Assembly: GCF_006740045.1 (NCBI RefSeq)
Contig: NZ_AP019749.1
Span: forward strand, 2,065,001-2,129,000
Source of the DNA: Comamonas terrigena NBRC 13299
Lineage (GTDB): Bacteria > Pseudomonadota > Gammaproteobacteria > Burkholderiales > Burkholderiaceae_C
Length of the DNA stretch: 64,000 bases
Reading direction: 5' to 3'
Within the stretch, counting starts at the first letter, position 1. Every line of letters starts with the position of its first letter. The translations under genes were made by a program, and so were the position numbers. This document shows, piece by piece, positions 1 to 64,000 of this stretch. The notes beneath the pieces were generated by a model. The model saw nothing but the letters and a program-made list of their open reading frames with translations. It was not told the origin of the DNA and did not search any database.

Positions 1-36
1 TCGGTGGCCAACAACCTGACCGTGAAGGCCGGCTGA
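1..36 (+). CDS. C-terminal end of an unidentified gene
   Basis: An open frame enters at base 1 and stops with TGA at 34-36, giving 11 residues that end NNLTVKAG. It is followed by a strong bidirectional hairpin and is convergent with lapB. Too little is present to name the product, and it may be a chance frame, but the stop lies where a convergent gene would be expected to end. Confidence 0.4.
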   Translation, partial: SVANNLTVKAG

Positions 37-83
37 GCCGGCTTTGCCTTGCCCCTGCTGTACCGGCATGCTGGTGCAGCCGC

Positions 84-117
84 AAAAAAAGCTGCGATGC
101 GTCGCAGCTTTTTTTTT
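84..117. terminator. Bidirectional Rho-independent terminator
   Basis: A 9-bp stem (89-97 pairing with 102-110) with a TGCG loop is flanked by an A-run on the left and a T-run on the right. It can therefore stop transcription from both sides: the partial plus-strand gene and the minus-strand lapAB operon. Confidence 0.85.
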
Positions 118-164
118 ATGGTCCAGTCCAGCCCTGCCGCCTTGGGCGGGCGGCTGGCAAGGGG

Positions 165-1337
165 TTATAGCTCCTCGACGCGGCGTGCGGGGTAGCTGTC
201 CCAGCTCTGGCAGCCGGGGCAATGCCAGAAATGGGTGCGGGCTTCAAAGCCGCAGGCGGCACAGCGGTAACGCAGCAGCGGTTTGCTGGCATGGTCCAGC
301 GCTTTTTGCACGGCGGGGTGGAACTGTTCCTGCTCCAGCTTTTCGCCTGCCAGCCACTTGGTGGCCGCGACCAGCGAGGGTTCCCGGGAGAGGTGCTGCA
401 CATACCAGCTGCGGGCGTCGGCCTGGGCTTCGCTGTCTTGGGGCGATGCGGGGGCTGCCCCCAGCGCGACCAAGGCGTCCAGCAGGTCCAGCGAAGGTGT
501 CTGCTGGTAGTGCTGGCGCAGCAGGGCTGCGGCATCAGTGGTGTGGTTGCTGGCGGCCGCCACTTCCAGCAGCAGCGGTGCGGCCAGTGGCAGGCCCTGC
601 GGTGTTTCGCGCGACAGCGTGACCAGGGACTGGAAGGCGTCCTCGGAGCGTTGCAGGCGGTGCAGCACCTTGGCCAGTTCGATGCGTGGGCGGATGGACT
701 GGGGGGCGATGGCCACGGCTTCATGGAGCAGGTCCATGGCGGGCTCCAGCTGGGCGTGGGCGGCTTTTTCGCTGGCTTGCTCGCACAGGTAATGGGCCAG
801 GCGGGCGCTGAAGTCGCCTTGGTTGGCAGTCTGCATGCGGCGGGCAATGTCCGCAGCCAGCGGCCAGTCGCGTGAGCGTTCGTAGATGGCCAGCAGTGCC
901 AGGCGGGATTCGGTCTCGTAGGGCGTGCCTTCCAGGCGGCGCAGGGCTTCTTCGGCACGGTCCAGCAGGCCGGCTTTCAGAAAGTCCTGGGCCAGACCGT
1001 GCTGGGCACGTTCGCGGTCGGAGGCGCTCAGGTCTGCCCGTGACAGCAGGTGCTCGTGCACGCGCACGGCGCGGTTGTATTCGCCACGGCGACGGAACAG
1101 ATTGCCCAGTGCAAAGTGCAGCTCGGTGGTGTCGGGGTCGTTCTGCACGGCCTCGATGAAGGCGTCAATGGCTTTGTCCTGCTGCTCGTTGAGCAGGAAG
1201 TTCAGGCCTTTGAAATAGGCCTTGGGTGCCTGGCGGTTTTCCGCGCGGATCTGGCGCAGGTCCAGGCGCGAAGCCAGCCAGCCCAGGATGAAGGCCAGCG
1301 GCAGGCCCAGCAGGATCCAGCTGAGGTCAAATTCCAT
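165..1337 (-). CDS. lapB: LapB lipopolysaccharide assembly protein (TPR)
   Basis: A 390-residue inner-membrane-anchored TPR protein that in enterobacteria (YciM) links LPS synthesis to FtsH-dependent turnover of LpxC. Seen here: one N-terminal membrane segment (about residues 5-22), a long run of TPR-like helical repeats (about 40-330) and a C-terminal rubredoxin-like metal site with two CxxC pairs (near 359/362 and 373/376). Length and order match the family. The gene start overlaps the end of lapA by 11 bases, indicating translational coupling. It is the last gene of the superoperon and runs into the terminator at 84-117. Confidence 0.95.
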   Translation of the reverse strand: MEFDLSWILLGLPLAFILGWLASRLDLRQIRAENRQAPKAYFKGLNFLLNEQQDKAIDAFIEAVQNDPDTTELHFALGNLFRRRGEYNRAVRVHEHLLSRADLSASDRERAQHGLAQDFLKAGLLDRAEEALRRLEGTPYETESRLALLAIYERSRDWPLAADIARRMQTANQGDFSARLAHYLCEQASEKAAHAQLEPAMDLLHEAVAIAPQSIRPRIELAKVLHRLQRSEDAFQSLVTLSRETPQGLPLAAPLLLEVAAASNHTTDAAALLRQHYQQTPSLDLLDALVALGAAPASPQDSEAQADARSWYVQHLSREPSLVAATKWLAGEKLEQEQFHPAVQKALDHASKPLLRYRCAACGFEARTHFWHCPGCQSWDSYPARRVEEL

Positions 1338-1638
1338 GGATGCTCGAGGAAATGGTGTCGGAAGAGGTCACAGGTGCCGGCGTCTCGGCATTGGCGGGCG
1401 CCGGGGCTGGTTTCTGGGCGTGGGCTGCAGCCTTGCGGTGCTTCCACCAGCGCGGCACCATGCCGAGCACCCCGGCAATCAGGCCCATGCCGAAGGCAGA
1501 CAGTACCACCAGGACCAGAGGGGCCCGCCATTGCGTGCCAAAGAAGAAATGCACCGTGACTTCTTGCTGGTTGTTCAGCGCGAAGGCGAAGAGGGTGAAA
1601 AAAATGGCTGCCTTGAGCAGCCACAACAGGTATTTCAT
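1327..1638 (-). CDS. lapA: LapA-domain inner-membrane protein
   Basis: A 103-residue protein with two hydrophobic segments (about 5-22 and 39-62) separated by a short periplasmic-type stretch, followed by an Ala/Pro-rich cytoplasmic tail. This is the LapA (DUF1049) layout. The placement directly before lapB and the 11-base overlap support the call. It probably works with LapB in lipopolysaccharide assembly; the tail after residue 70 is low-complexity and likely disordered. Confidence 0.9.
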   Translation of the reverse strand: MKYLLWLLKAAIFFTLFAFALNNQQEVTVHFFFGTQWRAPLVLVVLSAFGMGLIAGVLGMVPRWWKHRKAAAHAQKPAPAPANAETPAPVTSSDTISSSIHGI

Positions 1639-1717
1639 GCGCGCCCTTGTAGTGACGCTCTGATTCTAGAACCTTCGCTGTGCTTTTTGAGCCAGCACAG
1701 CATGCGGATGCAAGGGC

Positions 1718-2047
1718 TCAGGCCTTGCGTTGCAGAAGGGTGGTGGTGTCGCTGGTGGCCGCGGGCACGGGGTGGTCTACATCTTCGCGCAGCGCCTTGC
1801 CGGGCTTGAAATGGGGAACGCGCTTGGCGGGAATCTGCACGGCTTCGCCGCTGCGGGGATTGCGGCCCAGACGGGGGGGGCGGCGGGTGACAGAAAAGCT
1901 GCCAAAACCGCGGATCTCAATGCGCTGGCCACGCACCAGGGCGTCGCTCACGGCGTCCAGGATGGTTTTCACGGCCAGTTCGGCGTCGCGCTGAGTCAGC
2001 TGATCGAAGCGGGCGGCCAGTTCCTCGACGAGGTCAGATCGGGTCAT
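1718..2047 (-). CDS. ihfB: Integration host factor subunit beta
   Basis: A 109-residue member of the HU/IHF DNA-bending family. It begins [10 protein letters not shown] and shows the IHF beta-arm with the RNPRSGE and [12 protein letters not shown] motifs around residues 58-80. It pairs with IHF-alpha to bend DNA about 160 degrees. The conserved genome order rpsA-ihfB-lapA supports the beta rather than the alpha subunit. A C-terminal extension rich in Ala/Thr goes beyond the usual roughly 94 residues. Confidence 0.95.
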
Positions 2048-2076
2048 CGCACAAAAGTGAGGCTAGGGTGAAAAGC

Positions 2077-2105
2077 GCAGCGGGCGCCGAGAGAGCGCCC
2101 GCTGC
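2077..2105 (-). terminator. GC-rich hairpin between rpsA and ihfB
   Basis: A perfect 11-bp stem (2077-2087 with 2095-2105) and a 7-base loop lie downstream of rpsA. A short T-rich stretch follows in the minus direction. A second inverted repeat (about 2117-2142) sits just after the rpsA stop. Together they could attenuate read-through from the heavily expressed rpsA into ihfB. Confidence 0.6.
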
Positions 2106-2146
2106 TTGCGAATCCTCAGTGTTAGCGCAGGGCTAACACTGTGGGA

Positions 2147-3829
2147 TTACTTGTCGGCGTCCAGCTTGGCGCGCAGCAGAGCGCCCAGGCTGGTGGTGCC
2201 GGCGTTTTCCTTGGAGGATTGGGCCGACAGGGAAGCCATGGCTTCTTGCTGTTCAGCTTGGTCCTTTTGCTTGATGGACAGCTGGATGTTGCGGGTCTTG
2301 CGATCCACGTTCACCACCACAGCAGTCACTTCGTCGCCTTCCTTCAGCACGGAACGGGCATCTTCCACGCGATCGCGGGAGAGTTCGGACACGCGCAGGT
2401 AGCCGATGATGTCTTCGCCCAGATCGATTTCAGCGCCACGTTGGTCCACGGTTTTGACCTTGCCGGTCACGATCTGGCCCTTGTCGTTCACGGTCACGAA
2501 GGTCGTGAAAGGATCGCTGTCCAGTTGCTTGATGCCCAGGGAGATGCGCTCGCGCTCCACGTCCACGGCCAGCACGATGGCTTCGACTTCCTGGCCCTTC
2601 TTGTAGTTACGAACAGCGGCTTCGCCGGTTTCGTTCCAGGACAGGTCGGACAGGTGCACCAGACCGTCGATACCGGCAGCCAGACCCACGAACACGCCGA
2701 AGTCGGTGATGGACTTGATGGGGCCCTTCACGCGGTCGCCGCGCTTGGTGTTCTGAGCAAATTCTTGCCAGGGGTTGGCCTTGCATTGCTTCATGCCCAG
2801 GGAGATGCGACGCTTGTCTTCGTCGATTTCCAGAACCATGACTTCCACTTCGTCACCCAGGGTGACCAGCTTGGAAGGAGCAATGTTCTTGTTGGTCCAG
2901 TCCATTTCGGACACGTGCACCAGACCTTCGATACCGGGTTCCAGTTCCACGAACGCGCCGTAGTCGGCAATGTTCGTGACCTTGCCGAACAGACGGGTGG
3001 CCGAAGGATAACGGCGCGACACGCCCATCCAAGGATCGTCGCCCATTTGCTTCAGGCCCAGGGACACGCGGTTCTTTTCGGTGTCGAACTTCAGGATCTT
3101 GGCAGTGATTTCCTGGCCGGCAGTCACCACTTCCGAAGGGTGACGCACGCGGCGCCATGCCATGTCGGTGATGTGCAGCAGACCGTCGATGCCGCCCAGG
3201 TCAACGAACGCACCGTATTCGGTGATGTTCTTGACCACGCCTTGCACGATGGCGCCTTCCTTCAGGGTTTCCATCAGCTTGGCGCGCTCTTCGCCCATGG
3301 AGGCTTCGACCACAGCGCGGCGCGACAGCACCACGTTGTTGCGCTTGCGATCCAGCTTGATGACCTTGAATTCCAGGGTCTTGTTTTCGTAGGGGGTCAG
3401 GTCCTTGATGGGACGGGTGTCGATCAGCGAACCGGGCAGGAAAGCGCGGATGCCGTTGACCAGAACGGTCAGGCCGCCCTTGACCTTGCCGGAGGTGGTG
3501 CCGGTCACGAATTCGCCGGATTCCAGCGCCTTTTCCAGCGACAGCCAGGAAGCCAGACGCTTGGCGGTGTCGCGCGACAGGATGGTGTCGCCGTAGCCGT
3601 TTTCGATGGAGCCGATGGCCACGGACACGAAGTCACCCACTTGGACTTCGACTTCGCCCTGGTCGTTCTTGAACTCGTCCAGAGGCACGTAGGCTTCCGA
3701 CTTCAGGCCAGCGTTCACCACCACGAAATTGTGCTCAACGCGCACGACTTCAGCGGTAATGACTTCGCCAGGACGCATTTCGGTGCGTGTCAACGACTCT
3801 TCAAAAAGGGCTGCAAAAGATTCAGACAT
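2147..3829 (-). CDS. rpsA: 30S ribosomal protein S1
   Basis: A 560-residue protein made of six S1 RNA-binding domains in tandem, which recruits mRNA to the 30S subunit. The start was set at the ATG at 3829 (protein [11 protein letters not shown]) because this matches the canonical S1 N-terminus; the open frame extends further upstream without homology. Repeated S1 signatures such as [18 protein letters not shown] and [19 protein letters not shown] are visible. It lies downstream of the aroA/cmk fusion, as in most proteobacteria where cmk precedes rpsA. Confidence 0.97.
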
Positions 3830-3989
3830 GTAGTTCCTTGACTGCAGACAGGTTTCCGACGGCACCATTGCCGGCGTTTTTATGGCTGTAAGCAGAGGCT
3901 TGCAGGTGTCACCCTGCGGGTTAAAAGGTTGCAAACCGCAGCACCAGTGCGCATGAAAAAGGCGCGAATGTGGTGTGCGGACCCAGTGC

Positions 3990-6032
3990 TCAGCCTTGTG
4001 CGGCGGGCGCAAAAGGCTGGCGCGCTGCCCACCAGTCCATCACCTGTTGTACGGCTTCTTCGGCCGTGCCGGTGGAATTGTCCAGTTGCAGCGCGTCTTC
4101 TGCGGGCTTGAGGGGGGCGGCTGCGCGATGCATGTCGCGCGCATCCCGGGCTTCAAGGTCCGCAAAAAGCGCCTGCATATTAGCAGGAAGTCCCTTGGAA
4201 ATCAACTGCTTATACCTACGCTCGGCGCGGCATTGCACGCTGGCCGTGAGGTAGACCTTCAGCGGTGCGTGCGGGAAGATCACGGTGCCCATGTCGCGGC
4301 CGTCGGCCACCAGTCCGGGCAGGGCGCGAAAGGCGTGCTGCACGCCCACGAGGGCGCTGCGCACGGCCGGGAAGGCCGAGACCTTGGAGGCGTTCATGCC
4401 GGCTTCCTCGGTGCGGATGGCCAGCGAGACATCTTCACCGTTGACCAGCACGCGCTGGTCGGAGGTGAATTCCAGCTGCTGCGCGGCAATCAGTGCGGCA
4501 ATGCGTTCGGCGTTGGTGGCTTCCAGTGCCATGCCGGCGCGGGTGGCCACCAGACCGGTGATGCGGTAGAGCGCGCCGGAATCCAGCAGCCGGTAGCCCA
4601 GGCGTTCTGCCACCTGGGCCGCCACCGTGCCTTTGCCGGAGCCGGAAGGGCCGTCTATGCAGATCACCGGAATCTGCTGTGCCGGGGTGTCGCACACGGC
4701 AAACAGCGATTCAAAGAAATCCGGGAAGGTCTTGCCCACGCACTGCGGGTCTTCGATGCGCACCGGCAGGCCGGCCGGATTGAAGGCGGCCAGTGCGAAG
4801 CACATGGCCACGCGGTGGTCGTCATAGGTGTGGATGCTGGCGGCTTTCCAACCGGTGGCACTGGCGGGCGGGGTGATGCGGATGTAGTCCGCGCCTTCCT
4901 CCACCGTGGCGCCCAGCTTGCGCAGCTCGCAGGCCATGGCGGCGATGCGGTCGGTTTCCTTGACGCGCCAGCTGGCGATATTGCGCAGCGTGGTCGTGCC
5001 ATCGGCATACAGCGCCATCACGCCCAGCGTCATGGCGGCGTCGGGAATGTGGTTGCAGTCCAGATCGATGGCCTTCAGCGGCCAGGTGCCACGGCCGACC
5101 TGCAGCCAGTTGGGGCCGCTTTCCACCTGCGCGCCCATGGCCTGGGCGGCCTCCACAAAACGGATGTCGCCCTGGATGGAATCCTTGCCCACGCCCAGAA
5201 TCCGCACGCCCGTTTGGCCTGGCGTGGCGGCTGCCAGGGCGCCGAGTGCGATGAAGTAGCTGGCGGACGAGGCGTCGGCCTCCACATGGATGGCGCCCGG
5301 CGACTGGTAGCGGCTGCCGGCGGGAATCACAAAGCGCTGCCAGTTCTCGTTGTGCACCTGGATGCCAAAACGCGCCAGCAGCTCCAGCGTGATGTGGATG
5401 TAGGGCTTGGAGATCAGTTCCCCCACCACCTCGATGGTGATGGCCTTGTCTGCAGCCTGCAGGGGCAGGGCCATCAGCAGCGCGGTCAGGAACTGGCTGG
5501 ACACGTCACCGCGCACCTGGATGGGGGCATCACTCCAGGCGCTGAAATCCGGTTGGCCGATTTTCAGCGGCGGGAAGCCTGCGTCCTTGAGGTAGTCGAT
5601 CTGGCAGCCCAGCTGGCGCAGCGCATCGACCAGGTCGCCGATCGGGCGCTCGTACATGCGGGGCACGCCCGTCATTTCAAAGTTGCCACCCAATACGGCC
5701 AGGGCCGCAGTCAGCGGGCGCATGGCGGTGCCGGCATTGCCCAGGAACAGGGTGGCCGCCGTGCCGGCGGGCAGCCGGCCGCCAATGCCGGTCACGGCAA
5801 TTGGCTGGCCGGGGGTGACGGCATCGGGTGTGATGGTGCAGCCCAACTGCTTGAGTCCGGCCAGCATCACGCGGGTGTCGTCGGAATCCAGCAGGTCTTG
5901 GATAGTGGTTGTTCCCTGGCTCAGCGCGGCCAGCAGCAGTACGCGGTTGGAAATGCTTTTGGAGCCGGGCAGGCTGACGGTGCCGCCGGCCGTGGCCAGC
6001 GCGGGAAGGTCCAGGAATGCGGTGCGGTACAT
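3990..6032 (-). CDS. aroA-cmk: Bifunctional EPSP synthase / cytidylate kinase
   Basis: A 680-residue fusion. Residues 1 to about 440 are 5-enolpyruvylshikimate-3-phosphate synthase (shikimate pathway), with the substrate-loop motif PGSKSISNR near the start. From about residue 455 the protein is a CMP/dCMP kinase with the P-loop [10 protein letters not shown] and the [11 protein letters not shown] motif. The two activities serve different pathways, aromatic amino acids and pyrimidine nucleotides. The ATG at 6032 gives the canonical AroA N-terminus, though no Shine-Dalgarno is visible before it. No stop or frameshift separates the domains, so this is a true fusion of two genes that are adjacent in other betaproteobacteria. 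Confidence 0.95.
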
Positions 6033-6057
6033 GCAGGAGGAATTATCAAAAATACAG

Positions 6058-6945
6058 TCAGGCCGGCGTGCGGGCCGCCGGGGGCTGACCCATGGTCCAG
6101 TGCAGGCGGGCATCGCTGGCGTGGGTCAGCAGGGCTTGCAGCGCCTGGTCGTCATCGGCCAGCATGGCCTGCTCCAACTGCTGCAGCGCCTGCTGGAAGT
6201 GGCGGGACTGGGCCAGCACTTCTTTTTTGTTGGCCAGCAGCACATCGCGCCACAGGCGGGGCTCGCCGCCAGCAATGCGGGTGAAGTCCCGAAAGCCGGG
6301 GCCGGCCAGCGACAGGAAGTGGGCCGCTTCCGGCTGGGCCAGCACGCCGTTCATCATGGCAAAGGCCAGCAGGTGCGGCAGGTGGCTGACGGCTGCGAAC
6401 GCGGTGTCGTGTGTTTCCGGTGCCATGCGGGTCACGCGGCAACCCAGTGCCTTCCACAGTGCTTCGGCATGCTGCAACTGGGGCGCCAGGGTGTGCTCGG
6501 TGGGGGTCAGCACCACCAGGGCATTGCGGTACAGGTGGACGTCGGCGTGTTCGACGCCGGCCACTTCCTTGCCGGTAATGGGGTGGGCTGGCACAAAGCT
6601 GCCGAAGCTGTTGCCCAGTGCACTGCGCGCTGCGTGCACCACATCGGTCTTGGTGGAGCCCACGTCCATTACCAGCGTGCGGTGGGTGACCTGCTGCTGG
6701 ATGGATTGGAGCGTGGCTTCGGTGGCAGCCACCGGCATGGCCAGCAGCACCAGATCGGCACCGGAGGCAGCCATGGCTGCGGTGGGGGCGATGTCATCGA
6801 TCACGCCCATCTGGCGGGCGCGTTCGGTGGTGGAGGGGGATTTGCTGTAGCCGACTACGCGCTTCACCAGACCGGCTTCTTTCAGTGCCAGCGCAAACGA
6901 GCCGCCCATCAGGCCGCAGCCGATCAATCCCAGTTGTTCAAACAT
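6058..6945 (-). CDS. tyrA: Prephenate dehydrogenase
   Basis: A 295-residue NAD(P)-dependent enzyme converting prephenate to 4-hydroxyphenylpyruvate in tyrosine synthesis. The N-terminus has a Rossmann nucleotide site [13 protein letters not shown] (residues about 6-18), and the catalytic-region motif PAHPITGKE is present near residue 120. It lies 25 bases upstream of aroA-cmk and 12 bases downstream of pheA, so it is in the aromatic amino acid operon. Confidence 0.95.
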
Positions 6946-6957
6946 GCGGGCGTGTCC

Positions 6958-8061
6958 TCAGGCTGCAGCCACCGGGTAGGTGCCCAGCACCTTGTAGAAG
7001 GCGCTCAGGCTCTGCAGCTCGGCCAAGGCCTTGGCCATGTTGGGCTGGGCGGGGTGGCCTTCCAGGTCGATGTAGAAGTAGTACTCCCACTGGCCGGTGC
7101 GGGCCGGGCGCGATTCAAAACGCGTCATGGAGACGCCGTGCGTCTTCAGCGGAACCAGCAGATCGTGCACGGCGCCGGGGCGGTTGGGCACGGAAATCAC
7201 GAGGCTGGTGCAGTCCTTGCCCGTGGGGGCCGGGGTGGCCAGGGTGTGTGGCAGGCAGATGACGGCAAAGCGCGTGCGGTTGTAGGCGTCGTCCTGGATG
7301 GCGTGGCTGACGATGTGCAGGCCAAACTGCTGTGCGGCGCGTTCGCTGCTGATGCCGGCCCAGCCGGGGTTCAGCGCCGCGAGCCGGGCGCCTTCGGCGT
7401 TGCTGTCGACCGGGCGGCGTTCGGCGTGGGGCAGGTGCTTGGATAGCCAGGCGTGGCACTGTGCCAGGGCCTGGGGGTGGGCCGCCACCACCTCGATGCC
7501 GTCGAGCGTGTTGCTGGAGCGCAGCAGGTTGTGGCGGATCAGCATGCTCACTTCGCCCACGATGTGGCAAGGCGAGTTGCGGAACATGTCCAGGGTGCGG
7601 TTGACCACGCCCTCGGTTGAGTTTTCCACGCCCACCACGCCGTACTGGGCGCTGCCGGCGGCGGTGGCATGGAACACTTCTTCAAAGGTGTTGCAGTACA
7701 GGAAGTCGGCGGCGCCGCCAAAGTACTGCACCGCGGCCTCTTCGCAGAAGGTGCCTTCGGGGCCGAGCACGGCCACACGCTGGGGCGATTCCAGCGCCAG
7801 GCAGGCGGACATGATTTCGCGCCAGATGGCGGCCACATGCGCACCCTTCAGCGGGCCGGGGTTGTGGGTCTTGATCTTTTCAATGACTTGGGCCACGCGG
7901 TCGGGGCGGAAGAAGGTGGAGCCTTCCAGCTTCTTCAGGTCACCCACTTGCTCGGCCACGCGCGCGCGCTGGTTGACCAGCTCCAGCAATTGCTTGTCCA
8001 GGCTGTCGATTTCGTTGCGCAGCTTCAGCAGCTCGGGGCTGGCTTGGGGTTCTGTGCTCAT
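6958..8061 (-). CDS. pheA: Bifunctional chorismate mutase / prephenate dehydratase
   Basis: A 367-residue P-protein for phenylalanine synthesis. An AroQ-type chorismate mutase helix bundle covers about residues 1-95, prephenate dehydratase about 100-275 (GVENSTEG and the YNRTRF motif), and a C-terminal ACT domain (FESRPAR region) gives phenylalanine feedback control. The start at 8061 is chosen because GAGGA lies just upstream and the protein then begins MSTEPQAS at the mutase domain. No hisC gene follows, unlike the order in several other betaproteobacteria. Confidence 0.95.
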   Translation of the reverse strand: MSTEPQASPELLKLRNEIDSLDKQLLELVNQRARVAEQVGDLKKLEGSTFFRPDRVAQVIEKIKTHNPGPLKGAHVAAIWREIMSACLALESPQRVAVLGPEGTFCEEAAVQYFGGAADFLYCNTFEEVFHATAAGSAQYGVVGVENSTEGVVNRTLDMFRNSPCHIVGEVSMLIRHNLLRSSNTLDGIEVVAAHPQALAQCHAWLSKHLPHAERRPVDSNAEGARLAALNPGWAGISSERAAQQFGLHIVSHAIQDDAYNRTRFAVICLPHTLATPAPTGKDCTSLVISVPNRPGAVHDLLVPLKTHGVSMTRFESRPARTGQWEYYFYIDLEGHPAQPNMAKALAELQSLSAFYKVLGTYPVAAA

Positions 8062-8196
8062 GGCATCCTCAAAATGCAAAAGCCGCCTGTACGCATGCAG
8101 GGAACAAACGTTTGCCGCAGAGTGTTGCGGCAAATCGTGGTGCTGCACGCACCGGCGGCTTGTTTCTTATCTGTGCTGGGTGGTGGAGGTCAGGCG

Positions 8197-9303
8197 TCAG
8201 GCGCTGGTGCGCTCGAATTCACGCATGTAGTCGACCAGTGCCTGCACGCCCGCCAGCGGCATGGCGTTGTAGATGCTGGCGCGCATGCCGCCCACGGACT
8301 TGTGGCCCTTGAGCTGGAGCAGGCCGCGTGCCTTGGCGCCGGCCAGGAAGGCGTCGTTGCGGCTTTCGTCACGCAGCAGGAACGGCACATTCATGCGCGA
8401 GCGGTAGGCCTTGTCGACCTTGTTCACGTACAGCTGCGAGGCATCGATGTAACCGTACAGCAACTCGGCCTTGGCGATGTTGCGCGCCTCCATGGCGGCC
8501 ACGCCGGTCAGGCTGCCTTCGGTCTGGCGCTGGAGCCATTGGAAGGTGAGACCTGCCATATAGATGCCCCAAGTGGGCGGCGTGTTGAACATGCTTTGGT
8601 TGTCCGCTACGGTCTTGTAGTCGAACGCCGTGGGGCAGACCGGCAGGGCGCGGCCCAGCAGGTCTTCGCGCACGATGACGATGGTCAGGCCGGCCGGGCC
8701 GATGTTCTTTTGCGCGCCGCCAAAAGCCAGGCCCACGCGGCTCCAGTCCACCGGGCGCGAGGCCACGTGCGAGGAGAAGTCGATCACCAGCGGGGCGTTG
8801 CAGCCCAGGGCTTTCAGGTCGGGCAGTTGCTGGAACTCCACGCCGTGGATGGTTTCGTTGCTGCACAGGTGCACATAGGCTGCATCGCTGCCCAGCTTCC
8901 AGCTGGCGGCGTCCGGCACGCTGGTGAAGTTGCTGGCTTCGCCGCTGGCGGCCAGGCGGTTGCTGGCGTACTTGCCGGCTTCCTTGAAAGACTTCTGGCT
9001 CCAGCTGCCGGTGACCACGAAGTCCACCGCACCGCCTTGCGACAGGTTCAGCGGAACGATGGCGTTTTCGGCCAGGCCGCCGCCTTGCATGAACAGGATT
9101 TTGAAGTTGGCGGGCACGGCCAGCAGACTGCGCAGGTCGGCTTCTGCCGCTTCGTAGATGCTGATGAATTCCTTGCCGCGGTGGCTCATTTCCATCACGC
9201 CCATGCCGGAGCCTTGCCAGTCCAGCATCTCGGCAGCGGCTTGCTGCAGGACTTCTTCGGGGATGGCGGCGGGGCCGGCGGAAAAGTTGTAAGGGCGCGT
9301 CAT
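8197..9303 (-). CDS. serC: Phosphoserine aminotransferase
   Basis: A 368-residue PLP enzyme of serine and pyridoxine biosynthesis, converting 3-phosphohydroxypyruvate to phosphoserine. The N-terminus reads [11 protein letters not shown], the hallmark of SerC, and the PLP lysine lies in [11 protein letters not shown]. Length is typical. It lies between gyrA and pheA in the conserved superoperon, separated from gyrA by a terminator-like hairpin. Confidence 0.96.
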
Positions 9304-9377
9304 GGTCGGCTATCAAATCGGGCTGCAGCGCCACGGTAGTCGGCGCAGTCAGCTATCAAAAATGCAATGTTAGGCGA

Positions 9378-9408
9378 AAAAACACCCCACAGCTTGCGCA
9401 GTGGGGTG
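9378..9408 (-). terminator. gyrA terminator
   Basis: An 8-bp stem (9383-9390 with 9401-9408) around a 10-base loop, followed in the minus direction by six T residues, lies just after the gyrA stop. It should separate most gyrA transcripts from the serC-aroA operon. Confidence 0.85.
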
Positions 9409-9414
9409 TGGGGC

Positions 9415-12111
9415 TTATTCCGCCGAGGGGGCCTCGGGGGTGTCATCGCCTTCGGTGGCTTCCCCGGGGGTGGCTTCCGGGTCGCCTTCGGCGTCGCTGT
9501 TGGCGTCGTTTTCGGCAATCCGCTGCAGGCCGCTGAGCTTGGCGCCTTCGTCCAGTGCAATCAGTGTGACGCCCTGGGTGGCGCGGCCCATTTCGCGGAT
9601 CTCCGCCACCCGGGTGCGCACCAGCACGCCGGTGTCGGTGATCAGCATGATCTCGTCTTCGGTGCCGACCAGGGTGGCGGCCACGACCTTGCCGTTGCGT
9701 TCGGACTGCTGGATGGCAATCATGCCCTTGGTGCCGCGGCCGTGGCGGGTGTACTCACCGATGTGGGTGCGCTTGCCGTAGCCGTTTTCGGTGGCGGTCA
9801 GCACGCTTTGCGAGCCTTCGGCCACGTTGCCGGTGCCGTCGTCGGCTTCGGCCACCAGCATGGCGATCACGTTTTGCGTGTCGTCGATGTTCATGCCGCG
9901 CACGCCACGGGCATTGCGGCCCATGGGGCGGACATCGTTTTCGTCAAAGCGCACCGCCTTGCCGCCGTCAGAGAACAGCATCACGTCGTGCTTGCCATCG
10001 GTGAGTGCGGCGCCAATCAGGAAGTCGCCTTCGTCCAGGCCCACGGCAATGATGCCGGCCTTGCGCGGGTTGCTGAACTCTGTCAGCGGCGTCTTCTTGA
10101 CGGTGCCCATGCTGGTGGCCATGAAGACGTAGTGGTCTTCGGGGAAGCTGCGGTTTTCACCGGTGAGCGGCAGCACCACGTTGATCTTCTCGCCTTCCTG
10201 CAGCGGGAACATGTTGACGATGGGGCGTCCGCGCGAGCCGCGCGAGCCTGCAGGCACTTCCCAGACCTTGAGCCAGTACAGGCGGCCACGGTTGGAGAAG
10301 CACAGCAGGTAGTCGTGCGTGTTGGCGATGAAGAGCTGGTCGATCCAGTCGTCTTCCTTGGTAGAGGTGGCCTGCTTGCCGCGGCCGCCGCGCTTTTGCG
10401 AGCGGTATTCGGACAGCGGCTGGCTCTTGATGTAGCCGGTGTGCGAGAGCGTCACCACCATGTCGGTGGGGGTGATCAGGTCTTCGGTGGACAGGTCTTG
10501 CGCGCTGTACTCGATGGTGGAGCGGCGCATGCCCTTCTTGGATTGGCCGAATTCGGTCTTCAGCGTGGTCAGTTCGTCACCGATGATGGTGGACACGCGG
10601 GCGGGCTTGGCCAGGATGTCCAGCAGGTCTTCGATGGCGGCCATGATCTCGCGGTATTCGGCGACGATCTTGTCCTGCTCCAGGCCGGTCAGGCGCTGCA
10701 GGCGCATTTGCAGGATTTCCTGCGCTTGCGTGTCGGACAGGCGGTACAGACCGTCCTGGCCCAGGCCGAATTCGCGTTCCAGCGATTCCGGGCGGTAGTC
10801 GTCGGCATTGACCACCCCGCCGTCTTCGCGGGTGCGGGTGAGCATTTCGCGCACCAGCTTGCTGTCCCAGCTCTTGGCCATCAGCTCGGCTTTGGCCACC
10901 GGTGGGGTGGGGGCGTTGCGGATGATGGCAATGAAGTCATCGATATTGGCCAGCGCGACGGCCAGGCCTTCCAGCACGTGGCCCCGGTCGCGCGCCTTGC
11001 GCAGCTCGAACACGGTGCGTCGGGTCACCACTTCGCGGCGGTGCTGCAGGAAGACCTGTACCAGATCCTTCAGATTGCACAGCTTGGGCTGGCCGTCGAC
11101 CAGCGCGACCATATTGACGCCGAAGGTGTCCTGCAGCTGGGTCTGCTTGTACAGATTGTTCAGCACCACTTCGGGCACTTCGCCGCGCTTGAGTTCGATC
11201 ACCAGGCGCATGCCGGATTTGTCCGACTCGTCCTGGATGTGGCTGATGCCTTCGATCTTCTTTTCGTGCACCAGTTCGGCCATGCGCTCTTGCAGGGTCT
11301 TCTTGTTCACCTGGTAGGGGAGCTCATCCACGATGATGGACTGGCGCTGGCCCCGGTCGATGTCTTCAAAGTGCACCTTGGCGCGCATCACCACACGGCC
11401 GCGGCCGGTGCGGTAGGCTTCCTTGACACCATTGATGCCGTAGATGATGCCGGCGGTGGGGAAGTCGGGCGCGGGCACGATTTCCATCAGGTCGTCCACG
11501 CTGGCTTCCGGATTGCGCAGCAGGTGCAGGCAGGCGTCCACCACCTCGTTGAGGTTGTGCGGCGGAATATTGGTAGCCATGCCCACGGCAATACCGGCCG
11601 AGCCGTTCACCAGCAGATTGGGCAGGCGGGCGGGCAGGGTCAGCGGCTCGCTTTCGGAGCCGTCGTAGTTGGGGCCGAAATCAACAGTTTCCTTGTCGAT
11701 GTCGCCCAGCATTTCGTGTGCGATCTTGGAGAGGCGGATTTCCGTGTAGCGCATGGCAGCGGCGCTGTCGCCGTCCACCGATCCGAAGTTGCCCTGGCCA
11801 TCGACCAGCATGTGGCGCAGGGAAAAATCCTGGGCCATACGCACGATGGTGTCGTACACGGCGCTGTCGCCGTGGGGGTGATATTTACCAATCACGTCCC
11901 CGACGATACGCGCCGATTTTTTGTAGGGGCGGTTCCAGTCGTTATTGAGCTCGTGCATGGCATAGAGCACACGACGATGCACGGGCTTCAGGCCATCGCG
12001 CGCATCAGGGAGTGCGCGGCCCACGATCACGCTCATTGCGTAATCGAGGTAACTGCGGCGCATCTCTTCTTCTAGGCTGATGGGAAGTGTTTCTTTGGCA
12101 AACTGGGTCAT
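9415..12111 (-). CDS. gyrA: DNA gyrase subunit A
   Basis: An 898-residue breakage-reunion subunit of gyrase. The active-site tyrosine is Tyr122 (AAMRYTE) and the quinolone-resistance region reads [10 protein letters not shown], so the residues equivalent to E. coli Ser83 and Asp87 are wild type. A GyrA-box-like motif (QKRGGRG) begins the C-terminal DNA-wrapping domain, and the protein ends in an acidic Glu/Asp/Pro tail typical of the subunit. The start is the ATG at 12111, giving [10 protein letters not shown]. Confidence 0.98.
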
Positions 12112-12340
12112 GTACTCTTATACGGTGACGGCGAGGAGCGGTCATTTTAGGGTGAATGGCGTGTTGCTGCCAGGCAACACATGTCCGGTATTAGGCTTTT
12201 GTCCTACTGTTGGTGCCCAAGGGCCTTGGCTTTTGCTCTGTTACGTATGGCACAATCAAAACCAGCGTTCTTGGTGATGGTCACTAATGACGTCCTCAAT
12301 TCCGTGGTCCGGCCACGGCTCAATCCCCAAGAGGAGAACC
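12112..12340. promoter_or_regulatory. Divergent promoter region gyrA / ompA-like gene
   Basis: 229 bases without a gene separate gyrA (minus) from the OmpA-family gene (plus) and must hold both promoters. A 6-bp inverted repeat (12302-12307 with 12313-12318) lies in the predicted leader of the OmpA-family mRNA. The purine-rich GAGGAG at about 12331 is the ribosome-binding site that fixes the start at 12341. Confidence 0.5.
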
Positions 12341-12985
12341 ATGAAGAAACTGAACAAAGTAGCGATGCTGTTCGCAACCGCCGCCCTGGCAACTGCCGCT
12401 GGCGCTCAAGTCAAGGCAGCTAACGGTGGCAATGTCATCGACAACTGGCAGAACGGCACGGGCGAACACGTCTGGAAGAACGGCACGAACGAACTGTGCT
12501 GGCGCGATGCCAACTGGACGCCTGCTACTGCTGCTGTGGGTTGCGACGGTGCTCTGCAACCCGCTCCTGCTGTGGCTCCTGCTCCCGCTGCTGTTGCTCC
12601 CGCTCCCGCTCCCGCTCCCGCCGTGGCTTCGAAGGTGACCTTCGCTGCTGACGCTTTCTTTGACTTCGATAAGGCTGTTCTGAAGCCCGAAGGCAAGGCC
12701 AAGCTGGATGACGTGGCCTCCAAGGTCAAGGACATCAACCTGGAAGTCGTGATTGCTGTGGGTCACACCGACTCCATCGGCTCTGACGCTTACAACCAGA
12801 AGCTGTCGGTGCGTCGCGCTGAAGCCGTGAAGGCTTACCTGGTGTCCAAGGGCATCGCCAAGGACCGCGTGTACACCGAAGGCAAGGGCGAAAAGCAACC
12901 TGTGGCCGACAACAAGACCAAGGAAGGCCGCGCCAAGAACCGTCGCGTGGAAATCGAAGTGGTCGGTACCCGCGCCGCTCAGTAA
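12341..12985 (+). CDS. OmpA-family outer-membrane/peptidoglycan-binding protein
   Basis: A 214-residue secreted protein. Residues 1 to about 21 are a Sec signal peptide, followed by a short region with two cysteines, an Ala/Pro linker (about residues 68-93) and a C-terminal OmpA-like peptidoglycan-binding domain containing GHTDSIGSDAYN and the RRAEAV and NRRVEIE motifs. It is too short for the eight-strand OmpA barrel, so it probably bridges the envelope to the cell wall rather than forming a pore. Codons are strongly biased, suggesting high expression. A terminator follows directly. Confidence 0.93.
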   Translation: MKKLNKVAMLFATAALATAAGAQVKAANGGNVIDNWQNGTGEHVWKNGTNELCWRDANWTPATAAVGCDGALQPAPAVAPAPAAVAPAPAPAPAVASKVTFAADAFFDFDKAVLKPEGKAKLDDVASKVKDINLEVVIAVGHTDSIGSDAYNQKLSVRRAEAVKAYLVSKGIAKDRVYTEGKGEKQPVADNKTKEGRAKNRRVEIEVVGTRAAQ

Positions 12986-13001
12986 TCTTCGGATTGCCTC
13001 T

Positions 13002-13029
13002 AAAAAGCCCCGGCAACGGGGCTTTTTTT
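13002..13029 (+). terminator. Terminator of the OmpA-family gene
   Basis: Stem AAAAAGCCCCG with its complement around a GCAA tetraloop, followed by seven T residues, 17 bases after the stop codon. Confidence 0.92.
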
Positions 13030-13071
13030 ATTCCTGCTGATATGCCCGTGGATGGGTGACAATCTTTCACT

Positions 13072-13785
13072 ATGAGCCAAAGTACCAATGTGGATCCAGC
13101 CGAGCTGGAGAAATTTGCCAGCCTGGCCCACCACTGGTGGGATACAGAGAGTGAATTCAAGCCTTTGCACCAGATCAATCCGCTGCGCCTGGCGTGGATT
13201 GACGGTCTTGCCTCGCTGAAGGGCAAGCAGGTGCTGGATGTAGGCTGTGGTGGTGGCATCCTGGCCGACTCCATGGCGCGCAAGGAGGCGCAGGTGCTGG
13301 GGATCGATCTGGCTACCAAGTCACTGCGCGTGGCGCAGTTGCATGCGTTGGAAGCCGGCACCACGGGCGTGCAATACCGCGAGGTGCCGGTGGAGGTGCT
13401 GGCGGAAGAGAAGCCGGGCGCCTTTGATGTGGTGACCTGCATGGAGATGCTGGAGCATGTGCCGGATCCGGCCTCGGTGGTGCGGGCTTGCGGTCAGTTG
13501 GTCAAGCCGGGTGGCTGGGTGTTTTTCTCCACCATCAACCGCAATCCCAAGGCGTATGCCTTGGCCATTGTGGCGGCGGAGTATGTGCTCAAGATGCTGC
13601 CGCAGGGTACCCATGAATTCGACAAGTTCATCCGCCCCAGCGAGCTGGCGCAATTTGCCATGGATGCGGGCTTGGTCGTTGATTCGGCCAAGGGGATGGA
13701 GCACAACCCTTTGACGGGGCGTTACTGGTTGAGTGGCGACACCAGCGTGAACTACCTGCTGGCGACACGCCGGCCCGTCCTGTGA
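13072..13785 (+). CDS. ubiG: Ubiquinone biosynthesis O-methyltransferase
   Basis: A 237-residue SAM-dependent methyltransferase that methylates two hydroxyl groups in ubiquinone synthesis. It carries motif I DVGCGGG near residue 60 and the UbiG-typical N-terminus FASLAHHWWD. Length is typical. It overlaps the next gene by one base (TGATG), so the two are translationally coupled. Confidence 0.96.
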   Translation: MSQSTNVDPAELEKFASLAHHWWDTESEFKPLHQINPLRLAWIDGLASLKGKQVLDVGCGGGILADSMARKEAQVLGIDLATKSLRVAQLHALEAGTTGVQYREVPVEVLAEEKPGAFDVVTCMEMLEHVPDPASVVRACGQLVKPGGWVFFSTINRNPKAYALAIVAAEYVLKMLPQGTHEFDKFIRPSELAQFAMDAGLVVDSAKGMEHNPLTGRYWLSGDTSVNYLLATRRPVL

Positions 13786-14459
13786 TGGCTGTGTCCTGGA
13801 ATGGCGTGCGCGCCGTGCTGTTTGACCTGGACGGCACGTTGCTGGACAGTGCCCCGGATCTGGCTGCCGCAGCGAATGTATTGCGTCGCGATGCGGGCCT
13901 GGATGATTTGCCGCTGTCGCATTACCGGCCTTTTGTGGGCACGGGCGCACGCGGAATGCTGCGCATTGCGCTGGGTCTGCAGCCGGATATGCCAGAGTTC
14001 GAGCTGCGCCGCGAAGAGTTCTTTCAAGCCTATGAGGGTTTGCTGATGCAGCATTCGGGCCTGTTTGCCGGAGTGCCGCAGCTGGTGCAGGGGTTGGAGC
14101 AGCAAGGCCGTCCCTGGGGCATCGTGACCAACAAGTCCGAGCGCTTTACGCTGCCGATCGCCCGCCGGGAGGCGACGCTGGGTCGGGCGGCAGTGGTGGT
14201 CTGTGGTGATACCACCCCACATGCCAAGCCGCATCCGGCACCTTTGCTGCATGCATGTGAGCGTCTGGGCATCTTGCCGGAGCACGCCATCTACGTGGGG
14301 GACGATGAGCGGGACATGCAGGCGGCGCGTGCCGCAGGGATGCGCGGTGTGGCTGCGGATTACGGCTATCTGGGCGGCGTGGACAGTACAGCCGGCTGGA
14401 ATCCGGATGCTGCAATTAAAAATCCCCTGGAGCTCTTGAAGTTGCTGGGTATGGACTAA
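13785..14459 (+). CDS. gph: Phosphoglycolate phosphatase (HAD family)
   Basis: A 224-residue HAD-superfamily phosphatase with motif I DLDGTLLDSAPD (the first Asp is the nucleophile), motif II TNKS and motif III/IV GDDERDMQAA. In this family and context (directly behind ubiG) it removes phosphate from 2-phosphoglycolate. The ATG at 13785 is preferred over the GTG three bases upstream. The same gene pair is found in many betaproteobacteria. Confidence 0.92.
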   Translation: MAVSWNGVRAVLFDLDGTLLDSAPDLAAAANVLRRDAGLDDLPLSHYRPFVGTGARGMLRIALGLQPDMPEFELRREEFFQAYEGLLMQHSGLFAGVPQLVQGLEQQGRPWGIVTNKSERFTLPIARREATLGRAAVVVCGDTTPHAKPHPAPLLHACERLGILPEHAIYVGDDERDMQAARAAGMRGVAADYGYLGGVDSTAGWNPDAAIKNPLELLKLLGMD

Positions 14460-14471
14460 GATACGGTCTAT

Positions 14472-14848
14472 GGGGCTGTCCTGGTTTCGACGTGGGTTCG
14501 GGATCAGCGCGGTGCATGCCGAGCTTGAGTGACGCTCGTAAATCTCCATTCAAAAAACTAACTGCAAACGACGAACGTTTCGCACTCGCCGCTTAATCCG
14601 GTGAGCCTTGCAACAGCACGTTGATGGGCTGGGCAAGGGGGTAGAAATACCTCCAGGCTGCAAGGGAATTTACATCAGCTGGTTCTGCGCCGGGTACCTT
14701 GGTGTGGAACAAGAAAATAGGGTACTGGCCTTGTTTGCAGCGTGCGCCTGCGCGGCAAACCGGGTGAGATTCAAAACAGAACGCTAAGCATGTAGATCTG
14801 TCTGACGAAGGCTTGCGGACGCGGGTTCAATTCCCGCCAGCTCCACCA
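14472..14848 (+). ncRNA. ssrA: tmRNA (transfer-messenger RNA)
   Basis: The 5' end GGGGCTG pairs with CAGCTCC before the terminal CCA at 14846-14848, forming the tRNA-Ala-like acceptor. The T-arm GCGGGTTCAATTCCCGC is intact. The internal reading frame at 14564-14596 encodes ANDERFALAA followed by TAA, the betaproteobacterial proteolysis tag. The RNA rescues stalled ribosomes together with SmpB. Its last part is the attachment site of the adjoining prophage, which restores a functional 3' end. Confidence 0.97.
14814..14842. repeat. attL core (within ssrA)
   Basis: 29 bp running from the T-arm to the acceptor stem of tmRNA. It recurs at 40099-40127 with a single substitution, which marks the integration crossover segment. 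Confidence 0.9.
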
Positions 14849-14856
14849 TACAAGAC

Positions 14857-14897
14857 ACCGCCACACACTGGAAAGCCTAGTGTGTGGCGGTTTTTTC
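14857..14897 (+). terminator. Island-borne terminator for ssrA
   Basis: A perfect 13-bp stem (14857-14869 with 14879-14891) is followed by a T-run. It lies just inside the island, so the prophage supplies a new terminator for the tmRNA whose original downstream region was displaced to beyond 40127. Confidence 0.9.
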
Positions 14898-14928
14898 TTG
14901 TCCCATAGGGTCGTGTGGTGTCGCCAAA

Positions 14929-14961
14929 TTCGCACCGATTTCGCACGGGATTCGCACCGAT
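14929..14961. repeat. Three tandem 11-bp arm-type sites near attL
   Basis: TTCGCAC repeats start at 14929, 14940 and 14951, an exact 11-bp period (one helical turn). The same motif occurs as a pair beside attR. This is the arrangement expected of arm-type integrase (or excisionase) binding sites; the function is inferred. Confidence 0.65.
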
Positions 14962-15470
14962 CACTCCCCGCTGACCAGGCGAAGTTCAGCCTTGGGCTTC
15001 TGGTGAACTTGTCGTAGGCGCGGACCTCCATCGCTACGACCCCATAGCCTAGGTGCCGGGCCGCCTGCCAACGGTTGGCTCCAGGGGCGATGCAGGGTTG
15101 CATCAGATCTGGCATGAGTTCCGGTGCGCAATTGCCGGCCGCTTTGCGATCGCGGCGGCCATGCCGACTTCAGTGTCCGAGCAGCATCGCTTGCTCAGGG
15201 CCCAGGCGTATAGAACAACCCCGTTGCTGCGCTAATGAAGCATCTCGGAGCCAAGCTGATTCGGGCGCAAGGGTAGCGTGGGAAAGTGGCATCAAAGACG
15301 GATGTCTTTGGCGGGGCTGGATTTTTGCTTTTTTAAAAGTTGATCTTTAGCCCATCCAGCTGACTGATTGCCTTGGTTGGCCCGGTCAAGTCAAAACGCA
15401 TCACGGTAAAAGATCCACTTTGCACCGGCATGGTGAAATAGAGGATCCCAGATGACAATGCGTTATCCGT
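14962..15470. other. Island left-end region without a clear gene
   Basis: About 500 bases between the arm-type sites and the EAL gene. A minus-strand frame starting at 15115 reads MPDLMQPCIAPGANRWQAA and looks protein-like for about 50 codons, but it then runs into the arm sites and tmRNA, so at most a gene remnant is present. The remainder (15120-15470) shows no convincing gene. Confidence 0.4.
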
Positions 15471-16838
15471 TCAAGATAAAGATGACTTCATCTTCTCTGT
15501 GACTTCTGGCGCTGGTTTGGGGTGACCAAACAGGAAACCTTGGAACTGAGAGTATCCGATATCAATGAGCATTTCGTGCTGGCTGTGCTCTTCCACGCCC
15601 TCAACAATAGCTTCCATTTCTAACAGTTCGGATATTTCAAAAATCTTCTTCAGCAGATTTTTGGAAGATTCATTGGACTTGGCATCTCGAATAAATTGCT
15701 TGTCTATCTTTATTTTCTGCACCGGCAATGTCTTGATGATAGAAAGCGATGAGAATCCAGATCCGAAGTCATCAAGAGCCCATTGGACGCCGAAATCTTT
15801 AAGTTGCTGGATTTTTAATATCGCTTGCTCGGCATCGATGATCAAGGCTGACTCCGTCAGCTCAAGTTCAATCAGCTCAGGCCTGACCCCGAAATTTTGA
15901 ACCACTTCGATGACGGTAGCGACGAAATCTTCATCAGCAAGCTGCACCGGACTCACATTGACCGCTATATATTTGTCTTTGAGCGAAGAATCATTTGACC
16001 ATTCTGCAAGCAAACGACAGGATTGACGTAAAACCTCAAGCCCAATATCACGGATGACAAGGCTCTCTTCGGCCAATGGAATAAATTTATCAGGAGATAA
16101 AAGGCCTCGTTCTGGGTGGTTCCATCTTACCAATGCCTCAGCTCCCAAAGGCTTGCCTTTCGCATCCACTTGAACTTGGTAGTGAACCACTATTTCATTT
16201 TTTACCACGGCTTGAGCCAGGCTGAATGCGAGATCAACTTTCTCGTTTAAATTTTTGATGTAGATTCTTATTATGGATGCCAGTATCAACGTGGAAAATG
16301 TGTAGTTGCTGACGCAACCTATCATTCTAATATTTTCTGGCGGAGAGAAATTGGAAGAATCTATATCAAAAAGTCCTACTCCGAAAGCGGCAAAAAATAC
16401 CAAACAAAGTCTGGGGAAAATAATTCCCATGTATTTGTCTTTGGGGTTGAATATAAATACAACTCCAATGGCGAGAGGGAGGAAATATACATGGGCAGAG
16501 CGCGGAATGTTTTCAAGAGGGCTGTCTATCAAAGATATCAATGTCACTATCAGCAAGAGTGCATGCGCCATTCCTGCAAGATATGCATAACTGAAATTTC
16601 TCGCGGAATAATATGAACATATTCCCACAAGAAAAAGCCCAACAAAAATCAGCGCAAGGTCATTTCTGGAATACAAAAAATAACATGCAGCCCAGAATAT
16701 ACCCAAAACCGTACAAGCGATGGTATTGAGCTGCAAAAGGAGCTTGATTTTTATGACTTTATCACTTTGGGGAAATTTTTTCCCCAACCACTCTACCTCT
16801 CGGTAGTGGGAGGCTTTTGTATTATATTTATTAGTCAA
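15471..16838 (-). CDS. Membrane-bound EAL-domain c-di-GMP phosphodiesterase
   Basis: A 455-residue protein with about six to seven hydrophobic segments (about residues 33-205) followed by a C-terminal EAL domain (about 210-450). All catalytic signatures are visible: GAEALVRW, ELTESAL, the loop-6 motif DDFGSGFSS, the lysine in KIKIDKQF, EGVE and QGFLFG, so it is probably an active cyclic-di-GMP phosphodiesterase that responds to a membrane signal. No GGDEF partner domain is present. The gene is markedly AT-rich against the host and lies between attL and the integrase, the usual place for phage cargo. A matching diguanylate cyclase gene occurs at 25249. Confidence 0.93.
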   Translation of the reverse strand: MTNKYNTKASHYREVEWLGKKFPQSDKVIKIKLLLQLNTIACTVLGIFWAACYFLYSRNDLALIFVGLFLVGICSYYSARNFSYAYLAGMAHALLLIVTLISLIDSPLENIPRSAHVYFLPLAIGVVFIFNPKDKYMGIIFPRLCLVFFAAFGVGLFDIDSSNFSPPENIRMIGCVSNYTFSTLILASIIRIYIKNLNEKVDLAFSLAQAVVKNEIVVHYQVQVDAKGKPLGAEALVRWNHPERGLLSPDKFIPLAEESLVIRDIGLEVLRQSCRLLAEWSNDSSLKDKYIAVNVSPVQLADEDFVATVIEVVQNFGVRPELIELELTESALIIDAEQAILKIQQLKDFGVQWALDDFGSGFSSLSIIKTLPVQKIKIDKQFIRDAKSNESSKNLLKKIFEISELLEMEAIVEGVEEHSQHEMLIDIGYSQFQGFLFGHPKPAPEVTEKMKSSLS

Positions 16839-17093
16839 CGTACTTGCGCCTTGTAAATTTAAAGCAGTTGATATTTATTTTTAACAATGAGCGGCGCATT
16901 GTAAATTACAATTTGTTTCAATGCATTTGTTTTTGACTATAATTATAGTTGTTTTGATAGTTTGTAATTTTTATAGAAAAATAATTCTATTAATTACTAG
17001 CCCGGTGAAGCAGTGGTGGTTCTGATCGGCCGATAAGGCGCACAGTCATTCTGTGGGAGGACTTCATGGGTTTCAACCCATCGCACCAGCATC
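16839..17093. other. AT-rich gap between EAL gene and integrase terminator
   Basis: Very AT-rich from 16850 to 17000, presumably the promoter of the EAL gene. From 17000 the composition returns to GC-rich, with a perfect inverted repeat ATGGGT/ACCCAT at about 17066-17081 and a tail ending GCACCAGCA. No gene is seen. Confidence 0.4.
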
Positions 17094-17129
17094 AAAAAAA
17101 AGCCACGCAGCGGTTATGCTGTGTGGCTT
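17094..17129 (-). terminator. Integrase terminator
   Basis: A 12-bp stem (one G-T pair) around a GGTTAT-type loop is followed in the minus direction by eight T residues. It lies 36 bases after the integrase stop and closes the leftward prophage operon. Confidence 0.9.
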
Positions 17130-17165
17130 GATTTATTGCTCAAACGTTCCAGATGGCTATCAGAG

Positions 17166-18338
17166 TCAGCTTGTCTTTGGCAGTGCTTTCGGGTGCTGGT
17201 AATCCTCGCGGATGAATTTGCCGTAGGTGCGGAACACCATTTCCACGTCCTCGTGCCCCAACTGCTGTGCCACGTACCAGGGGTTGGCGCCGGCAGTCAG
17301 CAGCGTTGAGGCGTAGGTGTGCCGGATCTGGTACGGATTGCGGTAGGTTATGCCGGCCCTGGCCATCAGCGGCAGCCAGGCGGTTTTGCGCACCTGAGCA
17401 TCCGTGGTCCAGGGGAGTAACGTCACTGTGTTGAGCCACACCCGCTTGCCGCGGGCGCCGCTGATGGGCAACTGGCCGCGGAGGGCCTGCATGGCCTCGT
17501 CGTTCAAATCCATCTCCCGCTTGCCGGCGGCTGTCTTCGGACCCTTGATGACACCCGCCACTTGGTTCTGGACGATGCGCGCGACGCGCCGCTCCCAGTC
17601 AATGTGCTCCCACTCCAGCGCCTGTAACTCTCCAGGCCGAAGGCCCGTGTTGAACCAGAACTGGAAGGTCGGGCGCTCATCGTTTCGGCAAGCGTCGAGG
17701 ATAGTCATACGCTCGGCGTAGGTGAATGGCCGAACGACGTAGTCACTGGCTTTGGCTGTTTGCCGGATCAGCTTTGCCAATGCAATGCGTTCAAACGGGT
17801 TGAATTCGATCACGCCGTCATTCAGTGCATCTTCGAAAACGGAACGCAGAGGGATGAGCGTGTTTCGGATGGCCTTTGAAGTGCAGTCCATCTCGCCAAT
17901 CTATTCGCGCAGCATGCCGGGGGTGATCTCGGACGCCTGCACATTGTCCCAGTGCCGCATCCGGTCGCCGTTTATCACCTTGGCATAGCCGTTATAGGTG
18001 GATTTCGACATCTGCCCGTTTTTGACTTGGCGCTCGTAGGTCTCCAGCTGGTTTTGCAAGAGCGTTCTCATCAGTCCGGCGTTTTTCCTACTGACACCGG
18101 CCTTCGGGCTGTCGGGAAAGAATGCGGCGTAGTCGAAGTCACCGGCCTTGATTTTGTCGCGGATGTCTTCTCGCAGAACTGCTGCTCGTTGAATGCTGGA
18201 CTTGTTGATAGGCCCAGGCGGTAGCATCTCGCGGCACTCTTTGCCCTCGAATGAAAACGCAATTTGAATGCGGTCACCGGTGACAAATCTGCGGATGGTT
18301 ACGCCGGGTGGTGTTTCGAGCTTTGGTCTTTTATCCAT
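17166..18338 (-). pseudogene. int: Prophage tyrosine recombinase, interrupted by in-frame TAG
   Basis: A 391-codon frame from ATG 18338 (MDKRPKLETP) to the stop at 17166 contains an N-terminal arm-binding/core-binding region and a C-terminal catalytic domain with TGLRPGELQALEW (Arg I), GPKTAAGKR (Lys), YQIRHTYAS (Arg II), LGHED and the nucleophile region VFRTYGKF. A single TAG at 17901-17903 breaks it after ...MLRE; the frame continues without shift into IGEMDCTSKAIRN. A TGG-to-TAG change (Trp) would explain it. Unless amber suppression occurs, the product is a 145-residue fragment without catalytic residues, so the island is probably immobile by itself. It overlaps the excisionase gene by 40 bases. 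Confidence 0.9.
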
Positions 18339-18556
18339 TGGTCTGCTGCTTTGATGTTGACGTAGAGGCGACGGGAAACGACAGCAACCTGCTGGCCGAT
18401 CTTCCAAGTGCCGGTCTTCTTCCGCTGCTTGACGGTCTCGCGGGTGACGCCTGTCAGCTCTTCGTACTTGCTCGCCAGCACCCATTCGGGGGCACTAGCG
18501 GCGGCGGGATTCTCGTGGGTGACCACGGTTGCCTGGTGGGTTGCTCTGTCTCTCAT
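18299..18556 (-). CDS. xis: Excisionase-like DNA-binding protein
   Basis: An 85-residue protein. The ATG at 18556 is preferred because GGAG lies 8 bases upstream. Residues about 25-75 form a winged-helix/MerR-like fold: YEELTGVTRETVKQRKK, then GTWKIGQQV and RRLYVNIKAADQWI, the pattern of phage Xis proteins that read a site and direct excision. It overlaps the integrase start, the classic xis-int arrangement. Confidence 0.75.
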   Translation of the reverse strand: MRDRATHQATVVTHENPAAASAPEWVLASKYEELTGVTRETVKQRKKTGTWKIGQQVAVVSRRLYVNIKAADQWIKDQSSKHHPA

Positions 18557-18574
18557 TGACTGCTCCAGAAAAGA

Positions 18575-18605
18575 CAAAGCCCGCCGGGCATGGGCCGGGC
18601 GGGCT
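18575..18605 (-). terminator. Terminator-like hairpin before xis
   Basis: Stem AGCCCGCC with GGGCGGGCT, followed by short T stretches in the minus direction. One of several hairpins placed between genes of the leftward operon. Confidence 0.6.
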
Positions 18606-18695
18606 GGGGTTCAGGGAAATCAGGACAGGCGCAAGTCCTGTGCTCATGCCCCTGGTGGGGCGAGTGTCGCCCCGGCCGAAGCCAGGGCGGCTGGT

Positions 18696-18986
18696 TTACG
18701 GCTTGAATTCCAAGCCGTTGCGCACAGCATCACGCATACGCTGGTCCCGCACATCACCGGGAACCGGCTTGCTGTTGCGATCCTCGATGCTGGTGCTGGA
18801 CTCCGTGAAGGCTGGGACCTGGCTGCGCTGCACCGTGCCCTTGGGGGCATACGACGGCTGGGCCATGTTGTAGATGGCCGCCAGGGCCAAGGCGGCCAGG
18901 AAGATCCAAACCTTGCGCAGCTTGATGCCCAGCAACAGGCCGGCGGCCACCACAAGGTAGGGCAGAAGGTTCAGCAGCAGGATCAT
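18696..18986 (-). CDS. Small prophage membrane protein
   Basis: 96 residues starting MILLLNLLPYLVVAAG. Two hydrophobic segments (about 3-20 and 26-40) are followed by a polar, probably cytoplasmic tail. The start codon overlaps the stop of the SPFH lipoprotein gene (ATGA), so the two are co-translated and may form a membrane complex. No family is recognised. Confidence 0.75.
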   Translation of the reverse strand: MILLLNLLPYLVVAAGLLLGIKLRKVWIFLAALALAAIYNMAQPSYAPKGTVQRSQVPAFTESSTSIEDRNSKPVPGDVRDQRMRDAVRNGLEFKP

Positions 18987-19855
18987 TTCAGCTTGACCAT
19001 TGGGGTGGAGTCGCCCAGGGTGGTGGTGGGCAACTGACCATTCCACTTATCGATCCAGGCGCGCTGATTCTCCAGCTTGCGCAGCTCCAGCACGCGGCCG
19101 TCCACCGACTGGGCCAGGACGGCTTGAGCCATGGCTTCAGTTTCCGCCTTCTCTTTTTCGATGGCGCGGTTCAGGCGGGCTTCCTGCAGCTCGCGCTCTA
19201 ATTGGGCCTTGCTGATGGCCAGCTGAGCCTCTTCCTTCTGGATGGCTTCGCGACGCTCGGCTGCAGAATCCTGGGCGTCGGTGATGATCTTGGGGTACTT
19301 GAAGTTCGTGATGCCCACATAGCGCACTGAGAACGGGGTGCGCGCCTCGATCACTTTGCCCAGTTGCAGGCGCAGGTCAGCGTTGATCTTCTCGTTGCTC
19401 GAGGCAATTTCGCTGATGCTGAACTTGCTCAGGTACTCGCGCACCTCGGCCTGGATGATCTGGCTGGCGTAGGTGCGGTACACCTGCTCATTGCCAATCA
19501 CAGAGATATCGCCATCATTGCCTTCAGGGCTGATCGCGTTGAACAGCTCGCCCGTCTTGGCCGGGTTGATGCTCAGCGTGGCGCGCACCGCGACTTCCAG
19601 GTTCAACTTGTCCTCGGGAATGAAGATGGACAGAGCTTCCTGGTAGGCCTTGTCCGAGACGTCCAGTAGGACGAGGCGGTCGCAGTAGGCCCAGCACGCG
19701 GAGAGGCGGAATTTGGACGTGGGGATCAGGGCCTCCTGGTAGCCGTCCTTGGTCATGATTTTGCCCACATGGGCGGGCGGCACTTCGACCTTGCTGCCGC
19801 AGGCGGCCAGGGTCGCCAGGGCAGCAACAGCCAAGAACAGTTTGAGCTTGCGCAT
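18983..19855 (-). CDS. SPFH/prohibitin-like lipoprotein
   Basis: 290 residues starting at ATG 19855, nine bases after AAGGAGG. The N-terminus is a lipoprotein signal with lipobox LAAC (Cys near residue 18). A band-7/SPFH-like beta domain (about 25-180) is followed by a long Glu/Lys/Ala coiled coil (about 195-260) and a C-terminal LENQRAWIDKWNGQLP motif. SPFH proteins oligomerise into membrane scaffolds. A role as a superinfection or membrane-integrity factor is possible but is only inference. Confidence 0.8.
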   Translation of the reverse strand: MRKLKLFLAVAALATLAACGSKVEVPPAHVGKIMTKDGYQEALIPTSKFRLSACWAYCDRLVLLDVSDKAYQEALSIFIPEDKLNLEVAVRATLSINPAKTGELFNAISPEGNDGDISVIGNEQVYRTYASQIIQAEVREYLSKFSISEIASSNEKINADLRLQLGKVIEARTPFSVRYVGITNFKYPKIITDAQDSAAERREAIQKEEAQLAISKAQLERELQEARLNRAIEKEKAETEAMAQAVLAQSVDGRVLELRKLENQRAWIDKWNGQLPTTTLGDSTPMVKLK

Positions 19856-19880
19856 AGTTCGCCGCCTCCTTCGCGGCATG

Positions 19881-19902
19881 AAAAAACCCGCTCGCTGCGG
19901 GT
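19881..19902 (-). terminator. Terminator-like hairpin after the H-NS fragment gene
   Basis: Stem ACCCGC with GCGGGT, loop of five, followed by six T residues in the minus direction, 24 bases after the stop at 19926. Confidence 0.75.
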
Positions 19903-19925
19903 GATAAGGGGAAAGGCGGCCGGTG

Positions 19926-20102
19926 TTATGCGGCCGGGGTGATCAGATAGGCCTCACGGTCCTGACCACGAATCCACACTGGCTCCTTGCCGCGCCCGGT
20001 CCAAGTATCACCGGTTTCCGGGTTGCGGTACTTGGCCGGCACAGTGCTGGTGATGCGTGGCTCGGCCTGGCTGGCGTTCGGGCGCGAGAGGGCGGAGGTC
20101 AG
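19926..20102 (-). CDS. H-NS C-terminal DNA-binding domain protein (short)
   Basis: A 58-residue frame whose last 36 residues match the H-NS/MvaT-type DNA-binding domain: KYRNPETGDTWTGRGKEP followed by VWIRGQDREAYL. No oligomerisation helix is present. There is no ATG in frame. The most credible start is CTG at 20102, which overlaps the exonuclease stop as CTGA, with AGGAG 13 bases upstream; a GTG at 20042 is the alternative. The paralogous full-length H-NS lies at 29706. A domain-only form could compete for DNA or act as an antagonist. Confidence 0.65.
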   Translation of the reverse strand: MTSALSRPNASQAEPRITSTVPAKYRNPETGDTWTGRGKEPVWIRGQDREAYLITPAA

Positions 20103-21865
20103 GCCGTGGCCATCACTCCTTGCAGGTGCTTGATCATCGCCCCCAGGATGTGCGGCACGCTGCCAGCAGGGTAGTGCTTGGCGGCCTTGATCGTCGTGGC
20201 CACAAAGCCGAGTTCAGCCAGGCCGGCGGCGTCAACTTTGATGGGCGCAATCAAGGCGTTGATTTGACCCAACGTCATCGTCCGGCCATCGTCGCTCGCT
20301 GCTGCAGCAGCACTGGTTTGCGCCGCAGCGATGGCATGCCGCGTGTCGATCTCGGCCACGCCGCTGTCTCGCAGGCCTTTGGCCAGTGAGCTTAGGTCAT
20401 CCAACAGCGGGCCTGGCAGTTCATCGGCAGAACGTGCTTCATCAATACCGGCCTGCGCCTGAGCTTCGGCCTGAATGAGCTTCTCCCGCATTTCTGCATC
20501 GGCGCGCTGCTGCTCCTCCTGGCGAATGATCTCGCGTTCAGCCTCTATCCGCTTGGCCTCGGCCGAGCGATGGTTTCCGATGCGCAGCGCGGCCAGGGCA
20601 TGGAAGTCCTCTGCGGCTTTGGTGCCCACGGCGGCGAAGTCGGCAAACAGGGCGATCCAGTCGCCGTCCTGTTGCACCAGGTGTGCGCGGTTGGCCACCA
20701 AGCGCTGAGCCAGGCCGTTGGCCTGTGCCTTGGCGTTGGTCAGCGCCACAGCTACGGCGTCCTGCATGTTGGCCAGGGACTTTTTGCCCTTGATGGTTTC
20801 CGCAAATCCACCTGCCATGCGGGGCAGCCAGTCGGCGCCCAGGCGCTTGTTGAGCGCGGCCACGTGCTGGTCCAGGTCCTGCTGGGCATCGGTCACCACG
20901 GCCAGGCGGCGGGCGTCTTTCTCGGCTGCTACCAGCTTCTCGCGTGCCAAGCGGGTGGTGCGCATCAGGTTGGCCAAGTCGCTTGCGGTGCGCGTGAAGG
21001 CCTCCACATCGCTGACCTGAGCCAGTGCACCGGTCACGGCCGCCTTCATGGCTTCCTCACCAGACTTCAGGGCTTTGCATTCGGCCTCGGCGTCAGCGAA
21101 TTCCTGATCGGTGGAGGGCTTTGCCACCATGCCATCGATAAAAGCGCGCACGGCCACAGCCACTTTGTCCAGGTTGGACACTACGACCAGGCTGCCCTGG
21201 AGCTGCACTGCCACGGCCGGCAGGCTCTCCACTGGCTCGGCCACCGTAGGGGCCTGGCGCGCGGTGGTGGGGTCAAAGGCCACCACATCCCGCTCCAGCT
21301 GTTCCCAGCCGGCCACGATCTGGGCGCGCAGCTGCAGATTGGGTACATACCAGCAGTGGCGTTCCTCAACCAAGGTGCCATCGCTACTCCATGCGCTGGC
21401 CATGAACAGGATTCGCTCACAGCCCGAGACCATGGCCTGCTGCTCTATCTGCACCTGGTACTGCTGTGGCAGGTCGACACCGGTGCAGCCTTGGACCATG
21501 GCTTCGCGCAGCGTGTTGTTGAGCGTCTTGTGTTCGAACGCCACATCGTTCATGAAGGTGAGGCCATCAAACCATGCGCTGTACTTACCCTCGGTGCCAA
21601 CACAGGGCGACAGTTCATCCCCGATGATTTCCTCTGCCAGCGGCCGCACCATGGCTTCGAACTGGTGGCCGGCATCAAAGCGCCGCTGGGTGGCTGCGTC
21701 CACTTCCTCGCTGATACCGGTGGCGAGCTCTTTGATGATCTGGGCCCGGGTCTTGTGCGGGCTGCAGGCCATCATGGCCGGGGCATCGCTGGCGTTGAAG
21801 TGCGCACGGCGGTGGGCGTGCCATTCAGGGGTGCCCTGCACCAGATTCACAATTCGCATGCTCAT
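20099..21865 (-). CDS. YqaJ-family viral exonuclease
   Basis: 588 residues. The N-terminal half (about 1-210) is a lambda-exonuclease/YqaJ nuclease, recognisable from the start VQGTPEWHAHRRAHFNASDA and the acidic/lysine cluster around FEHKTLNN and QQYQVQIEQQ. The remainder is a long alpha-helical region with a Glu/Gln/Arg coiled coil (about 440-480), longer than a stand-alone nuclease. The enzyme resects double-stranded ends for RecT-mediated annealing. Its start overlaps the recT stop (ATGA). Confidence 0.88.
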   Translation of the reverse strand: MSMRIVNLVQGTPEWHAHRRAHFNASDAPAMMACSPHKTRAQIIKELATGISEEVDAATQRRFDAGHQFEAMVRPLAEEIIGDELSPCVGTEGKYSAWFDGLTFMNDVAFEHKTLNNTLREAMVQGCTGVDLPQQYQVQIEQQAMVSGCERILFMASAWSSDGTLVEERHCWYVPNLQLRAQIVAGWEQLERDVVAFDPTTARQAPTVAEPVESLPAVAVQLQGSLVVVSNLDKVAVAVRAFIDGMVAKPSTDQEFADAEAECKALKSGEEAMKAAVTGALAQVSDVEAFTRTASDLANLMRTTRLAREKLVAAEKDARRLAVVTDAQQDLDQHVAALNKRLGADWLPRMAGGFAETIKGKKSLANMQDAVAVALTNAKAQANGLAQRLVANRAHLVQQDGDWIALFADFAAVGTKAAEDFHALAALRIGNHRSAEAKRIEAEREIIRQEEQQRADAEMREKLIQAEAQAQAGIDEARSADELPGPLLDDLSSLAKGLRDSGVAEIDTRHAIAAAQTSAAAAASDDGRTMTLGQINALIAPIKVDAAGLAELGFVATTIKAAKHYPAGSVPHILGAMIKHLQGVMATA

Positions 21866-22821
21866 GGCTGCTCCAGTTGCGCCACGCGGGCATCAAAGAT
21901 TTCGGTCATGCGCAGACGCTGCGCTTCGTCGGTGATGGCATCGAGCAGGCCGCCCAGCTCGTAGAGCTTGTCCAGGTCGGCACAGGCCTGCAGATCTGCG
22001 GCCAGCTTGTCGGGGGCCACCGCAGGGGCGCCGGGCGCGCCCGCTTGCGTGGTGGTGGGCTGCTGGAGCCTGGCCGTCTTGTCGCGCAGCTCTTTCTCCT
22101 GCTCAGCTGTGACCTTGCCCTTGCTGCCCAGCCAGGCCAGCGCGTCATCGACGGTTTTGCCCTGGGCGATGCCATCGAGAATCTGCGGCAAGCGCGCAGC
22201 CCACTTGTCGGTCGGCCATTCAGCCTGTACCACCTCGGCGGGGCCCATGTGCTTCTGAACTGGCAAAGGGTTGGCCGCCATGTCCTGCAGTTCCTCTGCC
22301 ACGGGCATGCCGCGCAAAACGTCAGGAAACACGTCGCGCAGCGCAAAGGCACGCGCACGCATCTGGCGCATGCGCTTTGGGTACTGCGTCCACGGGCCTT
22401 GCTTGTTGGTCAGCCCAGCCTTTTGCGCATCAGCCATGCTGAAGCTGCGTACCTGCTCAGGCCCACCCTTGCGCTTCACGCGGCAATAGGCTGTATTGCC
22501 ATCGTCATCTTCGGTGACGTACTCGCAGACGGGGCTGGCCAGGACCAAGGCAATGACCGCATCACCCCACAGTGCCGGCCGGCCGTTGATTACAGCCAGG
22601 TTCTGCAGCGACTGCAGAGGCTTGAGCCCCAGCTCAGCACCCCACTGCATGGCGATCAAGCAATTACCCGGTTTGCCCTTGAAGTCCTTGGGCACCAGGT
22701 CGCTCTCAGCCAGGTAGTTGGAGAACGTCAGGGCCTGCTCAAAGTTTTGCGGGCTCAGGTCGAACTGTGCGGCAGGGCGAAGGCTGCCTGCAGCCTGCTG
22801 GGGGGCGAGCGCATTGCTCAT
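21862..22821 (-). CDS. recT: RecT-family single-strand annealing protein
   Basis: 319 residues. The core (about 20-200) has the RecT family pattern: FSNYLAESDLVPKDFKGKPG, then NCLIAMQWGAELGLKPLQSL and NLAVINGRPALWGDA, plus a basic YPKRMRQMRARAFALRD helix. It anneals single-stranded DNA made by the adjacent YqaJ exonuclease, forming a lambda-Red-like system. GAGG seven bases upstream supports the start. Confidence 0.93.
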   Translation of the reverse strand: MSNALAPQQAAGSLRPAAQFDLSPQNFEQALTFSNYLAESDLVPKDFKGKPGNCLIAMQWGAELGLKPLQSLQNLAVINGRPALWGDAVIALVLASPVCEYVTEDDDGNTAYCRVKRKGGPEQVRSFSMADAQKAGLTNKQGPWTQYPKRMRQMRARAFALRDVFPDVLRGMPVAEELQDMAANPLPVQKHMGPAEVVQAEWPTDKWAARLPQILDGIAQGKTVDDALAWLGSKGKVTAEQEKELRDKTARLQQPTTTQAGAPGAPAVAPDKLAADLQACADLDKLYELGGLLDAITDEAQRLRMTEIFDARVAQLEQP

Positions 22822-22846
22822 GGGATACCTCGATTCGTGGTGATGG

Positions 22847-22969
22847 TCAAAAGACGATGGCGGCGGCAGCGGCCAGCGCGAGGGCGCTGATCCCCAGCCA
22901 CTTGAGCAGGTCCAGAAAATAAGAAGCCCGCAACGAGGCGGGCTGGTGGAGAGGAGCGGTGGTGTTCAC
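22847..22969 (-). CDS. Small membrane protein (40 aa)
   Basis: GTG start at 22969 overlapping the previous stop (GTGA), with GAGG six bases upstream. The peptide has a polar N-terminus and one hydrophobic C-terminal helix of about 20 residues ending AAAAAIVF. A GC-rich hairpin resembling a terminator is embedded in the coding sequence near 22926-22942. No family is recognised. Confidence 0.55.
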   Translation of the reverse strand: MNTTAPLHQPASLRASYFLDLLKWLGISALALAAAAAIVF

Positions 22970-23106
22970 GCAGAACCTCGCACACCGGCGGTGGTAATGC
23001 CCGCGATGACGCTGCCGGCGCGCAGCAGGCCGGCGGTGTAGGCCGCGTCGCGGGTACTGAAGGTGCCAGCACTAGGCTGCCCGTTCACGATGTAGATGAA
23101 GCGCAC
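22966..23106 (-). CDS. Small phage protein (46 aa)
   Basis: GTG start at 23106 preceded by AGGAG at a spacing of six; that Shine-Dalgarno overlaps the TAG of the gene upstream. The peptide begins MRFIYIVNGQPSAG and is Gly/Ala/Thr-rich, without a membrane segment. Tight coupling on both sides argues that it is real. Function unknown. Confidence 0.55.
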   Translation of the reverse strand: MRFIYIVNGQPSAGTFSTRDAAYTAGLLRAGSVIAGITTAGVRGSA

Positions 23107-23114
23107 GGGATCTC

Positions 23115-23234
23115 CTAAAACTGTGTGGCCGCCAGGGCGGCGACGATGGCCAGGGCCAGAATGAACAAAGCCCGCTTGATGGCGGGCTTCTTCTTGCGGC
23201 GCGGCAGGCGCTGGAGTTGGATGGTCGGGCGCAT
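23115..23234 (-). CDS. Small membrane protein (39 aa)
   Basis: ATG at 23234. A basic N-terminus (RRKKKPAIKRA) precedes a single hydrophobic helix. The stop codon overlaps the ribosome-binding site of the next gene. A hairpin (about 23167-23185) lies within the gene. Function unknown. Confidence 0.5.
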   Translation of the reverse strand: MRPTIQLQRLPRRKKKPAIKRALFILALAIVAALAATQF

Positions 23235-23242
23235 GCTGACTT

Positions 23243-23536
23243 TCAATCAGAGAAGCCGGCCCGGCGCTCCACCTGGGCGTCGTTGCGTAGGGCCTGGCGG
23301 TGCGTGTCGTAGGCGCTAAGGATGGCCTCGTCGATGCTCGGCTCCAGCAGCGGGGCGATGTTCACGCCGCGGTGCCAGATGGCCGAGACAGACAGGTCAA
23401 AGTCATCGCCGTAGTGGATCAGTGTGTCCAGCGTGACGCCCTCGACCGTGACCTGAAAGCGTGCAGTGTCGGGCTCATAGGGCGGCAGGCCATTTGCGTC
23501 GGAGGGTATGGCGCGCAGTGGGAGTCGAGCGTTCAT
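23243..23536 (-). CDS. Hypothetical prophage protein
   Basis: 97 residues beginning MNARLPLRAIP; soluble, mixed alpha/beta composition with an acidic centre. Its start overlaps the stop of the gene upstream (ATGA), placing it in the leftward early operon. No family is recognised. Confidence 0.7.
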   Translation of the reverse strand: MNARLPLRAIPSDANGLPPYEPDTARFQVTVEGVTLDTLIHYGDDFDLSVSAIWHRGVNIAPLLEPSIDEAILSAYDTHRQALRNDAQVERRAGFSD

Positions 23537-23931
23537 GCAACCTCCGTTTTGATCTCTTGGACACGGACATCAATCCATCCAGCTTTGGTGGCCAGCTCGG
23601 CACATTGCAGAGCTGCATCATTCAAGGTGTATGGCTTGCTACGAACAGGGGAGCGCTTCGCGCTGCGCAGCCAAGCCATCTCGTCAAAGTCTTTGATGTC
23701 TTGCCCTCCAACCTTCCGCGCTGATGCCTGCAGGCTTGCATGCGCACCGCGTGCTTCCTCAAGCAGGCCGGGCTTCACGCCGGTCACCCGCCATCCTTTG
23801 TGGACAGCTGCGACTTCGCCTTTTGCAGCAGCGCGGCGCAGGCGCTCTTGCTCTTGGCCGTGAGTGCGCATCGCGGCCATTTGGCTTTCAGTGATCTTTT
23901 TGCCGAAGCAATTCACAAATGTCAGGCTCAT
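23533..23931 (-). CDS. Hypothetical prophage protein
   Basis: 132 residues. GGAGG precedes the ATG at 23931. The N-terminal third is basic and helical (MAAMRTHGQEQERLRRAAAK), which could contact nucleic acid, and the C-terminus is acidic. It is translationally coupled to the next gene. No family is recognised. Confidence 0.7.
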   Translation of the reverse strand: MSLTFVNCFGKKITESQMAAMRTHGQEQERLRRAAAKGEVAAVHKGWRVTGVKPGLLEEARGAHASLQASARKVGGQDIKDFDEMAWLRSAKRSPVRSKPYTLNDAALQCAELATKAGWIDVRVQEIKTEVA

Positions 23932-23976
23932 GACGCCTCCAAAAGAAAAGGCCCGTCGAAGCGAGCCGTAGAAATG

Positions 23977-23999
23977 GAAAAGCCCGCTCTAGGCGGGCA
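23977..23999 (-). terminator. Terminator-like hairpin
   Basis: Stem GCCCGC with GCGGGC, short T-run in the minus direction, between the tail-anchored protein gene and the gene at 23931. Confidence 0.6.
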
Positions 24000-24022
24000 G
24001 GGGGAGCTACTATCGGGAGGGG

Positions 24023-24712
24023 CTACGAATAAATGATAGTAACTATTGAGAAATATAAAAAAATAAATAAACAGAATAAACCCATTGGTGTAATTTTTAT
24101 TATTTTTTTGGGAGGTATAGATTTGGCGACCGTTTTAGGTATTTTAGATTCCAGTGGCGCAGGCCACGTGTATGCGACTGTTGGGTCGATTGGCGGCCAG
24201 GTCTGGAAAGGATAAGCATCTGCGTCGAACTCTAAATCAGCGTCCTGCCTGAGCTCCGTAAGGATTTGCTCTAAGCCAGAATCTCCTGAAACAATATCCC
24301 CGTGTCCTTCTGCATAAAACTGACCACCAGTGATCTTCGACAAAATCGCAACTGTTAACGCTTGAGCATAGAAGCTAGAAGGTGACCGGCCGGATGACGT
24401 TCTAGTGCAAACTTGGTAGGTGTAGTTATCAACGCTAACTAGCCTGTTCTTGTCATCTGGATTCGCGCCTCCTGGATTCAGAGACACATAGTATCCACAC
24501 CCAGCTAGTAGCGGAACTCCAGGGTAAGAGCGCTTAATATAAGCTGGGGTCTCTAGGAAATTTAAATACAGCGATTCATCATCATTTTGCTGCAGTAAAT
24601 TTATATCGGGATGAATTTCTACCTTGAACCCAAGCTCCGAAAATTCTTGAACGACTCTCTTCTCAAGGTCCTGCGTCTCATGCCCGAGAAAACCACATAT
24701 AACTATGCTCAT
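24023..24712 (-). CDS. Tail-anchored hypothetical protein (AT-rich insertion)
   Basis: 229 residues, far more AT-rich than its neighbours. The first about 200 residues look soluble, starting MSIVICGFLGHETQD with Gly-rich loops (GGANPDD, GHGDIVSGDSG). The last about 20 residues are one hydrophobic helix (FCLFIFLYFSIVTIIYS), consistent with C-terminal tail anchoring. It interrupts an otherwise tightly packed phage operon. It could be an immunity or exclusion protein, but nothing specific identifies it. Confidence 0.7.
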   Translation of the reverse strand: MSIVICGFLGHETQDLEKRVVQEFSELGFKVEIHPDINLLQQNDDESLYLNFLETPAYIKRSYPGVPLLAGCGYYVSLNPGGANPDDKNRLVSVDNYTYQVCTRTSSGRSPSSFYAQALTVAILSKITGGQFYAEGHGDIVSGDSGLEQILTELRQDADLEFDADAYPFQTWPPIDPTVAYTWPAPLESKIPKTVAKSIPPKKIIKITPMGLFCLFIFLYFSIVTIIYS

Positions 24713-24848
24713 TTCGACCCTAAGGAGCTTTTGGTCGCCAATTTGAGGAACGAAATATAGCAGCAGATGCTGCTGCCTCCCAAAATGCAGGCACCTCGTG
24801 GAAACAAAAGAGAGGGAGGGAGGAGACTCCCCAGGCCCGGCTGTAAAC

Positions 24849-24994
24849 GGGTGATGGCTGCCGTGTGCGCCCCGGCTTTTTCCAACATCTCTGCGGACAT
24901 GTTGCAGGGAGGGTGCGGACTTTCACCGCGTGCTGGTGGGCAACTACCAGTCACACCATCAAGAAAGCCCCGGGGCTTGCTTCATGGCCTTGCA
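24849..24994 (+). repeat. Left copy of a diverged direct repeat flanking the GGDEF gene
   Basis: Two conserved blocks (about 30 bases beginning GGGTGATGGCTGCCGTGT, and about 60 bases beginning TGCTGGTGGGCAACTACCAG) separated by a variable middle. The same order recurs at 27182-27315. No gene is convincing inside it. Confidence 0.8.
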
Positions 24995-25020
24995 GTGGCC
25001 CTGCGAGAGAGTGGCGGTGC

Positions 25021-25248
25021 TCAGTTCACTGGCTTGAACAGATGCGCTGAATCAGTCTCAAGCGTGACCTCCGGACAACATTTGCGCTTGTCTTGCCGCA
25101 CGTCAAGTCGGACCATTGCGGCCGCTGATAGCGGGATCACAATCGAGGATAGAGGCTTGATAGGCAGTGGATATCTCTTGTCGTACGCTTGCCTCACATC
25201 AACAACAGCAAACTGACGGGACCCATCTTGAGCAATCATGGTTCGCAT
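25021..25248 (-). CDS. Possible small protein divergent from the GGDEF gene
   Basis: A 75-residue frame (MRTMIAQDGSRQFAVVD) with protein-like composition. Its ATG abuts the ATG of the GGDEF gene on the other strand (CATATG), leaving no space for separate promoters, and no Shine-Dalgarno is visible. Treated as possible only. Confidence 0.35.
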   Translation of the reverse strand: MRTMIAQDGSRQFAVVDVRQAYDKRYPLPIKPLSSIVIPLSAAAMVRLDVRQDKRKCCPEVTLETDSAHLFKPVN

Positions 25249-27171
25249 ATGAAGAGCATCCGTTTTGTTGACCGTCTGATAGATGGAGTGGTAACAAGTC
25301 TCATTCGGTCTAGGCAGCTTTTGCTTAAAACTGTTGTCGGCGTTTTTCTAATTGCTTCCATACTTATAGCGTCCACTTGGCATAACCTGCGCGAGTCGCG
25401 TGATTACCACGTTCAACGTGGCGTGGACGCCTCCATCAATCAGGCCCGCTTGTTGAGCTACGAGCTCAACACCGAGATGCGGCTGATCGATAACGCACTA
25501 TCGACTATTGCGCACGAATTCCATCAGGCCGGGGCAACTGCACAAACATTTGAATCGGCCATGACCAACCAGGCTGCTTTGCTTCCCTTCTCCAAAGCAG
25601 TGCGTGTGGCCGATGCCAATGGCATGGTGCGCCTGGGCCTTTTGCCAAATGAGCAGCCTTTTTCGATTGCGGACCGGGCCTACTTTGAAGAGGTCAAACG
25701 CTCTGACAAGATGGTCATCTCAGAGCCTTTGGTCAGCCACTCGTTTAAAGAATGGAGCGTGGTTCTTAGCCGAAGGCTGGAGGGTGAAAACGGTACCTTC
25801 AAGGGTGCTGTGTTCGTCGTCCTGGATGTAGAGCATTTCCGCAAACTTTTCCAGAAACTGACCCCTGGCGAAGACAGCGCAACCACTCTACGCTCGGCCG
25901 AAGGCCGTTTGGTGGCCCGTTACTCGCAAGCAGATCCAACCTCGCATATTGGCGTTGGAGGCACGCTGACCTCTACCGCGCTGAAGCAAACGGTGCGCCG
26001 TAACCCAGATCATGGCTGGTTCATTACGCCAACTGCGCTGGACGGCATTGAACGCATAACGGCTTACCAACGTCTTTCCTCCCCGTATTCGCTGACGGTC
26101 TACACCGGCATCAGCACCGAAAGCTACCTGCGACCTTGGCGAAGCGAAGCTGTACGGGTCTGGAGCCTGACGGGGCTTTGCGTGCTGCTCATGGCGCTTG
26201 GTGCAGGGAGCCTGTTTCTGCATCAGCAGCGAGAGCTGACTGACAAGTTGCGCAATGCAGAGTTGCTGAAAGAGCAGAACTTCTTTGTCGAAAATGACTT
26301 GATCGGCATGATCAAAGTGCGCGACCGGAAAATACTCTGGGCCAACAAGGCCATGGCACGCATGCTGGGAAAGCACGTGTCTGATTTGAACCAGCAATCC
26401 AAGCTTTGCATCTATCCAGACAAAGAAACATATGAGCAAATCGGGCGACTGTCCAGCGAAGCGCTAAGTCATAACAAGCACTTCCGCACAGAGGTGCAGT
26501 TGAAAAAAAGCAATGGTCAAACCTTCTGGGTGGACGCCAATGCCGCGCAAATCACGGAAACGGATACTGTGTGGATTTTTGTGGATGTTGACGCCCACAA
26601 AAAGCTCCAGCAAGAGACCGAGCACCAAGCCACCCACGATGCGTTGACGGGCCTGGCCAACCGTCGGCTTATGGTCATGCAGATGGAGCGCTTCATTGCA
26701 CTTGCCAACCGCCACCTGAGCTCAGTTGCCGTTTGCTTTATCGATCTGGACGGGTTCAAGGCTGTCAACGACACCTACGGGCACGATGCCGGCGATATCG
26801 TTTTGCAGACCGTAGCCAAACGATTGAAGGGGGCAGTGCGTGAATACGATTGTGTTGCACGCCTTGGAGGCGACGAGTTTGTCGTTGTGCTGACTGGGCG
26901 TAACGATCGCGAAAGCGTTGTACACACTATGCAGCGCTGCCTGCAGGAGGTACTGGTTCCTATTGTGGTGGAAGACATTCATACAACCAAAGTGGGATGC
27001 AGCATCGGTATTGCCTACTATGAATTTGATAACGAGTCATGCGATTCGTTAATTGAGCGCGCTGATGAAGCCATGTATGTGGCAAAGCACGCAGGCAAAG
27101 GGCGCGTCATCGAATCGAACAGACGGCCGCTTGGTGAGAACCCAAATGAGAATTCGACAGCTGCCACATAG
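25249..27171 (+). CDS. Membrane sensor diguanylate cyclase (Cache-PAS-GGDEF)
   Basis: 640 residues from ATG 25249. A first membrane helix (about 25-45), an extracytoplasmic Cache-like sensor (about 46-295), a second membrane helix (about 305-325), a PAS domain (about 335-455) and a GGDEF domain (about 465-620) follow in order. The active site reads LGGDEFVVV, and an RxxD inhibitory site (REYD) lies five residues before GGDEF, so the enzyme is probably active and product-inhibited. The gene lies inside the prophage early region, between two copies of a diverged repeat, and is oriented against its neighbours: a cargo insertion. The island also holds an EAL phosphodiesterase. Confidence 0.92.
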   Translation: MKSIRFVDRLIDGVVTSLIRSRQLLLKTVVGVFLIASILIASTWHNLRESRDYHVQRGVDASINQARLLSYELNTEMRLIDNALSTIAHEFHQAGATAQTFESAMTNQAALLPFSKAVRVADANGMVRLGLLPNEQPFSIADRAYFEEVKRSDKMVISEPLVSHSFKEWSVVLSRRLEGENGTFKGAVFVVLDVEHFRKLFQKLTPGEDSATTLRSAEGRLVARYSQADPTSHIGVGGTLTSTALKQTVRRNPDHGWFITPTALDGIERITAYQRLSSPYSLTVYTGISTESYLRPWRSEAVRVWSLTGLCVLLMALGAGSLFLHQQRELTDKLRNAELLKEQNFFVENDLIGMIKVRDRKILWANKAMARMLGKHVSDLNQQSKLCIYPDKETYEQIGRLSSEALSHNKHFRTEVQLKKSNGQTFWVDANAAQITETDTVWIFVDVDAHKKLQQETEHQATHDALTGLANRRLMVMQMERFIALANRHLSSVAVCFIDLDGFKAVNDTYGHDAGDIVLQTVAKRLKGAVREYDCVARLGGDEFVVVLTGRNDRESVVHTMQRCLQEVLVPIVVEDIHTTKVGCSIGIAYYEFDNESCDSLIERADEAMYVAKHAGKGRVIESNRRPLGENPNENSTAAT

Positions 27172-27181
27172 CGCTGCAAAA

Positions 27182-27315
27182 GGGTGATGGCTGCCGTGTA
27201 CGCCCCGGTTCTTTTTGCACTCAGCCACGAGAGACGCTGACTTCCACGGCTTGCTGGTGGGCAACTACCAGTCACGCCATCAAGGAAGCCACTGGGCTTG
27301 CTTCATGGCCCTGCA
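27182..27315 (+). repeat. Right copy of the diverged direct repeat
   Basis: Begins 10 bases after the GGDEF stop and shares the two conserved blocks of the copy at 24849-24994 in the same orientation, with an unrelated middle segment of shorter length. Confidence 0.8.
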
Positions 27316-27358
27316 TGCGCTCCAGGAGGCGGCGTTTAATGCCCGCATGGCTACTGAG

Positions 27359-27538
27359 TTACGATTTCTTTTTAATTACCGCTAGCCGCAGCTTTAAGCC
27401 CGATTTTTGAGGCTCTGGCAAAGGGGGGGCACCAGCAATCATCGGTCTTGGCGGTAGCTCGGAAATTGGCCGAGTAAATATTAGCCCAATATCACGCCAA
27501 AATTCAATATTTAACTTATATGCAAGTAGTGAGAACAT
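27359..27538 (-). CDS. Small hypothetical protein under a palindromic ribosome-binding site
   Basis: 59 residues from the ATG at 27538 (MFSLLAYKLNIEFW). GGAGG lies five bases upstream, inside a 17-base palindrome (27539-27555). The N-terminus is hydrophobic and the C-terminus Pro/Lys-rich. The same palindrome precedes the gene at 29018. Function unknown. Confidence 0.55.
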   Translation of the reverse strand: MFSLLAYKLNIEFWRDIGLIFTRPISELPPRPMIAGAPPLPEPQKSGLKLRLAVIKKKS

Positions 27539-27555
27539 ATAGACCTCCGGTCTAT
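27539..27555 (-). promoter_or_regulatory. Palindromic Shine-Dalgarno element, copy 1
   Basis: Minus strand reads ATAGACCGGAGGTCTAT: 7-base arms around GGA, directly before the start codon. Folding would hide the GGAGG. A copy with a 6-base arm pair is at 29020-29034. Confidence 0.7.
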
Positions 27556-27739
27556 TTCGGCTGCAATTTGGGGACCGCCTTGTCCCCACCTTATTTTCTA
27601 GTCAAATGTGCAGCCGACTATTTTGAACACATCTACTTTTCGCGTTTTCACTGTTTGCCGTAAATGGAGCCATTTTGTGGGAATTAGCCCCCTAGGTCGT
27701 CGGCTTCAAAAAAGTGAGAGTCCGACTTGGAATCACAAC

Positions 27740-27889
27740 TTAGCGCAGAGGCTGGTCAGGTTGTTCTTGCCCTGGCTGCGGCTGGTTGGGGTTCGTTTGC
27801 TGCTGATCGGGTTGCTGCTGCCCGGGCTGGATCTGGTTGGGATTTTTTTGTTGTTCACCCGGATTCGGTTGATTCAATTGCTCACTCAT
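27740..27889 (-). CDS. Gln/Pro/Asn-rich microprotein (49 aa)
   Basis: ATG at 27889 with AGGAG nine bases upstream. Nearly the whole peptide is Q, P, N and G (for example QPGQQQPDQQQ), with no hydrophobic segment, so it is certainly disordered. Two similar microproteins lie upstream on the same strand. No function is known. Confidence 0.6.
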   Translation of the reverse strand: MSEQLNQPNPGEQQKNPNQIQPGQQQPDQQQTNPNQPQPGQEQPDQPLR

Positions 27890-28014
27890 TACCGCTGCTC
27901 CTATTAAGGCCAATCGAAGGATTGACCTAACCTATTATGGCCATTTAAAGAGTGAGGTGATGTAGGACAAGTAGTAGAGTAAAGCACTATATCGTAAGTA
28001 GACGCTACCAAAAA

Positions 28015-28242
28015 TTAATTTAGGGATGCGCGAATTCGCTGCATGCAGTCCACTAATGGATCATTTCTTTGAAGTTCAACGGACGTGTTGGCATGCACTT
28101 GCAAGTCGGTAATTATCTGATCAATTTGTAAGAGTGCTAGTGCCATGTCGGGATGGCCATCTAAAACACAATCGAGAATCAGCCTTAACGAATTGGCTTC
28201 TAGCTGCAGGGGAGCAGATATCGCAATGCTGACGCTAGACAT
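28015..28242 (-). CDS. Small hypothetical helical protein (75 aa)
   Basis: ATG at 28242 preceded by AGGTAGGAA. The peptide MSSVSIAISAPLQLEANSL continues with amphipathic helices containing several Leu/Ile heptads, suggesting a small helical bundle or oligomer. It lies between two disordered microprotein genes. No family is recognised. Confidence 0.6.
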   Translation of the reverse strand: MSSVSIAISAPLQLEANSLRLILDCVLDGHPDMALALLQIDQIITDLQVHANTSVELQRNDPLVDCMQRIRASLN

Positions 28243-28289
28243 GGTTCCTACCTTAGCATTCAAAGTATTTAGCAGATGCTGGCTTATAA

Positions 28290-28448
28290 CTAACTTTGTT
28301 GTTTTTCTTTCACGCCAGGCTCTTTCTCTCTGTCCCCTTGCTGGCGCTCTACTTTTTCATGTGGCTCCGGTGCGTCCTGTCTTACAGGCGCAGGCGAAGT
28401 AGGCGGAGCGACAGGCTCGGATTTCACCGGTGTTTTCGTCTCAATCAT
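28290..28448 (-). CDS. Pro/Glu/Lys-rich microprotein (52 aa)
   Basis: ATG at 28448 with GGAGG seven bases upstream. The peptide starts MIETKTPVKSEPVAPP and ends in a charged E/K/Q tract (VKEKQQS). It is disordered by composition. Second member of the microprotein cluster. Confidence 0.6.
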   Translation of the reverse strand: MIETKTPVKSEPVAPPTSPAPVRQDAPEPHEKVERQQGDREKEPGVKEKQQS

Positions 28449-28477
28449 GGTTTTGCCTCCACGCTTTCCAAGAAGAT

Positions 28478-28500
28478 CAAAAGCCCGCTTAAAGCGGGCT
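28478..28500 (-). terminator. Terminator-like hairpin between microprotein genes
   Basis: A perfect 9-bp stem AGCCCGCTT/AAGCGGGCT with a one-base centre, followed by TTTT in the minus direction. Confidence 0.7.
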
Positions 28501-28566
28501 CATTAACTGCTGACCCTGAAGGCCGTGCAGTGCCCCCGAAAACCGAGGCGTTAGCAACTTGATTGC

Positions 28567-28692
28567 TTATTTGTGCTGCCCACTTGGCTTTTGGGCTGGC
28601 TGGCCTTGTTGAGGGGTCTTGGGGGAGGACTGTTCGGCTTGGCCGGGTTTTTTGCTCGGGGTCTGGCCGGGTTGTTGGTTGGACTGAGTCAT
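28567..28692 (-). CDS. Gln/Pro/Lys-rich microprotein (41 aa)
   Basis: ATG at 28692 with AAGGAA upstream. Begins MTQSNQQPGQTPSKKPGQ; PGQ recurs three times if GQP variants are counted. Disordered by composition and similar in style to the peptide at 27889. Third member of the cluster. Confidence 0.6.
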   Translation of the reverse strand: MTQSNQQPGQTPSKKPGQAEQSSPKTPQQGQPAQKPSGQHK

Positions 28693-28805
28693 TTGGATAT
28701 TCCTTAACCATTTGCAGCGCATCGGGATGACTTGCTGCATCTTCACAATGAGGCTTTAGGGATAACCACGCTGTACCAATGCGTTACGGCCTAAGCCTTC
28801 GAGGA

Positions 28806-29018
28806 TCAATAGTCCTCTTCTGCAGTTTTCTCGCGCTGCAGTTTGCGGACCTTTTTTATGGTTACTTTGGGTTGTTTGCTCGGGTCGACAAGCATGGTCA
28901 GTACATGCCAGTTCGGCTCGAACACATAGTCGTCACTCGAAGCTGTGTGACTGTCAAAGTCTGGTAGTTGGGGCAATCTGTCGCCTAAATAGGCTGCAGA
29001 TTTCGAGGGGGGTGACAT
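28806..29018 (-). CDS. Small hypothetical protein under the second palindromic ribosome-binding site
   Basis: 70 residues starting MSPPSKSAAYLGDRLPQ, acidic in the middle and ending in a Lys/Glu-rich tail (KVRKLQREKTAEEDY). GGAGG lies five bases before the ATG inside the palindrome at 29020-29034, the same element that precedes 27538. Function unknown. Confidence 0.65.
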   Translation of the reverse strand: MSPPSKSAAYLGDRLPQLPDFDSHTASSDDYVFEPNWHVLTMLVDPSKQPKVTIKKVRKLQREKTAEEDY

Positions 29019-29019
29019 T

Positions 29020-29034
29020 TAGACCTCCGGTCTA
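29020..29034 (-). promoter_or_regulatory. Palindromic Shine-Dalgarno element, copy 2
   Basis: Minus strand TAGACCGGAGGTCTA, perfect 6-base arms, five bases between GGAGG and the ATG; identical over 15 bases to copy 1. Confidence 0.7.
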
Positions 29035-29044
29035 TCAAGGCGGA

Positions 29045-29329
29045 TCAGGGCTGATCGCCTTTCTTCAGGGTACTCTCTTTCAGGAGCAAAAACCGTTCTG
29101 AGAGAATACTTACATTGTTCACCCCCAGGGCCCGTAGCGCCTTTGGTGAGCGGGCCCTGGTCTTCGCCCTGGTGTTGCTAAGGGTAAGGCGTTGCACCAG
29201 ATGGCTTTTTCCCCTTTTTCCGCGCTGTGTCGACCATGCTTGGTGCTCCCCAGGAGGGAGGGGCGCGCGGACCACCTCGATCGCGACCAGTGGCAGTTGC
29301 CCCTTGACTTCCAGCACCACAGACTGCAC
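29045..29329 (-). CDS. Possible prophage protein (94 aa)
   Basis: GTG-started frame ending just before the palindromic element. The N-terminus VVLEVKGQLPLVAIEVV looks like a beta-rich protein and the rest is basic. No clear ribosome-binding site, and a divergent gene starts 20 bases away, so the start is doubtful and the frame may be a shadow. Confidence 0.3.
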   Translation of the reverse strand: MQSVVLEVKGQLPLVAIEVVRAPLPPGEHQAWSTQRGKRGKSHLVQRLTLSNTRAKTRARSPKALRALGVNNVSILSERFLLLKESTLKKGDQP

Positions 29330-29349
29330 CGCTTATCTGAGGAGTTGCC

Positions 29350-29571
29350 ATGCGCACAGGACATGACAAGGTGGATTGGTCCAAAGCCCCAAGGCTTGCG
29401 CGTTGGTGGGCTATCAACCAGGACGGGGTTGCACACTGGTACTGCGCGCCAGACATTGCTTGTTACTCGAGCTTCTGGTTCTCTGATGCGGTGCCAGCTC
29501 CCGCATTCAATTTCCGTGGCGACTACAAGAAGTCTCTGACTTCGCGGCCAGAACGGCGTACTTATTTTTGA
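29350..29571 (+). CDS. Small phage protein (73 aa)
   Basis: ATG at 29350 preceded by GAGGAG. Starts MRTGHDKVDWSKAPRLARWW; the WSKAP...WW pattern is familiar from small early proteins of tailed phages, whose role is unknown. It is on the plus strand, opposite to the surrounding leftward operon. Confidence 0.6.
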   Translation: MRTGHDKVDWSKAPRLARWWAINQDGVAHWYCAPDIACYSSFWFSDAVPAPAFNFRGDYKKSLTSRPERRTYF

Positions 29572-29661
29572 AAATTTGCCTTGGGATTTTTGCCCGCTTC
29601 ACCTTCTAGCGCACGGCTGCAGAAAACGATGCAGGCAAACGCTCAGGCCACAGCAAGGCAT

Positions 29662-29685
29662 AAAAAAGCCCGCGACTTGCGGGCT
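29662..29685 (-). terminator. Terminator of the H-NS gene
   Basis: Stem AGCCCGC/GCGGGCT with a five-base loop and six T residues in the minus direction, 21 bases after the H-NS stop. Confidence 0.85.
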
Positions 29686-29705
29686 ATGCAGGAAGTGTGT
29701 GAACT

Positions 29706-29990
29706 TTAAATAGCGAACGATGCGCGGTCTTTGTCGGCAATCCACTTCGGGGGTTTGCCGCGGCCAGTCCAGGTCGCACCGGTAGCTGGGTCGCGGTACT
29801 TGGGGGCCACAGTTCCACGGGGGCCGGTTGCGGCTTTCTTGCCACCAAACACATCGTCAGCAGTCAAGCCGTATTGCGCCACCAGTTCACGCGCTTGCTT
29901 CACCGCGTGGGCCAGTTCGGTTTTACGCGCCTCGGCGATCTTGGCTTCCAGTTCGGCTTTTTGTTGAAGCAGGCTTTTGTAGGTGCTCAT
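29706..29990 (-). CDS. H-NS family nucleoid protein
   Basis: 94 residues from ATG 29990 (MSTYKSLLQQKAELEAKI), with GGGGA upstream. An N-terminal oligomerisation coiled coil (about 1-45), a linker, and a C-terminal DNA-binding domain with KYRDPATGATWTGRGKPP and KWI are all present, the size and layout of betaproteobacterial H-NS/BpH3 proteins. A phage-borne H-NS could silence the AT-rich cargo genes of the island or modify host H-NS. The gene at 19926 is a domain-only relative. Confidence 0.9.
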   Translation of the reverse strand: MSTYKSLLQQKAELEAKIAEARKTELAHAVKQARELVAQYGLTADDVFGGKKAATGPRGTVAPKYRDPATGATWTGRGKPPKWIADKDRASFAI

Positions 29991-30207
29991 GTTGGAGATC
30001 CCCTTGTTTGAGAGTTTGCAGTTGCCGTTAGAGAGCTGCGCGTATTGCTCGCGCTTGGGCTTTGCCTTGTGTGCCTTCACCTAAGAAGCAGTGCCCATTC
30101 AGTGATTCTTAATATTATTAAAAATTCTTTAACTTGTGAAATGTAGGGCATTCCATAACAAATCGTTCACCAAACCAGAGTATTTGCTTGACAAGTGCTC
30201 TGGTTTG

Positions 30208-30225
30208 GCCCGGGTCACCCCGGGC
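30208..30225 (-). terminator. GC-rich hairpin after the broken small gene
   Basis: GCCCGGG/CCCGGGC with a four-base loop. No T-run follows, so it is a weak terminator candidate or an RNA structure. Confidence 0.35.
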
Positions 30226-30240
30226 GGACGGTTGCTGGAA

Positions 30241-30420
30241 TTAGGCCGGAGTGCACAAAGCAGGGTGCGTTTTGAACGGCTTCGCGTCCTTGGCATCCGG
30301 CTGTACGGTCACCCACAAGCCCTTGGTGGTTTCGATGATCTCCTGCACTTAGCCGGCAATCGTGGCGGTGCCACGGATAGTACGAGCTTTCACAGATTGG
30401 CCTTTTTTCAGTTGAGTCAC
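30241..30420 (-). pseudogene. Small prophage gene interrupted by an in-frame TAA
   Basis: From GTG 30420 the frame reads VTQLKKGQSVKARTIRGTAT, then IAG, meets TAA at 30349-30351 and continues in frame with VQEIIETTKGLWVTVQPD to a second TAA. The two halves read as one small beta-rich protein of about 58 residues; a Lys codon AAA-to-TAA change would explain the break. A translational restart at the GTG right after the stop is the alternative. Confidence 0.6.
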
Positions 30421-30465
30421 GGTTGAGTTTCAAATTGCAGGGGAGGGCCGCCCTGCTATCGGCGT

Positions 30466-30505
30466 AAAAAAGCCAAGCGCTCTCTGGTGAAAGGGCTTGG
30501 CTTTT
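30466..30505 (-). terminator. Strong terminator in the PL leader
   Basis: An 11-bp stem (30468-30478 with 30495-30505) and a T-run in the minus direction, between the OL region and the first small gene of the leftward operon. Confidence 0.8.
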
Positions 30506-31149
30506 CCCCGGTGGCCCGGGTGAATGGGCTACCGCGCGTCCTTGGCTATCGATACCTGCTGTCCCAGGTGCAGGCGTGCGCGGCGGCTGGCATATCCCGA
30601 AGAGGGCCGGTACCAGCGTCCTGATTAACCGCTCAAGCGGGCGAGGGGCATGCTGTTTTAATCTGGCCCAGCTGGGCCTGGCTCGCGAGTGTTGGTTCTC
30701 GCGCCACCTGTCTTTTGCTTTCTGCCGACAGATCACAGGGGCAGGGCCTTTGGGCCTGTTCATCCGGCTCGGCTGATGTGATTGAGAGAGCGGGCAGGAC
30801 GGCCATTCCCTGCTATGACACTGATTGCCGTGCCTCACAAGTCCATGAGCCCGCGCAATTGCGCCGCCTGGTCATGTCCTTAAGTCTTCCCCCGGTCTTT
30901 TCATCCCCGGGCATTTCGGCTGTGGTGCACCCCGTTGCATGTTTCCAGTACTTCGGTGCCGCCGCCTCTCTCAATCACACCAGCTGCTTTTTAAAGACCC
31001 GAGGTGCTGGCTCGATCACTTGGCACCCATCGCGTCTGCAACTCCTGTCTGCACTCCCTTGGGAGCTAACCCCGCCTTTGCGTCCTGTCGGCTTCGGCCC
31101 CGTATCGCTGGGCCTGGGGTGTCTCGCGGTGTGTTGCTGCGATGGGTGT
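30506..31149. other. Prophage leader region without a clear gene
   Basis: About 640 bases lie between the OL-like operators and the first leftward gene. Open frames exist on both strands (plus 30715-31167, minus 30215-30838) but show no protein-like composition and no ribosome-binding site that decides a start. The stretch is rich in short GC inverted repeats. It would form the untranslated leader of the PL-type transcript. Confidence 0.4.
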
Positions 31150-31191
31150 ATTAAACAATACGTTTAATTCGTCGTCAAACAAAATGTTTAA
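31150..31191. promoter_or_regulatory. OL-like operator pair
   Basis: Two 17-bp operators of the form TTAAAC-N5-GTTTAA: 31151-31167 (perfect) and 31175-31191 (one mismatch), 24 bp centre to centre. The same motif is found three times at the repressor/Cro promoter region. Expected to bind the CI-type repressor and control the leftward early operon. Confidence 0.75.
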
Positions 31192-31209
31192 GACCTTTGT
31201 GATGGGCTG

Positions 31210-31234
31210 AAAAAACCGCCTCGGAGGGCGGTTT
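31210..31234 (-). terminator. Terminator of the repressor transcript
   Basis: Stem AACCGCC/GGCGGTT, loop with TCGGAG, six T residues in the minus direction, 39 bases after the stop of the secreted-protein gene. Confidence 0.88.
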
Positions 31235-31272
31235 GTAGCGCTGAACGCAGAGATGGTTCGACGGGAGTCTCT

Positions 31273-31803
31273 CTAGAGGCTTCTGTCTTTGGTGGAGCTG
31301 TTTTGAACGCGCTTGATGAATGAGTCGAAAAGCTTGTCGAACTTCTTGAGGGCGGCTCGCGAGCCTGAGAGGTCGAAGCGCAGAACGGAGAACAGACCGC
31401 TTTCGAGTGGGATGGCAAACCCGATCAGACCGGAGGAGTCCTGAACGATCGTGGTCATTTGCTTATGGGTTGAGAGGATGTACCGGTGATAGTTAGTTCC
31501 ACTAAGGTTGACGACACCAGAGCAGTGAGATGAAATTGCAAAAGATCCGCTAGATGCATTCACGAGGATAGGCGTCTCCGTGCCAGATTCGCATGCGGTC
31601 TTTGAAGTCAGAATGACCCAGAAGCAGTCCTGCATCTCGTCTGAGCAGACTTGCCCGAAACCGTTTCCGCTGTCATTAATGGTCATGGTGACCGGTGCAT
31701 CAATCAAGTCATAAACTTCCCATTTCTGAAAGGTTTGTGCAGACACTCCGACACATGCAAGAGCGAAACACGCAGCAAGTGCGACTTTTCCCAGCGATTT
31801 CAA
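31273..31803 (-). CDS. Secreted protein co-transcribed with the prophage repressor
   Basis: 176 residues from the TTG at 31803, with GAGGG upstream. The N-terminus LKSLGKVALAACFALACVG is a Sec signal peptide; the mature part is polar and carries four cysteines that could form disulfides, and it ends in a helical basic tail (FDKLFDSFIKRVQ). It lies directly behind the repressor gene and before the terminator, so it should be expressed in the lysogen: the position of lambda rex-type conversion genes. No family is recognised. Confidence 0.7.
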   Translation of the reverse strand: MKSLGKVALAACFALACVGVSAQTFQKWEVYDLIDAPVTMTINDSGNGFGQVCSDEMQDCFWVILTSKTACESGTETPILVNASSGSFAISSHCSGVVNLSGTNYHRYILSTHKQMTTIVQDSSGLIGFAIPLESGLFSVLRFDLSGSRAALKKFDKLFDSFIKRVQNSSTKDRSL

Positions 31804-31840
31804 CGGCGTCCCTCTTTCGATAATTAATGATTTTGGGTGA

Positions 31841-32536
31841 TTAAAGTTTTCGACCATTCCATGCCCAAACCACACGGCCCAGCACTCGCACCTCGTGGTC
31901 TCCATTCAGCTCATCCACCGTTTTAATTGTTGGGTTATCCGAGCTGACCTCCAGCATGCCTGACATGCGCATGCGCACGCGCTTGATGTAGGTCTTGCCA
32001 TGCAACTCCAGCACATAGACGCCCTCGTGGGCGGCCGGATCGCGTGAACCAGCATCCACCAGTAGTACGTCGCCATCGCTGAAAGTGGGAGCCATGCTCT
32101 CGCCGTGGGCGTGGATGAATCTCAACTCACGGATGTTGCCTGGCTTAATGTATTGGTTGATCCAGTGCGAGGACAGCGACAAGTCGCCGACCACGTAGTC
32201 AGAGTCCAGCACCTCATTGCCTGGACCCATGCTACCCGAATTGGCGAGCAAGGGGATTCGGACCAGGTCTGTTGCGGTCGGCGTTGCAGGCAGAAATTCT
32301 TCTCGCGGAGCAATAACGGATCCGCTTGTCATGTCGCCTTCGCCAGTGATGAGCCAGTTGGCTCGTACACCCAGCACATTCTCGGCCTTCATCGCTCCAG
32401 AGCGCGAAACACCACGCGTCTCCCAATTTTTCACTGTCTGGGGTGATTCATTGAGCAGGCGGGCAACAGCCGACTGACCCGAGATGTCTCGGAGTAGCTT
32501 GGCGGCTTGATAGAGGCGATCTGCAGAGGTGTGCAT
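31841..32536 (-). CDS. CI-type phage repressor with S24 peptidase domain
   Basis: 231 residues. An N-terminal helix-turn-helix (about 8-60; SAVARLLNESPQTVKNWETR) is joined to a LexA/CI-like S24 domain with the catalytic serine in HAHGESMAPTF and the lysine in KTYIKRVRM. Such repressors self-cleave when RecA is activated, linking induction to DNA damage. GGAGA precedes the start. It is divergent from the Cro-like gene across a cluster of operators. Confidence 0.93.
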   Translation of the reverse strand: MHTSADRLYQAAKLLRDISGQSAVARLLNESPQTVKNWETRGVSRSGAMKAENVLGVRANWLITGEGDMTSGSVIAPREEFLPATPTATDLVRIPLLANSGSMGPGNEVLDSDYVVGDLSLSSHWINQYIKPGNIRELRFIHAHGESMAPTFSDGDVLLVDAGSRDPAAHEGVYVLELHGKTYIKRVRMRMSGMLEVSSDNPTIKTVDELNGDHEVRVLGRVVWAWNGRKL

Positions 32537-32554
32537 CTAGAAATTCTCCGTTTG

Positions 32555-32610
32555 CTAAACAAAATGTTGTTAAACGATGTGTTTGACTTTTGTTTAAACA
32601 ATGTGTTTAA
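32555..32610. promoter_or_regulatory. OR-like operator cluster
   Basis: Operators at 32594-32610 (perfect TTAAAC-N5-GTTTAA), 32570-32586 (one mismatch) and a weaker one at 32555-32571 lie between the repressor start and the Cro-like start. The first two are 24 bp apart, the same spacing as in the OL-like pair. Confidence 0.78.
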
Positions 32611-32617
32611 TTTTGGC

Positions 32618-32835
32618 ATGCACCAAGACGCAGGACTCATATCTCACATGGGCGGAGCCACCAAGCTCGCTGCCCGCTTAGGTTACGACCTAAAAAATGG
32701 CGGTATCCAGCGCATCCAGAACTGGAAAAGGCGTGGCATCCTTCGGGTGTTGAGCGTGACAACCCATGGATCACGCGCATCCGGCGCAACCTACTGAGAA
32801 AGCCAACTCCTACAACCACCCAGGAGGTGGCGTGA
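32618..32835 (+). pseudogene. Cro/YdaS-like regulator with a -1 frameshift
   Basis: The ATG at 32618 starts a small helix-turn-helix protein: HMGGATKLAARLGYDLKNGG, then IQRIQNWKRRGI. Just after RGI (around 32740) the expected continuation PSGVERDNPWITRIRR is found one frame over, indicating loss of one C in CCC. The shifted frame ends with TGA at 32833-32835, overlapping the start of the next gene as phage operons do. As written, the protein ends in unrelated residues at 32797. Cro-like function is inferred from position. Confidence 0.75.
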
Positions 32836-33104
32836 TGTGCGGCCGGCTTCCTCTTTCTGCGGCGTACTTCGATCCGGCCTTCATCAACTGCCTGTCCAGT
32901 GCGATTGCTGAGCCAGAGCTGGCGGAGCAGTTCTGCCGGATCTACGGCTCGAAGCTGAACACCTCGCAGCGCAGCGAGGACGACATGCGCGCCTTCAGCA
33001 AGTTCGTTCACGACTCGATCTACACGTGCTTGCCCGACGAGGCGATCCATTCTTTGCGAGCGAATGCGCTGGCTGGCGAAGCGGGGGAGGTGAGCCATGG
33101 CTAG
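32835..33104 (+). CDS. Hypothetical prophage early protein
   Basis: 89 residues from the ATG at 32835, preceded by AGGAGG at a spacing of seven. Starts MCGRLPLSAAYFDPAFINC; alpha-helical, soluble. Overlaps the next gene by eight bases. First intact gene of the rightward early operon; family not recognised. Confidence 0.75.
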   Translation: MCGRLPLSAAYFDPAFINCLSSAIAEPELAEQFCRIYGSKLNTSQRSEDDMRAFSKFVHDSIYTCLPDEAIHSLRANALAGEAGEVSHG

Positions 33105-33417
33105 CCACAAGCTTCCCGCAGTGGATATGGCCGCAGTGCGAGCAGGAGAGCAGGGTGCTCTAGCCGCGGCTGTTGCTGCTTGTGCTGCGCGCTGGTTCAG
33201 CATGGCCGATTCCCACATCGCATTTCGGCACCACGCATCTCATGTTGCTCGCGAGGCAGGCTCACCCAAGGCAGGCCTTCTGGCTGCGGCCATGGATCTG
33301 AGTGAGCTACTGGCCCAAAGCCCGGATGGTCGGCAAGCCCTGCGTGATTTCGGTTTTGAGCCAGTCGAGAGCCGAGATAGCGCAGTTCCCATTTCAAGCC
33401 AAATGCCGAGGAGGTAA
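33097..33417 (+). CDS. Hypothetical prophage early protein
   Basis: 106 residues, GAGGTGAGCC before the ATG. Ala-rich and helical, starting MASHKLPAVDMAAVRAGEQG. Tightly packed between its neighbours. Function unknown. Confidence 0.7.
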   Translation: MASHKLPAVDMAAVRAGEQGALAAAVAACAARWFSMADSHIAFRHHASHVAREAGSPKAGLLAAAMDLSELLAQSPDGRQALRDFGFEPVESRDSAVPISSQMPRR

Positions 33418-33420
33418 GTC

Positions 33421-33702
33421 ATGGTTGAGTTGCAGACCTTCATATTGCCTGCCGGCACCGTGTACAAGCGAAACGGCATTCCTTTTGCGTTGGCGTACGC
33501 AACGCAGATTTGGTGCCACCCGGACAACTGGGAGCTGATCCGGGATGGCTTTACACCGCAGACCGATGGTCAGGCGTTGGCATGCAGCCAATCTGAGCAT
33601 GGTTTGGATAGTCCCCAGGATGCCCAGCCGTGTTTGACCAGTGCAACTACAAGCAACTCGTCGTTGGAGTCCAGCTTGGATTTCAGCAAGTCTCGTACCT
33701 GA
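33421..33702 (+). CDS. Hypothetical prophage early protein, possibly truncated
   Basis: 93 residues with GAGGAGG upstream. The first about 55 residues (MVELQTFILPAGTVYKRNGI onwards) look like a compact beta domain; the last about 35 are Ser/Thr-rich and overlap the antisense gene 33570-33845, which suggests that the original 3' end was replaced by that cassette. Confidence 0.55.
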   Translation: MVELQTFILPAGTVYKRNGIPFALAYATQIWCHPDNWELIRDGFTPQTDGQALACSQSEHGLDSPQDAQPCLTSATTSNSSLESSLDFSKSRT

Positions 33703-33845
33703 GCTGGCGTCCAGTTTGTGTTGACTATGAAAGTTGACTCCAAGCAGTTCCAGCTGCCCGGAAACGTTTCAATGATGAGTTTTCGCAACTCGGTGTACCG
33801 CTGCCCCAATTTGTGCAAGTCATATGCGATTAGCACTGCGCTCAT
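33570..33845 (-). CDS. SinR/Cas2-like small protein
   Basis: 91 residues from ATG 33845, with GGGAGG upstream. The sequence pattern MSAVLIAYDLHKLGQRYTEL, then FPGSWNCLESTFIV and LLVVALVKHGWASWG, is that of stand-alone proteins annotated as SinR family, which are distantly related to Cas2 (ferredoxin-like fold, possible nuclease or RNA-binding role). No CRISPR array or other cas gene is in the window. It is antisense to the rightward operon and preceded by copy 1 of a 71-bp repeated leader. Confidence 0.75.
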   Translation of the reverse strand: MSAVLIAYDLHKLGQRYTELRKLIIETFPGSWNCLESTFIVNTNWTPAQVRDLLKSKLDSNDELLVVALVKHGWASWGLSKPCSDWLHANA

Positions 33846-33916
33846 GTCCGCCCTCCCTGGCGTTGGTTGTGTAGGAGCTTCCATCGTAGCCCGGGGCAGG
33901 GCGGGCACCCCTTCCA
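33846..33916 (-). repeat. Repeated leader, copy 1
   Basis: 71 bp ending exactly at the ATG of the SinR-like gene. About nine bases differ from copy 2 (34146-34216). Contains the ribosome-binding site and a conserved GC-rich segment followed by a TACGAT -10-like hexamer in the minus direction. Confidence 0.85.
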
Positions 33917-33962
33917 AGCCCAGCCCCGAGGAGGTGAGCCATGGGTGACATGTACGCCGCTA

Positions 33963-34145
33963 CTACAGCTTCTCGCGCCGCGCAATCTCGTTGTCCACCC
34001 GCTGAATGCCATCGAGAAGCATGAAGTACGCCTCTTCGAACGCGGCCGCAACGATGGCTGGTGTGAATTCGCTGTGCTCGTCTTCGAGGTTCGACAGCAG
34101 CGCTGCAGCGAGCGTTGCAGTTGGACCTATCAATTCCTGTTTCAT
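33963..34145 (-). CDS. Small acidic helical protein of repeat cassette 2
   Basis: 60 residues from ATG 34145 (MKQELIGPTATLAAALLSNL), acidic and helical, ending DNEIARREKL. Preceded by leader copy 2. The plus strand holds only a 27-residue frame here (33941-34024), so the minus gene is the better reading. Function unknown. Confidence 0.6.
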   Translation of the reverse strand: MKQELIGPTATLAAALLSNLEDEHSEFTPAIVAAAFEEAYFMLLDGIQRVDNEIARREKL

Positions 34146-34216
34146 GTCCGCTCTCTTTGGTGTTGGTTGTGTAGGAACTTCCATCGTAGCCCAGGGCAGG
34201 GCGGGCACCCATTCCA
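34146..34216 (-). repeat. Repeated leader, copy 2
   Basis: 71 bp directly before the cassette-2 start codon, nearly identical to copy 1; the substitutions fall at all codon positions, which speaks for a regulatory rather than a coding repeat. Confidence 0.85.
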
Positions 34217-34240
34217 TGCCAAACGCAGAGGAGACCCCCC

Positions 34241-34468
34241 ATGGCTGACCCGTACCGCTTTGGCGGCTCCATTTTTGAGTCTGTGCGGCGGCTGAAGAAG
34301 TGCCGCGAGAGGCATGGCTCCAGCCTGTTCGCTAGGGTGACGCGTGGTCGGAAGGCGGCTGCTGCAGTGATGTCTTCGCACTTGCACTCTGCTGCCCCCG
34401 AAGCGTCTCGAGCATGTGAAGGGCGCGGTCCTTCTCGGTCTGCATCAGATCCAGATACGAATTGCTGA
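34241..34468 (+). CDS. Rightward-operon gene start, overlapped by cassette 3
   Basis: 75-residue frame with GAGGAG before the ATG; starts MADPYRFGGSIFESVRRLKK and looks protein-like for about 40 residues, then becomes Ser/Ala/Arg-rich where the antisense gene 34332-34616 overlaps. Probably a truncated early gene. Confidence 0.4.
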   Translation: MADPYRFGGSIFESVRRLKKCRERHGSSLFARVTRGRKAAAAVMSSHLHSAAPEASRACEGRGPSRSASDPDTNC

Positions 34469-34616
34469 CTCCGGTGGGTATGTGCATGTTCTCCCAGGAT
34501 TCGAATCTGATCTCTACGTCCTTGCGGAGCTCTTCCGCAGGGATTCGGGCCAAGAGGCTCATCACCAATAGCCGCAATCCATCGATCTGCGCTTGCAGTT
34601 CTTCTGGTTTTGTCAT
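34332..34616 (-). CDS. Small helical protein of repeat cassette 3
   Basis: 94 residues from ATG 34616, GGGAGAG upstream. Starts MTKPEELQAQIDGLRLLVMS; coiled-coil-like N-terminal half, central region with IRFESWENMHIPTG and a Gln/Ser-rich end. Preceded by leader copy 3. No family is recognised. Confidence 0.65.
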   Translation of the reverse strand: MTKPEELQAQIDGLRLLVMSLLARIPAEELRKDVEIRFESWENMHIPTGVSNSYLDLMQTEKDRALHMLETLRGQQSASAKTSLQQPPSDHASP

Positions 34617-34686
34617 GTCCGCTCTCCCTGGGGTTGGTTGTGTAAGCCGCACCAGCATAGACCAGCGCAGGGCGGCCACCCCTACA
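34617..34686 (-). repeat. Repeated leader, copy 3
   Basis: The most diverged copy: the ribosome-binding-site half (GTCCGCTCTCCCTGGGGTTG onwards on the plus strand) is conserved and the distal half is less so, with a TATGCT hexamer where copies 1 and 2 have TACGAT. Confidence 0.7.
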
Positions 34687-34825
34687 CATCGCGTAGCCCC
34701 AGCGCGATCGCACGCAGTGCGCGTGCCTCAATCCTTCCAAGCCACTTCTCGGCCCGTTCAATGGCTGCTTACACCTGCTCTGGTGTCAGCGCTTCGGGCT
34801 TGGGTGGTTGTGGCTTGGGTTCCAT
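34682..34825 (-). pseudogene. Small antisense gene with an in-frame TAA
   Basis: From ATG 34825 (GAGAGAG upstream) the frame reads MEPKPQPPKPEALTPEQV, meets TAA at 34769-34771, then continues AAIERAEKWLGRIEAR to a TAG at 34682. The second half is a clean amphipathic helix. A CAA/CAG-to-TAA/TAG-type change (Gln) would explain the break. Its 3' end abuts leader copy 3. Confidence 0.5.
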
Positions 34826-34901
34826 CTCTCTCTTTCTTCGTTGGGCCAAGTGTCGGATCTACCCCGAGCGGCTGCAACGTCCGTTTTTCTGGAGCCCGGA
34901 C

Positions 34902-34991
34902 ATGAACTCCCTTGATGCATTGCGGCGCATGGTTGCCAACTACCCGGGAGGCCGGGCAGCCCTACAGCATCCGCTGGACCCTGGCCGATAA
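34902..34991 (+). pseudogene. Truncated CII-like regulator at a deletion junction
   Basis: The frame starts MNSLDALRRMVANYPGGRAA, the opening of phage CII-like (CP76-type) regulators, but loses similarity at about 34958 and stops at 34991. Immediately afterwards a different frame encodes a tail-protein C-terminus. This looks like the left lip of a large internal deletion. Confidence 0.5.
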
Positions 34992-35175
34992 CACCACGGT
35001 GGAGCTGGGCGCCGAAGGCGTGATTGCGGTGGGCTTTGCCTTGCTGGCCCACACCGACGGCATCCACCAGCGCAGCCGGCAGATCTACGCCCAGATCCAG
35101 GCGGCACAGACGGCGGAGGAGGTGGCGGGCATCAGCTGGACGCAAGAGCCCGCAGAGATCGAAACCGCCGCTTGA
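34958..35175 (+). pseudogene. C-terminal fragment of a phage tail-fibre type protein
   Basis: From about 34958 the frame encodes PYSIRWTLADNTTVELGAEG, then HTDGIHQRSRQIYAQIQAA, resembling the DUF4376-like C-terminal region found in phage tail proteins, and ends normally at 35175. No start codon of its own fits; the 5' part is missing. It is the right lip of the deletion. Confidence 0.55.
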
Positions 35176-35194
35176 GCACGAACAGGAGCCACAC

Positions 35195-35410
35195 ATGGAC
35201 AACGACAACGCAATCAACCCGCGCCTGGCCGAAGTGCTGAACGCCAATGTGGGCAACAAGATCACGCCGGAGCTGTCGGCGGGCCTGCAGGGAACGCTGC
35301 AGCAGCTGATGAACACCATTGCGCTGGAGGCCTACGAGGCTGGGCTAGCGGCCCCCCGCGACGGCGGCCGCGCTGCAGGTGAGGTGACGGATGTGGAGCC
35401 CAAGTGCTGA
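35195..35410 (+). CDS. Hypothetical phage protein behind the tail gene
   Basis: 71 residues from ATG 35195, with AGGAG upstream: MDNDNAINPRLAEVLNANVG followed by a helical segment. Its place between the tail-fibre end and the lysis genes is usual for small tail or lysis accessory proteins. Function unknown. Confidence 0.65.
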   Translation: MDNDNAINPRLAEVLNANVGNKITPELSAGLQGTLQQLMNTIALEAYEAGLAAPRDGGRAAGEVTDVEPKC

Positions 35411-35502
35411 CGGCAGTCGGCGTAAGGCAATCCAGAGGGTAGGTTTTTGAGGACTCCTTCCAGGAATTTGGCTGGGGGGTAAGGGGGGGGTATGCAGGAT
35501 GA

Positions 35503-35811
35503 GTGGGAAACGAGCTGCCGGTGCGCACGATGCAGCAGGTGAATGGCCGGTTCGATGCGGGCAGCGCACGCATGGCCGAAATCGAGCGTGGGCAGGGTTC
35601 GATCCCGCGCGAGCTGGAGCAGACGCGCAAAGAGCTGCATGAGCTCAAGCAGCAGTTGGCTGATCTGCTGGAATTCTTCACTGCCATGAAGGGCGCTTTC
35701 AAGGTGCTCAACTGGCTGGGCAAGCTGGCTCGGCCCACGGCCGCCATCGTGGCGTTGGGGGTCGCACTGACCGCGGCATGGAATGCGGCCCGGGGGATCT
35801 ACCCGAAATGA
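35503..35811 (+). CDS. Holin-like membrane protein
   Basis: 102 residues from a GTG start. An N-terminal coiled coil (about 35-65, RELEQTRKELHELKQQL) precedes one membrane helix near the C-terminus (PTAAIVALGVALTAAW). Its stop overlaps the start of the SAR endolysin (ATGA), so a holin or pinholin-associated role is likely from context. A guanine-rich run (35471-35490) lies just upstream. Confidence 0.6.
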   Translation: MGNELPVRTMQQVNGRFDAGSARMAEIERGQGSIPRELEQTRKELHELKQQLADLLEFFTAMKGAFKVLNWLGKLARPTAAIVALGVALTAAWNAARGIYPK

Positions 35812-36278
35812 ACTACAAGCAGAAATTGATTGCCGCCATCGGCGCGGCGGCTGCGGCGTCCGTGGTGCCGCTCGTGGCCACGTATGAAGGGACTGTGCAC
35901 CGCACGTACCGCGATCCCATCGGCATCGTGACGGCGTGCACCGGCCACACCGGCCCGGAGCTGCGCATTGGGCAGACCTTCACGCGCGAGCAGTGCGAGG
36001 CCATGCTGTACCAGGACCTGGCCCAGCATGCAGACGCGCTGGCTTGCATCCGCCAGCCGCTGACCGATGGCCAGCGCGCAGCCTTCCTGTCGTTCGCCTT
36101 CAATGTGGGGGAGGGCGCTTTCTGCGGCTCAACCCTGGTGCGCAAGGCCAATGCCGGGGACATGGATGGTGCGTGCGCCGAGCTGAGTCGCTGGACCTAT
36201 GCCGGCGACAAGCAGCTGCCCGGCCTGGTGCGCCGCCGGGCGGCCGAGCGCCAGCTGTGTGAAGGTGGCCTGGCATGA
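35808..36278 (+). CDS. SAR endolysin (GH24 muramidase)
   Basis: 156 residues from ATG 35808. The N-terminus is a weakly hydrophobic Ala/Gly-rich signal-anchor-release segment (LIAAIGAAAAASVVPLVA), followed directly by the catalytic triad pattern of T4/P21-like lysozymes: Glu in YEGTVHRTY, Asp in RDPIGIVT and the Thr region. It cleaves peptidoglycan once released from the membrane. Overlaps both neighbouring genes by four bases. Confidence 0.9.
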   Translation: MNYKQKLIAAIGAAAAASVVPLVATYEGTVHRTYRDPIGIVTACTGHTGPELRIGQTFTREQCEAMLYQDLAQHADALACIRQPLTDGQRAAFLSFAFNVGEGAFCGSTLVRKANAGDMDGACAELSRWTYAGDKQLPGLVRRRAAERQLCEGGLA

Positions 36279-36778
36279 CGGGCCGAGGCAAAACCATCCT
36301 GGCCACCCTGGCGCTGGCCGGGGCCTTTGCTGCGGGGTGGACCGCCCAGGGCTGGCGTGCGGATACCGCGCTGGCCCGGGTGCAGGCCGAGCAGTCAGGA
36401 AAAGAGATGATGCAGGCGCAGCAATCGCAGACAGCCACGGAAAACAAAGCAGGCGCGCTGCTGCAGCATGCCCGCGATCAAAAGGAAAACACCCATGACT
36501 ACACGCAAAAACTGGCGCAGTTGGAGGCTGGCCGTGCTGCTGACACTGCCCGTATTGCAGGCCTGCAGCACGCCGTCAGCGCTGCCGCCACCCGCAGCGC
36601 CCAAGCTGCAAGTGACGCCGCTGCCTGCCGAGATCTGGCAGATCAACACCAGCGACTCGCTGCCTTGGCTGGAGAGGGCGGAGCAGTGGTTGCAGGCCTG
36701 GTCCGGCAGCTGGATGCAGAAATAGGGCTGCTTGCGGGGCAGATCCGGGTCGATAGAGGGCTGGCTGACCAGCAGTAG
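36275..36778 (+). CDS. Rz-like inner-membrane spanin
   Basis: 167 residues with one N-terminal membrane helix (about 7-24) and a long periplasmic coiled coil rich in Ala/Gln/Arg, the i-spanin layout. It spans the periplasm and, with the embedded Rz1 lipoprotein, fuses inner and outer membranes in the last lysis step. Confidence 0.82.
   Translation: MTGRGKTILATLALAGAFAAGWTAQGWRADTALARVQAEQSGKEMMQAQQSQTATENKAGALLQHARDQKENTHDYTQKLAQLEAGRAADTARIAGLQHAVSAAATRSAQAASDAAACRDLADQHQRLAALAGEGGAVVAGLVRQLDAEIGLLAGQIRVDRGLADQQ
36495..36725 (+). CDS. Rz1-like outer-membrane lipoprotein, nested in Rz
   Basis: 76 residues in the +1 frame inside the Rz gene, ATG at 36495 with AAGGAA upstream. A signal peptide with lipobox LQAC is followed by a Pro-rich segment (PPPAAPKLQVTP) and a short tail. 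The nested frame and lipobox are the classic o-spanin signature. Confidence 0.85.
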   Translation: MTTRKNWRSWRLAVLLTLPVLQACSTPSALPPPAAPKLQVTPLPAEIWQINTSDSLPWLERAEQWLQAWSGSWMQK

Positions 36779-37083
36779 TTCAACTCCACTGTCACTAAAG
36801 ACAAAGCCAAGCTCAAGCACCTCCAGCGGCGCGCTCAGCCATGCTTCCATTGCATAGTCTTAACTCACTGGATCCTATAAGCAAGTTAATTGAATTTGGC
36901 AATAGGTAAATACCGATACTTATTGTGTTTATTTTTTGTGACAATAGTTAATAAGAATTATATTAAAAATGATTTAAGAATTTTTGCCTTATTTTAGGCA
37001 AATTCTCATGTATCAAGCATCATGCAAATTAATGAATTGTTTGCATGTCTTGCAATTTACTAAACACATATTAGGACTGCGCT
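36779..37083. other. AT-rich upstream region of the autotransporter
   Basis: About 300 bases that turn sharply AT-rich from 36880, with an inverted repeat around 36985-37001 (TTGCCT/AGGCAA). No gene; it probably holds the autotransporter promoter and may be a target of H-NS silencing. Confidence 0.45.
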
Positions 37084-39582
37084 ATGCCAAGCCATATTAA
37101 ATCATCTAGTAGCGGCTTTATTGGGGTGCTGCAAAAAAAGCCAATGAGATTTTTTAAAATAACTGATTTTGATGGCGCGCTTGCTAAGTCATTTATGATT
37201 ATGGCGCTAAGTTTTTCTGGTGGAGTAGGGTGGGCAGCGGAATACGTTGATAATGAATACCGACCAATATCAGGAGGACAGTGGAATATTGTAGGTGATC
37301 TGGTTGTAGGTGATTCTGGTTTGGGATATTTATTTGTTGATAATCAAGCTAAAATAAAAAATGAGAATGGCTATCTTGGCTATGCGCCTCTTAGCGTTGG
37401 TCAAGTTATTTTGACAGGGAATAACACTAGCTGGACAAATACAGGTTTTTTGAGTATTGGCGTGGATGGAGATGCTGTTCTCTGGATTGAAGATGGCGCT
37501 ACTGTGATCAGTAGTGACACTCTTATCGCGGGTTCTGGCGGGAGCACTTCTCAGCTTAATTTGAATGGCACCTCCCTTGCACGCGGAAAGCTCTCGACGG
37601 GCTACTTGATGAAGGGCGCGGGTATTGCATTATTCCAGTGGGATGGCGGTATATTGCAGGCGCGCAATAATGAGGCGGATTTCTTTCTTAATTTTTCTCG
37701 TTACGAAATCGAGATAGGTAATGAAGGGGCTTTTTTTGACACCAATGGCTACGATGTTGGAATCAGCACCGACCTGATCGCCACTGGAAGCGGCGGCTTC
37801 ACAAAGATTGGCTCGGGTTCTTTAACTCTTAGCGGTAATAATGATTACTCGGGCGGAACATTCATTAGTGGTGGTACGCTGGTGGCAGACAATAACAGTG
37901 CTTTAGGGTCTGGTGCTGTGACGGTTGGCGGCGCTGGGACAACTGGCACCCTGAAGGTCAATGCAGGAATTACGCTTGCTAATAGTGTTACGCTTAATAA
38001 TGGCGGCACCTTGTCCGGATTTGGCGCGGTGGGTAATACGGTTGTAGAAAGCGGTGGTGTTATTTCTCCAGGGCAATCAGGGTCCATTGGTACGTTGACT
38101 GTCAACGGTAACTTGGAGATGAAAACTGGTGCTGTCTACCACGTGCAAGCCGCCCCCAATAGCAGCGTGAGCAGCCTCATTAATGTGACAGGCATAGCCA
38201 CATTGGCCGGAAATGTGCTGCATGTAGGCAATGAATCTAATGCAAGCACAGATTTCCAAGTGGGCAAGACTTACACCATTTTGCACGCAAGCCAGATCAA
38301 CGGCGTTTTTAGCGGCGCATCGTCTAACTACGCTTACCTGGATGCGACCCTGGGCTACCTGCAAACCAACAGCGTGACCACAGACGTAACACTGCAACTG
38401 CAGCGCAAGACCAGCAATACGGGCGGTGGCAATATGGGCTTTGCTGAGCTAGCTGAAACACGCAACCAGTCGTCAGTTGCCAATGCGATCAACAGCCTGC
38501 CCAGCAGCAGCGCGCTTTACCAGTTTGTGGAAACGTTACCAGCAGGTACACCAGCCACAGTGCTGGCCAGCCTGTCCGGCGATGCGCAGGCCAGCGTAGG
38601 CAGCAGCTTGGTGGGCCTGGGCGCCTATGCTCCTAGCGTCAGCAGCCAGCATCTGCGCAACAACATGACCGCCGGTTTCCGTACCGGTGCCCCGGTAGCG
38701 CAAAGCGATGGCCCGCTGCCCGCATCGGCCTGGCCATCGTCCAAGGCCCTGCCGGCCTGGGCCGAGGTGGTGGGTCACTGGCAGCGTTATGACGGTGATG
38801 GCAATGCCGCCCAGCTGAAGCAGCGCACCACGGGCCTGTTCCTGGGCATGGACGAGGAAGTGGGCACCAGCGGCTGGCGCCTGGGCGGTTCGCTGGGTTA
38901 CACCAATGCCAGCGGCAAGGTGGCAGACCGTTCCTCCGAGTCGGACGTGAACAGTTACAGCGCGGCCGTCTACGGCGGCAAGAGCTTTGGCACCGGCACG
39001 GGCCCGCGCATCAATGTGCTGGGTGGTCTGGCCTATACCTGGCACGACATCGAGACCACACGCCGTGTGACCAGCCTGGGCCAGACCCTGAAGGCCGACT
39101 ACAGCGCTCACACGGCGCAGCTGTTTGCCGAGGTGGGTTATGCCATCGGCCAGTACGACAAGGTGGGGTTTGAGCCCTTCGCGGGCGTAAGCCTGGGCCA
39201 GCAGCGCACCGGCAGCTTCCAGGAACGCGGCGGTTTTGCCGCGCTGCAGGGCCGCAGCAGCACCGACGACCTGGCCAGCACCACCTTGGGTCTGCGTGTG
39301 CACAGCGACTTCCAACTGGCCGGCAAGGAAGGCCGCCTGCGCGCCACCGTAGGCTGGCGCCATGCGTTTGGCGATGTGACAGCCAAGAAGACCATGGCGT
39401 TTGAAGGCAGCCAGAACTTCACCGTGGCCGGCACGCCGCTGGCGCGCAATACGGCCGTGCTGGGCCTGGAGGCCGATGTGGCACTCAGCCGCAGCGCCGC
39501 GCTGGTGCTGGGCTATCAGGGCGAGATGGGTAGCGGCCAGCGTGACCACTCTGCCAGTGTGAAGCTGCGCTGGGCGTTCTAA
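37084..39582 (+). CDS. Autotransporter (type Va) with PATR repeats
   Basis: 832 residues. An extended signal region (about 1-50) with a second hydrophobic part ending GGVGWAAE, then a beta-helical passenger with passenger-associated repeats (NDYSGGTFISGGTLV; GVISPGQSGSIGTL), an alpha-helical linker and a 12-strand-type C-terminal barrel (about 560-832) ending in WAF. It secretes its own passenger to the cell surface, where adhesion or aggregation is likely; no protease motif is seen. The first 60 percent is AT-rich and the barrel-encoding part GC-rich like the host, a mosaic. It lies between the lysis genes and attR, the usual place for conversion genes. Confidence 0.92.
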   Translation: MPSHIKSSSSGFIGVLQKKPMRFFKITDFDGALAKSFMIMALSFSGGVGWAAEYVDNEYRPISGGQWNIVGDLVVGDSGLGYLFVDNQAKIKNENGYLGYAPLSVGQVILTGNNTSWTNTGFLSIGVDGDAVLWIEDGATVISSDTLIAGSGGSTSQLNLNGTSLARGKLSTGYLMKGAGIALFQWDGGILQARNNEADFFLNFSRYEIEIGNEGAFFDTNGYDVGISTDLIATGSGGFTKIGSGSLTLSGNNDYSGGTFISGGTLVADNNSALGSGAVTVGGAGTTGTLKVNAGITLANSVTLNNGGTLSGFGAVGNTVVESGGVISPGQSGSIGTLTVNGNLEMKTGAVYHVQAAPNSSVSSLINVTGIATLAGNVLHVGNESNASTDFQVGKTYTILHASQINGVFSGASSNYAYLDATLGYLQTNSVTTDVTLQLQRKTSNTGGGNMGFAELAETRNQSSVANAINSLPSSSALYQFVETLPAGTPATVLASLSGDAQASVGSSLVGLGAYAPSVSSQHLRNNMTAGFRTGAPVAQSDGPLPASAWPSSKALPAWAEVVGHWQRYDGDGNAAQLKQRTTGLFLGMDEEVGTSGWRLGGSLGYTNASGKVADRSSESDVNSYSAAVYGGKSFGTGTGPRINVLGGLAYTWHDIETTRRVTSLGQTLKADYSAHTAQLFAEVGYAIGQYDKVGFEPFAGVSLGQQRTGSFQERGGFAALQGRSSTDDLASTTLGLRVHSDFQLAGKEGRLRATVGWRHAFGDVTAKKTMAFEGSQNFTVAGTPLARNTAVLGLEADVALSRSAALVLGYQGEMGSGQRDHSASVKLRWAF

Positions 39583-39601
39583 AGCGCAGGCACATCACTT
39601 C

Positions 39602-39634
39602 AACCCCTGCCAGTGCAAGCCGGCAGGGGTTTTT
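39602..39634 (+). terminator. Autotransporter terminator
   Basis: A 10-bp stem AACCCCTGCC/GGCAGGGGTT followed by five T residues, 20 bases after the stop. Confidence 0.9.
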
Positions 39635-39669
39635 GATTGGCGGGGAGGCGGTTGTTGTAGCGGCTCAGG

Positions 39670-39903
39670 CTACGGGTGCCCGTCTGCATTGATCATCGAC
39701 CGCAGGGTCGACTGATCTTCGCACCGGCCGGCGGTGAGCAGGTGGGGGTGCCAGCTGCGCATGAACGAGTAGAACGTGCAGAAGTCGGTCTCCGTGCTTG
39801 GGAAGCCGGAGGGGTGGTCCTTCTCTGTTGTCCACAGCAGCCATTGACTAAGCACCGCCGACCTGGCTGCCTCGCGCCTGGAGAGAGATGTTTCGCTTCG
39901 CAT
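39670..39903 (-). CDS. Small protein under a LexA-type box
   Basis: 77 residues starting MRSETSLSRREAARSAVLSQ and containing FCTFYSFMRSWHPHLL; Trp/His/Arg-rich, soluble. A consensus-like SOS box (39911-39926) ends seven bases before the ATG, and TTGACA lies at 39935-39940, so the message would be nearly leaderless. It is the last gene before attR. Function unknown; damage-inducible expression is inferred. Confidence 0.6.
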   Translation of the reverse strand: MRSETSLSRREAARSAVLSQWLLWTTEKDHPSGFPSTETDFCTFYSFMRSWHPHLLTAGRCEDQSTLRSMINADGHP

Positions 39904-39910
39904 TGCGATA

Positions 39911-39926
39911 CTGTAAATTTATACAG
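39911..39926 (-). promoter_or_regulatory. LexA (SOS) box
   Basis: CTGTATAAATTTACAG on the minus strand: CTGT-N8-ACAG with an AT-rich centre, matching the proteobacterial LexA consensus, placed between a TTGACA -35 and the gene start at 39903. Confidence 0.75.
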
Positions 39927-40050
39927 TATTGTTGTGTCAAGGCCAGGGAATAACGATGTAGGCCTGCAAAGGCAAAGCGCCCCGGCAACTTGGTTGTTGC
40001 TGAGGCTCCTTTCGCTTTTGGTGTCAGTAGGTGTCGTGTGTTTTCCTAGA

Positions 40051-40072
40051 TTCGCACGGCTTTCGCACCGAT
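40051..40072. repeat. Two tandem 11-bp arm-type sites near attR
   Basis: TTCGCAC repeats start at 40051 and 40062, the same 11-bp period and sequence as the three beside attL, 27 bases from the attR core. Confidence 0.65.
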
Positions 40073-40098
40073 TGAGCGCAGGCCCGCATGCCGCCTAG

Positions 40099-40127
40099 TG
40101 CGGACGCGGGTTCAATTTCCGCCAGCT
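40099..40127. repeat. attR core
   Basis: 29-bp copy of the tmRNA T-arm/acceptor segment with one C-to-T change relative to 14814-14842. The following bases (GGGGCCATA against CCACCATA) are degenerate, as expected for a displaced non-functional tmRNA end. Confidence 0.9.
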
Positions 40128-40141
40128 GGGGCCATAACGTT

Positions 40142-40176
40142 CAAGGGCGTTCACTGATTTCCAGTGAACGCCCTTT
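40142..40176 (+). terminator. Hairpin beyond attR, probably the original ssrA terminator
   Basis: A perfect 14-bp stem AAGGGCGTTCACTG with its complement around ATTTC. It lies just outside the island on the ssrA-distal side, so before integration it would have followed tmRNA. Confidence 0.75.
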
Positions 40177-40308
40177 GTCTTGGGTCAACCAACGTGCAAC
40201 CCTCAGCATCCGTTGGCGTTGGTACCCGTGGTGCCGATCAAAGCGGATCGGCATCAAGCGCCAGGTGCACGGGGGCTTCTGGCGGATCTCAAAACACTGC
40301 GGTGGTGC

Positions 40309-42054
40309 TTAGAAGCTTTCCCACTTGTCGGTGGCGTCTGCGGTCTTGGTCAATGCCGCAGGCTTGGCGGGCGCTGGGGGCGCAGTTGGTGAGCTGCCCT
40401 CGATCTTGAAGGGGGCAGGGCGCGCTGAAGGTGCCGGCTTGCGGGCCTGTGGGGCCGAGCGTGGTGCTGCGGTGGATGGCGTGGTAGTCGCCGAAGCCTT
40501 GGTGGCCTGGGCTTCGCTGGGGTGGAGTTTGAAAACGGCCACGGCCTGCACCAGGTCCTGCGCCTGGCCATGCAGGCTGTTGGCGGCGGCCGACATTTCT
40601 TCCACCAGGGCGGCATTTTGCTGCGTGGCATGGTCCATCTGGGTGACCGCATCGCCCACCTGGATGACGCCGGCGCTTTGTTCCGAGCTGGCGGCGCTGA
40701 TCTCGCCCATGATGTCCGTGACGCGGCGGATGCTGCTCACCACCTCGTTCATGGTGGAGCCAGCCTGATCGACCAGGGCCGTGCCTTGTTCCACGCGCTG
40801 CACGCTGGCGGTGATGAGTTCCTTGATCTCCTTGGCGGCTTCGGCGCTGCGGCCGGCCAGAGTGCGCACTTCACCTGCCACCACGGCAAAACCCCGGCCT
40901 TGCTCGCCTGCGCGGGCCGCTTCGACGGCGGCATTGAGGGCCAGGATATTGGTCTGGAAAGCGATGCCGTCGATCACGCTGATGATGTCGGCAATCTTGG
41001 TGCTGGATTGGCTGATGCCCTTCATGGTGTCCACCACCTGGGCCACCACCTGACCGCCTTGCACCGCCACGCTGGACGCGCTTTGGGCCAGCTGGTTGGC
41101 CTGGCGGGTATTGTCAGCGTTCTGCTTGACGGTGGAGCCCAGTTGTTCCATGGATGCCGCCGTTTCCTCCAGGGCACTGGCCTGGCTTTCGGTGCGGGCT
41201 GACAGGTCGAGGTTGCCCTGGGCAATTTCGGAGCTGGCCGTGGCCACGCTGTCCGAGCCCTGGCGGACGGTGCGCACCACGCCCGACAGGTTGTTTTGCA
41301 TGTCGCGCAAGGCTGCCATCAACTGGCCGATTTCATCGCTGCTGGTGATGTGCACTTCTTGGCTCAGGTCGCCTGCGCCAATGCGCTGAGCGGTAGCGCG
41401 CGCGTTGTCGATGCCAGAGGCAATGCCACGCGACAGGCGCCGGCTGATGAAGACCGCAATGGCGATGGCCAGCACCACCAGGGCAGCACCCACCTGATAG
41501 AGCTGCAGGAACATGGCCTTGACCTCCGCCTCGGCGGTGGAGACGTTGCTGACTTCCGCATCGACCAAGACCTGGATGGCATCCACATAGGCATTGGTGG
41601 CGGGAATGAAGCGGTTTTGGACGAATGCCTGAATCGTCTGGTTGTCGACGGAGGCTTTCATCTGGTTCACCTCATCGCGGGTGCTCAACCAGACCTTGCG
41701 GACATCCACGACCTTGTCGGCAAGCTGTTTGGATTGTGGGTTTCGGACTTTTTCGAAGAATGCGCTTTGCTTGGCATTGGTCTCGCGGGTGGTGGCGGCC
41801 ATGGACTCCTTGAAGAAGTCCAGCATGGCCGTGCCATCAGAATAGGCGACAGCCAGAGAGCGTGCCGAGTTCTGGCGCACGTCGCCCTGCCAGGCACTGG
41901 CGATCTTTAGCAGTTCGGCCGAGCGCTCCATGCGCACGGTGGCCTGGGAAATCATTTCCACACGCCAGGCCGTGGCGGCGGACAGCAGCAGCAAGATGGC
42001 AATCACGAGCGTAAAGCCCAGATTGAGCTGGCTGGAAATCTTGAGATTTTTCAT
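40309..42054 (-). CDS. Methyl-accepting chemotaxis protein
   Basis: 581 residues: membrane helix 1 (about 8-28), a four-helix-bundle ligand domain (about 30-185), membrane helix 2 (about 188-208), HAMP (about 210-262) and a signalling domain with the conserved hairpin tip [20 protein letters not shown]. After a Pro/Ala-rich linker the protein ends DKWESF, a CheR/CheB-tethering pentapeptide type. It is encoded 27 bases downstream of cheW, so receptor and coupling protein are co-transcribed. Confidence 0.95.
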
Positions 42055-42081
42055 GGTGTGGCAGCGAGTCTGTTCTTGTAG

Positions 42082-42561
42082 TTATGCGTTGGCTGGCGTC
42101 AGGCTGCTCAAGCCCATGTCCGCGCTGGTGACGAGTTTCTCGATGTCCATGAGAATCAGCATGCGGGTCTGATCGGCCTGCTCCACCGTGGCAATACCCA
42201 TGATGTGCTGCGAGGACACGGCGCCATTGAACTCCGGTGCAGGCTTGATGTCTTGCGCTTGCAAAGCCACAACGTCCTGCACCGCATCCACGACCATGCC
42301 AATCACCCGGTTCGCCACATTCAAAACGATGGTGACGGTTTGGCTGCCGTAGTGCACATCGGTCATGCCGAATTTGATGCGCATATCCAGCACTGGAACA
42401 ATCACACCCCGCAAATTCAATACGCCCAGAATGAAGGCGGGGGCATTGGCCAGTCGGGTGGAAGGCTCATAGCCGCGAATTTCCTGGACTTTCAGGATAT
42501 CGATGCCGTACTGCTCTTCTCCCAGCTGGAAGCTTAAAAATTCATTGTTGTTGGATTTCAT
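42082..42561 (-). CDS. cheW: Chemotaxis coupling protein CheW
   Basis: 159 residues with the CheW/SH3-like fold: FLSFQLGEEQYGIDILKVQE and LRGVIVPVLDMR are diagnostic. It connects receptors to the CheA kinase. No cheA is in the window, so this pair is a satellite of a main chemotaxis operon elsewhere. Confidence 0.96.
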   Translation of the reverse strand: MKSNNNEFLSFQLGEEQYGIDILKVQEIRGYEPSTRLANAPAFILGVLNLRGVIVPVLDMRIKFGMTDVHYGSQTVTIVLNVANRVIGMVVDAVQDVVALQAQDIKPAPEFNGAVSSQHIMGIATVEQADQTRMLILMDIEKLVTSADMGLSSLTPANA

Positions 42562-43438
42562 GTCTCTGTGTGGTTGGGTTTATTGATTGCACGCAGAAGT
42601 ATCCACGCACCGGGTGGTGTGAGAGCGGCGGATCAAAGAAGAAAAGGCGGCCCAATATGGCCCATGTGTGCTGCATGCACGGACCGCCTCTCACCGCCAC
42701 CATGGCCATGGATGGTGTCTCCACCATGAAAAAGCTTTACTGATCCACAGCGCCGAATGACACGGGGCACCAGGTTTTGCTTCTGCGTGTAAAAGCCGAG
42801 AGGCTACGGTATCCATGGAGCGCATTGCGCATATTCCAGATGAATAAACTGTAACTTTCAGGCGATCAATTTTTGGCTATTGCCACAGGCCCTGGCGATG
42901 CCATTTTCTAAGAACAGTTCCCTGAATGGCTGCGTAGCGCCGCCATGGAATCTGGTGTGTGCGCTTTGCTTCGATATGGTTACTCTCCCGGCTGGCTGCC
43001 GCCGCCAACTACTTGGCCGGGCTGCGGCCGCAAGGGACGCATGAACCAGGATGGCAGGATCAGCACTCCGGGGCGCGACGACTGGGGTCAAGGAGGCCGG
43101 TCTGACCGTGTGGATAAGCCCCCGGCCCCCGGGGTATAGGGCCTTGCCTGCAGAGTGTGCGAAATCACATTAAAATCCTAGCAGTGGTCGCAGGTTTGCA
43201 CGCTTGGCTGTGCAGACGTGGGTTGATTCCCGTTTGCGCCACCATTTCACAAAGCGCCACACAGCGTATTCGCTGGCGTGGCGTTTTTCATTGGCTGCTG
43301 CGCTGTCTGTGCCAACAGTACGGGCACCGGCCAAGGCAGTGGCCATGTATGTAGGGTGTGATACACCCACAGCAGCTATGGCAGCTGTTGATACGTACAC
43401 TGTCAGGCTACGCGCCTGCTCCCCCACGGATTCGCACC
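42562..43438. other. Intergenic region between cheW and the YgiQ gene
   Basis: About 880 bases without a convincing gene. It holds the cheW promoter on the left. At 43205-43246 a stretch ending GATTCCCGTTTGCGCCACCA resembles the 3' end of a tRNA, but no matching 5' half is present. Short open frames (42858-43091 minus, 43204-43470 plus) look like noise. Confidence 0.5.
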
Positions 43439-45910
<2,472 letters not shown>

Positions 45911-45921
45911 GTGACCGAGAA

Positions 45922-45957
45922 GCCGCTTTTCTGCAAAGAGAACGCGGCTTTTTTGTG
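45922..45957 (+). terminator. YgiQ gene terminator
   Basis: Stem AAGCCGC/GCGGCTT with a long loop and six T residues, 12 bases after the stop. Confidence 0.8.
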
Positions 45958-46030
45958 GGGAAGGGGCTGGTCGGATGCGGCAGCGGGCGGTGATGCAGCC
46001 GCCGCCCCAGCACAGCGCGTGAACAGCGTT

Positions 46031-48484
46031 TTATGGCGTGTCCTGGGACGCTGTGCCGAAACGCTTGGCTCCTTGCGTGCTGGCGGCCGCAAAATATTCG
46101 TAGTTCCACGGCATGGGCTTGGCGATGCAGAAACCTTGTCCGTAATCGACCCCCATTTTGCGCAGCGCATCGATGGTGGCCTCGTTTTCCACAAACTCGG
46201 CCACCGTGCGCTTGCCCATCATGTGGCCGATCTGGTTGATCATCTCCACCATCGCGAAATTGGAGGGGTTTTCCAGCATGTCGTGTACAAAGCCGCCATC
46301 GATCTTCAGGTAGTCCACGGGCAGGCGCTTGAGGTAGTTGAAGCTGGACATGCCGGCGCCAAAATCGTCCAGCGAGAAACGGCAGCCCAGGGCCTTCAAC
46401 TCGGTAATCAGGCGGATGGCATTGTCCAGGTTGGCAATGGCGCTGGTTTCGGTGATTTCAAAGCACAGAATCTGCGGCGGAACGTGGAATTCCTCAATCT
46501 GCTGCTGGAGAAAGCCCAGCAGGGATTCATCGCCCAAGCTCATGCCGGACAGGTTGATGGCGCAGGTGTGTATCTCGCGCAGCTGTTTGGGGTAGCGTGC
46601 CAGGGTGTGCAGCGCATGGGTGACCACCCAGCGGTCCAGCGCCGGCATCAGGCCGTAACGTTCGGCTGCGGGGATGAAGTTGCCGGGCGGAATGATCTGC
46701 CCGTGTTCATCGGTCATGCGCAGCAACACTTCAAAGTGCAGGCCGTGCTCGGCCCGGGTCTGGAGAGGCGCCAGGGTCTGGGCAAACAGGCAAAAGCGGT
46801 TCTGGTCCAGCGCGGTACGGATGCGCTCCACCCAGTCCATCTCGCCCATGTAGCGCTTGAAGGCATGGTCTTCGTGCTCGTAGGCCAGGACTTTGTTGCG
46901 GCCGCTTTCCTTGGCGCGCAGACAGGCCATATCGGCCATGCGCAGCAGATCCTGGGCGCAGGCATCCACACCGCTGATATGCACCATGCCAATGCTGACG
47001 CCGGTGCGCAGAATGCGCGTGCCCCACTGCAGGTGCAGGCTCTGGATGGCATGGCGCAATTTCTCTGCCACCACACTGGCCTGCTCCGGCGTGTAGTCGT
47101 GCAGCAGCACGGCAAATTCATCGCCGCCCAGCCGGGCCACGGAGTCGCTGTCGCGCGTCAGGCGGCTGATGCAGTGGCAGACTTCGCGCAGCACTTCGTC
47201 GCCCGCCGTATAGCCGGAGGTATCGTTGATCAGCTTGAACTGGTCCAGGTCCAGGTGCAGCAGGGTGGCCGGGCGCGACTGGTTGCGTGGCACGCTGAGC
47301 AGGCGTTCCAGGCGGGTGCGGAATTCGCTGCGGTTCTCCAGTCCGGTCAGCGTGTCGTGGCGGGACTGCCAGTTGAGCTGGTGCATGAAGTTCTGTTCGC
47401 GCGTGACGTCGTGCAGTACCAGCACGGCGCCGGCCAGCTGGCCTTCCTGCTGTATGGGAGAGCCCATCAGCTTGACGGCCAGTTGCTGCTGGTCGTTGCT
47501 GCGGCGTATCCAGCGTACGGCCTCATCGCGGAAGGGGTGGGGGGACTCCATCAGGCGCACAAACACCGGATCGCGGCCTTCCAGCTCGGTGCGCTCGAAC
47601 ACCAGCACCTTCTCCAGGGCCTGCCCGAGCAGGATGTCGGCGGGCTGGCCCAGAAGGATTTCTGCCGCAGGATTGGCATAGACGATCAGCCCCTGGTCGT
47701 TCAGCGTGAGCACGCCATCGCCCAGTGCCGCCAGCGTGGTGTAGCCGCGCTCGCGTTCGGAATGCAAGGCGTTTTCCACCGTGTGGCTTTGCGTCAGCAG
47801 CTTGTTCACAAACCACAGAATGGCCGAAATCAGCAGCAGCGCCGTGCCGAAGTTGATGGCCAGCAGCACCTGGGTGATCCTGCGGGAATTCATCCCCAGT
47901 GAGTCGCTGAAGGCCTGACTCAAGGGCGCAATGCTGGCGTCGATGTGGCTGATTTCCAGGTGCCATGCCCTGCGCTGCAGCAGATCGATATTGCGTGGGT
48001 TGGTGGTGCGGGCAGTGCGGATTTCCATCGACAGCGTGACCAGCTGGTCCAGATAGGTGTCCGCAGCGCGCCACAGGCCTATCGTCTTGCGCATCCATTC
48101 CATGTCCCAGGTGAGCCGCAGAATGTCTGTGGCGGTGCCGATGTCGTCGCTGTGGACTTCTCCGCGCAGCAGTCCTTCACGCACCTGCTGGGTGTTGGTG
48201 GGAGAACGGTCCAGAGCCAGCCTGGCCAGCCGGTCCCCGAGGGGAATCTCCAGCGCCTGGCGGAATTGCTGGTACGCCTCTTCATCGCCCTGGGCGGCGT
48301 AGCGATCCAGGTAGAGGATGGCGTCTTTCTGGGCCTTGGACCAGGTGCTCTCGCCTGCCACGATGATGCGCGTGCCCGACAGCAGGTAAATGCTCGCGGT
48401 TGCCAGCAGCAATTGCAGGCAAATGGCCAGCACAAAAGGCCAGGTGCGGGCCAGGAGACTGCGTGCTTGGCTCCGGATGATCAT
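46031..48484 (-). CDS. PAS-GGDEF-EAL c-di-GMP signalling protein
   Basis: 817 residues: a membrane helix (about 15-36), an extracytoplasmic helical sensor (about 40-205), a second helix (about 210-230), PAS (about 245-370), GGDEF (about 380-540) with LGGDEF and an RxxD site (RDSD) five residues before it, and EAL (about 555-800). The EAL signature is EVL and the loop DDFGAGMSS is intact, so both activities are possible. Core-genome member of c-di-GMP signalling, divergent in sequence from the prophage enzymes. Confidence 0.93.
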   Translation of the reverse strand: MIIRSQARSLLARTWPFVLAICLQLLLATASIYLLSGTRIIVAGESTWSKAQKDAILYLDRYAAQGDEEAYQQFRQALEIPLGDRLARLALDRSPTNTQQVREGLLRGEVHSDDIGTATDILRLTWDMEWMRKTIGLWRAADTYLDQLVTLSMEIRTARTTNPRNIDLLQRRAWHLEISHIDASIAPLSQAFSDSLGMNSRRITQVLLAINFGTALLLISAILWFVNKLLTQSHTVENALHSERERGYTTLAALGDGVLTLNDQGLIVYANPAAEILLGQPADILLGQALEKVLVFERTELEGRDPVFVRLMESPHPFRDEAVRWIRRSNDQQQLAVKLMGSPIQQEGQLAGAVLVLHDVTREQNFMHQLNWQSRHDTLTGLENRSEFRTRLERLLSVPRNQSRPATLLHLDLDQFKLINDTSGYTAGDEVLREVCHCISRLTRDSDSVARLGGDEFAVLLHDYTPEQASVVAEKLRHAIQSLHLQWGTRILRTGVSIGMVHISGVDACAQDLLRMADMACLRAKESGRNKVLAYEHEDHAFKRYMGEMDWVERIRTALDQNRFCLFAQTLAPLQTRAEHGLHFEVLLRMTDEHGQIIPPGNFIPAAERYGLMPALDRWVVTHALHTLARYPKQLREIHTCAINLSGMSLGDESLLGFLQQQIEEFHVPPQILCFEITETSAIANLDNAIRLITELKALGCRFSLDDFGAGMSSFNYLKRLPVDYLKIDGGFVHDMLENPSNFAMVEMINQIGHMMGKRTVAEFVENEATIDALRKMGVDYGQGFCIAKPMPWNYEYFAAASTQGAKRFGTASQDTP

Positions 48485-48527
48485 GGGTGGGTGCGGAGGA
48501 ATGGGCAGTGAATGGACATGGGCGTGC

Positions 48528-49952
48528 TTACCTCAATGACAATGCGGCGCACTCGGTCGCTTGGCTGCTGTTTTGCAGGGTGTTGTCGGTCTGGAAACCC
48601 GCCACCAGATGGCTAAGCCGCTGCGCCTGCTGTGCCAGTGCCTGTGCGGCGTGGCTGGATTGCTCTACCAGAGCCGCATTCTCCTGGGTCAGCGTGTCCA
48701 CCTGCTGTACCGCCGAGCTGGCATGCTGCAGCTGGGTGGCCTGTTGCTGTGCGGTCTGACTGATGGCCTCGATCAGTGTGGCGACCTGCTGGGAGTGGCT
48801 GACCAGTTGGTCCATGCTGTGGCCTGCCTGGCCCACCAGATTGGCTCCATGGTCGGCGTGGCCCATCGATTGTTCGATCAACTGGCGCACATCCCGGGCG
48901 GCACTGGCGCTGCGCTGGGCCAGGGCCCGTACTTCGCTGGCCACCATGGCAAAGCCCCTGCCTTGTTCCCCTGCGCGTGCGGCTTCCACGGCGGCATTCA
49001 GTGCCAGGATATTGGTCTGGAAGGCAATGGAGTCGATCAGCCCCACGATGTCACCGATCTTGCGCGCACTGCTGTGAATGGCTTCCATGGTGCTCACGAC
49101 ATTGCGCACCACGCTGCCGCAGGCATGTGCGCTGCTGCGGATGGCGTCCATGCTGGCAGCCGTCTGCTGCAACTGGCTCACCGCGGATTCAGCACGCTGG
49201 CCCAGGTGCTGGTTGCCTTGGGCGATGGTGTTGCTGGTCTGCAGCACCAGTGCGGCGGCGGCATGGGTTTCGGCCACCACCTCGTGCATGCGCGCCAGCG
49301 CATGGCGCACGGATTGCGCCGTGGGGCTGGTGACGGGCTTGTGCTGCACGTTCAGCGACAGCTCGCCGCTGGCGGAAGGCTGGCACAGGCTGCGCAGCTC
49401 GGCCGATTCCACTGCGTCGGTGCGCATGCGCAGCGCAATGCCCACTTCCACCGCTGTCTGTACCACCACAAACACTGCGTGCAGGACCACGCGCCCCACA
49501 TCCGGCTGGGTCAGGCAGAACACGGGCAGGCCCAGCCACTGCAGGTGGTCGAAGGCCACATGGTGCACGGCAATGGCGGCGGCTGCCACCACGATGGGGC
49601 GCCAGTCACGGTAGACCAGCAAAAATGCCAGAAAAACGAACACACCGAAGTGCAGCTCGGTTTGCCCCATCGACAGCTGGATGTGCAGGGCCACCATGCC
49701 CATGCCGCACACTGCCAGCGTGCACCGGGACAGCATGGAACCGGGTGCCAGACGGTAGGTCACGGCAGCGATGGCCAGCAGAAGCAGGGCGGCGGTACTG
49801 CCGGCGCCCAGGGCGCCATAGATGCCACCCAGCGCTGCCGCGGCCACCGCCCCCAGACTCAGAATGCCCAGCACGGTTACATCCGCGCGGCATGCCATGG
49901 CATGCATGCTGGCATGCACTTCGTCCCGGGCTGGCTGCGTGACAGTCTTCAT
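48528..49952 (-). CDS. Methyl-accepting chemotaxis protein with multi-pass membrane domain
   Basis: 474 residues from ATG 49952, preceded by AAGGGA. Instead of a periplasmic ligand domain it has about six hydrophobic segments (about residues 25-180), followed by a cytoplasmic MCP signalling domain with [20 protein letters not shown]. No HAMP domain is evident. Such receptors may sense membrane or energy state. It is followed at a distance of 43 bases by the GGDEF-EAL gene on the same strand. Confidence 0.9.
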
Positions 49953-50138
49953 GGATGTCCCTTGTAGAGTTCCCTGCACCGCATGGAATGGGCGAGGGAG
50001 CCAGGACATTCACTGGTGCATGCTGTGGTGCACCGGCGCAACCCTCATCCAAGAGCAGGGCGGAATACGCCCCCCATGCAGCCCAGGGGCCGCTTGATTG
50101 GTACCGGCTGTGCGCAACTAACGCACGGCTTCAGTCCA

Positions 50139-51038
50139 TTATTTGTTTCTATCTGCAAGGACATGTAGGGGAATGTCCTTTTCTACGGACAAGCGTTCTA
50201 AATCTGTACCAGCGGTGGTCTGCAGGAAGCGGGCGATTTGGTCGTGCACCGCCGGTGTGCGCATGGCCTGCACGCTGCCGTCGCACTCCACGCCTGCCAG
50301 GGCGCAGAGCTGGCGGGCAAAGTGGGGCTCCAGGGCGGCTACGGCTACATGCCCGTCGGCCGTGGCGTAGACACGATAGCCGGCATGGGCCCCGCCCACA
50401 TCGCCGTTGGGAGTGGTCAGGCCCCAGTGCAGGGGCTGGGCCAGCCAGTGGGCCGCCTGGGCCAGGCCCACGTCGCGCACCACGCCGGTGCCGCTGCGTT
50501 CACGCTCCAGCAGGGCTTGCAGCAGGGCTTCGGCCGCGCTCAGGGCGCCGGCCATGTCGGCGTGCAGGCTGGTGGGCATGTGGCCGGGGCTGACCAGGCC
50601 GGCTTCGGCCTGGTAGGTCAGGTCGTGGCCGGGTTGGCTGGCTGCTTCGGCATTCAGATCCCCCTGAATGCGCACCATGCACAGCTGGGGGTAACGGGCG
50701 TGCAGGTGCTCCCAGTCCACTCCCAGCTTGATCAGGGCGCCCGGGCGGAAGGAGGTGATGAGCACATCGGTGACCAGCAGCTCCTGCTGCAGCAGCAGTT
50801 GGCCTTCCTCTGTTTTGAGATTGGCGTGCAGCACGCGCACACCCTGGTGCAGCTCGCGGTAGGCAGCAGGGCTGTACTGGGCCATGGGGTCGGCGCTGCT
50901 GCTGCCCTCGGGCGGTGGAGGCTCGAGCTTGGTGCAGATGGCGCCCATCTGGTGGCAGCGCAGCAGGGCGGCCGGCCCCGGCAGATTCAGCGCCAGGCTG
51001 AGGACGCGGATGCCTTGAAGTGTGGGGTGGTGTCTCAT
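50139..51038 (-). CDS. CaiB/BaiF (family III) CoA-transferase-like protein, short
   Basis: 299 residues from ATG 51038. Motifs VLSLALNLPGPAALLRCHQM and GHDLTYQAEAGLVS (with the family catalytic Asp) place it in the CoA-transferase/alpha-methylacyl-CoA racemase family. It is shorter than the usual 360-400 residues; the C-terminal part is compact and ends LADRNK. An upstream extension of the frame to 51266 lacks similarity. Substrate unknown. Confidence 0.8.
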   Translation of the reverse strand: MRHHPTLQGIRVLSLALNLPGPAALLRCHQMGAICTKLEPPPPEGSSSADPMAQYSPAAYRELHQGVRVLHANLKTEEGQLLLQQELLVTDVLITSFRPGALIKLGVDWEHLHARYPQLCMVRIQGDLNAEAASQPGHDLTYQAEAGLVSPGHMPTSLHADMAGALSAAEALLQALLERERSGTGVVRDVGLAQAAHWLAQPLHWGLTTPNGDVGGAHAGYRVYATADGHVAVAALEPHFARQLCALAGVECDGSVQAMRTPAVHDQIARFLQTTAGTDLERLSVEKDIPLHVLADRNK

Positions 51039-51266
51039 GGTGATCTTGTGGTTTTGATAAGGGCGGCAACGCTGCTGCGGATGGCTATCCGTCTTTATAG
51101 CCGGTATGCTGGCGCTGGCGTTCAGCCGCAGCGACAGCGTTTGCTCTGAAAATATGAGCCGGCTGTGCCCTGTGCAAGGGCTGTACAGGGCAAAAAACAC
51201 ATGGATTTCCCTGAGGCCGGCGCGGCACAGAGAGGTCTGCCTGCGCAATGCCGGGGGCGCAGGCAT

Positions 51267-51290
51267 AAAAAAGCCGCCCGAAGGCGGCTT
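51267..51290 (-). terminator. Terminator of the aminotransferase gene
   Basis: An 8-bp stem AAGCCGCC/GGCGGCTT with a CGAA loop and six T residues in the minus direction. Confidence 0.9.
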
Positions 51291-51338
51291 GGCAGAACAC
51301 GACCGGCTGCAGCGCAGTGCGCCGCAGCCGTCGCATCT

Positions 51339-52535
51339 TCAGATCACGGCAGCAATGGACTTGCAGACGTGGTCGATGTTCTTGCTGTTCAGTGCGGCCA
51401 CGCACATGCGGCCGGTGTCGGTGCCGTACACGCCGAATTCATTGCGCAGGCGCACCATCTGGTCCTTGGACAGGCCGGAGTAGCTGAACATGCCGATCTG
51501 GGTGGTGATGAAGCTCATGTCTTGCTGCACGCCGGCAGCCTTCAGGCCGTCCACCAGCTTCTGGCGCATGGCCTTGATGCGCACGCGCATCTCGCCCAGC
51601 TCGGCTTCCCACTGGGCACGCAGCTCGGGGTTGTTCAGCACGGCGGCCACCACAGCGCCACCGTGGGTGGGTGGGTTGGAGTAGTTGGTGCGGATGACGA
51701 TCTTCAGCTGCGACAGCACGCGGGCTGCTTCTTCCTTGTCGTTGGCCACCACGGACAGGGCGCCCACGCGCTCGCCGTACAGGCTGAAGCTCTTGGAGAA
51801 GGAGGTGGAGACGAAGATGTTCAGGCCAGCGGCCACGAACTTGGCGATCACGGCGCCGTCCTCGGCCAGGCCGTAGCCAAAGCCTTGGTAGGCCATGTCC
51901 AGGAAGGCGACCAGGCCCTTGGCCTTGACCACTTCGATCACTTTGTCCCACTGGGCGGGGGTGATGTCATAGCCGGTGGGGTTGTGGCAGCAGGCGTGCA
52001 GCACCACCACAGTGCCGGGGGCTGCTGCGCTCAGGTCGGCGATCATGCCTTCGAAGTTGATGGCGCGGTTGGCGGCATCGTAGTACTTGTAGCTGTCCAC
52101 TTCAAAACCGGCGTTCTGGAAGATGGCGCGGTGGTTTTCCCAGCTGGGGTCGGAGATCAGCACCTTGGCGTTGGGGTTGAGCTTCTTCAGGAAGTCTGCG
52201 CCGATCTTCAGGCCGCCCGTACCGCCCACGGCCTGCACGGTGGACACGCGGCCGGACTTGACCACGTCGGACTCGGCGCCGAACACCAGGGCCTTCACGC
52301 CGTTGTCGTAGGCAGCGATGCCGTCGATGGGCAGGTAGCCGCGGGCGGTGGGCTTGTCCATCATGGCCTTTTCAGCAGCCTGCACGCACTGCAGCAGGGG
52401 CAGCTTGCCGTTATCGTCGAAATACACGCCCACGCCCAGGTTCACTTTGTTGGGGTTGTTGTCGGCGGCGAATTGATCATTCAGGCCCAGGATCGGATCG
52501 CGGGGAGCCATCTCGACGGCGGTAAACAGAGACAT
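51339..52535 (-). CDS. Aromatic/aspartate aminotransferase (class I)
   Basis: 398 residues of the AspC/TyrB family. The PLP lysine lies in STSFSKSFSLYGERVG, and HACCHNPTGYD and IRTNYSNPP are family motifs; the final Arg region GRMCVAAL binds the substrate carboxylate. It transaminates aspartate or aromatic amino acids and may supply the last step of Phe/Tyr synthesis, for which the left operon has no hisC-type aminotransferase. Confidence 0.92.
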   Translation of the reverse strand: MSLFTAVEMAPRDPILGLNDQFAADNNPNKVNLGVGVYFDDNGKLPLLQCVQAAEKAMMDKPTARGYLPIDGIAAYDNGVKALVFGAESDVVKSGRVSTVQAVGGTGGLKIGADFLKKLNPNAKVLISDPSWENHRAIFQNAGFEVDSYKYYDAANRAINFEGMIADLSAAAPGTVVVLHACCHNPTGYDITPAQWDKVIEVVKAKGLVAFLDMAYQGFGYGLAEDGAVIAKFVAAGLNIFVSTSFSKSFSLYGERVGALSVVANDKEEAARVLSQLKIVIRTNYSNPPTHGGAVVAAVLNNPELRAQWEAELGEMRVRIKAMRQKLVDGLKAAGVQQDMSFITTQIGMFSYSGLSKDQMVRLRNEFGVYGTDTGRMCVAALNSKNIDHVCKSIAAVI

Positions 52536-52649
52536 GAAAAGTCCTTGATGGTGGAAATAAAGCGGGGAGCCCCCAAGTACTGCGGTAGTCTTGAGAGTTG
52601 CCCCGTTATTTTAGCCCCGGGCAGCGTCATGCGTTGAGCACATAACACC

Positions 52650-54707
52650 ATGCAAGAAGCTATTGATACCGCGCCAGAAGGCACTTTTGTGCATTTCCCC
52701 GATTCGCCCTTCGAGCTGTTCCAGCCGTACCCGCCGGCAGGAGACCAGCCTGCGGCCATTGCCAAGCTGGTGGAAGGCATTGAGGACGGTGAGGCTTTTC
52801 AGACCTTGCTGGGGGTGACAGGTTCGGGCAAGACCTTCACCATGGCCAATGTGATTGCCCGCATGGGGCGGCCGGCCATTGTGTTTGCGCCCAACAAGAC
52901 GCTGGCTGCACAGCTGTACAGCGAGTTCCGCGAGTTCTTCCCGAACAACGCGGTGGAATACTTTGTCAGCTACTACGATTATTACCAGCCCGAAGCCTAT
53001 GTGCCGCAGCGCGACCTGTTCATTGAAAAGGACAGCGCCATCAACGAGCACATCGAGCAGATGCGGCTGTCGTGTACCAAAAGCCTGATGGAGCGGCGCG
53101 ATGTGGTGATCGTGGCCACCGTCTCGGCGATCTACGGTATCGGCGAGCCGGAGAGCTACCACCGCATGGTGATGACACTGCGCACCGGCGATACGCTGAG
53201 CCAGCGCGATGCGATCGCCCAGCTGATCCGCATGCAGTACCAGCGCAACGACCAGGAGTTCACGCGCGGCAAGTTCCGCGTGCGCGGGGACACCATCGAT
53301 GTGTTCCCGTCGGAAAACTCGGAGCTGGCGCTGCGCATCGAACTGTTTGACGATGAGGTGGACAGCCTGCAACTGTTCGATCCGCTGACCGGGCGCGTCA
53401 AGCAAAGCATCCCGCGCTTTACCGTCTACCCCAGCAGCCACTATGTGACGCCGCGCGACAAGGTGCTGGCGGCGGTGGAGACCATCAAGCTGGAGCTGGC
53501 CGAACGCCTGAAGCAATTGGTGGGCGACGGCAAACTGGTGGAAGCCCAGCGCCTGGAGCAGCGCACGCGCTTCGATCTGGAAATGCTGTCCGAAGTGGGG
53601 CACTGCAAGGGCATCGAGAACTACACGCGCCACCTGTCGGGCTCGAACCCGGGCGATCCGCCCAGCACGCTGACCGACTACATGCCCAAGGACTCGCTGA
53701 TGTTCCTGGATGAGAGCCACCAGATGATCGGCCAGCTCAACGCCATGTACAACGGTGACAAGGCGCGCAAGACCACGCTGGTGGAATATGGCTTCCGCCT
53801 GCCGTCGGCGCTGGACAACCGTCCACTGAAATTCGAGGAGTTCGAGCAGCGCATGCGCCAGGTGGTGTTTGTCTCTGCCACGCCGGCGGACTACGAAAAG
53901 ACGCACTCCGGCCAGGTGGTGGACCAGGTGGTGCGGCCCACCGGACTGGTCGATCCGGAAATTGAAGTGCGTCCTGCCACCCACCAGGTGGACGATGTGC
54001 TGCAGGAAATTCGCAAGCGGTCGGACGTGGGGGAGCGGGTGCTGATCACCACGCTGACCAAGCGCATGGCCGAGCAGCTGACCGACTACCTGACGGACAA
54101 CGGAGTGAAGGTGCGCTATCTGCACTCGGATGTGGACACGGTGGAGCGTGTGGAAATCATCCGCGACCTGCGCCTGGGGGCTTTTGACGTGCTGGTGGGC
54201 ATCAATCTGCTGCGCGAAGGCCTGGACATTCCCGAGGTGTCGCTGGTGGCCATCCTGGATGCGGACAAGGAAGGCTTTCTGCGTGCCGAGCGCAGCCTGA
54301 TCCAGACCATCGGCCGCGCGGCGCGCAATCTCCACGGCAAGGCCATTCTGTATGCGGACCGGATCACGGATTCGATGCGCAAGGCCATCGACGAAACCGA
54401 ACGCCGTCGCGTCAAGCAGATGGCGTACAACGAAGCGAATGGAGTGGTTCCGCAGGCTATTGTCAAGAGGGTGAAAGACCTGATTGATGGGGTCTACAGC
54501 GAAAAGAGCGGAAAAGAGGCCAAGCAACTCGAAGTACGCCAGCGTCAGGTCGAGGAAGTGCAGGAACTTTCCGAAAAGGAAATGGCCAAAGAAATCAAGC
54601 GTCTCGAGAAGGAGATGCTGGAGTTCGCGCGCAACCTGGAATTCGAGCAGGCCGCCCGTGCGCGCGATCAGTTGGCTGCGTTGAAGACGCGGATGTTGGG
54701 TGTCTAG
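52650..54707 (+). CDS. uvrB: Excinuclease ABC subunit B
   Basis: 685 residues. Walker A GVTGSGKT, the damage-probing beta-hairpin [15 protein letters not shown], the helicase motif DESH, helicase motif [11 protein letters not shown] and a C-terminal UVR domain are all present. UvrB verifies DNA damage in nucleotide excision repair. No LexA box is evident in the 115 bases upstream. Confidence 0.97.
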
Positions 54708-54962
54708 GCATGCCGCCTGTCGGGGGAAACCGCGGGGCCGAGAAGGTCTCGCTATGCCCGCAAGCGACAAAAACCATGGTATCCGACAAATTTGATGGGG
54801 TTTATGCTATACTCCTGTCAATAACTCAACAACAACACACTTCGAAACAAAGAAGGGCTCTGGACCTTTTATAGGGCGGAGTAAGGGCGGAGACGGTGTC
54901 GGTACCAGGCATCCACTTGGCCGACGTTTCTGTAACCACAAGCCTGATTGAAGGAGCTCGCG
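54708..54962 (+). promoter_or_regulatory. isc operon promoter region
   Basis: 255 bases between uvrB and iscR. A TATACT hexamer at about 54807 in an AT-rich stretch is the likely -10 of the isc promoter, which IscR usually represses when Fe-S clusters are plentiful. GGAG before the ATG at 54963 is the iscR ribosome-binding site. No IscR site is certain by eye. Confidence 0.5.
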
Positions 54963-55499
54963 ATGCGTCTCACTACCAAAGGCCGCTTTGCGGTCACTGC
55001 CATGATCGACTTGGCCCTGCGCCAGAACAACGGTCCTGTCACCCTGGCGGCCATCAGCCAACGCCAGCAAATTTCGCTCTCTTATCTGGAGCAGTTGTTC
55101 GGCAAGCTGCGCCGCCATGAACTGGTGGAGTCGACCCGTGGTCCTGGTGGTGGATACACCCTGGCACGCAAGGCGGCCGACATCACCGTGGCCGACATCA
55201 TTGTGTCGGTGGACGAGCCCATTGACGCCACCCAGTGTGGCGGCAAGGAAAACTGCATGGGCGAAGCCGGCCGTTGCATGACCCACGAGCTGTGGGCCGC
55301 ACTGAACCAGCGCATGGTCGAGTTTCTGGACTCCGTCACCCTGCAAAAGCTGGTGGACGAGCAGATCGCCAAGGGCGTTCAGATCGAGGACAAGCCGGTC
55401 GTGCGCCGTGCGATCTCGACCGCGCCGGTGGTCAAGCCCATCCGCGTGAACGCCCCGAATTCGGTTTTTGCCCTGGGCAACGCCTTCGCAAAATCCTGA
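54963..55499 (+). CDS. iscR: Fe-S cluster assembly regulator IscR
   Basis: 178 residues ([14 protein letters not shown] start), Rrf2-type winged helix, with the 2Fe-2S ligands in the cluster [20 protein letters not shown]. Senses Fe-S status and controls the operon it heads. The C-terminal extension after residue 135 is longer than in E. coli. Confidence 0.96.
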
Positions 55500-55614
55500 T
55501 TCGGCGGGTGCGTGCTGGTCCCTCGGGAGCGGCGCCCACCCGGACAACGGCCAATTATTTCGGCACATTCATTTCGGCATATTCAATTGCCAGCCTGATT
55601 TCATAGAGCCAGCC

Positions 55615-56835
55615 ATGGACATGACCCCGCACTTCCCCATCTACCTTGACTACGGCGCCACCACGCCTGTGGATCCCCGCGTCGTGGACGCCATGATCCC
55701 GTGGCTGCGCGAGCATTTCGGCAACGCTGCCTCGCGCAGCCATGCCTGGGGTTGGGAGGCGGAGGAAGCCATCGAGAAGGCGCGCCAGCAAGTTGCAGAC
55801 CTGATTGGCGCCGATCCGCGTGAAATCGTCTGGACCAGCGGTGCCACGGAATCCGACAACCTGGCCATCAAGGGCGCGGCCCAGTTCTACAAGGGCAAGG
55901 GCAAGCACCTGATCACCGTGAAGACCGAGCACAAGGCTGTGCTGGACACCATGCGTGAGCTGGAGCGCCAGGGCTTTGAAGTGACCTACCTGGATGTACA
56001 GGAAAACGGTCTGCTGGATCTGGAAGTCTTCAAGGCCGCCATCCGCCCCGACACCATCCTGGTGAGCGTGATGGCCGTGAACAACGAGATCGGCGTGATC
56101 CAGGACCTGAACACCATTGGCGGGATCTGCCGTGAGAAGGGCATCATCTTCCACGTGGATGCTGCACAGGCCACGGGCAAGATGCCGCTGGACATGCAGA
56201 CCATGCCCATCGACCTGATGAGCCTGGCTTCGCACAAGACCTACGGCCCCAAGGGCATCGGCGCTCTGTATGTGCGCCGCAAGCCGCGCATCCGCCTGGA
56301 AGCGCAGATGCATGGTGGTGGCCATGAGCGCGGCATGCGCTCGGGCACGCTGCCCACCCACCAGATCGTGGGCATGGGCGAGGCCTTCCGCATCGCCAAG
56401 GACGAAATGGCACAGGACCTGGAGCACGCCAAGCGCCTGCAGCAGCGTCTGCTCGACGGCCTCAAGGATGTGGAGCAGGTCTTCGTGAACGGCGATCTGG
56501 AGCACCGCGTGCCCCACAACATGAACATCAGCTTCAACTACGTCGAAGGCGAGTCGCTGATCATGGGGATCAAGGGCCTGGCGGTGTCGTCGGGTTCGGC
56601 CTGCACCTCTGCCAGCCTGGAGCCCAGCTACGTGCTGCGTGCCCTGGGTCGCAGCGATGAACTGGCGCACAGCAGCCTGCGTATGACGATCGGCCGTTTC
56701 ACCACGGAAGAGGAGATCGACTATGCCATCAGCACCATCCGCATCAACGTGGAAAAGCTGCGTGAACTCAGCCCCCTGTGGGAAATGTTCAAGGATGGCG
56801 TCGATCTGAGCACCATCCAGTGGGCCGCGCACTGA
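55615..56835 (+). CDS. iscS: Cysteine desulfurase IscS
   Basis: 406 residues from ATG 55615. PLP lysine in SHKTYGPKG, mobile sulfur-carrying cysteine loop [14 protein letters not shown], start [13 protein letters not shown]. Supplies sulfur from cysteine to IscU. Second gene of the isc operon. Confidence 0.97.
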
Positions 56836-56884
56836 AGCGTCGCCAGCAGCACAGCACATACTGAAAATTCAAGAGGTAGACACC

Positions 56885-57283
56885 ATGGCTTACTCTGACA
56901 AAGTTATTGACCACTATGAAAATCCCCGCAACGTGGGCTCCTTCGACAAGGGCGACGATTCGGTGGGTACCGGCATGGTGGGCGCTCCGGCCTGCGGCGA
57001 CGTGATGAAGCTGCAGATCAAGGTCAATCCTTCGACCGGCGTGATCGAAGACGCACGCTTCAAGACCTACGGCTGCGGCTCGGCGATTGCCTCGTCGTCG
57101 CTGGTGACCGAATGGGTCAAGGGCAAGACGCTGGACGAAGCGGCTGCGCTGAAGAACAGCCAGATCGCTGAAGAACTGGCACTGCCGCCCGTGAAGGTGC
57201 ACTGCTCCATCCTGGCAGAAGACGCCATCAAGGCAGCGGTCAACGACTACCGCACCAAGCACACTGCCACTGCGGAAGCCTGA
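56885..57283 (+). CDS. iscU: Fe-S scaffold protein IscU
   Basis: 132 residues with the three cluster ligands in [14 protein letters not shown] and [10 protein letters not shown], plus the LPPVKVHC HscA-recognition motif. Builds 2Fe-2S clusters for transfer. Confidence 0.98.
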
Positions 57284-57284
57284 A

Positions 57285-57608
57285 ATGGCCATCACGCTGA
57301 CAGAAGCGGCCGCACGCCATGTGGGGCGTTATCTGACGCGCCGCGGCAAGGGCATCGGCGTCCGCCTGGGGGTCAAGACCACGGGCTGCTCCGGCTTGGC
57401 CTACAAGCTGGAGTATGTGGACGGCGTGGAGGCCGAGGACATCGTGTTCGAAAGCCACGGCGTCAAGGTGCTGATCGATCCCAAGAGTCTGGCGTACATC
57501 GACGGAACCGAGCTGGATTTCGTGCGCGAAGGTCTGAACGAAGGCTTCAAGTTCCACAACCCCAACGAACGTGATCGTTGCGGCTGTGGCGAGAGCTTCC
57601 GCATCTGA
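57285..57608 (+). CDS. iscA: A-type Fe-S carrier IscA
   Basis: 107 residues with the conserved cysteines in [10 protein letters not shown] and the C-terminal RCGCGESF motif. Transfers Fe-S clusters to targets. One base separates it from iscU. Confidence 0.97.
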
Positions 57609-57687
57609 CGCGCTGTGAACGGCCTGCAGGCAGGCCGCCCATTCCTCCAAACCGCCACCGCAGCCGTGCTGGCGGTTTTTTATCGAC

Positions 57688-58206
57688 ATGAATCTGCAGT
57701 CTGACGATTTTGAACTGATGGGCCTGCCGCGCCAGTTTGCCCTGGATCGTGCACAACTGGATGCGCGCTGGAAGGAACTGCAAAAGCAGGCACACCCGGA
57801 CCGCTTTGCGGCCGAGGGCGCGGTGGCGCAGCGCGTGGCCATGCAATGGTCGGTGCGCATCAACGAGGCCTACCAACGCCTGAAGCAGCCACTCAAGCGT
57901 GCGGCCTATCTGTGCGAGTTGCTGGGCGCGCCGGTGCGTGCGGAAGACAACACCGCCATGCCGACGGCTTTTCTGATGCAGCAGATGGAATGGCGTGAAG
58001 CTCTGGATGATGCGGCCACGGAGGCGGACATCGACCGCCTGGAGCAGGAAGTGGCCGACTCCAAACGCGCCATGCTCCAGCGGTGCGAGCAATTGCTGGT
58101 GTCTCCCGAGGGAGCACAAAAAGCCGTGCAGGAGGTGAGATCCCTCATGTTCGTTGAGCGCTTTGCCCAGGACATCGATCGCCGCCGCGATCAACTGGGA
58201 CAATAG
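57688..58206 (+). CDS. hscB: J-domain co-chaperone HscB
   Basis: 172 residues: an N-terminal J domain with the HPD motif ([10 protein letters not shown]) and a C-terminal three-helix bundle that binds IscU. Stimulates HscA ATPase during cluster transfer. Confidence 0.96.
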
Positions 58207-58304
58207 GCTTCCTTCTTTTGTCGCAGCGCTGCAAGCGCGCTGCACATCTCTGTGGGGCAAGGGGGCACGCCGTGCCTGCCTTCCCTTGTGATTGCGAAGA
58301 ATCC

Positions 58305-60173
58305 ATGGCGTTACTGCAAATTTCTGAACCCGGCCAGTCTCCTGATCCGCACCAGCGGCGCATCGCCGTGGGCATTGACCTGGGAACCACCCATTCGCTG
58401 GTGGCTTCGGTGCGCAATGGCGTGGCCGAATGCCTGCCGGATATGCAGGGTCGTGTGCTGCTGCCTTCGGTGGTGCGCTATGCGCCCGAAGGCAAACGCC
58501 AGATCGGTTATGAGGCCCGGGGCCATGAGGTGGAAGACGCTGCCAACACCATCGTGTCGGTCAAGCGCTTCATGGGCCGCGGCCTGGCGGACATCGCCAA
58601 CGCCGCACAGCTGCCCTATGTGCTGGAGCAGCCCGAAGACCAGGGCATGGTGGCCCTGTCGACACGGGCAGGCCGCAAGAGCCCGGTGGAGATCAGTGCC
58701 GAGATACTGGCCACCTTGCGCTACCGTGCCGAAGACAGTTTTGACAACGATCTGTACGGCGCGGTGATCACCGTGCCGGCCTATTTTGACGATGCCCAGC
58801 GCCAGGCGACCAAGGATGCCGCCCAACTGGCAGGCATCAACCTGCTGCGCCTGATCAACGAACCCACGGCGGCGGCCATTGCCTATGGCCTGGACAATGC
58901 CAGCGAAGGCGTTTACGCCGTCTACGACCTGGGGGGCGGCACGTTCGACATTTCCGTGCTGCGTCTGACGCAAGGGGTGTTCGAGGTGATTGCCACCGGT
59001 GGCGATTCTGCCTTGGGCGGTGACGACTACGACGCTGCGCTGGTGCAGTGGGTGCTGGAACGTACCCCGGTGCAGCCCGCCCACGGCGAAGACCGTGCAG
59101 CCCTGCGTGTGGCAGCCCGGGCGTGCAAGGAAGCCCTGACAGACGCAGACAGCGCCGCATTTGCAGCCACGCTGTCGGGGGGGGCGCAGATCGCCTTGGA
59201 GGTGACACGCGCCGATTTCGATGCCGCCACTGCACACCTGACCAAGCGTTCGCTGGCCGCCGTGCGCCGCGCCTTGAAGGACGCGGAACTGGTGGTCGAG
59301 GATGTCCAGGGGGTGGTGATGGTGGGGGGCTCCACCCGCATGCCCCAGGTGCAGCAGGCGGTGGGCGCTTATTTCAACCAGACGCCGCTGACCAACCTGA
59401 ATCCGGATGAGGTGGTGGCGCTGGGCGCCGCCATCCAGGCCAACCAGCTGGCAGGCAACAACAGTGCCGGCGATCTGCTGCTGCTGGACGTGATTCCGCT
59501 GTCGCTGGGGGTGGAAACCATGGGCGGGCTGGTGGAGCGCATCGTGGCGCGCAACGAAACCATTCCCTCGGCCCGTGCGCAGGACTTCACCACCTACAAG
59601 GATGGTCAGACCGCCATGGCCATCCATGTGGTGCAAGGGGAGCGCGATCTGGTGGCCGACTGCCGCAGCCTGGCGCGTTTCGAGCTGCGTGGCATTCCGC
59701 CGATGGCGGCCGGTGCGGCGCGCATCCGCGTGACGTTCACGGTGGATGCCGATGGTCTGCTGTCGGTCAGCGCCAAGGAACAGCTCAGTGGTGTGGAAGC
59801 GCACATCGACGTCAAGCCGTCCTACGGCCTGTCGGATGCCCAGGTGGCCCAGATGCTGCAGGATGGCTTCAACACTGCTCAGGAAGACATGAAGGCCCGT
59901 GCGCTGGTGGAAGCCCGCGTGGACGCCGACCGCATGCTGCTGGCCACGCACAGTGCGCTGGCCGCCGATGGCGATGTGCTCAGCGCTGCCCAGCGTGCCG
60001 AGATCGACCAGTTGATGGACGCTTTGAGCCAGGCCAAGGGCTCGGACGATGTGGCCGTGGTGGAAGCCGCCACGCAGGCGCTGGCCAAGGGCACGGAAGC
60101 CTTTGCCGCCGAGCGCATGAACCGTGGCATCCGCGAAGCCCTGGCTGGCAAGAACGTGCAATCCATTTCCTAA
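58305..60173 (+). CDS. hscA: Hsp70-type chaperone HscA
   Basis: 622 residues from ATG 58305. Hsp70 signatures [20 protein letters not shown] and [13 protein letters not shown] are present, with a substrate-binding domain and C-terminal lid. Releases clusters from IscU. About 100 bases separate it from hscB. Confidence 0.97.
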
Positions 60174-60184
60174 AATCTGACCCC

Positions 60185-60523
60185 ATGCCTGTTATCAAAA
60201 TTCTTCCCCATCCCGAATACTGTCCTCAAGGCGCCCAGGTGGAGGCGCCTGCTGGTACCTCCATCTGCGAAGCCCTGCTGGACAACGGCATCAAGATCGA
60301 GCATGCCTGCGACATGAGCTGCGCCTGCACCACCTGCCACGTGATCGTGCGTGCGGGTGGGGCGTCGCTGAATGAAGCCGAGGAGGAAGAGGAAGACCTG
60401 CTGGACCGCGCCTGGGGCCTGGAGCCACAATCACGCCTGTCCTGCCAGGCCATCCTGGCGCAGCAGGACGTGACGGTGGAGATTCCCAAGTACTCCATCA
60501 ACCACGCCAAGGAAAACCACTGA
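60185..60523 (+). CDS. fdx: ISC-type 2Fe-2S ferredoxin
   Basis: 112 residues with adrenodoxin-like ligands in ACDMSCACTTCHV and LSCQA. Supplies electrons for cluster assembly. Closes the isc operon; no iscX follows. Confidence 0.97.
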   Translation: MPVIKILPHPEYCPQGAQVEAPAGTSICEALLDNGIKIEHACDMSCACTTCHVIVRAGGASLNEAEEEEEDLLDRAWGLEPQSRLSCQAILAQQDVTVEIPKYSINHAKENH

Positions 60524-60524
60524 T

Positions 60525-61259
60525 ATGTCACGGCTGATCGTTCTCGATACGGAAACCACGGGTCTGTCGGCCGTCGACGGCGACCGCATCGTGGAGCTGG
60601 GGTGCGTGGAGCTGGTGAACCGCAAGCTCACCGGCAACAACCTGCACCTGTACTTCAATCCCGAGCGCGACAGCCATGAGGAGGCCTTGCGCGTTCACGG
60701 CCTGACCACCGAGTTCCTGCGTGACAAGCCCAAGTTCGCCGAGAAGGCGCAGGACATCCTGGCCTATCTGCAGGACGCCGAGCTCATCATCCACAACGCG
60801 CCGTTCGACGTCGGTTTCCTGAACAAGGAGTTCGATCGCCTGGGGCTGAAGCCGCTCAAGAGCTATGTCAGCGCCGTCACCGACACGCTGGCGATGGCCA
60901 AGGAGCTGTTCCCCGGCAAGCGCAATTCGCTGGATGCGCTGTGCGACCGCCTGGAAGTGGACAACAGCGGACGCACCTTGCACGGCGCCTTGCTGGATGC
61001 GGAGTTGCTGGCCGACGTCTACATCAACATGACCCGCGGGCAGGATGCGCTGCTGATCATGGAAGACGAGGCCCCTTCGGCTTCCCAGGTGAATACAGAG
61101 CTTGGCAGCCAGCAGCGTGTGGACCTGTCCCGCATTGCGCTGCAGGTGCTGCGCGCCAATGAGCAGGAGCTGGCCAGCCATGAGGCGGTGCTGGCCGAGT
61201 TGGACAAGTCCAGCGACGGCAAGACCATCTGGCGCACTGCGGAGCAGGCCGCCGCCTGA
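60525..61259 (+). CDS. dnaQ: DNA polymerase III epsilon subunit (proofreading exonuclease)
   Basis: 244 residues with DEDDh exonuclease motifs LDTETTGL, HNAPFDVGFLNKE and HGALLDAELLADVY, and the C-terminal alpha-subunit-binding region. Starts one base after the fdx stop, so it is very likely transcribed with the isc operon in this lineage. Confidence 0.95.
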   Translation: MSRLIVLDTETTGLSAVDGDRIVELGCVELVNRKLTGNNLHLYFNPERDSHEEALRVHGLTTEFLRDKPKFAEKAQDILAYLQDAELIIHNAPFDVGFLNKEFDRLGLKPLKSYVSAVTDTLAMAKELFPGKRNSLDALCDRLEVDNSGRTLHGALLDAELLADVYINMTRGQDALLIMEDEAPSASQVNTELGSQQRVDLSRIALQVLRANEQELASHEAVLAELDKSSDGKTIWRTAEQAAA

Positions 61260-61380
61260 TGCACACTGCGGTGTGCTGCCCGCGCGGGGTAGCATGCCGT
61301 GCCGCCATCGGCGTCAAATACCGCTGCTGCGCGTAGGCGTTCGCGGCAAAGCGTCCCAGGCAGGCTAGGATGCGGGGCTT

Positions 61381-62610
61381 ATGACCGATACCCGCTCCCG
61401 CGATCTCATCACCCAGATCGTTCACCACCCCTACGTTCCCCCGGCCGATTTTGTCGCCCCCCAGCCGCCGGTGCACAAAGGCTCCACGGTGCTGTTCCCC
61501 AATGTGGCGGCCATGCGCGAGCGCCGCTGGCTGGACAAGAGCAGCTACACCTACGGCCTGCACGGCACACCCACCACCTACCAGCTGGAAGAGCGCCTGT
61601 GCGCACTGGAAGGCGGCTTGCAGTGTCTGTTGGTGCCCAGCGGCCTGTCGGCGCTGACCACGGTGTCGCTCGCGTTGCTGAATGCTGGCGATGAAGTGCT
61701 GGTGCCTGACAACGCCTACGGTCCCAACAAGGATTTCACCGAGATCGAGCTCAAGCGCCTGGGCATAGCCCATGCGTTCTACGATGCCATGAACCTGGCC
61801 GATCTGGAGGCCAAGATCACGCCCGCCACCAAGCTGGTGTGGCTGGAAGCACCCGGCTCGGTGAGCATGGAATTTCCGGATCTGGCGGCCTTGGTGCGCC
61901 TGTGCCGCGAACGCGGCGTGAAGACGGTGCTGGACAACACCTGGGGTGCGGGCCTGGCCTTCCGGCCCTTCGACCTGCTGGCCGACGGCGGCAGCCTGGG
62001 GGTGGACATCACGGCCCATGCGCTGACCAAATACCCCAGCGGCGGAGGCGATGTGCTGATGGGCAGCATCATCACCCGCGATGCCAATCTGCACATGCGC
62101 ATCAAGCTCACCCATATGCGTCTGGGCATTGGCATTGGTGCCAACGATGCGGAACTGCTGCTGCGCTCTCTGCCCAGCGTGGGTCTGCGTTACCAGGCCC
62201 ACGATGTGGCGGCGCGCGATCTGGCGCGGTGGCTGGGCCAGCAGCCGGCCGTGGTGCAGGTGCTGCACCCGGCGCTGGAAGAGGCTCCGGGCCATGTGCA
62301 CTGGAAGGCGCTGTGCGGAGCCGCCCACGGCGGCCAAGGTGCCGCAGCAGGCCTGTTCAGCGTGGTGATCGACCCCAAGTACGGGCAGGACGCCGTGGAC
62401 CGTTTCTGCGACAGCCTGCAGCTTTTCAAGCTGGGTTACAGCTGGGGCGGCCCCATCAGTCTGGTGGTGCCCTATGACATCGAGCGCATGCGCAGCCAGC
62501 CGCATGCGCAGCTCAAGACCGGGACCGTCGTGCGCTTTTCGATCGGTCTGGAGCAGGTCGACGACCTGCGTGCCGACCTGGCGCAGGCGCTGTCTCAGGC
62601 GTTTGCCTGA
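61381..62610 (+). CDS. metC: Cystathionine beta-lyase
   Basis: 409 residues of the Cys/Met-metabolism PLP family. The PLP lysine is in HALTKYPSGGGDVLMG; SSYTYGLHGTPTTYQLEERL and LVWLEAPGS are family motifs. The bacterial MetC type is favoured over cystathionine gamma-synthase by the sequence around the active site. It makes homocysteine for methionine synthesis. Confidence 0.88.
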   Translation: MTDTRSRDLITQIVHHPYVPPADFVAPQPPVHKGSTVLFPNVAAMRERRWLDKSSYTYGLHGTPTTYQLEERLCALEGGLQCLLVPSGLSALTTVSLALLNAGDEVLVPDNAYGPNKDFTEIELKRLGIAHAFYDAMNLADLEAKITPATKLVWLEAPGSVSMEFPDLAALVRLCRERGVKTVLDNTWGAGLAFRPFDLLADGGSLGVDITAHALTKYPSGGGDVLMGSIITRDANLHMRIKLTHMRLGIGIGANDAELLLRSLPSVGLRYQAHDVAARDLARWLGQQPAVVQVLHPALEEAPGHVHWKALCGAAHGGQGAAAGLFSVVIDPKYGQDAVDRFCDSLQLFKLGYSWGGPISLVVPYDIERMRSQPHAQLKTGTVVRFSIGLEQVDDLRADLAQALSQAFA

Positions 62611-62628
62611 TTGCACTGAGCGTGCGCC

Positions 62629-62662
62629 GCAAAAAAAGCCGGGCATTGCCCGGCTTTTTTGT
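62629..62662. terminator. Bidirectional terminator between metC and the permease
   Basis: Stem AAAGCCGGGC/GCCCGGCTTT around ATT, A-run before and T-run after, serving both convergent genes. Confidence 0.92.
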
Positions 62663-62682
62663 GGTCGCTGTCCGTGCCGTGT

Positions 62683-64000
62683 TCAGCGGCTGCCGGAGAG
62701 GTCCATTTCTTCGTAGCGCACGATGCGGGTGCCTTTGGCCCATTTGTAGCCGAACCAGATCAGCAGAAACAGCGGCAGGCCGATGTAGGTAGCGATGACG
62801 CCGGTCCAGTCGATGCTGTCCTTGGTGAAGGCTTCGTAGTTCTGGCCCAGGGTGATGACCAGGCACAGCACAAAGGCAAAGATGGGGCCGAAGGGAAAGG
62901 CTGCTGCGCGGTAGGGTAGCTGGTCCAGCTGGTAGCCCTGTGCTTCGCAGCCTTTGCGGAAGCGGTAATGGCTGATGGCAATGCCCAGCCAGGCCACAAA
63001 ACCGCACATGCCCGACAGGTTCAGCAGCCAGATGTAGACCGCTTGCGGGCTGAAGATATTGGTCAGAAAGCACAGCGCGGCGACCACGGTGGTGGCGACC
63101 AGGGCCATGATCGGCACACCGCGGGCATTGACGTGGGCAAACAAGCGGGGCGCCATGCCTTGCTGGGCCAGCGCATACAGCATGCGGGTGGAGGCATACA
63201 TGCCCGAGTTGCCGGCCGACAGCACCGATGTCAGCACCACGGCATTCATCACGGCCGCGGCACCCAGCAGGCCGGCGCGTTCAAACACCAGGGTGAAGGG
63301 GCTGACGCTGATGTCGCCCACATCGTTCTTCAGCAGTTGCGGATCGGTATAGGGGATCAGCAGGCCGATGATCAGGATGGAGAACACATAGAACAGCAGG
63401 ATCCGCCAGAACACCTTGCGCACGGCGCGGGGCACGTTCCTGGCCGGGTCTTCGGATTCGCCGGCGGCAATGCCGATCAGCTCCGTCCCCTGGAAGGAAA
63501 AGCCCACAATCATGGCCACACCGATCAGCGCGGCAAAACCGCCGGCGAACGGCGCATCTCCGGCGCTGAAGTTGGCGATATTGCCCCACAGGCCTTCGGG
63601 CGCACCGCCTTGCAGGATGCCCAGGATCATCAGCAGGCCCACCGCAATGAAGACCAGCACCGTGGTCACCTTGATGGCGGCAAACCAGAATTCCGACTCG
63701 CCGAAGCCCTTGGCCGACAGGGCGTTGAGCCCCACCATCAGGGCCAGAAACAGTGCGCTCCACAGCACGCCGTTGCTCTCCGGGAACCAGTAGGCCATCA
63801 CCAGCTGGGCGGCCACCAGGTCCACGGCAATCGTCACGGCCCAGTTGTACCAGTAGTTCCAGCCCAGGGCGAAGCCAAAGCCTTCGTCCACATACTTGGC
63901 GCCATAGGTGGCGAACGAGCCGGAGACTGGCAGGTGCGAGGCCATCTCGCCCAGGCTGGTCATCAGGAAGTAGACCATCAGACCGACGACCATATAGGCC
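62683..64000 (-). CDS. Amino acid permease (APC family, LysP-like), 5' end outside window
   Basis: The frame is open from 64000 to the stop at 62683 (439 codons). At least ten hydrophobic segments and the APC signature GWNYWYNWAVTIAVDL, ASHLPVSGSFATYG and GFSFQGTELIGIAAGESEDP place it among basic/aromatic amino acid permeases, closest in pattern to lysine permease. The N-terminus lies beyond the window edge. Confidence 0.9.
   Translation of the reverse strand, partial: AYMVVGLMVYFLMTSLGEMASHLPVSGSFATYGAKYVDEGFGFALGWNYWYNWAVTIAVDLVAAQLVMAYWFPESNGVLWSALFLALMVGLNALSAKGFGESEFWFAAIKVTTVLVFIAVGLLMILGILQGGAPEGLWGNIANFSAGDAPFAGGFAALIGVAMIVGFSFQGTELIGIAAGESEDPARNVPRAVRKVFWRILLFYVFSILIIGLLIPYTDPQLLKNDVGDISVSPFTLVFERAGLLGAAAVMNAVVLTSVLSAGNSGMYASTRMLYALAQQGMAPRLFAHVNARGVPIMALVATTVVAALCFLTNIFSPQAVYIWLLNLSGMCGFVAWLGIAISHYRFRKGCEAQGYQLDQLPYRAAAFPFGPIFAFVLCLVITLGQNYEAFTKDSIDWTGVIATYIGLPLFLLIWFGYKWAKGTRIVRYEEMDLSGSR

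Follow-up and report, generated by a model that had tools for sequence, protein, structure and literature searches.

Phage morons, or lysogenic-conversion genes, are small accessory genes that lie on the lysogenic strand and vary between related phages, and their definition includes a promoter and a terminator of their own. Integron cassettes comprise many unrelated small ORFs joined to a folded attC site that is conserved in structure and variable in sequence, with R'' and R' boxes of the form RYYYAAC and GTTRRRY. In T4-like phages, hairpins with an internal promoter sequester the ribosome-binding site (RBS) of several genes, including e and soc, according to the available portions of two reports (PMC2988022, PMC3014915), and the accessible part of the first describes the same logic for T4 I-TevI, I-TevII, and I-TevIII, segB, and Aeh1 mobE (PMC2988022). 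In cluster K mycobacteriophages, the SAS and ESAS repeats are found at the starts of many different genes, about half of them with an upstream inverted repeat, and their function is given as unknown in the accessible text (PMC3203893).

The locus described here lies within the window, the whole 64,000-nucleotide stretch of DNA that was analysed. The original prediction placed three small minus-strand ORFs at 33570-33845, 33963-34145, and 34332-34616, and all three are present, each directly behind a copy of a shared leader. Features are given below in window coordinates.

31841..32536, minus strand: CI/LexA-like repressor (Peptidase_S24, phrog_4), on the same strand as the cassettes
33421..33567, plus strand: start of an ORF (33421-33702) whose frame continues antisense to cargo 1
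33570..33845, minus strand: cargo 1, 91 aa, phrog_1090, predicted Cas2/GhoS-like ferredoxin fold
33846..33914, minus strand: leader copy 1, 69 nt, abutting the start codon at 33845 (covariance model E 1.2e-21)
about 33907-33891, minus strand: 5' arm of leader copy 1
33888-33883, minus strand: −10-like TACGAT of leader copy 1
33880-33867, minus strand: loop of leader copy 1
about 33862-33846, minus strand: 3' arm of leader copy 1, with the SD
33915..33962, plus strand: start block GAGGAGGTGAGCC, ATG at 33941, directly upstream of leader copy 1
33963..34145, minus strand: cargo 2, 60 aa, of a family with the N-terminus MKQELIGPTA
34146..34214, minus strand: leader copy 2, −10-like TACGAT at 34188-34183 (covariance model E 2.1e-19)
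34215..34331, plus strand: start block, ATG at 34241, directly upstream of leader copy 2
34332..34616, minus strand: cargo 3, 94 aa
34617..34685, minus strand: leader copy 3, the most diverged, −10-like TATGCT at 34659-34654 (covariance model E 3.3e-12)

The three cassettes lie on the strand of the CI-like repressor, opposite to the apparent right early operon of a prophage. Over the 69 nt 5' of the ATG, leader copies 1 and 2 are 90% identical, copies 1 and 3 78%, and copies 2 and 3 77%, compared with a best match of 55% for copy 1 across 20 mononucleotide-shuffled windows. The repeat therefore runs right up to each ATG, as originally claimed, and the claimed RBS and −10-like hexamer are found in each copy. 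The repeats were also said to diverge at all codon positions: the seven differences between copies 1 and 2 are spread 3/2/2, and the leaders behave as non-coding regulatory DNA. Blocks resembling the plus-strand start block at 33915..33962 occur at 33388 and 34208, and the plus-strand frame that begins at ATG 34241 continues antisense to cargo 3; truncation of the plus-strand genes by cassette insertion is plausible. Within the host genome, a BLAST search with the leader returns no other convincing copy; the next-best place (G000:C1:3060471, E 4e-4) lacks the leader layout, and the remaining places have E values above 0.1.

Over 114 nt, a stretch that takes in the beginning of the divergent plus-strand ORF, copies 1 and 2 are still 82% alike, a resemblance that speaks for ordinary tandem duplication of a gene start. 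This explanation, like the possibility that the repeats are coding N-termini, which the original prediction had itself raised, is contradicted by the presence of the leader before unrelated genes in many phage contigs and genomes and by its covarying stems, and we give it practically no weight.

The leader is widespread in the host family and in viral contigs. Among 299 genomes searched by BLAST, E value and layout together identify it in seven other genomes of the host family (G146, G219, G015, G057, G079, G188, and G018), with different small genes behind it. The core ATGGNNGNTNCNACACAACCA is found in at least 120 stretches of IMG/VR viral contigs, and a mis-spaced core with one extra N, taken as the chance level, in 16. 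The 124 matches from these stretches include 105 distinct viral sequences with enough flank, 18 of which were judged by eye to be chance matches; removing them leaves 87 viral leaders, or 68 after an identity filter. A covariance model detects the leader at E 1e-3 or better in 28 of 399 host-family genomes, the window's own included, and in 21 of 141 genera. Beyond the family, matches occur in 3 of 300 genomes of an order sample and 2 of 274 of a class sample, all of them weak; by eye, L224, L225, and L220 are real-looking leaders, and L219 and L221 are doubtful. INPHARED phages hold no convincing match to two leader variants or to the window's own leader, and PLSDB plasmids none to two leader variants. 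Among the papers listed by open-licence literature searches on the core decamer, phage morons, small genes of prophages, immunity regions, and sequences at boundaries, none concerns this element, and those listed for the decamer have unrelated titles.

The genes behind the leader were compared in a set of 141 leaders, made up of 34 and 104 rows used from 44 and 108 together with the 3 window copies; left out were 9 window rows, L221, three leaders cut at contig ends (L100, L147, and L143), and the weak partial match L099. An ORF of at least 35 aa follows 136 of the 141. The chosen start codon is ATG in 138 cases and GTG in 3, and ACACAACCA lies 18 nt from the start codon in 83 of the 114 cases where this spacing can be measured. 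These ORFs encode 118 distinct proteins in 50 phmmer clusters, 30 of which are singletons. A search of other phages, proposed with the original prediction, thus returns what the cassette model anticipated, a constant leader followed by highly variable small genes across phage contigs and related genomes, and the contrary case of a leader that always precedes the same gene does not apply.

Few of these cargo genes resemble characterized families. Among 51 cargo representatives, clear family matches are limited to DUF2513, KTSC, and a ClpP-like protease; the remainder match Pfam or NCBIfam only weakly, fall in a few PHROGs without known function, or have no match. PADLOC recognises almost none of the 51, with three matches of which the best, to WYL, is weak (E 6e-4). 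The structure model of cargo 1 (pLDDT 84) has Cas2 (5zyf) as its best PDB match, at E 4.9e-3 and a TM of about 0.6, and none below 0.001, so that the predicted Cas2/GhoS-like ferredoxin fold is suggestive only. Cargo 2 has Pfam matches only below the cut-off and no PHROG, and its phmmer cluster accounts for 13 of the 118 cargo proteins. For cargo 3, Pfam gives no match to E 1 and PHROG one only at E 0.35. Relatives of the cargo are few among 349 genomes, with two cargo searches returning 2 and 8 genomes, the window's own included; the covariance model finds a match at 1 of 8 cargo-relative loci scanned, where it lies before another gene. Superinfection exclusion and host modification would be natural guesses for the roles of such genes.

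The point at which one cargo gives way to another is sharply defined. The 117 swap pairs have different cargo behind a shared leader and a shared upstream flank of at least about 20 nt; the pairs are non-independent, since members are shared and some are tandem copies in one phage, and their flanks range from about 20 to more than 500 nt. Homology stops between −15 and +11 nt from the ATG in 116 of the 117 pairs, mostly at +3 to +6, and the remaining pair (L070 and the window) represents the same cargo with a mis-chosen start. Close relatives of the window illustrate the pattern: in L173 and L074, a KTSC-like gene replaces cargo 1, and the difference begins at the start codon.

The original prediction regarded leader and cargo as units that are acquired together. 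Exchange of the cargo as a unit agrees with this view, but the leader does not simply travel with it. In 59 pairs with long flanks, mean identity is 0.92 over the leader and 0.87 over the flank, with a different ORF behind; the leader is less alike than the flank in 18 of the 59, two of them through the mis-chosen start in L070. Because the leader is on average more alike than the flank while the ORF differs, it looks more like a fixed dock at which the ORF is swapped at the ATG, as judged from these sequence comparisons. Upstream of the leaders, the 7-mer GCGCGGC occurs in 16 of 50 stretches, compared with at most 9 in shuffles, an excess that may come from the shared flanks of related phages.

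The leader is a hairpin of about 70 nt. An outer helix that takes in the SD starts near GG[T/C]G and reaches the start codon; inward of it lie a 4-nt bulge that ends in A, a 6-bp inner helix around ATGG/CCAT, and a 14-nt loop that ends in ACACAA. The arms vary among phages yet stay largely complementary, and the loop and the TAnnnT hexamer at the bulge are conserved. The original prediction had not noticed this covarying, RBS-holding hairpin.

Covariation supports the helix in two alignments. Alignment A2 comprises 66 leaders, 63 viral and the 3 window copies, with three L102 and two L070 rows excluded. Its proposed pairs are complementary in 78.0% of cells versus at most 45.1% in slid registers, and 142 cells are changed on both sides versus 63.5 after shuffling (0 of 500 shuffles reaching the observed count); positions whose letters the search pattern prescribes bias these figures. 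Alignment A3 holds 38 distinct rows of leaders found by the model in genomes, window copies included, and gives 77.3% pairing versus at most 45.2% in slid registers and 123 double-changed cells versus 42.7, with 21 of 22 pairs changed on both sides; because it was aligned to the covariance model, it leans towards the structure, and relatedness stays in after shuffling. A set of 36 leaders that includes the 3 window copies is reduced to 33 without them and to 27 without members of A2 and leaders that fit the search pattern; L221 and a second L197 row, badly aligned, are left out. In these 27 independent leaders, which are rows of A3, pairing is 78.3% versus at most 45.4% in slid registers and 59.8% after shuffling, double-changed cells number 95 versus 32.5 (maximum 45 in 500 shuffles), and change on both sides is again seen at 21 of 22 pairs. 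The outer stems beside the ATG change in step.

RNAalifold applied to A2 does not recover the long helix, returning 7 pairs at −2.8 kcal/mol; the many C.A cells on the gene strand are the probable reason. Evidence for the helix comes from counts for a named structure with controls. At gathering score, Rfam 15 identifies only tmRNA in the whole window. In a search of 33300-35300 to E 5, one match lies elsewhere and the other, snoZ6 on the plus strand over leader copy 2, is at chance level (E 2.2, 16.5 bits against a threshold of 35). Searches of 15 further loci at gathering score, three of them to E 2, and of 20 genome loci to E 0.1 return matches away from the leaders. Overall, we are highly confident that the dock is real, conserved, and structured.

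The conserved positions may also mark a promoter inside the hairpin. Across the 27 independent leaders, the first T of TAnnnT is kept in 21, the A in all 27, and the last T in 26, and this A is unpaired in the model. At the −35 position, G residues outside the helix are kept in 20, 24, and 23 of the 27. A consensus scan of 31500-35300 finds no full sigma-70 consensus (0 versus 1.2 expected), and the absence of a −35 consensus and of a promoter call speaks against the expression-dock reading given below. An explanation at the level of double-stranded DNA draws on the same features: the −10-like hexamer, the G-rich −35 position, and the conserved downstream region could form a promoter with an inverted-repeat operator for a common host or phage regulator, with RNA pairing incidental. 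The ESAS of cluster K mycobacteriophages, in the part of the source available, are likewise inverted repeats that precede gene starts (PMC3203893). If a dimeric DNA-binding protein read the element, however, fixed arms and a free center would be expected, and the opposite is seen, with arms that differ among phages and stay complementary. An operator of this kind is improbable.

Folding predictions connect the putative promoter to exposure of the RBS. SD accessibility was computed for 107 of 119 distinct leaders. The predicted unpaired fraction of the SD is 0.23 in read-through RNA and 0.50 in RNA that starts 7 nt after the hexamer, and the SD is predicted to be more open in the shorter RNA in 100 of 107 leaders, the behavior expected of T4-type sequestration. 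With the 5' part shuffled, the fraction is 0.43, and the SD is more open in 97 of 107. Leader copy 3 is an exception, at 0.55 in read-through RNA versus 0.46.

Our preferred reading, tentative and placed somewhat short of an even chance, treats the leader as an expression dock that stays in place as the small genes behind it are exchanged; read-through RNA would hide the RBS, which would be free in RNA begun inside the hairpin. Such a dock would be carried by temperate phages of the host family and its neighbours. TAnnnT would serve as the −10 element, the −35 position being taken by an atypical GGG[T/C]G, and transcription from this putative promoter would start within the hairpin, yielding an mRNA that lacks the 5' arm and leaves the RBS free. 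Read-through RNA, for example from an upstream tandem cassette, would hold both arms and hide the RBS. Each swapped-in gene would then be expressed solely from its own dock, whatever the surrounding transcription, and in the window expression would occur on the lysogenic (cI) strand. The common leader could also provide the homology for exchange of the next gene. Confidence in the mechanistic part, the predicted internal promoter and the hiding of the RBS in read-through RNA, is only moderate because of the strand on which the hairpin folds best.

In a non-redundant set of 85 leaders, the hairpin folds more stably on the strand opposite the gene in 83, with a mean of −36.7 versus −28.2 kcal/mol and z values of −3.90 versus −2.26; among the 27 independent leaders, the opposite strand is more stable in 26. 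The commonest gene-strand mismatch is C.A, equivalent to G.U on the other strand: C.A and A.C together number 163 and G.U 55, or 89 and 30 when alignment pairs 9-74 and 11-72 near the start codon are left out. This bias is the reverse of what is expected for a hairpin selected in mRNA, where T4-type elements would have pairing favored on the mRNA strand, and it is the strongest result against a simple mRNA hairpin. Our first reading, of a hairpin that acts in the mRNA alone, is weakened by it.

The same bias argues for a structure that acts in the RNA of the opposite strand. Since the cassettes are often antisense to phage genes, lytic transcripts would carry the hairpin, where it could serve in antisense regulation, processing, antitermination, or protection, or silence the cassette mRNA during lytic growth. 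The genomic neighborhood is consistent with this arrangement: the upstream neighbor is on the opposite strand at 71 of 94 sites, as assigned by a crude codon-score gene caller, which weakens the argument. With the same caller, the downstream neighbor is on the same strand at 46 of 87. Judged by eye, opposite-strand genes at several of 12 loci resemble replication or tail genes. Several of the 12 combine replication genes on that strand with an HTH or CI-like gene that lies downstream on the strand of the cassette, and in L083 the leader lies among tail-like genes. Against this explanation, the hairpin is bound to the SD and start codon of the gene strand at near-constant spacing, and opposite-strand RNA would have to be read through from the variable cargo, with the hairpin at the far end of the antisense stretch. 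We regard an opposite-strand function as unlikely, though worth keeping in view.

With DNA parameters, the opposite strand is slightly more stable in 66 of 85 leaders, as might be the case for an attC-like site that folds as a single strand and recombines to insert or remove cassettes. The swap point at the foot of the hairpin and a cargo as varied as that of integrons point the same way. No R boxes are present at the hairpin feet, however (0 of 85), and the 150 nt after 48 cargo stop codons share no k-mer beyond chance. Homology resumes behind the cargo, where it is found, at distances that vary from overlap with the stop codon to more than 1 kb, and ordinary homologous recombination at the shared leader would leave the same 5' boundary. 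An attC-like recombination site is thus not supported, and we consider it very improbable.

A broader possibility, which we rate as somewhat unlikely, would unite the expression dock with the strand bias. The leader would represent a new class of phage gene dock, a structure-conserved and sequence-variable hairpin that is fused to the start codon and selected on the opposite strand, such that a lytic transcript and a lysogenic gene share one element. The cargo would be silent in lytic read-through and on in lysogeny, and the same element would be the exchange point. If the dock reading is right, temperate phages could keep exchanging accessory genes without breaking their expression, because the regulatory element stays as the ORF changes. 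The leader also offers a handle by which about 50 clusters of small phage proteins, nearly all of them unknown, could be gathered from a common expression context, and the strand bias of its covariation is a puzzle that can be tested directly.

Compared with known systems, the cassettes share with morons their small, variable genes on the lysogenic strand; unlike morons, they have a shared structured leader, and terminators follow the cargo no more often than chance predicts (3 versus 2.8 expected, of 117). In contrast to integron cassettes, the structured element lies 5' of the gene, holds the RBS, lacks R boxes at its feet, and has no shared motif as a counterpart behind the gene. The 13-bp SAS GGGATAGGAGCCC has no match in the window at up to 2 mismatches (1.5 expected by chance). 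Like SAS and ESAS as presented in the accessible text, the leader stands at the starts of genes of different families, here 50 cargo clusters; the SAS described there is an invariant 13-bp sequence and the arms of ESAS follow a consensus, whereas the leader's arms vary with compensation around a constant loop, and the hosts differ (PMC3203893). As in the T4-type elements covered by the available portion of PMC2988022, the RBS of a small inserted gene would be hidden in read-through RNA and the gene's own RNA, from a promoter that is inferred here, would lack the 5' strand. Differences from those elements are the single hairpin family with a conserved loop, the 50 unrelated gene clusters, the exchange at the ATG, and the better pairing on the opposite strand. 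While the leader fits the full definition of neither system, as far as these partial sources describe them, its closest genomic analogue is SAS/ESAS (PMC3203893) and its closest working analogue is the hairpin of the T4 homing endonucleases (PMC2988022).

In a relative with 98.5% identity across 5 kb (L070), an ACG at ~2459-2461 takes the place of the cassette 1 ATG, and this copy is possibly a decayed cassette. At two other loci, L229 and L231, hairpins that resemble the leader by eye lie immediately 5' of Cas2-like homologues of the cassette 1 cargo; the covariance model of the leader hairpin did not match these look-alikes. Within the cargo set, many of the proteins of 60-100 amino acids appear similar in pattern, and on this likeness, judged by eye, they may belong to a single, very diverged superfamily.

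On the plus strand, a start block common to the ORFs, found by sequence comparison, constitutes a repeat of their own. A separate plus-strand stretch 5' of a start codon is similar to the leader in its loop and 3' arm and lacks the leader 5' arm:

Window 33388-33428, 33908-33948 and 34208-34248, plus strand: repeated start block, GAGGAG...CATGG
Window 32806-32836, plus strand: leader-like stretch, CTCCTACAACCACCCAGGAGGTGGC

Rfam matches outside the leader occur at three leader-bearing loci:

L087 12750-12824: Burkholderiales-2
L102 58-141: C4 antisense RNA
L212 2319-2387: int-alpA

Among 50 stretches 5' of leaders, 16 contain the 7-mer GCGCGGC, compared with at most 9 in shuffles, an excess that may stem from flanks common to the loci.

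Several other genes were recorded in the window, one of them directly following the lysis-like genes of the prophage (the 832-aa ORF), together with a gene that adjoins a leader elsewhere (L109):

Window 14472-14848, plus strand: tmRNA gene (Rfam RF00023, 192 bits)
Window 37084-39582, plus strand: ORF of 832 aa resembling an autotransporter by eye (ORF listing)
Window 29706-30080, minus strand: small protein, H-NS-like by eye, close to the prophage (ORF listing)
L109 4952-5239, plus strand: small protein, H-NS-like by eye, adjoining the leader (locus gene layout)
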